From: a virus
IMG/VR virus record: IMGVR_UViG_3300020204_000447
Coordinates: 1-21,339 of that record
DNA: 21,339 nt
Reading direction: 5' to 3' (one strand)
Positions 1 to 21,339 of the stretch are shown here, piece after piece. Each line of letters starts with the position of its first letter. The stretch's first letter is position 1. Both the position numbers and the translations under genes were made by a program. The notes under the pieces were generated by a model. The model had not been told where the DNA came from and ran no database searches. It was given only the letters and a program-made list of their open reading frames with translations.

Positions 1-1
1 T

Positions 2-3000
2 GTTGTTCCCGTCGCACGGCAATCGATCAAGAAGCCTTACGAGGCCAAGGATCTTGCCAAGGGCAGAGAGAACGACCCCATCTCTGGCTTACCGCTCAAC
101 AAGGATGGCACGGTCACCCTCTACTTTCCTGCTACCAACGAAGTGGCTCGTCGCACTATTCAAGATAAGCGACTGCGTGGTGCCACACCAGAGAGCAATC
201 GCATCTACCTGACCAATGAGTCCAGCGGACCAAGAGTCATGGAGAATCCGGGCAACATCGATCAACCCATGGATGGCGCTAACGTCATGATCCATGTTGA
301 TCCTTCGTTGATTCACTTTGATCAGGAGTTCGCAGACGGACGTAAAGACTTCTTTGTTCAGTTGGCAGAGGGCAAATCTTACGCTGACAAGATGAGACAG
401 ACCCGTCTCTTCACCTTGGATGCGCCTCGCACCCGTGCGCTATCGGTCGATACAAAACTCGTAGACCTTGAGCGCAGTGTTACCAATTCTATCAACAACT
501 ACCTGAGTCTAAACGCTCAAGAGCGTAAGGCTAGACTGAAGCAAGCCCGTGAGGTTCTGAAGACCGAACATAATGTCGGTACGTTGATGGGCGAAAATGG
601 CAAGTTACAGAAGACTCGCATTGGTGATTATGGTTTGACCTATGATGGCAAGAGCGTTGCCTCCATGGGTCTTGGCTTGGCCAGCGCACAGCGAATCAAT
701 GAGCAGAATCTTTCAACCTGTCCGTTGTCTGCGATGTGCGAAGGGCTTTGCCTAGGCGAAACATCTGGTCAAAATCAACTTTATGGTGGAGAAGGGCAGT
801 TCAGGTCTGGACCACGCCTGTCTCAGTATCTCAAGACTGAGGCGCTTGTTCAGCATCCTGAAGAATTTGCTGTTGTTCTTTATGACGAGATTGCCAAGTT
901 TGAGAAGTGGGCAAACTCTGAACGGGGAATGGAGCAGATTGAAAACGAGGCTGGTGAGAAAGTCATGCAGCCTAAGCAGGTGTATCAGCCTGCTATTCGG
1001 TTGAACGTCACATCTGATTTTCGTCCGCAAACTTTTGCGTCGATTATTGGTGCGTTTCCGAATGTCATGTTTTATGACTACACGAAACTACCGACACGCT
1101 CTATCGCGTCCAATCATCATCTGACCTACAGTTCCACGGGAGCCAGTCAGGTAGTGAACGGAGAGACCATCATCAATCCCGGCAGCAACTGGGACAAGAT
1201 GGTTCAGCGTTTAAATGAAGGCTTAAATGTTGCGATGGCTTTTACCAGTCGCAAAGACATGCCTGACTTTGTCGTTGATGAAAGGACTGGACAAAGGTTC
1301 CAAGTCTGGAACGGCGACAACTACGATGCACGATTCCTAGATCCGAAGAGGGAAGATGGAGTCGGAATGATTGTTGGTTTGACAAACAAGGACAAGACCA
1401 CAAAACCAGAGGAAGCCGCCAATAAGTATAAAGGATTCTTTTTAGACTATGACCGGGCGCGTGATGGCGACACGCTTACCATCCTTAATCAAGGCAGACT
1501 AAGGATATCCACAGCCCCTGCAACCTTAGCAGAAGCAGCGGCAATAGTTCCCCGTGTGCGTGAGTCTCGCCGTCCCGGAACCCCTATAGGACCAGAGCAG
1601 CCCGGTCCTTCAACAGATACTGATAACTCTAGTGCCGCAGAGGCGTTAAACAACGGGCAACCAGTCAATTCTGTTGGCATTCCTACTGGCCCACAGATTG
1701 ACTCTACTATGCCAGACGGCACGGTAGACATCTCAGAAGCAAAGATTGCTCCTTTGATGCAGAGATTGATCATTCAAATGATACAAGGCGCTCCAGATAA
1801 ATTACGGTCTGGCATGGGCCTTGATGATCTTGGCAAAAGAATTGAAAATTACTACGACGGATTTGCAGCCAAATTAGGAATGGTCAATGGAGTCATATTT
1901 GATGCATTTAGAGAACTTGAAAAAGTAGAACTGAGTAACCCAGTTCAAATGGTTCTTATTGCCCGTGAAAACAAAAGGGCAGCATTAGAAACATTCGAAA
2001 GATTTATCCGCGCTCGTGAGAACAAACGCACAGAAGAAGCGCAGGCTATTCTAAATGAAGCCACAGAGAAAGAACGGAAACTGATTGATGCATGGATTGA
2101 AATTGCCAGAATAACTGGCGAGGTCAATACCAGAGTCCGCGCCCCAAATGGGCAACCAATGAAAGTTTGGGATGCAAAGGTAGGCAAATGGAGAGCAATC
2201 CGTTCAGTTGAGAATTTTTTCCCCCGCACCTTCCGTAAGGAAGTAATGGCGGTTATGAAGAATCCAGACCTTGATCCTGCACTTTGGCAAGAACTTCTGG
2301 AAGCAATCGTTCAATCAGGAAAAGCAGGTAATCAGGCGGAAGCAAGAGAATACTTACTCCGTAAATACTTCTCCAATGAGGTTAAACAAGACTATTTCTC
2401 AGGCGTTGAGAAGGCTCGTAACGAAGCACTTCCTGAAATCTTTTATGACTACTCATGGGATGCGGCAACACGCTACCTCAGGAAGTGGGCAAGAAGAACA
2501 TCTCAAATTGAAAACTTTGGTCAAACCACAGCAAGGCTAAACAAAACGCAGATGGAGTGGTTTGATAGAAACATTCCAGATGTAATGGATACAAAAACTC
2601 AAGAGTACCTTAATGATATAAGAAACATTATTTATGAGGTAGGTAATTTCGACGTTATTACTAATCTCCAAAATTGGGGCGGCTCTCTTGCTACAGGATT
2701 ATTTCTTGGAAATCCTGTTACCTCAGGAGTGAACTTTGCTGGCGGAACTCTTCTTAACATGCAAGAATTTGGAGCCAAAGAAATTTCAAAAGCATATCTT
2801 GAGTTAATGAAAAACTGGGGAGATGTCCAGATAGATGGAACCACGCTTGGAATTTTGAACAAAGATTTTTTAAATATCTTAAACGATCACATAGAATCGG
2901 ATGTAGATAAGTATTTCGGCGGAGACTCAAGAGAACAAATCAAGATACCGAAGACTAAGTATACACCAGAAATAAAATTCTTTTTGCCAGAGTCTGTTGA

Positions 3001-4318
3001 ATTATCAAGGGCTTTTGCAAAATTTGCGAATGTTATGTTGACCTTTGGTGGATACAATGCTTCTGAGAATGTTGTACGCGCAGCAGCGATGCTTGCATCA
3101 CGCGCAAGATTAAAGAGTTGGTTGGATGCTGTAAACGAAAACAGAGAGTCCCCTGCCGCAAAAGACTTCTTCAATTGGGTTCAGCGCGAAAAACTTGATG
3201 CAGAAACATTGATTATTGAGAATGGCGCTGGTCCAGAAACTGAAAAATACATGCGTCGTGCAGTCAATGTCCCTCAGGGATCTTATGACATTACCATGAC
3301 TCCTGTATTTGCTAATACTCAGTTTGGAAGATTCTTTTTAAAGTTCCAAAAGTTTGGAACTCAAGTTAATAGATATGCCTATAACCATTTTCTGAAACCT
3401 TTTTTTAAAGATCCAAATCCAAAAACATTGATGAGAATGCTTTCTTTTATTGGATATGGAATAGTTGGCGGTGCCGCTGTTGCTGCATTCAGAGAGGCGC
3501 TTGGATACGGAGACCCCGGCCCAGATTACGATGAACTTGAGGAGGCTCTAAAGGATAAAGAGTTGGTTGTTCTGTTATCCCTTTTATGGTCACGCGCATA
3601 TCAAGATCTTGTTGCATCTGGGATACTTGGATTCTTTGGTAACTATGCTCAGATGGGAAAAGATTTTCTTGATCAAGATCGTGTTAAGAATCCTTTCCAA
3701 CCGCCCGGAATTGCATCGATCAATGCCTTTCTTGAGTTGTATAGAAGGGGCATAGATCAAAAGAAACTTACTGCCCGTGACTTAGATGAAATTGTAGAAT
3801 CAAGTTTCTCTTTTTATCGGGCCAACAAACGAATTACTCTGGCTGCTATGGATGCAATTGGCGTTGACTTCCGCGAAGTCAGGCGATTTGCTGCACAGAA
3901 GGAAGTTCGCGAGGTCCGGGAATACGGGCGGCGATACAGCGAAGCCATGGATATAGAGTTTAAACGGAGGACTGCTCCGGGGACGTTTGCTGCAACTCCG
4001 ATGACACCTGTTAACAAAGCAGTCTCTGATGCTTTGCTGTTGGGAGATGCTAGTCGTGCAAGAGCAATTATTAATAGAACATTAGCAAAACTCCCTCCCC
4101 AAGAAAGGCAAAGAGCCATGGCAAGCATTCGTGCTGCGGTACGAAATCGTCAGCCTATTCAGATTGGCGGCAAGTCACCCAATCAAGAAAGTCGTAAGGA
4201 ATTTATGTTGTGGGCTAGAAAGACACTACCTAGTAGCAAATACCGCCTCATAATTCGTGTGGATAGGCGCTACCGGAATGCCGCTAGACAGGCTGGACTA
4301 GGGTTTAGTGAGGAGTAA
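2..4318 (+). CDS. Giant polyvalent-type phage protein, 5' partial (Gp88-like domain, one membrane segment)
   Basis: The frame is open from base 2, so the start lies outside the window; 1438 residues are visible. Positions are counted from base 2. Residues about 40-130 hold a hydrophobic-strand region with YLT, VDP and GRKDFF motifs, weakly like an ADP-ribosyltransferase-type fold (inference). Residues about 215-480 carry a Cys cluster (TCPLSAMCEGLCLG) and FYDYTK, which I read as the mycobacteriophage Gp88-like domain. A Pro/Ser linker follows near 515-560. The rest is long, charged and helical, with one hydrophobic segment near 1146-1165 (FIGYGIVGGAAVAAF). Length and patchwork fit the polyvalent proteins described in phages and conjugative elements, which may be injected with the DNA; an internal core or ejection protein is the alternative. 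It is the last large late gene and its TAA overlaps the next ATG. Confidence 0.75.
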   Translation, partial: VVPVARQSIKKPYEAKDLAKGRENDPISGLPLNKDGTVTLYFPATNEVARRTIQDKRLRGATPESNRIYLTNESSGPRVMENPGNIDQPMDGANVMIHVDPSLIHFDQEFADGRKDFFVQLAEGKSYADKMRQTRLFTLDAPRTRALSVDTKLVDLERSVTNSINNYLSLNAQERKARLKQAREVLKTEHNVGTLMGENGKLQKTRIGDYGLTYDGKSVASMGLGLASAQRINEQNLSTCPLSAMCEGLCLGETSGQNQLYGGEGQFRSGPRLSQYLKTEALVQHPEEFAVVLYDEIAKFEKWANSERGMEQIENEAGEKVMQPKQVYQPAIRLNVTSDFRPQTFASIIGAFPNVMFYDYTKLPTRSIASNHHLTYSSTGASQVVNGETIINPGSNWDKMVQRLNEGLNVAMAFTSRKDMPDFVVDERTGQRFQVWNGDNYDARFLDPKREDGVGMIVGLTNKDKTTKPEEAANKYKGFFLDYDRARDGDTLTILNQGRLRISTAPATLAEAAAIVPRVRESRRPGTPIGPEQPGPSTDTDNSSAAEALNNGQPVNSVGIPTGPQIDSTMPDGTVDISEAKIAPLMQRLIIQMIQGAPDKLRSGMGLDDLGKRIENYYDGFAAKLGMVNGVIFDAFRELEKVELSNPVQMVLIARENKRAALETFERFIRARENKRTEEAQAILNEATEKERKLIDAWIEIARITGEVNTRVRAPNGQPMKVWDAKVGKWRAIRSVENFFPRTFRKEVMAVMKNPDLDPALWQELLEAIVQSGKAGNQAEAREYLLRKYFSNEVKQDYFSGVEKARNEALPEIFYDYSWDAATRYLRKWARRTSQIENFGQTTARLNKTQMEWFDRNIPDVMDTKTQEYLNDIRNIIYEVGNFDVITNLQNWGGSLATGLFLGNPVTSGVNFAGGTLLNMQEFGAKEISKAYLELMKNWGDVQIDGTTLGILNKDFLNILNDHIESDVDKYFGGDSREQIKIPKTKYTPEIKFFLPESVELSRAFAKFANVMLTFGGYNASENVVRAAAMLASRARLKSWLDAVNENRESPAAKDFFNWVQREKLDAETLIIENGAGPETEKYMRRAVNVPQGSYDITMTPVFANTQFGRFFLKFQKFGTQVNRYAYNHFLKPFFKDPNPKTLMRMLSFIGYGIVGGAAVAAFREALGYGDPGPDYDELEEALKDKELVVLLSLLWSRAYQDLVASGILGFFGNYAQMGKDFLDQDRVKNPFQPPGIASINAFLELYRRGIDQKKLTARDLDEIVESSFSFYRANKRITLAAMDAIGVDFREVRRFAAQKEVREVREYGRRYSEAMDIEFKRRTAPGTFAATPMTPVNKAVSDALLLGDASRARAIINRTLAKLPPQERQRAMASIRAAVRNRQPIQIGGKSPNQESRKEFMLWARKTLPSSKYRLIIRVDRRYRNAARQAGLGFSEE

Positions 4319-4770
4319 TGAGCCGGACCAAGCACGAGAGTGACTACATGGGCAGGGTGAAGTCCCTGTCCTGTGTCCTCTGTGACCTCCTAGGACAGCC
4401 CCAGAGCGGCGTAACGGAGGCTCACCATATCCGCACAGGGCATGGCATGGGCGACCGCGCCAGCGACTTCCTGACCGTCGCCTTGTGTGTGGAATGCCAC
4501 CGGGGAACCCATGGCTTCCACGGAACCAAGACCCTGATGAGGATCGCCAAGTTAACTGAGATGGATCTACTGGCTGAGACTATCCGCCAGATGGACAAAA
4601 AGGAGGGGAGAGGTTATCTCCCCTCAAGTCGGAATGTACTTCCACCAACTGACAGCAAACAGGAGAACGCTGTCGCAGCGGACGATATCAGGGTGGGTCA
4701 GACCATTCAACCCCGTGTTCCGCGCCGAAAGAGCAGATCAGGTCAATCAGATCCGACATCTCCTGCTTAG
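4318..4770 (+). CDS. ref: Ref-like HNH nuclease (P1 Ref family)
   Basis: A 150-aa protein resembling phage P1 Ref, a RecA-dependent HNH-type endonuclease that nicks or cuts DNA at RecA-bound sites. Visible family motifs are CVLC near residue 19, AHHIRTGHGMGDRASD near 40-55 and CVECHRGTHGFHG near 62-75. These supply the Cys pairs for zinc and the His residues of the HNH site. The final 50 residues are polar and look unstructured. The ATG overlaps the TAA of the giant upstream gene (TAATG), with AGGAG two bases before it; that spacing is short, so ATG 4348 is a possible alternative start. The 3' end overlaps the oppositely oriented ninB by 83 bases. Confidence 0.85.
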   Translation: MSRTKHESDYMGRVKSLSCVLCDLLGQPQSGVTEAHHIRTGHGMGDRASDFLTVALCVECHRGTHGFHGTKTLMRIAKLTEMDLLAETIRQMDKKEGRGYLPSSRNVLPPTDSKQENAVAADDIRVGQTIQPRVPRRKSRSGQSDPTSPA

Positions 4771-5011
4771 ACATCCCTGAAGTAGGTTCCCCAAGGAAGA
4801 CCATACCCCCGTCAATACCGGGGACCATGCGCTGTCTACGGATGGCTGCGGTGAAGACCCACTTCCAGTCCCTCTTGGACATCTTCTCCCCGTGCCATTC
4901 GACCTGAAGGGAAATGTCTGAAAGCAGGGACCACATCAGCGCGTTCTGTCCAAGGCTCCTGCGGTTTTGCTGGATGACCTGACCTAGAGCCGTCTCAAGT
5001 TCTGGTTCCAT
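4688..5011 (-). CDS. ninB: NinB/Orf family recombination protein
   Basis: A 107-aa protein with a clear lambda NinB (Orf) signature: RSLGQNALMW near residue 18, QVEWHGEKM, WKWVFTAA, a VPG..GG segment, and the end motif FGAEHGVEWSDPP. Lambda Orf binds single-stranded DNA and SSB and helps load annealing or recombinase proteins, in part replacing RecFOR. It is shorter than lambda NinB at both ends but keeps the core. It is the last gene of the long leftward operon that also encodes the annealing protein and exonuclease, which fits its job. The start overlaps the preceding gene by 17 bases, and the tail overlaps the Ref-like gene on the other strand. Confidence 0.9.
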   Translation of the reverse strand: MEPELETALGQVIQQNRRSLGQNALMWSLLSDISLQVEWHGEKMSKRDWKWVFTAAIRRQRMVPGIDGGMVFLGEPTSGMSKQEMSDLIDLICSFGAEHGVEWSDPP

Positions 5012-5204
5012 GGGTCACCGGATTGAACGTTTCGATGATCTCCACTTCCATCACGATCTCAGTGGGAACCACATAGATTTTCTGTTCATCGCGGTTGCGT
5101 ACACGAATGATGGAGTATGGAATCTTGTTTTTATCGACAGAGAACTGGGCCTCTTCCAAAGCATGGTCAATGTCAGTGAACGCCGTTCTGTTTTCTAGTT
5201 GCAC
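4995..5204 (-). CDS. Small phage protein of unknown function
   Basis: A 69-aa product that I do not recognise. The GTG start is chosen because an ideal SD site (ACAGGAGA) lies eight bases upstream; no ATG is available near it. The sequence has an acidic N-terminal half and a strand-rich middle (IPYSIIRVRNRDEQKIYVV), which suggests a small mixed alpha/beta fold. It overlaps the start of ninB by 17 bases and is itself overlapped by the preceding gene, as expected for co-translated genes. Confidence 0.7.
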   Translation of the reverse strand: MQLENRTAFTDIDHALEEAQFSVDKNKIPYSIIRVRNRDEQKIYVVPTEIVMEVEIIETFNPVTHGTRT

Positions 5205-5385
5205 GTTTCTTTCTCCTGTTTAGTTTGTCATTCTCAGCGCGGAGGAATCTGATCTCATCCGCGCACCGTTTAAATAGTTCCGACACCACGATGTATTCCA
5301 GTTCCGTGGTAATGGCATTGATATCGTCTTTGGAATTCTCTACCCAAGACAAGACCTCAAGAATGTCTTCCCTCTCCAAGTTCAT
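5173..5385 (-). CDS. Small helical protein of unknown function
   Basis: A 70-aa unrecognised product. Residues about 1-55 are acidic and amphipathic; residues about 45-55 (IRFLRAENDKLNRR) have coiled-coil spacing and the tail is strongly basic. The ATG overlaps the TGA of the upstream gene (ATGA), indicating translational coupling. Its 3' end covers the SD site and start of the next gene. Confidence 0.65.
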   Translation of the reverse strand: MNLEREDILEVLSWVENSKDDINAITTELEYIVVSELFKRCADEIRFLRAENDKLNRRKKRATRKQNGVH

Positions 5386-5600
5386 TCTTTGATGTTCTGA
5401 TTACGCCAGAACTTATCAAGCAAGGCTAACTCGTCTTTGAGTTCCGCAATCACCTGATCGCGCATCTCTATGTCCTTGAGATAGCCCTTGATCCGATCAC
5501 GCAGTTCCCGAATCTCTCTTTGATATTCGACAGGTGAATGAGACATCGCATCCCATTCTTTCTGCCATGAACCCGGAGGGGAATCTTTGTCAACTGTCAT
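5382..5600 (-). CDS. Small coiled-coil protein of unknown function
   Basis: A 72-aa product with a predicted coiled coil from about residue 22 to 65 (repeating EIRELRDRI, LKDIEMRDQVI, LKDELALLDKF). I chose the ATG giving MTVDKD because AAGGAG lies seven bases upstream; a longer frame exists but lacks a site. The start overlaps the end of the upstream gene by 11 bases and the stop overlaps the next ATG (ATGA). No family recognised. Confidence 0.7.
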   Translation of the reverse strand: MTVDKDSPPGSWQKEWDAMSHSPVEYQREIRELRDRIKGYLKDIEMRDQVIAELKDELALLDKFWRNQNIKE

Positions 5601-5826
5601 GACCAAACTCCTTACGAGCATCCTCCCTGACGAGCCACATCAATTTTGCAATTAGCATTTGCTCAGTGCGGTTCTCAGGTTTGGTTGTATCAAACTTCTG
5701 AGCAATGTCATGGACCATGCTCCAGTCTACGAACTCCAAGTTCCCTGCTTCACCAATCTTGCACCAAACCTTCTCGACTTCCTTAGTTGGAATGTCTAGA
5801 TAGGAGACATCTTCTTCATCACTCAT
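5590..5826 (-). CDS. Small acidic protein of unknown function
   Basis: A 78-aa unrecognised product beginning MSDEED. This start is preferred over one 33 bases upstream because GAGGT sits seven bases before it and because it overlaps the glycosyltransferase stop by eight bases, the local pattern. The N-terminal part is acidic; the C-terminal part (EQMLIAKLMWLVREDARKE) is an amphipathic helix. It lies directly after the glycosylation genes but nothing in it points to that pathway. Confidence 0.7.
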   Translation of the reverse strand: MSDEEDVSYLDIPTKEVEKVWCKIGEAGNLEFVDWSMVHDIAQKFDTTKPENRTEQMLIAKLMWLVREDARKEFGHDS

Positions 5827-6499
5827 TGGAAATACCTCGTGATATTTTAATCCATTCATTACCGTATTCGACGTTCATGTAGTCCCGGAACCATGGACCT
5901 CCGCGAGTGAAATGAACAGCGACAGGATTCGGGCAATCATTTCTCGTATGCCAACCCTCCAGATAGTTATAGGCGGTTGGCACCTCGCCAATTACATCGT
6001 TGGTTGCCCACTGTAGCCTGTGTAGATAAAGACCCGTCGCAGTGTTGACAGTCTCTAGTGTCAAATTTTTTCTGACCTGCTCGTGACCGCAGTTGATCAG
6101 CATCAGGCTTGACCAATTCTTGCGCGGATACTGGGTCTGTATCGCGCCATCCATCTTGGTCTTCTCAGGCGGGTTGTAGTTGTGCTTGACCACACACACT
6201 GCTTTATCGTTGTTCATGTAGTCAGCAAGTCCTGCGACATCTCCTCTCCACATGAAGTCGCAGTCCATGAACACTGCCCAGCCTTTGTATCCAGCCAGAT
6301 ACGGAACGAGGAAACGTGTAAACGTGAACTCAGTGGAGGACAGTGGATCGCGTTCTCTCCAGAATACACTTCGTTCGCGCATCTCTGTTTGCTTGATGGG
6401 ATTGATTTCAAGCGGAATAGAAGAATTTTTTGTGAGAGATTTCACGCACACCTGATAGGCGATATCTTCGCGACTGTCCCAACCGATAAAGATTTTCAT
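5819..6499 (-). CDS. GT8-like (GT-A fold) glycosyltransferase
   Basis: A 226-aa protein whose start (MKIFIGWDSRED) is typical of short GT8-like glycosyltransferases in phages and bacteria. A metal-binding DxD is visible at residues 79-81 (FMDCDF), preceded by TRFLVPYLAGYKGWAVF, the strand that normally carries it. Later motifs are WSSLMLINCGHE and VHFTRGGPW, which form the donor/acceptor pocket in relatives. It should move a sugar from a nucleotide-sugar donor; the acceptor is unknown. The chosen ATG overlaps the upstream methyltransferase stop (ATGA). It sits in a block with an FkbM methyltransferase and a TPR-glycosyltransferase, so the three may build one glycan. Confidence 0.85.
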   Translation of the reverse strand: MKIFIGWDSREDIAYQVCVKSLTKNSSIPLEINPIKQTEMRERSVFWRERDPLSSTEFTFTRFLVPYLAGYKGWAVFMDCDFMWRGDVAGLADYMNNDKAVCVVKHNYNPPEKTKMDGAIQTQYPRKNWSSLMLINCGHEQVRKNLTLETVNTATGLYLHRLQWATNDVIGEVPTAYNYLEGWHTRNDCPNPVAVHFTRGGPWFRDYMNVEYGNEWIKISRGISNE

Positions 6500-7125
6500 A
6501 ACTTCTTCATGATCCAATCATCTATTACGCGACCTATTACACGATACCGTAGTTCTCTCATCAGGAACCTTACCGCAGCGTGTCTACCCTCTTCGGGTAT
6601 GACGTACTTCTCTTTCTGTTCGATGATGATGATCGGGTCGTTGTTCTTTAAAGTCTCAGTGGCACCCTTGATGACATCCAATTCATAGCCCTCGACATCG
6701 ATCTTAATAAAATCCACATCCGTAAGTTTGAAATGATCCAAAGGAAACATGGGGATGAGTCCCTCTTTCCCGCGATTGATATGGGTGCATCCTGTGTTGT
6801 CATGTTCGATCTGTATCGCAACATGACCTTCTCGCAATCCCAACGCGCAGCGATGCAAGGCGTGTACCTTGGGTGCGTTCTTGAGTAGGATGTCTGCGAA
6901 CTCATCACAGGGTTCGAAGCAGATTACTTTACTAAATTTCTCAGTCAAACCTCTTGACCAGAGTCCAACATGAGCGCCAATGTCAACGGCTGTTCTGAAA
7001 TTACTGCAATACCCTATCGACGTTTTTTGATGGACAGGTTGATAGGCATTCGTCTTGATGTTTTCAAAGTACTCCATGATGTGCTTTTCCCTGTCCGGGA
7101 ACCACCAACCTTGAACCTCTTTCAT
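6496..7125 (-). CDS. FkbM-family SAM-dependent methyltransferase
   Basis: A 209-aa methyltransferase of the FkbM type. The SAM-binding glycine motif is at residues 47-54 (VDIGAHVG), followed by VICFEPCDEFADIL (acidic residue for the ribose) and by DFIKIDVEGYELDVIKGA near 139-156, the family hallmark. FkbM enzymes usually O-methylate sugars, so this may cap a glycan made by its neighbours. The ATG overlaps the stop of the preceding small gene (ATGA), and its own stop overlaps the next start; there is only a weak SD site, so translation is probably coupled. Confidence 0.88.
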   Translation of the reverse strand: MKEVQGWWFPDREKHIMEYFENIKTNAYQPVHQKTSIGYCSNFRTAVDIGAHVGLWSRGLTEKFSKVICFEPCDEFADILLKNAPKVHALHRCALGLREGHVAIQIEHDNTGCTHINRGKEGLIPMFPLDHFKLTDVDFIKIDVEGYELDVIKGATETLKNNDPIIIIEQKEKYVIPEEGRHAAVRFLMRELRYRVIGRVIDDWIMKKL

Positions 7126-7364
7126 AATTTACGCCTGTTCCGAATTGCATTGACACAATCCAAACATCCTTCCGCATAGCCTCCTTCCATAAAGACCATC
7201 AAATCTTCACAAGCCTTTGCACACGCCTCTCTTTCTTCAGCAACAACGAGGGCCGAGAAGCGTTCGAGGCAAAGCCACATTGGCCCCTCGAACTTGATCT
7301 GCTGATCTTTGGCAAGACTGACTCCCGCTGACTTGGCGAACTGAATGATTTTCTGACGATTCAT
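7122..7364 (-). CDS. Small phage protein of unknown function
   Basis: An 80-aa protein containing the run VVAEEREACAKACEDL, a pattern very common in small hypothetical phage and prophage proteins, then C-terminal AIRNRRKL. Helical throughout; no catalytic motif seen. It lies between the large glycosyltransferase and the FkbM methyltransferase, with ATGA overlaps at both ends. Confidence 0.75.
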   Translation of the reverse strand: MNRQKIIQFAKSAGVSLAKDQQIKFEGPMWLCLERFSALVVAEEREACAKACEDLMVFMEGGYAEGCLDCVNAIRNRRKL

Positions 7365-9193
7365 TGCATCTGCTCTTTACGAGAGCCTTTGTAGTGAATG
7401 ATCTTTGGATCACGGCCTTCTAAGTACTCAGGTAAACATGCATACCGAGTTTCCAGTAGGGTTCCGAAGTCATTCATCTTCGCCCATATCTTCATGGCTT
7501 CCTGATCGCCGTACCATTTGCGGTACTTGGGATCGATGTGATCCATGATCGAGAGCAGTTCCGACCAGACCGTGTAGTCCTGAGTCACCGTCGCACAGGC
7601 AAGATACGGAAACACCTCAGCCATGGTCTTGCCTTCGTACTCTTTGAAACTAAGCCCTCTGATTTCTGTGTTGAATAAATGATCACGGCTAAAAGATCGT
7701 TCGCAAAAAAGCGCACGTTCTTTCCCAAGCAATTCATCTGGAAAAATCTCTGAACAGACAATCATGTCATCATCCAGATAGATTGCCGGGTAATTGAGTT
7801 TCAGTTCAGCGTAAATCCTGAGGCGATATTCCATGATTTTTGACGGGTCGAGGTCCAACTCAAACCGCTCAGTGCCATCGATAAGCGGTGTCTTTGAATC
7901 CGTACACATGATGATTCTTGCATCAGGATTCGTCTCTCGAATCGACTCTACAAAGTTTGTAGCGCCTAAGATCCGATCCCCATTTGATATCGTCATGAAA
8001 ACAAACGTAGGCTGACAGCCTTTCTTCAAGTTTCTTCTAAGGTCCATCTCAATGTCAGCAACTTGCGCGTCCCACGCGGCTGTTGCATAGGATTTTCGAT
8101 ACGTCTTAACGCATGGGTACCAAAGGTTTCTGTTTCCTTGGGTGTTGTTCCAGTACCAGAGTTTGTTGCTGTCGAGCAGGAAGGTTGGTGTTCCAACGGA
8201 TCCTGCGATGTGACCAGTGACGTTGCTGACGCTGACGACAAAGTCACACGCCGTGACGAGTGCGGCGAGTCCGTCGAGGTCTGTTGTATTGTCGATCTCT
8301 GGAACGATTTCAATTTTGATGCCATGTTCTTTCTCAAGATTGTAGATGTCGTGGTAATGATCGCCGTACTGTAGAGTTACGAATCTTGTGTTAGGGATTC
8401 TGAATATCGGCAGTAAATTTTTAAGTTCGATGGACTTGTGGTTACCGATTCTTGGCGCACCAGAGACCCATGAGATTCCAATCAGTTTTTCAGTTGCACC
8501 AAGATTCAGACTTGCTCTCAGTTCTGCCACACGATTCTCATCAGCAATCAAGAACGCATCCCTTCGATAGATCTTGATATCTGATTTTTGTTTGATGAAC
8601 TCAATGATCAAGTTACCCATCGGGATCTGAGCGTCGATATCGCTGACCCGCGCATTCTGTGGAATGAAGTCTATGCTTGGCATGGATCGTTTAAACAAAG
8701 GGATCAGCCTCGCATCCACCATCACTGTTAGTGTTGGGGTCTGCTTCTTCACCTCAGGAAGCAATGAGCAGTAGAGAATCTGATCACCGACCCCTTGTTC
8801 CGACCAGACCAGTACGTCCTTGAAGCCGCTGTCCTTGACCCACTGCGGCTTCTTGGTTTTGAGTCGAGGACTATCAAATTTTTTGGATCTCCACCTATAG
8901 TCGAAGGTCTTCTTACTTTCCAAGAAATTTCCCTGCTGCAAATTCATCAACGCCATCGTCCACTTGATGTCGTTGTTCTCAGGGTCCATGTGTTCAGCCT
9001 TGATGAAATCCTCAGTGGCTTTTTTCCACCGTCTCATCTCCCAGTGCGCCCGACCTCTTTGTACCAAAGCCTGAATCATGGGCTGATGCAGTTCCAAAAT
9101 GGGATCGAACTTCAGGACCGCTTCATCGAACTTGTCCTCATTTGCAAGGTTGACTCCAGACTGAAGCAGTTTGAGGAATTCGTCTTTCACCAA
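7361..9193 (-). CDS. TPR protein with two glycosyltransferase domains (GT-B-like plus GT-A-like)
   Basis: A 610-aa three-part protein. Residues about 1-110 are TPR-type repeats (ALVQRGRAHWEMRRWKKA is one). Residues about 125-385 resemble the heptosyltransferase/GT41-like GT-B fold found after TPRs, with EQGVGDQILY near 132-141 and a VSVSNVTGHIAGSVGTP motif near 320. Residues about 393-610 look like a separate GT-A domain with a DDD metal motif at 474-476 (YLDDDMIV) and HYKG near the end. Fusion of two transferase folds suggests sequential addition of two sugars, or one degenerate domain. There is no ATG: TTG 9193 or GTG 9190 begin the frame, with AGGGA just upstream and an in-frame TAG nine bases before the TTG. 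Confidence 0.8.
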   Translation of the reverse strand: MVKDEFLKLLQSGVNLANEDKFDEAVLKFDPILELHQPMIQALVQRGRAHWEMRRWKKATEDFIKAEHMDPENNDIKWTMALMNLQQGNFLESKKTFDYRWRSKKFDSPRLKTKKPQWVKDSGFKDVLVWSEQGVGDQILYCSLLPEVKKQTPTLTVMVDARLIPLFKRSMPSIDFIPQNARVSDIDAQIPMGNLIIEFIKQKSDIKIYRRDAFLIADENRVAELRASLNLGATEKLIGISWVSGAPRIGNHKSIELKNLLPIFRIPNTRFVTLQYGDHYHDIYNLEKEHGIKIEIVPEIDNTTDLDGLAALVTACDFVVSVSNVTGHIAGSVGTPTFLLDSNKLWYWNNTQGNRNLWYPCVKTYRKSYATAAWDAQVADIEMDLRRNLKKGCQPTFVFMTISNGDRILGATNFVESIRETNPDARIIMCTDSKTPLIDGTERFELDLDPSKIMEYRLRIYAELKLNYPAIYLDDDMIVCSEIFPDELLGKERALFCERSFSRDHLFNTEIRGLSFKEYEGKTMAEVFPYLACATVTQDYTVWSELLSIMDHIDPKYRKWYGDQEAMKIWAKMNDFGTLLETRYACLPEYLEGRDPKIIHYKGSRKEQMQ

Positions 9194-9237
9194 TAGTCCC
9201 TATGTCCGCGAGAACAACGCCAGTTAGGCGAAGAAAT

Positions 9238-9283
9238 TCTCCTTCGTTCATAGCGATTCTTCAGTCGCCGCAAACGAAGGAGA
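9238..9283. repeat. Perfect 11-bp inverted repeat between HTH gene and TPR-glycosyltransferase gene
   Basis: Arms 9238-9248 and 9273-9283 are perfect complements around a 24-base loop. On the transcribed (minus) strand the 3' arm contains AAGGAG and there is no T-run after it, so this is not a standard terminator. The hairpin lies 45 bases ahead of the weak TTG/GTG start and may control it; a protein-binding site is the alternative. Confidence 0.6.
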
Positions 9284-9299
9284 GACCTGATCCAACGGA

Positions 9300-9569
9300 T
9301 CATGCAGCGTTACGATGTTTGTTGAGGATAGACCACAACTGATCCAGCACTGCACGATCATCTCTACGTTTAATCGTGTACTTCTTGGCATTGATTCCAA
9401 GTTTTCTGGCAAGACTAGATTGTGTATCCGTCAGCGCACCATGGTTTCGAGCAACGATGTAAACCAATTGTGGGGACACCTTGAGTTTCTTGGCGATGTC
9501 TTTTTGCAGGAAACCCTTGTCGAGTAAGGCTCGGATCTTTTCGGATTTGTTTTGCTTTTTGCGAGACAT
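9300..9569 (-). CDS. Small helix-turn-helix DNA-binding protein
   Basis: An 89-aa basic protein. Residues about 8-40 form a clear HTH of the sigma-70 region 4/resolvase-like type (IRALLDKGFLQKDIAKKLKV then SPQLVYIVARN). The C-terminal half is basic (KKYTIKRRDD). The ATG has AAGGAAG about seven bases upstream. It lies between the annealing-protein genes and the glycosylation block, where it could regulate the operon or act as a DNA-binding accessory. The specific target cannot be read from the sequence. Confidence 0.75.
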   Translation of the reverse strand: MSRKKQNKSEKIRALLDKGFLQKDIAKKLKVSPQLVYIVARNHGALTDTQSSLARKLGINAKKYTIKRRDDRAVLDQLWSILNKHRNAA

Positions 9570-9581
9570 TTTTATCTTCCT

Positions 9582-9854
9582 TTAGAATGGGACTTCGATG
9601 TTGGTAGGTTCTTCGTAAACTCGGACGACAAGGGTTTTGTAAGGTTTGCCTGCAAGAGAGGTGTTGTGCCAAACGGCGAGAGACAACTTTGCCTCTTTAC
9701 CGCTTTTGATGCGCTCGACAAGTTCCTTGACTAGATCCTTGCTCAAAACCATGGACCCAGACTCATCGGGTTGAGACTTGGTTTGTTTGTTGCCGGTTGA
9801 AAAAAGGTTACCAGTGTTGTCTTTAGCCTTGTAAGGCTTCGAATATTCAGCCAT
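9582..9854 (-). CDS. Conserved-type small phage protein next to the annealing gene, unknown function
   Basis: A 90-aa product. The first 35 residues are polar and probably disordered; residues about 36-90 alternate a helix (KDLVKELVERIKSGKEAKL) with two strands (LSLAVWHNTSL and KTLVVRVYEE). The ATG overlaps the last codons of the annealing protein gene by eight bases, with GGAGG eight bases before it. The position suggests an accessory recombination or single-strand-binding role, but that is inference from location only. Confidence 0.7.
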   Translation of the reverse strand: MAEYSKPYKAKDNTGNLFSTGNKQTKSQPDESGSMVLSKDLVKELVERIKSGKEAKLSLAVWHNTSLAGKPYKTLVVRVYEEPTNIEVPF

Positions 9855-10575
9855 TGCTGTTGCCTCCCACCTTTGCTTTCAGTTGAGTAAAACCCTGCTT
9901 CAAAATGTCGTACTGCTTCGGGTAATTGCTGTCCAAGATGTCGATGAGTTTCTTGTTCTCTTTCCAAAATCCAATAAGTCCTGCCTCATCCGCACAGAAC
10001 TTGTTCGCGAACTCCAACAGTTTCCCGACAACCTCAGCGGCACCCTCTTCGGAAGGGATGTCATTCGGTCCCTGCTTGGTGGGTACAGCCTTCTTTTTCT
10101 TCGGCTCAGGTTCAGACAATGCGTTCAGTTCTTCCTGAGAAATCTGGCTTACCACCTCAGGTTCACCGGGAGGATTGATGTCCTCACCCGCATAAATTCT
10201 ATGACCCAATCCGAACATGGCAAGACACTTGACGAGCGTTCTCATCTTCGTGTCGCTGATCTTTCGCGCATCAGGATTCTTGATGGCGTTGTTCTTGTAG
10301 TCCATGACCGGGAGCCACATGGATCGGTGGCAGTGTCCGATCATGATGTCGCAGTGGATGGTAACCGTACCGTCCTGATGCAACTCAGGCTGAGAGAACG
10401 AGTACTCCGCATGAGGGTAGTGTTCCATGAGGACACCCCATGCCCATGCCCACGATAGATAGGACAATCCGTTCTTCTTTTCAACGTGTCTGGATACGTC
10501 GATCTTAGAAAGGGTTTCCCAGATCTTTGCGTAATCGGCAGCAATAAAGTCTTTGCTGACTTCTGAATCAGTCAT
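9847..10575 (-). CDS. Sak-type (DUF1071/Rad52-like) single-strand annealing protein
   Basis: A 242-aa protein matching the Sak1/DUF1071 group of phage single-strand annealing proteins. Visible marks are SYLSWAWAWGVL near residue 37, a strand block ending LPVMDYKNNAI, then the helix MRTLVKCLAMFGLGHRIYAGED that ends the core. A Glu/Lys-rich linker (PKKKKAVP) leads to a C-terminal tail, which in such proteins often binds SSB. It should anneal complementary strands in cooperation with the exonuclease encoded just upstream, a Red-like pair. The ATG has AGGAG seven bases upstream. Confidence 0.88.
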   Translation of the reverse strand: MTDSEVSKDFIAADYAKIWETLSKIDVSRHVEKKNGLSYLSWAWAWGVLMEHYPHAEYSFSQPELHQDGTVTIHCDIMIGHCHRSMWLPVMDYKNNAIKNPDARKISDTKMRTLVKCLAMFGLGHRIYAGEDINPPGEPEVVSQISQEELNALSEPEPKKKKAVPTKQGPNDIPSEEGAAEVVGKLLEFANKFCADEAGLIGFWKENKKLIDILDSNYPKQYDILKQGFTQLKAKVGGNSNG

Positions 10576-10588
10576 CGATTGTCTCCTG

Positions 10589-10602
10589 TTATAAATTTAT
10601 AA
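10589..10602. repeat. 14-bp perfect AT palindrome upstream of annealing gene
   Basis: TTATAAATTTATAA is its own reverse complement and fills the 5' leader of the annealing gene, between the predicted -10 and the SD site. It could be an operator or a transcript hairpin. Confidence 0.5.
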
Positions 10603-10606
10603 AAGC

Positions 10607-10634
10607 ACTATATCAAAACATCACGGGTTATCAA
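10607..10634 (-). promoter_or_regulatory. Candidate sigma-70 promoter for annealing gene
   Basis: On the minus strand TTGATA (10629-10634) and TATAGT (10607-10612) are 16 bases apart, close to the sigma-70 consensus. The -35 lies inside the end of the exonuclease gene. A transcript would begin just before the AT palindrome and SD site, allowing separate expression of the annealing protein. Confidence 0.45.
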
Positions 10635-11496
10635 TAGTCTCTTGATATTTTTTATACTGCGAACACCATGCGTTTACACGGCACCAGTTAGCCGTACAAC
10701 GGGTGGGTTCTCCACGACGGAACTCTATCTCTTGACCCTCAGCCAGTGCTTCGTATGCATCAGCCTCGTTGTCGTAAAGTTTGATCGCTCTTTTATTTCC
10801 AGTCTTTTTAACTGCCCAGATCGGTGGCTTTTCCCACCGTTCATCCTGCGAACACTCAGGCAGTTCCGCACCCGTCAGTCTCTGGAACTCAGCAGCCTGA
10901 TGCAGTGACACCCGCTCTTGGATGTATCGATCCTGTTCCTCATCACTCCACATAGGGACGTTGATCTCTACGATGGGAGCCTTCGGGTAGTCATCTTTCT
11001 GATCCGAATCTTTTGCTCTCCAGTCACGCAGGATTGCGATAACCTTGAGCGAAGTGACTGGAAGTTTCTTAGCCTTTCTGACGAGAAAGGCATAGCAGTT
11101 CAACTGGTATTCCCATTCCTTCTTGCCAAGAATCACAGACCACACGGAGGTCGTTTTGTAGTCGATGATGGTGATGCCGCCGTCATCGATGCGTTGAACG
11201 TCGATGGCACCACTGATCACCCACCCTTCGACCTCAGCATAGAGACGCTCTTCGGTGACATGCTTATCGTCGCCAGTCTCTTCGAACATTTTGTGTGCGG
11301 CGCTACCCAGAACCGCCCACATCTTTTCACTTACGTCTTCCTCCATGTTCTCCCAGTTCTCCTGACGGAGAATTCGAACACGAGGTGAGTCGATGATTTG
11401 TGTTACGCTGCGATTGCTTTCACCCTTGGTGTATTCACTGCGGGTCAAAGCCCTGACCACTGTGTCAGGCAATCCATATTTGTTGGTAAGTTTCAT
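10621..11496 (-). CDS. PD-(D/E)XK exonuclease, RecB/Cas4-like
   Basis: A 291-aa nuclease of the RecB/Cas4-like PD-(D/E)XK superfamily. Catalytic landmarks are H68 (GSAAHKMFE), D99 (SGAIDV), D112 and K114 (IIDYKTT), and Q131/Y135 (YQLNCY). Three cysteines near the end (C267, C272, C278) match the C-terminal part of the Cas4/AddB iron-sulfur site; the fourth, N-terminal cysteine is not evident, so the cluster may be incomplete. It would degrade one strand at DNA ends to expose DNA for the annealing protein encoded next. The ATG has AGGAG six bases upstream (ACAGGAGA module). Confidence 0.88.
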   Translation of the reverse strand: MKLTNKYGLPDTVVRALTRSEYTKGESNRSVTQIIDSPRVRILRQENWENMEEDVSEKMWAVLGSAAHKMFEETGDDKHVTEERLYAEVEGWVISGAIDVQRIDDGGITIIDYKTTSVWSVILGKKEWEYQLNCYAFLVRKAKKLPVTSLKVIAILRDWRAKDSDQKDDYPKAPIVEINVPMWSDEEQDRYIQERVSLHQAAEFQRLTGAELPECSQDERWEKPPIWAVKKTGNKRAIKLYDNEADAYEALAEGQEIEFRRGEPTRCTANWCRVNAWCSQYKKYQETIDNP

Positions 11497-11508
11497 GTTT
11501 TTCTCCTG

Positions 11509-11536
11509 TCAAACACGCTAAATCAAACACGCCAAA
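11509..11536. repeat. 14-bp tandem repeat, two copies
   Basis: TCAAACACGC-TAAA is followed directly by TCAAACACGC-CAAA, one mismatch in 14. The repeat spans the stop of the small upstream gene and the SD region of the exonuclease gene. It may be a binding site or a slippage duplication. Confidence 0.6.
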
Positions 11537-11762
11537 TGCGAACGCCTTTTTTTTCTTTAGTGCTGCTGAAATCAAAACCTTGGTTGAGTTGTTTGAATCG
11601 ACTGAGTCGAACACGAACTGAATGCAACACTCGTTCAATTTCACTAATGTCACATTCGACCAAAATGCTGTCACCAACCCTCAGATCCTTTAGGGGTAGT
11701 GGACCGACCCTCACCCGCTTTGCAATTCGGGCTGGTAAAGGGATGCCTTTTTCAATTTTCAT
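11523..11762 (-). CDS. Small phage protein, MKIEKGIPLP-type, unknown function
   Basis: A 79-aa basic product opening with MKIEKGIPLP, a start seen in many small phage proteins of unknown role, followed by LKDLRVGDSILVEC and a C-terminal VRIWRV strand. The layout suggests a compact beta-rich fold. AGGAGG lies four bases before the ATG. It is the first gene of the long leftward operon and is divergent from rusA, so its promoter must lie within 11763-11810. Confidence 0.75.
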   Translation of the reverse strand: MKIEKGIPLPARIAKRVRVGPLPLKDLRVGDSILVECDISEIERVLHSVRVRLSRFKQLNQGFDFSSTKEKKGVRIWRV

Positions 11763-11778
11763 GAAACCTCCTACTGTA

Positions 11779-11801
11779 AACTTGTGTTATTTTAACTTGT
11801 G
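11779..11801. promoter_or_regulatory. Paired AACTTGTG repeats in divergent control region
   Basis: AACTTGTG occurs at 11779-11786 and 11794-11801, 15 bases apart, in the 48-base gap between two divergent operons; a third copy is at 11868-11875 inside rusA. Such spacing suits an operator. The gap is AT-rich, as needed for promoters in both directions, but no clean -35/-10 pair was found. Confidence 0.4.
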
Positions 11802-11810
11802 AATTTGAGA

Positions 11811-12233
11811 ATGCAAGTAGAATTTGTGGTGTATGGTGAGCCAGCAAGCAAGTCGAATAGCCGTCAACTTGTGCATTTAAACGGCAAGCCTGCTTTCATC
11901 AAGTCATCAAAGGCTCGTGCTTACGAGCGTGACTTCCAGTTGCAATGCAAGCGACTGGATAAATTGCTAGAGGGTGATCTCGCAGTGCATATCAAGATCT
12001 ACTACGCATCACGTAGACCAGACCTAGATGAGTCTGTGATCCTTGACTGCATGCAAGGATTCGTTTACGAGAACGATAGACAGGTGAAAGAGAAGCACAT
12101 CTATCACGCACTGGATAAAGAGAATCCTCGTGCGGAAATCAGGGTGGAAAAACTATGGCGGCAGAAGAAGCACTGCGGCGATACAACAGGATATGGGATC
12201 GCGTCAAGCGGTTCAATGACATCAAGTACATGA
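11811..12233 (+). CDS. rusA: RusA-like Holliday junction resolvase
   Basis: A 140-aa RusA-family resolvase, which cuts Holliday junctions symmetrically during late recombination and replication. The N-terminal FVVYGEPASKSNSRQLV is the usual first strand and basic turn. The catalytic acidic cluster is clear: D71 and D73 (RRPDLDE), D79 and D89 (YENDRQV), followed by conserved lysines. I take ATG 11811 as start; GTG 11799 would add four residues and neither has a strong SD site. The last 26 codons overlap a second reading frame for a 50-aa protein and are not RusA-like in composition, so the true fold probably ends near residue 115. Confidence 0.88.
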   Translation: MQVEFVVYGEPASKSNSRQLVHLNGKPAFIKSSKARAYERDFQLQCKRLDKLLEGDLAVHIKIYYASRRPDLDESVILDCMQGFVYENDRQVKEKHIYHALDKENPRAEIRVEKLWRQKKHCGDTTGYGIASSGSMTSST

Positions 12234-12307
12234 GCAATCCCAAGCGTCGGAAGTTGTGGGAACGCGCACATGATGCTTGGGTCAACTATCTGGAAGCCAT
12301 GAAATAA
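12155..12307 (+). CDS. 50-aa basic helical protein overlapping the rusA end
   Basis: A short frame starting MAAEEALRRYNRIWDRV, ending HDAWVNYLEAMK. AGGGTGG lies about seven bases before the ATG. Periodic Arg/Lys and Trp/Tyr residues give an amphipathic helix, which argues against a random frame. It overlaps the last 79 bases of rusA and stops three bases before a hairpin. No family recognised; DNA binding is a guess from charge. Confidence 0.65.
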   Translation: MAAEEALRRYNRIWDRVKRFNDIKYMSNPKRRKLWERAHDAWVNYLEAMK

Positions 12308-12309
12308 AA

Positions 12310-12339
12310 AAGCCCCGGCAGGGGGACCAACCGGGGCTT
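12310..12339. terminator. Hairpin terminator after rusA operon
   Basis: A 9-bp perfect stem (AAGCCCCGG, 12310-12318, with CCGGGGCTT, 12331-12339) and a 12-base loop, immediately after the small gene. The T-run is on the minus-strand side (T6), so it is a textbook terminator leftward; rightward it has the stem but no T-tract. Confidence 0.65.
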
Positions 12340-12698
12340 GACCGCTCATGGATTGAAACGGTAGTCTTTGAAGTGCAAGCAACGAAGACGGGCGCGATCC
12401 TATCTGGATCTCCCCGGACAATCAAGTCCGTCCTCGTTCAGCCGTCTCAAGCCGGGTGCAAGTTCCGGTGTCCCATGGTGCGCCTCATCGTCCATGGTGC
12501 GGGTTGAATGTTCTGAGGACGCTAAAGAATCAGGACAGGCGTAAGCGATGACTGGCTCCGTCAGGCATAGGCGCTTCCAATCCCATTCCCGTGGGGTTTA
12601 GGGGGCGCTTTGCTCCAACTTCACCATCAGGCATAGAGACTATTCGCCGTGGTTAAGTGAATAGAATGACTAGAAAACTAGATAAAACAGGAGACACT
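12340..12698. other. Noncoding region with short hairpins and repeats before primase-helicase
   Basis: No convincing gene on either strand. It holds small hairpins (GATCC/GGATC, CGGAC/GTCCG) near 12395-12436, a 10-bp direct repeat CCATGGTGCG at 12473-12482 and 12492-12501, and TCAGGCATAG at 12561-12570 and 12627-12636, each near a GGCGCTT. Location directly before the primase-helicase makes a replication origin or long regulatory leader possible, which is inference. Confidence 0.4.
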
Positions 12699-14384
12699 AT
12701 GAACTTGGAAGAAGTGCTAAGTATCCAGACAGAGTCCACCCGTATCCGGTGTCCTGTCTGTGCAGACTCACGCAGAAAGTCACACGAGAAAACCATGGGA
12801 GTGACAGTGGAACCAGACCGGGTGGTCTATCAGTGTTTTCACTGTGGAACATCCGGTGCAATGCGAAAGAGAACCTTCATGCAACAAGTACAACAGATCA
12901 AGACACCACCAAAGCACGTTGACCCACCGACCGAACATGTCCCTCAGATCGTCACAGAGTTTCTGGTTAAACGAGGTATCGACCCAGAGATTGCCAACCA
13001 GTTTCCGCTGGTCGGTTCAGAGAAGTATTTTGTAGGACTAGGCAAGGCTCCTGCGATTGGGTTCGTTTACGGAGATCCTCGCCAACCTGAAGCCATTAAA
13101 TGGCGTAGCACCAACGAGAAACAGTTTACCCAGACCGGATCAGCCCGGTCCTTCTTCGGTATCAACCAACTGCCTCCAAAACTCTCTGACCTTGTGATCT
13201 GTGAAGGTGAGATGGATGTCCTTGCCTTGGCAGCAGCCGGTATCCCTGCGGTCAGTGTCCCGAACGGCGCACCCGCCAAGGTCACAGACGGCAAGGTCGA
13301 TCCCAAGCAGGACGGGAAGTTCAGTTATGTGTGGGACGCACGGGAACTGATCGATAAGGTTCAGCGCGTGGTGTTCTTCCCCGACAATGACGAACCCGGA
13401 CAGGCGCTCGTCGAGGAACTCGCCCGTCGCATTGGTCGTGCCAAGTGTTGGACGGTGACCTTGCCTGAGAAGGATGCCAACGAGACCCTCCAGAAACATG
13501 GCCCTGAGGCTTTGCGAGAAGCCCTAGGGGCCGCTAAAGCCCTCCCCTTGGAGGGCGTGTACCTCCCCGAAGATTTCAACCCACAGATCATCAACCTCTA
13601 CGAGCAGGGCGTGGTCAAGGGGGCGAGTACAGGAATGCCGTCACTTGACAAGTTGTACACCATCCTTCCGGGTCAGTTGAGCGTGGTCACTGGACTGCCC
13701 GGTAGCGGTAAGTCCGAATTGATTGACCAGATATGCGTCAATATTGCTATGCAAAAGGGGTGGAGATTCGCGGTCGCATCGTTTGAGAACCCGCCCAGCA
13801 TGCACATCGCTAAGTTGGCGGAGAAGGTCATCGGTAAACCGTTCTTCGGTGATAACCGAATGTCCATCAACGAGCGTGATGCCGCCATGCATTTCCTCAA
13901 CCAGCACTTCGTGTTCCTCCAGTCCCACGACGGAGCGCCATCCACAGTCCAGTCCATCATCGACCGAACCAAACAGGCGGTCATGAGAATGGGTGTGCGA
14001 GGACTGATCATTGACCCCTACAACTACCTCCAAATGGACACCGACTCAGAGCATCAGGCGATCAGCAAGATGCTGACTGACATCGTCCTTTTTTGTAAAT
14101 CTCATGACATCCATGCATGGTTCGTCGCCCACCCTGCCAAGCAACTCCCGGACAGCGGGGTACCCAAGGGGCAGCACATCAGTGGGTCGGCTGCTTGGTT
14201 TGCGAAGGCAGACATGGGTGTCACCGTCCATCGCCGGGGTGATCAGACTCAGGTCCATGTGTGGAAGTCACGGTTCAAATGGATCGGGGCAGTCGGTGAG
14301 ATCGAACTGCTCTACGACCTGCCGACAGGACGTTACAGTGACAAGCCTGACCCGACACAAGGTTACGATTGGGGTGCCTTGTGA
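12699..14384 (+). CDS. Bifunctional primase-helicase (T7 gp4 type)
   Basis: A 561-aa replication protein. The N-terminal zinc-binding site uses C18, C21, C46 and C49; a TOPRIM primase core follows with LVICEGEMDVLAL near 165-175 and FFPDNDEPG near 225. The helicase part is RecA/DnaB-like, with Walker A GLPGSGKSE at 332-340, Walker B GLIIDPYNY near 435, and WFVAHPAKQ after it. It should unwind the fork and lay primers for the lagging strand, as T7 gp4 does. ATG 12699 has AGGAG five bases before it; an upstream ATG at 12657 in frame lacks a site. The stop overlaps the next GTG (GTGA). Confidence 0.93.
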   Translation: MNLEEVLSIQTESTRIRCPVCADSRRKSHEKTMGVTVEPDRVVYQCFHCGTSGAMRKRTFMQQVQQIKTPPKHVDPPTEHVPQIVTEFLVKRGIDPEIANQFPLVGSEKYFVGLGKAPAIGFVYGDPRQPEAIKWRSTNEKQFTQTGSARSFFGINQLPPKLSDLVICEGEMDVLALAAAGIPAVSVPNGAPAKVTDGKVDPKQDGKFSYVWDARELIDKVQRVVFFPDNDEPGQALVEELARRIGRAKCWTVTLPEKDANETLQKHGPEALREALGAAKALPLEGVYLPEDFNPQIINLYEQGVVKGASTGMPSLDKLYTILPGQLSVVTGLPGSGKSELIDQICVNIAMQKGWRFAVASFENPPSMHIAKLAEKVIGKPFFGDNRMSINERDAAMHFLNQHFVFLQSHDGAPSTVQSIIDRTKQAVMRMGVRGLIIDPYNYLQMDTDSEHQAISKMLTDIVLFCKSHDIHAWFVAHPAKQLPDSGVPKGQHISGSAAWFAKADMGVTVHRRGDQTQVHVWKSRFKWIGAVGEIELLYDLPTGRYSDKPDPTQGYDWGAL

Positions 14385-14866
14385 GACCCATCATCAAACT
14401 AGAACCGTGGGAATACGAGTGGGCATCTCATGTCGGTGCGCGTCGATTCATAGAGAACTGGTCGAGGGACAATGCCAAGCACTACGACAGCGCGAGGATG
14501 GAAGATGACCGCACCGCACAAGTCGCCGCTTGTGTGTCGGAACTCGCAGTTGCTAAATACGCCAACAGATTCTGGTCTGGTCATGTCTGGTCACTCAAAC
14601 AACACGCTACGCATAAAGGCATGGCAGATGTCGGAGACAATATCGAGGTGAGGAGGCTGCGTACCCGAGAGAGCGCAGCGGTTCGACGGCATCAGGTTGG
14701 AAAGGGGCTTGTGCTGTTTGTGGTCAAGCCAGTGATGCCTGAACTTCGGGAGGTAGAAATTTACGGCTGGATTCAATACGACAGGGCGTGGGAGTTGGGA
14801 ACTCCGACCGACTACGACCCTGACAACACCCGTGAGATCGGTCCTGAGAATCTCAAACTTCTGTGA
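14381..14866 (+). CDS. Phage protein after primase, possible PD-(D/E)XK nuclease
   Basis: A 161-aa product starting at GTG 14381, which overlaps the primase stop (GTGA) with GGGGTG just upstream. It contains VSELAVAKYANRFWSG, then ADVGDNIEVRRLRTR, a spacing of Glu, Asp and E-x-R that resembles a restriction-like nuclease core (E...D...E-V-R), and a strand-rich GLVLFVVKP. The C-terminus ends GWIQYDRAWELG and TDYDPDNT, a common ending of such phage proteins. An endonuclease or DNA-binding role in replication fits its place, but lysine at the third catalytic site appears replaced by arginine. Confidence 0.7.
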   Translation: MRPIIKLEPWEYEWASHVGARRFIENWSRDNAKHYDSARMEDDRTAQVAACVSELAVAKYANRFWSGHVWSLKQHATHKGMADVGDNIEVRRLRTRESAAVRRHQVGKGLVLFVVKPVMPELREVEIYGWIQYDRAWELGTPTDYDPDNTREIGPENLKLL

Positions 14867-14872
14867 GAAAAA

Positions 14873-14898
14873 CCCCGACACCATGACAGGTGCCGGGG
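14873..14898. terminator. Bidirectional terminator between convergent operons
   Basis: A 10-position stem (14873-14882 with 14889-14898) with a 6-base loop. The single A-C mismatch on the plus strand becomes a U-G pair on the minus strand. Followed by T4 rightward and T5 leftward, it can end both the primase operon and the converging small-gene operon. Confidence 0.8.
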
Positions 14899-14910
14899 CT
14901 GTTTTGCTAT

Positions 14911-15084
14911 CTACTGTTTAGACGCATAATCACTCGCCCACTTCATCGCCTGATCACGAGAGCCTTTGAAATAAACGAACTCATTACCGCTCGTAAAAGC
15001 CACCCAGCGGTCTTTCCAAAAGCGACCCGGCGATGCAAACACATACACCACCGGGTTGCCTCTCTTGTCGGTGAAAGTCCTCAT
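14911..15084 (-). CDS. 57-aa protein of unknown function
   Basis: A short gene starting MRTFTDKRGNPVVYVF and ending DYASKQ. Alternating strands (VVYVF, RWVAFTSG, EFVYFKG) and a final helix look like a small folded domain. The ATG directly follows the TAA of the upstream gene with no SD site, so translation by re-initiation is likely. It is the last gene of the right-hand leftward operon, just before the terminator. Not a recognised family. Confidence 0.7.
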   Translation of the reverse strand: MRTFTDKRGNPVVYVFASPGRFWKDRWVAFTSGNEFVYFKGSRDQAMKWASDYASKQ

Positions 15085-15294
15085 TTAAAACGGAGGATCT
15101 GAGATTTCATCTTTGTCGTCTAGATCCCACCCTCCGGGGGGAACCATGATCGACTCTTCGATGCGGCTCACCTTGTCGAGCATGAGCGCGAGGTCACGTT
15201 CGATGCGAGACACTGCTTGTGCCAGTGCTACGTCATGTCGAGCCGTTGCAGCGAAGGCTTCAGCCTTCAGAAGTTCAAAGTCTGCTTCATTCAT
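15085..15294 (-). CDS. Small coiled-coil protein of unknown function
   Basis: A 69-aa product starting MNEADFELLKAEAFA. Residues about 5-50 form an amphipathic helix with heptad-like spacing (AQAVSRIERDLALMLDKVSR); the tail is Gly/Asp/Pro-rich. The ATG has AGGAG seven bases upstream and overlaps the previous gene by eight bases. Function unknown. Confidence 0.7.
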   Translation of the reverse strand: MNEADFELLKAEAFAATARHDVALAQAVSRIERDLALMLDKVSRIEESIMVPPGGWDLDDKDEISDPPF

Positions 15295-15529
15295 TGATGT
15301 TCTCCTGATGATTTTTGTATTGCTTTTCCAAATGTCTTTTTGCTTCGATCTTTGCGTTCTGATACGCAAAGAATTTGCGAGTGAGATCGTCAGCCAATTG
15401 ACTGACGGTCTTCGCATGTTGCTTGCGAATCAATTCAAACTTGTTGTTCTCTTTTTCCAACGCAACCTTGAGGAACTTGTACTCCAACTCCAACTGTAAA
15501 ACAATCGGGTCACTCACTTGATCTTCCAC
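15287..15529 (-). CDS. Helical protein of unknown function
   Basis: An 80-aa product with a long charged helix (LELEYKFLKVALEKENNKF onwards), coiled-coil-like, ending NHQENINE. GTG 15529 is chosen because GGAGG lies eight bases before it; ATG 15544 in frame is an alternative without a site. The start region overlaps the stop of the 32-aa membrane peptide by 16 bases. Confidence 0.65.
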   Translation of the reverse strand: MEDQVSDPIVLQLELEYKFLKVALEKENNKFELIRKQHAKTVSQLADDLTRKFFAYQNAKIEAKRHLEKQYKNHQENINE

Positions 15530-15612
15530 GTTGCAATCCTCCATGCGACGAACATGAACACCGAGAACACCATCATGCGTGGGAGCATGAACCAAAAGAA
15601 TTCCCAAGTCAT
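15514..15612 (-). CDS. 32-aa membrane peptide
   Basis: A tiny gene (MTWEFFWFMLPRMMVFSV, then FMFVAWRIATWKIK) that is almost entirely one hydrophobic segment with a basic end. GAGGTG lies six bases before the ATG, which overlaps the upstream stop (ATGA), exactly the junction used by its neighbours, so it is probably translated. Such phage peptides can affect the host membrane or act as lysis, exclusion or inhibitor factors; nothing identifies which. Confidence 0.65.
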   Translation of the reverse strand: MTWEFFWFMLPRMMVFSVFMFVAWRIATWKIK

Positions 15613-15830
15613 GACTGCACCTCGACATCTTTTACCTGATAGCACTCAATGAAATCGCGACCGAAGGCGCGTTCAAATCTTGCATTCGCAATTCTCTCCG
15701 CACCTGCCTCGTTGATGCCCTTGGTCACAAACCCAATATGGTCGGGCTTGCCAAAATTTGCCACAGGGTCATGCTCGTGCGGAGCAATTGCGAAAGTGAC
15801 CAGATAAGTTTTGAAGTGTTGGCTGTTCAT
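15609..15830 (-). CDS. Small phage protein of unknown function
   Basis: A 73-aa product (MNSQHFKTYLVTFAIAPHEHD start) with an N-terminal strand, a central segment GFVTKGINEAGAERIANARF and an acidic tail. The pattern looks like a small phage accessory protein; I do not recognise the family. Both ends use ATGA overlaps. Confidence 0.7.
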   Translation of the reverse strand: MNSQHFKTYLVTFAIAPHEHDPVANFGKPDHIGFVTKGINEAGAERIANARFERAFGRDFIECYQVKDVEVQS

Positions 15831-16144
15831 GCTGCGTCCCCTGTGGCTTTGGCGAGGGCGGCTCGGGCGGTGTCTAATACGCTTTCCACCTCATCGCGTG
15901 AGTCTTGATCGTCGCTTGATTCGTCACCGAACAACGGCAACGCCATCGACAACACGTTGACGCAGTTTTGTAGTGCGGTCAGCAACTCGGGGGCGGCGGC
16001 GATCAGTCGAGCGTCTGCCTCGCTCATGGGCGACGGGTCAGCGATAGTGAACCCATCTGCGTCTACGATAGTGCAATAGTTTTCTGGGGCGTCCGGTACA
16101 TTGTCCGACCAGTACCAAGGCGCGGGGGTGTGTTGAGTGGTCAT
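15827..16144 (-). CDS. Phage protein with LIAAAPELL motif, unknown function
   Basis: A 105-aa product. It begins MTTQHTPAPWYWSDN and contains ADARLIAAAPELLTALQNCV, a motif very common in uncharacterised proteins of proteobacterial phages and prophages. The first part should be beta-rich (CTIVDADGFTIADP), the second a helix. The function of this group is not known. GGAGGC sits directly before the ATG, which overlaps the previous TGA. Confidence 0.8.
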   Translation of the reverse strand: MTTQHTPAPWYWSDNVPDAPENYCTIVDADGFTIADPSPMSEADARLIAAAPELLTALQNCVNVLSMALPLFGDESSDDQDSRDEVESVLDTARAALAKATGDAA

Positions 16145-16401
16145 GCTGCCTCCGATATCACAGGTAAGGTGTCTGCCTTGGGATCGGTCGTGAACAACGC
16201 TCCGGCATCGTTGCCCTCGTCGTCGCGACTCGCCCATACCAGATGCCCGTTGTCTAAATGGATCACAACGCTGCGCCCGTACCATCCAAGTTTGTCGGCT
16301 TCCTCTTTGTCGAGGTAACGCACCGCAACGATCCTTCGACCAAGCAGTACTGATGCCGCGACTCTTGACCAATGTTCCTGTGGGTTGTTGATGGTGTTCA
16401 T
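16141..16401 (-). CDS. Small protein of unknown function
   Basis: An 86-aa product starting MNTINNPQEHW. The middle (RIVAVRYLDKEEADKLGW then VVIHLDNGHLVWASRD) looks like a small beta barrel or sheet that could bind a ligand. GGAGGC lies directly before the ATG and the overlap with the upstream stop is ATGA. No family recognised. Confidence 0.75.
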   Translation of the reverse strand: MNTINNPQEHWSRVAASVLLGRRIVAVRYLDKEEADKLGWYGRSVVIHLDNGHLVWASRDDEGNDAGALFTTDPKADTLPVISEAA

Positions 16402-16610
16402 GCTGCCTCCAAAATCTGAATGACCCTGTTCTTGCACCGGGCAACTTCAATTTCAGACAACGCCTTCGACAGGTCTTCTGCAACGGCGGTTGCCTCACTA
16501 AAACCACGCTCGTCGGATGCCGTGACTGCAAGCACAAGGGCGAGGGTCAGCGCATCTTCGGTGGTGTTGAGTTCTGGCAATTTGAGTTTGGTGAAATCTA
16601 TTTTTCTCAT
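16398..16610 (-). CDS. Small protein of unknown function
   Basis: A 70-aa product starting MRKIDFTKLKLPELN. A mainly helical body (ALTLALVLAVTASDERG, EDLSKALSEIE) follows. ATG 16610 is chosen because AGGAG (ACAGGAGA module) lies seven bases upstream; a GTG two codons earlier is too close to that site. Ends EAA, whose codons form the SD site of the next gene. Confidence 0.72.
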   Translation of the reverse strand: MRKIDFTKLKLPELNTTEDALTLALVLAVTASDERGFSEATAVAEDLSKALSEIEVARCKNRVIQILEAA

Positions 16611-16624
16611 AGTCACTCTCCTGT

Positions 16625-16804
16625 TTAAATGCTGATTGTTTTCTGATCGATGATCACGGTCACGCCCATATCCTTAATGTCGAAAAGGTTACGGGCATCA
16701 AAGGTCTTCTGACGCATGAGCGCAGCGAACTTCTGAGCAAGGTCGTTGACCGGATAGAACTTGATGCTGCCGTAGACACTACGCTGTTCCACGATGACGT
16801 TCAT
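16625..16804 (-). CDS. 59-aa protein controlled by the upstream attenuator-like RNA
   Basis: A short gene starting MNVIVEQRSVYGSIKFYPVN and ending VTVIIDQKTISI. Strand-helix-strand layout (IKFYPVN, LAQKFAALMRQKTF, VTVIIDQ) suggests a compact fold; no family recognised. AGGAG (ACAGGAGA module) lies six bases before the ATG. It is separated from the upstream gene by 148 bases, unusual here, and that gap holds the pseudoknot, leader frame and terminator-like hairpin, so its expression is probably conditional. Confidence 0.75.
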   Translation of the reverse strand: MNVIVEQRSVYGSIKFYPVNDLAQKFAALMRQKTFDARNLFDIKDMGVTVIIDQKTISI

Positions 16805-16822
16805 GTCGTTCTCCTGTGTTTT

Positions 16823-16874
16823 AAAAAATGCGTGGGTGGCTTTTAACCTTGGTTCTTACACTAGTCCCCACGCA
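16823..16874 (-). terminator. Terminator-like hairpin in the intercistronic leader
   Basis: On the minus strand TGCGTGGG (16867-16874) pairs perfectly with CCCACGCA (16829-16836) and is followed directly by six T. The 30-base loop is long but contains a small AACC/GGTT hairpin. It lies 19 bases before the start of the 59-aa gene, the usual place of an attenuator. Confidence 0.55.
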
Positions 16875-16893
16875 AACTAGTGATGCAGGACAT
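16861..16893 (-). CDS. Putative leader peptide MSCITSLRGD
   Basis: A 10-codon frame with an ideal SD site (AGGAGG, four bases before ATG). Its start codon is part of a pseudoknot stem, and its last codons run through the 5' arm of the terminator-like hairpin. A ribosome on it would block that hairpin. Too short to be judged by coding statistics; the site and placement are the evidence. Confidence 0.45.
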   Translation of the reverse strand: MSCITSLRGD

Positions 16894-16947
16894 TCAACCT
16901 CCTAGTTAGACGCGATACCCAGAATGTCCAAGCCTCTCTCGCGTCTA
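16888..16947 (-). promoter_or_regulatory. Candidate riboregulator: H-type pseudoknot over the leader start
   Basis: On the minus strand, arms occur in the order A, B, A', B'. A is the 9-base TAGACGCGA (16939-16947), pairing with 16907-16915. B is GGACATTC (16922-16929), pairing with 16888-16895. Both pairings are perfect and interleaved, so they form a pseudoknot. B' contains the ATG of the leader frame, while its AGGAGG lies in the loop. This suits a riboswitch or protein-binding switch; ligand unknown. Confidence 0.55.
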
Positions 16948-16952
16948 CTGTG

Positions 16953-17192
16953 TCAATGTTGCGAAGTATAGTCTTGCAGTTGTGAAGTTGTCAACTCTTC
17001 ACGTTCCAAACTTTCGCTCTCCTCTTCGCATACGGGTTCAAACTCCATGCTTTCGCAGTAGGGACAGACCTCGCCCTCAAAGAGGGTGATCCATTCCCGC
17101 CCGATCCCGTAGTCAATAACTTCGCGTTCGCAGATGAACTCTGGTTCATCAAACTCGCACTCGCAGTTGCTGCACCTGTATTCGTTTTTCAT
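16953..17192 (-). CDS. Small zinc-ribbon-like acidic protein
   Basis: A 79-aa product with two cysteine pairs, C7/C10 (CSNC) and C43/C46 (CPYC), as in zinc ribbons, and a very acidic tail (EPVCEEESESLEREE). Such proteins often bind nucleic acid or partner proteins. ATG 17192 is preferred since it overlaps the upstream TGA (ATGA); the SD site is distant. It is the last gene before the riboregulatory gap. Confidence 0.75.
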   Translation of the reverse strand: MKNEYRCSNCECEFDEPEFICEREVIDYGIGREWITLFEGEVCPYCESMEFEPVCEEESESLEREELTTSQLQDYTSQH

Positions 17193-17413
17193 GCGGCGTT
17201 CTTTCTCCAACCTTTCTTAAACCTGCGATCCCGCGAATAACCCAAAAGTCTCGCAGCCATAAGTACCGGGAAAAGCAATTCACCAGACGTAGCGTTTGCT
17301 GGTGAGAGTCTGATCAGCGTCGGCACATCGCCCACGATCCCGACCAGCACTCCAATTTTGCGGTCACCAGCGTTGCAGACAACCGCTTTGGTTTTTATTT
17401 TTTTTGTATTCAT
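17189..17413 (-). CDS. Small basic protein of unknown function
   Basis: A 74-aa product starting MNTKKIKTKAVVCNAGDRK. A beta-rich first half (KIGVLVGIVGDVPTLIRL) and a basic tail (YSRDRRFKKGWRKNAA) suggest nucleic-acid contact, by inference. GAGGC precedes the ATG, which starts one base after the previous stop. No family recognised. Confidence 0.7.
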   Translation of the reverse strand: MNTKKIKTKAVVCNAGDRKIGVLVGIVGDVPTLIRLSPANATSGELLFPVLMAARLLGYSRDRRFKKGWRKNAA

Positions 17414-17414
17414 C

Positions 17415-17612
17415 TCACGCCTCCTCGATGTCCATCTCGCTATAGTCTGCTACGCCGATGTCGTAGCCCTGTTTGTAAGCAAGACGAATCTCTTCGCTCC
17501 ATGCATCTACGGCGTCTTGGCTCTCCTCGTTGCCGAATGTCCGTCCATCGTAGTATCCGCGAGCGAACCAATACGCTTCTTTTCTGGTTAGGTCGTTATT
17601 CATAGATCTCAT
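17415..17612 (-). CDS. Small phage protein of unknown function
   Basis: A 65-aa product with EAYWFARGYYDGR and RLAYKQGYDIGVADY, a repeated aromatic/Gly pattern often seen in small uncharacterised phage proteins. The two segments look like imperfect internal repeats (ARGYYDG and KQGYDIG). GGAG lies eight bases before the ATG, which overlaps the PAPS-reductase-like stop (ATGA). Confidence 0.75.
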   Translation of the reverse strand: MRSMNNDLTRKEAYWFARGYYDGRTFGNEESQDAVDAWSEEIRLAYKQGYDIGVADYSEMDIEEA

Positions 17613-18340
17613 GATTGCACTCCTTGGGCTACTTCAGCCCAACTAAAATTGCGACCTAAACCTTTGATCGTTTTCAATCCACGCTCACGCGCCAGTTCTT
17701 CCATCTGCAAGGCACGGGCGTAGAGATCGGGATGCCGCTCACGCAGATCGGCAATCTCTTCGCGCTTTGACGCTGGGCAATGGAAGCAAGACGATTTCGC
17801 CGGGATGGGCAACCCTGCCGCAGCGATCTCAGTCTTGCAGCGGTCACGATCCCAGCCCCACTCAATGAGTGGAAACCGATTGCGATAGCCATCAGCAGCC
17901 TTGCCTTCAGCCTTGAACCGTCGAACAGAATCTCGCGGCCCTGCGTCATAGCCCACGCATTGCACAACATCCTGACCACGCGACCATGCAATCTGCGCGG
18001 GAACCCAGTTCTTAATGAACTTGCGTTGCGGATCGATCTTCCAGACGATGCTGCATTGGTGCTGACCATACGCAAGCGCAGGGAGAACACGATTTCTCAT
18101 GCACGATTCCGACAGGCTCTTGTCGTTGCTCTTGGGTCGCGGATTCTTTACGACCGTGACGCAAGGGAATCCAACTTTGTCGAGCCATGCGTTAATGATC
18201 GGAAGGTACGCATACGTCTCTGGCTTCTCGTCGCCCGTGTCTGCGAATAAGATCAGATCGGGACGTTCGCCACGCTGCTGCATTCCGACAAGCATGGCAG
18301 TCGAATCGACTCCCATGCCGTAAGCGACAACTGTAGTCAT
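17609..18340 (-). CDS. PAPS reductase-like PP-loop ATPase
   Basis: A 243-aa enzyme of the PP-loop/PAPS reductase family. The nucleotide-binding loop YGMGVDSTAML is at residues 7-17, followed by LILFADTGDEKPET and, further on, a C-terminal cysteine pair (SSCFHCPASKREE) like those that carry iron-sulfur clusters in DndC and related proteins. In cells this fold reduces PAPS or activates sulfur; phage copies are proposed to act in sulfur transfer, base modification or defence evasion, and which applies here is not shown. GGAG lies eight bases before ATG 18340. It sits two genes after an ArdC-like protein, supporting a counter-defence module. Confidence 0.85.
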   Translation of the reverse strand: MTTVVAYGMGVDSTAMLVGMQQRGERPDLILFADTGDEKPETYAYLPIINAWLDKVGFPCVTVVKNPRPKSNDKSLSESCMRNRVLPALAYGQHQCSIVWKIDPQRKFIKNWVPAQIAWSRGQDVVQCVGYDAGPRDSVRRFKAEGKAADGYRNRFPLIEWGWDRDRCKTEIAAAGLPIPAKSSCFHCPASKREEIADLRERHPDLYARALQMEELARERGLKTIKGLGRNFSWAEVAQGVQS

Positions 18341-18357
18341 GTTATCTCCAAATTGAG

Positions 18358-18426
18358 TTGACGCGATAGCGCGTCTCATAGCGCACCCCACCAGCGGATG
18401 CGCTACAAGCCGAGTTATCAGGCTGC
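18358..18426 (-). repeat. 69-bp repeated hairpin element, copy 1
   Basis: Aligns without gaps with 18851-18919, 61 of 69 identical. On the minus strand it forms TAGCGCATCC/GGGGTGCGCTA-type and GACGCG/CGCGTC hairpins. It lies between the 125-aa gene and the PAPS-reductase-like gene, ending 17 bases before that ATG. Confidence 0.85.
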
Positions 18427-18451
18427 GCTACGCAACTTTTCTCCATTTTAG

Positions 18452-18829
18452 TCAAAGCCATGCGCTTTGCCGCCATGGCTTTTCAAGGATCGCCTGACCG
18501 TGCTGAATCGCTTCGGGCAGCAGTTCGTTGGCAACGTCTGATAGATAAGAGTTGTCACCTTCTGGATAATTAGCCTCAACGCTCCACAACGCGGCAGCGT
18601 TATCTGTCAAACATACCCCGCCGCAATACACCGACAACACAACGCCGACATAAAACCATTCGCCGCGCTGCCATTCGTCAAGATAGAACTCGCCCTCACC
18701 CCCGTCAAAATCGTGAGGGGTGGTGGTTTCGTCTAATTCGATGGTCGCAACGATGGTCAACGGGCCAACGTCTACGCGGCGCGTGTCGCCAACGCAAACG
18801 TAGCGGTCAAAGGGTTTGAAAGTTTGCAT
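18452..18829 (-). CDS. Unknown protein, plasmid/phage accessory type
   Basis: A 125-aa acidic product starting MQTFKPFDRYVCVGD. It has a beta-rich N-terminal half, then WQRGEWFYVGVVLSVYCGG, and a helix with SVEANYPEGDNSYLSDVANELLPEA. That last motif is familiar from uncharacterised proteins of environmental phages and plasmids. ATG 18829 has CAGGG five bases before it. It is flanked on both sides by copies of the 69-bp element. Function unknown. Confidence 0.75.
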   Translation of the reverse strand: MQTFKPFDRYVCVGDTRRVDVGPLTIVATIELDETTTPHDFDGGEGEFYLDEWQRGEWFYVGVVLSVYCGGVCLTDNAAALWSVEANYPEGDNSYLSDVANELLPEAIQHGQAILEKPWRQSAWL

Positions 18830-18850
18830 AAGTACCCTGTAGATAGTTAT

Positions 18851-18919
18851 TCGACGCAATAGCGCGTCCCATAGCGCACCCCATCAGCGGGTGCGCTACA
18901 GGCCGGGTTATCAGGCGGC
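18851..18919 (-). repeat. 69-bp repeated hairpin element, copy 2
   Basis: Contains a perfect 10-bp hairpin (TAGCGCACCC with GGGTGCGCTA) and GACGCG pairing with TGCGTC through one G-U on the minus strand. It includes the stop codon of the ardC-like gene and ends 22 bases before the next ATG. Confidence 0.85.
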
Positions 18920-19786
18920 TTCTTGCATTGCGGTCTGCTCTTTGCCAAGCAAAAATTCAGAAGCAGATCGTGCGAGGCTTGCAGCCTTGAAGATTGCTCG
19001 TTTGTCCTCGAGCAGGACACGCAGCCAGTTGTTCAGATACTGGGCGTGATCAAGTCGAGGGGTACTGCTGATCTGCAACTCCGCGCAGATGAAGGCAGAA
19101 CTCAGTTCCGCGACCAATTCCTCAAAGGCGTAAGCGTTGTCTCCAAAGCGATTCAAGAGTCCACGCTTCAATCGTGAATCGTGACCCGTCCAATGCCCAA
19201 GTTCATGAAAGAGCGTCGAGTAATAGCATTCGGTCGCGCTGCTCGACTTGGTCGCTCTGAAAAGTGACTTAATCGGCATCGTGATGTAGTCGCCTATCGG
19301 CGAGTAACTCGCGCTGCCTTCTGGGCGGTGGCGAATGTCCGCGCCCGTCTTGGCGACCCATGCTTCGACCGCATCCAGATCTTGAACCTCGACCGTGTCG
19401 GTCTGTTCACCGTCGAACTTTCGAGCGAAGTCACCTTCGACTTGCTCAGAGTTGAAAACGGTCGAGTACTTGATCATCGGGAACACCGAAATCTTACCCT
19501 CGGCATCCTGCTTTTTGATCATGTTGAAGTAGGTGACGATATGACCCTTCGCACCTTTTTTGATCTGGCAGTCTTTGCTTGCCCATTGGTGGAACCCTGC
19601 CCAAGCATTGCTCTGGAAGGGAGTGAAATTCAGCATCAAGATGTTCACGCCGCGATAGTTTCTCTGAGTGATAGCGTTGAAGGGACGCAGCGAGGTCTTG
19701 CCCTTGTTGAAAGGGTTGACCCAATTGGCCCCGGCGGTTGTCATCTGTTCGATCACTTGGTTAGTGACCGTCTGATAAATGTCCAT
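18911..19786 (-). CDS. ardC: ArdC-like antirestriction protein (ssDNA-binding plus zincin)
   Basis: A 291-aa ArdC-family protein. The N-terminal half (YQTVTNQVIEQM, then NYRGVNILML and FHQWASKDCQIKKGAKG) is the ssDNA-binding DUF1738 domain. The C-terminal half is a zinc metallopeptidase with HELGH at 194-198 and a downstream EELVAELSSAF that would give the third ligand. Plasmid ArdC proteins protect incoming DNA from restriction, so this is an early counter-defence gene. ATG 19786 is chosen since GAGGTG lies seven bases upstream. Copy 2 of the 69-bp element covers its stop. Confidence 0.93.
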   Translation of the reverse strand: MDIYQTVTNQVIEQMTTAGANWVNPFNKGKTSLRPFNAITQRNYRGVNILMLNFTPFQSNAWAGFHQWASKDCQIKKGAKGHIVTYFNMIKKQDAEGKISVFPMIKYSTVFNSEQVEGDFARKFDGEQTDTVEVQDLDAVEAWVAKTGADIRHRPEGSASYSPIGDYITMPIKSLFRATKSSSATECYYSTLFHELGHWTGHDSRLKRGLLNRFGDNAYAFEELVAELSSAFICAELQISSTPRLDHAQYLNNWLRVLLEDKRAIFKAASLARSASEFLLGKEQTAMQEAA

Positions 19787-19825
19787 GCTTTGCACCTCAG
19801 CCTGTTTGTTTTGTGTTTGGTCTCA

Positions 19826-19879
19826 TCAGGCAGCGCATGACGCTGCGACCGCAATCGGGGTGCGTATTTTCTTTCTCAT
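19826..19879 (-). CDS. 17-aa basic peptide, possible
   Basis: MRKKIRTPIAVAASCAA is read from an ATG with GGGAG seven bases upstream, the same leader as the preceding membrane-protein gene. Basic start then apolar run. It ends in a GCAGCG/CGCTGC hairpin region. It may be a real micro-gene or only the leader of ardC. Confidence 0.4.
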   Translation of the reverse strand: MRKKIRTPIAVAASCAA

Positions 19880-19891
19880 GCGTGTTCTCCC

Positions 19892-20068
19892 TTAGTGACC
19901 TTTCGCGTCAACGACGGCGCTCATGACCGCGCAGAAAGTTGAGGCGAGAAGCCCTGCAAACACCGCTTGACCCCATCCCGCATCAGCAGGGTTGCCTGCG
20001 AACAGAATCAAACCCGTGAGGAACAAATTTAAAATTGATCCAAAAAGCATTGCTGTCGAAAGTTTCAT
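19892..20068 (-). CDS. 58-aa two-helix membrane protein, paralog 2
   Basis: Starts MKLSTAMLFGSILNLFLTG and ends MSAVVDAKGH, with two hydrophobic segments (about 5-23 and 33-50) separated by NPADAGWGQAVF. It is clearly related to the gene just upstream: same length, same MKLS start, FG, ILF, NP, WG-AVF-G and DA-G positions. GGGAG precedes the ATG. A holin-like or membrane-inhibitor role is possible, but the family is unknown. Confidence 0.75.
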   Translation of the reverse strand: MKLSTAMLFGSILNLFLTGLILFAGNPADAGWGQAVFAGLLASTFCAVMSAVVDAKGH

Positions 20069-20079
20069 GCTGTTCTCCC

Positions 20080-20256
20080 TTAAATACCGATTGCGTCAAA
20101 AATTGAACTAAGAACCATGTACAAAACGCTGCTGAAAAAGCCCGTGAAAACCGCCTCCCCCCAGAACTGCTGCTCTGGGTTGACCCCGAAAAGGATCGAC
20201 GCGGAAAGTGCCATCGTGATCAGCGAAGCGCCGAACATTACGTTTGAAAGTTTCAT
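20080..20256 (-). CDS. 58-aa two-helix membrane protein, paralog 1
   Basis: Starts MKLSNVMFGASLITMALSA and ends LSSIFDAIGI. Two hydrophobic segments flank NPEQQFWGEAVFTG, as in its downstream paralog; the pair is a tandem duplication that has diverged strongly. GGAG lies eight bases before the ATG. The gene follows the 35-aa gene by 33 bases. Confidence 0.75.
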   Translation of the reverse strand: MKLSNVMFGASLITMALSASILFGVNPEQQFWGEAVFTGFFSSVLYMVLSSIFDAIGI

Positions 20257-20289
20257 GCGTGTTGCTCCAAAGACTAGGTGAGGGGTGGA

Positions 20290-20397
20290 TCAGCGGCTGC
20301 GACGGGCGGGAACCCATACCGGAACCGCATCGACGGGATGCAGAATCCAACGACCGCGCTTGCTGTTCTTGATCGACTGCTTGAATGACTTGCTCAT
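20290..20397 (-). CDS. 35-aa basic protein
   Basis: MSKSFKQSIKNSKRGRW begins a very basic peptide ending VPVWVPARRSR. GGAG lies eight bases before the ATG. It is the first plausible gene of the operon, directly after the long leader. Its charge suggests RNA, DNA or membrane contact; unknown family. Confidence 0.6.
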   Translation of the reverse strand: MSKSFKQSIKNSKRGRWILHPVDAVPVWVPARRSR

Positions 20398-20689
20398 GGC
20401 TTGCACTCCATTTTGCTGTTTAAACTGTTGTTGACTTCACGCAATGCACTCTGCGAATGCACTCTGCGAAGTCTTGCGAGGTACTCAGTTCGTTGGGCAT
20501 CGTCAGTCTTTCGGGCGGCTGCTGTACTTGCAGGTCATCGCCTTCAACCCTACGGATTCACCGATGCTTTAGGCTGACTCCCCTCGCGGGAGACCGGGCT
20601 GCTTGCGCTCATCCGGCACCAGAACCTCTTACCTTTCGGTGCGCTGTCTGGGGGCGCTTCCGACCGCGTTGCCGCTGCCGATGGAGCGA
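20398..20689 (-). ncRNA. GC-rich structured leader or ncRNA of the accessory operon
   Basis: The 290 bases between the promoter and the first gene have no good gene. Read leftward they can fold: GCACC/GGTGC with an ACC-GAAA-GGT tetraloop near 20610-20640, CTCCC/GGGAG near 20580-20595, CATCG/CGATG, and GACTTC/GAAGTC at its 3' end. It does not match a riboswitch class I know. A cis-regulatory RNA or separate ncRNA is likely but not identified. Confidence 0.4.
20444..20469. repeat. 13-bp perfect tandem repeat
   Basis: ATGCACTCTGCGA occurs twice without gap (20444-20456, 20457-20469), inside the terminal GACTTC/GAAGTC hairpin of the leader. Since 13 is not a multiple of three, it argues against a coding frame here. 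Confidence 0.8.
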
Positions 20690-20718
20690 ACTCTACGTAT
20701 AACGGGTTAACAAGTCAA
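20690..20718 (-). promoter_or_regulatory. Candidate sigma-70 promoter of the accessory operon
   Basis: On the minus strand TTGACT (20713-20718) and TAGAGT (20690-20695) are 17 bases apart. The region changes sharply from AT-rich to the GC-rich leader just downstream, as at a strong promoter. It would drive the ArdC/PAPS-reductase operon, probably early. Confidence 0.5.
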
Positions 20719-20766
20719 CAAGTTTTTTCGTTAACATGATCACAACTAGCGTAAGTCATTGATCAT
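20706..20766. promoter_or_regulatory. Operator-like palindromes in divergent control region
   Basis: GTTAAC occurs at 20706-20711 and 20730-20735, enclosing two AACAAGT repeats (20709-20715, 20717-20723). Next to it ATGATCA (20736-20742) and TGATCAT (20760-20766) form a 7-bp inverted repeat. They sit on and just upstream of the -35 of the leftward promoter, a natural repressor site. Confidence 0.45.
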
Positions 20767-20791
20767 CGGTTGAATTTAGTTGGAATTTTTT

Positions 20792-20843
20792 TTGCGGTGA
20801 GGTACTTTTCGGATCACTTGCAGACCTCAAAAGGGAACCGCAA
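20792..20843 (+). other. Hairpin upstream of terminase small subunit
   Basis: TTGCGGT (20792-20798) pairs with ACCGCAA (20837-20843), and inside it GAGGT (20799-20803) with ACCTC (20824-20828), leaving an 8-base bulge. A T8 run precedes it. A leader structure of terS or part of a packaging site is possible. Confidence 0.45.
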
Positions 20844-20901
20844 CAAGATCGAATCAGATCAAATATTGCAAAGTCACGGTAAAACAAGGGCAGAACTTAT
20901 C

Positions 20902-21339
20902 ATGGCAGGACTAACAGACGAATTCGGATTGACCGAAAAACAGCGGAAATTCGCGGAAAATGTCGTGGCGGGAAACTCACTCGCAGATGCTTACCGCAAC
21001 GCCTATGACTGCTCAAACATGAAACCCGCGACGATCCAACGCAATGCGGTGGCGCTGATGGCGGACAACAGGGTCTCAACACGGGTCGAGACGCTTGCAG
21101 CGGAGCGGAGGCGGCAAAGTGAGGCAGTCACGGTTTCTGATCGGGATATGCTGGTCACCCTGCTCCGCAAGTGGAGCAAAGGTGACGAGTCTGCCACCAG
21201 TTCCCAACTGAGGGCCGCTGAACTCTTGGGAAAGGCTTGTGGACTTTACCGTGACGTTCTAGAGGATCATCGAGAGCGTCCCACCGAGTTGATCGCGGCG
21301 GAACTTGAGGCTCGACTCTCCAGACTCATTTCACCCAAT
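20902..21339 (+). CDS. terS: Terminase small subunit, 3' partial
   Basis: The frame starts MAGLTDEFGLTEKQRKFAEN and stays open to the end of the window, so 146 codons are visible. The N-terminal LTEKQRKFAENVVAGNSLADAY is the helix-turn-helix start of terminase small subunits (TerS), which bind the packaging site and load the large subunit. The helical middle and the C-terminal LGKACGLYRDVLED segment also fit. Only a weak AGGG lies upstream of the ATG, so the leader hairpin may matter. It opens the rightward late region. Confidence 0.85.
   Translation, partial: MAGLTDEFGLTEKQRKFAENVVAGNSLADAYRNAYDCSNMKPATIQRNAVALMADNRVSTRVETLAAERRRQSEAVTVSDRDMLVTLLRKWSKGDESATSSQLRAAELLGKACGLYRDVLEDHRERPTELIAAELEARLSRLISPN

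Follow-up and report, generated by a model that had tools for sequence, protein, structure and literature searches.

The stretch of DNA analysed here (the window) comprises 21,339 nucleotides of a viral record (IMG/VR IMGVR_UViG_3300020204_000447, positions 1 to 21,339). We focus on its minus strand between a zinc-ribbon-like gene and a gene encoding a protein of 59 amino acids (16625-16804), where a promoter is followed by a short segment containing perfect inverted repeats, a small reading frame and a run of six T. The promoter is of the sigma-70 type (TTGACA-18-TATACT, 16965-16994, minus strand) and matches the consensus at 11 of 12 positions. It belongs to a block conserved in related phages, in that the -10 region and the adjoining CAACATYGAnnCAG are kept in about ten distinct related sequences, and it would be expected to start RNA synthesis near position 16958. 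In most of the relatives that have this promoter (L006, L007, L012, L047 and others) a GC-rich inverted repeat (GGCGGC...GCCGCC), which resembles a terminator of the preceding operon, stands just before it; in the window the promoter is instead located within the 3'-terminal part of the zinc-ribbon-like gene.

In about ten distinct relatives the first gene begins within about 25 nt of the conserved promoter block (CAACATCGAnnCAGGAG...ATG). In the window alone, this leader is split by 134 nt (16814-16947, minus strand, as delimited by comparison of the promoter blocks) placed between ACACAG and GAG, and ACACAG is found at either end. The left copy (16948-16953) is the end of the ancestral leader CAACATTGACACAG, which in the relatives goes straight on with GGAG...ATG, and the right copy (16819-16814) is counted as part of the insert. 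Because the promoter of the relatives runs directly into their first gene, the sequence comparison indicates that the element is an insert in a short conserved phage leader. It lies on the transcribed strand and occupies a slot whose small genes vary among the relatives. It is placed exactly between the presumed RNA start and the Shine-Dalgarno sequence of the downstream gene, beginning about 11 nt from the former. The segment 16806-16960 has no blastn homology to any fetched relative.

Read down the minus strand from 16994, the promoter and CAACATTGACACAG are followed by TAGACGCGA (S1, 16939-16947), GAGAGGCTT, GGACATTC (S2, 16922-16929), TGGGTA, TCGCGTCTA (S1', 16907-16915), ACTAGGAGGTT, GAATGTCC (S2', 16888-16895), TGCAT, CACTAGT (strand B, 16876-16882), T, TGCGTGGG (T5, 16867-16874), G, ACTAGTG (strand C, 16859-16865), an A-rich stretch of 22 nt, CCCACGCA (T3, 16829-16836), TTTTTT (16823-16828), AAAACACAGGAGAACGAC and the ATG that opens the 59-aa gene. 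S1 pairs perfectly with S1' over 9 bp, and S2 with S2' over 8 bp; the two repeats interleave exactly as an original prediction, made from the sequence alone, had described them. With loops of 9, 6 and 11 nt, which are sterically allowed, the two stems have at the sequence level the layout of an H-type pseudoknot (pseudoknot 1). Loop 3 contains the Shine-Dalgarno sequence AGGAGG (16898-16903), and after a spacing of 4 nt a putative leader frame of 10 codons opens (ATG TCC TGC ATC ACT AGT TTG CGT GGG GAC TAG, 16861-16893, minus strand, encoding MSCITSLRGD). Its ATG, at 16893, lies in the 3' arm of the second stem, again as proposed, and its TAG occupies 16863-16861. The frame shows no run of one codon and no other recognisable stall signal. 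Its codons TTG CGT GGG are the 5' arm of the terminator described below, and a ribosome near the stop codon would cover TGCGTGGG, in agreement with the original prediction. A short frame with a ribosome-binding site that overlaps regulatory stems is characteristic of leader-peptide attenuators.

The 7-bp pairing of CACTAGT with ACTAGTG and the 8-bp pairing of TGCGTGGG with CCCACGCA, the latter followed directly by T6, were likewise located at exactly the positions proposed for them. The 8-bp stem, with 6 G-C pairs ahead of T6, has the form of an intrinsic (Rho-independent) terminator, and the predicted 3' end of the RNA lies at the T tract. The terminator loop, when CACTAGT and ACTAGTG are unpaired, is 30 nt long, which is longer than typical and is the reason why a standard scan for terminators (loops of 3-8 nt) misses it. 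These last two hairpins had been thought to exclude each other, and this claim fails: their arms are disjoint and have no base in common, and so the mutually exclusive terminator and antiterminator of a leader-peptide attenuator are not found among the two. The hairpins are instead interleaved, with a loop 1 of 1 nt, a junction of 1 nt and a loop 3 of 22 nt, and as read from the sequence this is the topology of a second H-type pseudoknot (pseudoknot 2), of which CACTAGT and ACTAGTG form stem 1 and the two terminator arms stem 2. In a nested fold the CACTAGT hairpin gains two further pairs that reach into the terminator arm, and the resulting competition is only partial.

No further sigma-70-type promoter for the downstream genes was detected in 14800-16965. 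Consequently, these genes would depend on read-through of T6, whether from the promoter described above or from upstream. As full termination there would leave them silent, any stop at T6 has to be leaky or conditional.

Truly exclusive pairings exist elsewhere in the element. A strand AACTAG (strand A, 16902-16907, minus strand) can pair with CTAGTT (16880-16875), and this pairing competes with that of CACTAGT and ACTAGTG; either of the two leaves the terminator arms free. In nested folds of transcripts of 85, 130 and 136 nt the pair probability of AACTAG with CTAGTT is 0.73-0.75. Modelled on a growing transcript, again with nested pairs, AACTAG/CTAGTT would form first (85 nt), CACTAGT/ACTAGTG next (100-120 nt) and the terminator at 130 nt. 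Stem 1 of pseudoknot 1 is stable in every computed fold (probability 1.00), and the Shine-Dalgarno sequence pairs locally in the nested fold. The stacking energies of the stems are about -17.6 and -14.4 kcal/mol for pseudoknot 1 and about -11.5 and -18.3 kcal/mol for pseudoknot 2, and the best nested folds of the two regions reach -18.6 and -15.3 kcal/mol, respectively. Before any pseudoknot penalty, the stacking sum of pseudoknot 2 thus exceeds the nested -15.3 kcal/mol. Once a penalty is paid, which we estimate ourselves at about 10 kcal/mol plus loop terms, pseudoknot 2 and the nested fold come out close, and S1/S2 are likewise close to a rival G-U-rich hairpin inside the S1 loop. In this model the stem energies are sufficient for both pseudoknots, and the formation of each is plausible.

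The search for other copies of the element covered several collections. The element was not seen in any of 26 loci encoding relatives of the 59-aa gene found by a single-sequence search, nor in 45 found by a profile search that largely re-finds the same viral contigs. Since these relatives do not contain the element, they neither keep nor break its stems, and with no relative carrying it neither covariation nor conservation supports the structure. Two exact-pattern scans of IMG/VR viral contigs gave no match; a third gave one (L002), which was set aside as chance, as it falls within a reading frame of a coding region in an unrelated contig of 607 kb. A pattern scan of GTDB contigs and a blastn search against phages (E<=10) were negative, and blastn against plasmids gave only two weak partial matches (E=5 over 24% of the query). 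Complete records of 30 loci with relatives of either neighbouring gene yielded only one match of 15 nt (E=0.03). Scans of all fetched loci for the pseudoknots and stems did not reveal a second copy, and what they returned were coincidences in low-complexity or coding sequence; in loci found through the upstream zinc-ribbon gene the element does not follow that gene. The Rfam 15 covariance models gave no match at the gathering score in the window and none at E<=5 in 16750-17050. Two known kinds of pseudoknotted RNA were considered and rejected. A tmRNA, where pseudoknots surround a short tag frame, was not found by ARAGORN; a type III antitoxin was dismissed because 16800-16960 contains no tandem repeat and no toxin family match lies downstream.

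The 59-aa protein is predicted to adopt a beta-beta-alpha-alpha-beta fold (AlphaFold mean pLDDT 88). Significant matches in a fold search are confined to unnamed viral proteins, with nothing significant in the PDB, and by sequence it matches a protein of a Pelagibacter phage and one from another phage. There is no Pfam, PHROG or PADLOC match, and with its function unassigned the downstream gene gives no hint of a signal; a GTDB search with the profile of the protein found no relative and hence no pointer to a host. The blastn homology of the compared relatives to the window reaches as far as the start codon of the 59-aa gene, give or take one base, and the sequence upstream differs from phage to phage, a pattern indicating that these phage genomes are shuffled at gene starts. 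The early region of the window, on the same strand, also contains an ArdC-like anti-restriction protein with a metallopeptidase domain (PF08401, PF18818; 18914-19795) and a PAPS-reductase-family gene (17612-18391). Two directly repeated copies of about 67 nt, with 89.6% identity, occur at 18853-18919 and at about 18360-18426, ahead of or between minus-strand genes.

A second structured RNA of the window (20628-20433, minus strand) lies between the terminase small subunit gene and the early operon, directly before the first early genes. It consists of a core of 158 positions with 39 modelled pairs and a 3' hairpin. A cmsearch with the core model matches 40 of 70 sources at 90 to 185 bits, a count that includes the 14 matched sequences from which the model was built and several sources overlapping the same contig. 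In 22 distinct sequences, aligned by fitting to the model, 99% of pair cells are kept and 8 pairs are changed on both sides, and neither shuffles nor slid versions come near these measures. RNAalifold applied to an independent MAFFT alignment of 14 sequences finds 54 pairs, of which 13 show double changes. Rfam gives no match to this RNA, not even at E<=5, and 50,697 phage records contain only one weak match of 43 nt. Examples among the relatives are L015:741-897, L073:2809-2964, L010:957-1111 and L069:4904-5060; L073 and L082 have an RNA of this type directly before the 59-aa gene, and L007, L012, L013 and L035 have a shortened form (102 nt). A promoter-like TTGACT-17-TAGAGT precedes it (20718-20690, minus strand), and around this promoter several relatives have a motif resembling GTGGTCATGTAA, possibly an operator. 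In contrast to the tandem-pseudoknot element, the 20.5-kb RNA has comparative support. The two are unrelated, and the complementarity of the element to the 20.5-kb RNA is no better than that of shuffled sequences (-79.6 compared to a mean of -77.3).

The reading that we prefer, with a probability of roughly 0.4, is that the element is a leader with a leaky or conditional terminator that releases a structured RNA of ~136 nt and permits read-through into the 59-aa gene. RNA polymerase would start near 16958, and the RNA would fold into two successive H-type pseudoknots. Transcription would tend to end at T6 (16823), yielding the ~136-nt RNA, and some or all of the time polymerase would continue past T6 to transcribe the 59-aa gene and the small genes that follow. 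The regulatory handle is likely to be translation of the 10-codon frame, with the leader ATG held in stem 2 of pseudoknot 1 and the Shine-Dalgarno sequence in its loop 3. A ribosome that enters the frame and stops at TAG would cover the 5' terminator arm and favour read-through. When pseudoknot 1 is closed and no ribosome is present, pseudoknot 2 or the plain terminator hairpin would form and transcription would stop. The earlier proposal that the pseudoknot could set expression of the downstream gene is partly supported: a promoter precedes the element, the stems exceed chance, and the terminator-like stem with T6 is found on the transcribed strand only, but pseudoknot 1 and the terminator have no base in common. 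We infer that pseudoknot 1 could affect the terminator only via the leader frame or the AACTAG strand.

The same anatomy would suit a stand-alone small RNA gene, whose ~136-nt product would be carried as cargo and have a function in trans, such as that of a decoy or regulator, with read-through into the 59-aa gene being incidental. The slot between the promoter and the 59-aa gene is variable in the relatives and holds changing small genes there, the element has no homology to any gene of the slot, and pseudo-ToxI of phage PhiTE (PMC3475682) is a precedent for a phage-encoded pseudoknot RNA as cargo. Such a gene would, however, leave the downstream genes without a promoter, and it does not account for the good Shine-Dalgarno sequence and frame inside the element, which moreover has neither antitoxin-type internal repeats nor an Rfam match. 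We regard a stand-alone RNA gene as less likely than the terminator leader and as its main rival.

How much of the anatomy could be coincidence was assessed with 400 dinucleotide-preserving shuffles of the strand. The element could be ordinary punctuation, a simple terminator for upstream transcripts accompanied by coincidental or decayed pseudoknot pairs and frame; in favour of this, it is an orphan sequence and the nearby genome is shuffled at gene starts. The nested folding of the region is also unexceptional (z = -1.18), and one interleaved pair totalling at least 17 bp turns up in 8% of the shuffles of a single strand. The motif AGGAGG-N4-9-ATG occurs 3 times on the real strand and 0.53 times per shuffle, for which reason the leader frame alone is weak evidence. 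None of the 400 shuffles, however, contains two neighbouring perfect interleaved pairs, each of at least 7/7, no more than 30 nt apart, and an 8-bp GC-containing stem that immediately precedes T6, with a loop no longer than about 40 nt, arises at only 0.005 per shuffled strand. The signal lies in the interleaved stems and the terminator and not in the overall folding energy. In addition, it would be wasteful to punctuate behind the promoter instead of ahead of it, and in most relatives with the promoter the GC-rich inverted repeat precedes it. Punctuation combined with chance is an improbable account.

A protective or insulating 5' structure, whose stems shield the early mRNA from RNases or give a ribosome standby site while the terminator is weak, would fit the position of the element about 11 nt from the predicted RNA start and the stability of stem 1 in every computed fold. 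It would require neither the second interleaved pair nor T6, which are the parts least likely to arise by chance, and we consider it rather improbable. A DNA-level element, in which the inverted repeats serve as binding sites or a small mobile DNA has duplicated a 6-bp target, would explain the ACACAG on both flanks and the clean insertion relative to the relatives, but it is very improbable given that there are no terminal inverted repeats and no second copy in the window or the fetched loci, that ACACAGGAG resembles the usual Shine-Dalgarno context of these phages and the ACACAG repeat may accordingly be chance, and that the strand-specific T6 favours RNA.

The terminator leader that we prefer can be compared with several known systems. 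In preQ1-I and similar H-type riboswitches a pseudoknot lies near the terminator in the leader. The element resembles preQ1-I in this proximity and differs in that its pseudoknot 1 shares no bases with the terminator and in that it has no Rfam match. In attenuators of the trp/his type a short frame overlaps one arm of a terminator and alternative pairings exist. The mgtCBR leader-peptide attenuator (PMC3641672) follows the same plan, with a short frame over a terminator arm and alternative pairings. The frame of the element likewise overlaps a terminator arm and alternative pairings are present; unlike these attenuators, the element lacks a codon run in its leader peptide, has a pseudoknot at the start codon of the leader frame, and ends in two hairpins that are compatible with each other.

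The S. meliloti SAM-II leaders are a close functional analogue of the proposed terminator leader. In the metA and metZ leaders of Sinorhizobium meliloti (PMC9373788) a pseudoknot is predicted to control an early AUG, and a downstream terminator yields both an sRNA and a read-through mRNA. The likeness consists in an H-type pseudoknot in the 5' leader that occludes an early ribosome-binding site and is followed by a terminator; unlike SAM-II, the element has no Rfam match, two tandem pseudoknots, no known ligand and a phage gene downstream. Type III toxin-antitoxin loci (ToxI and CptI, PMC5086642), together with the pseudoknot RNAs by which phages mimic type III antitoxins (pseudo-ToxI, PMC3475682), share with the element the succession of promoter, H-type pseudoknot RNA, terminator and downstream gene. 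In CptI the pseudoknot combines a loop 1 of a single base with a long second loop rich in A (PMC5086642), and the predicted pseudoknot 2 of the element does so as well. The element differs from type III systems in that its two pseudoknots are not repeats of each other and in that the 59-aa protein has no match to a ToxN, CptN or TenpN toxin (Pfam, PADLOC).

In the literature searched we found no description of a tandem-pseudoknot leader whose second knot is the terminator. A more far-reaching view, which we regard as speculative and improbable, is that the element represents a previously undescribed class of RNA in phages. Two tandem pseudoknots linked to a promoter, the second of them being the terminator itself, would make up a cassette inserted in a variable cargo slot; through the start codon of the leader frame this cassette would sense translation or a ligand, and the structured small RNA that it releases might serve as a counter-defence decoy. 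If the preferred reading is correct, a tandem-pseudoknot RNA, with its second knot also acting as terminator, would gate an early operon of this phage. The empty leaders of the relatives provide a ready-made control for this arrangement, and the variable slot behind the conserved promoter would then be able to accept an RNA cassette in place of a gene.
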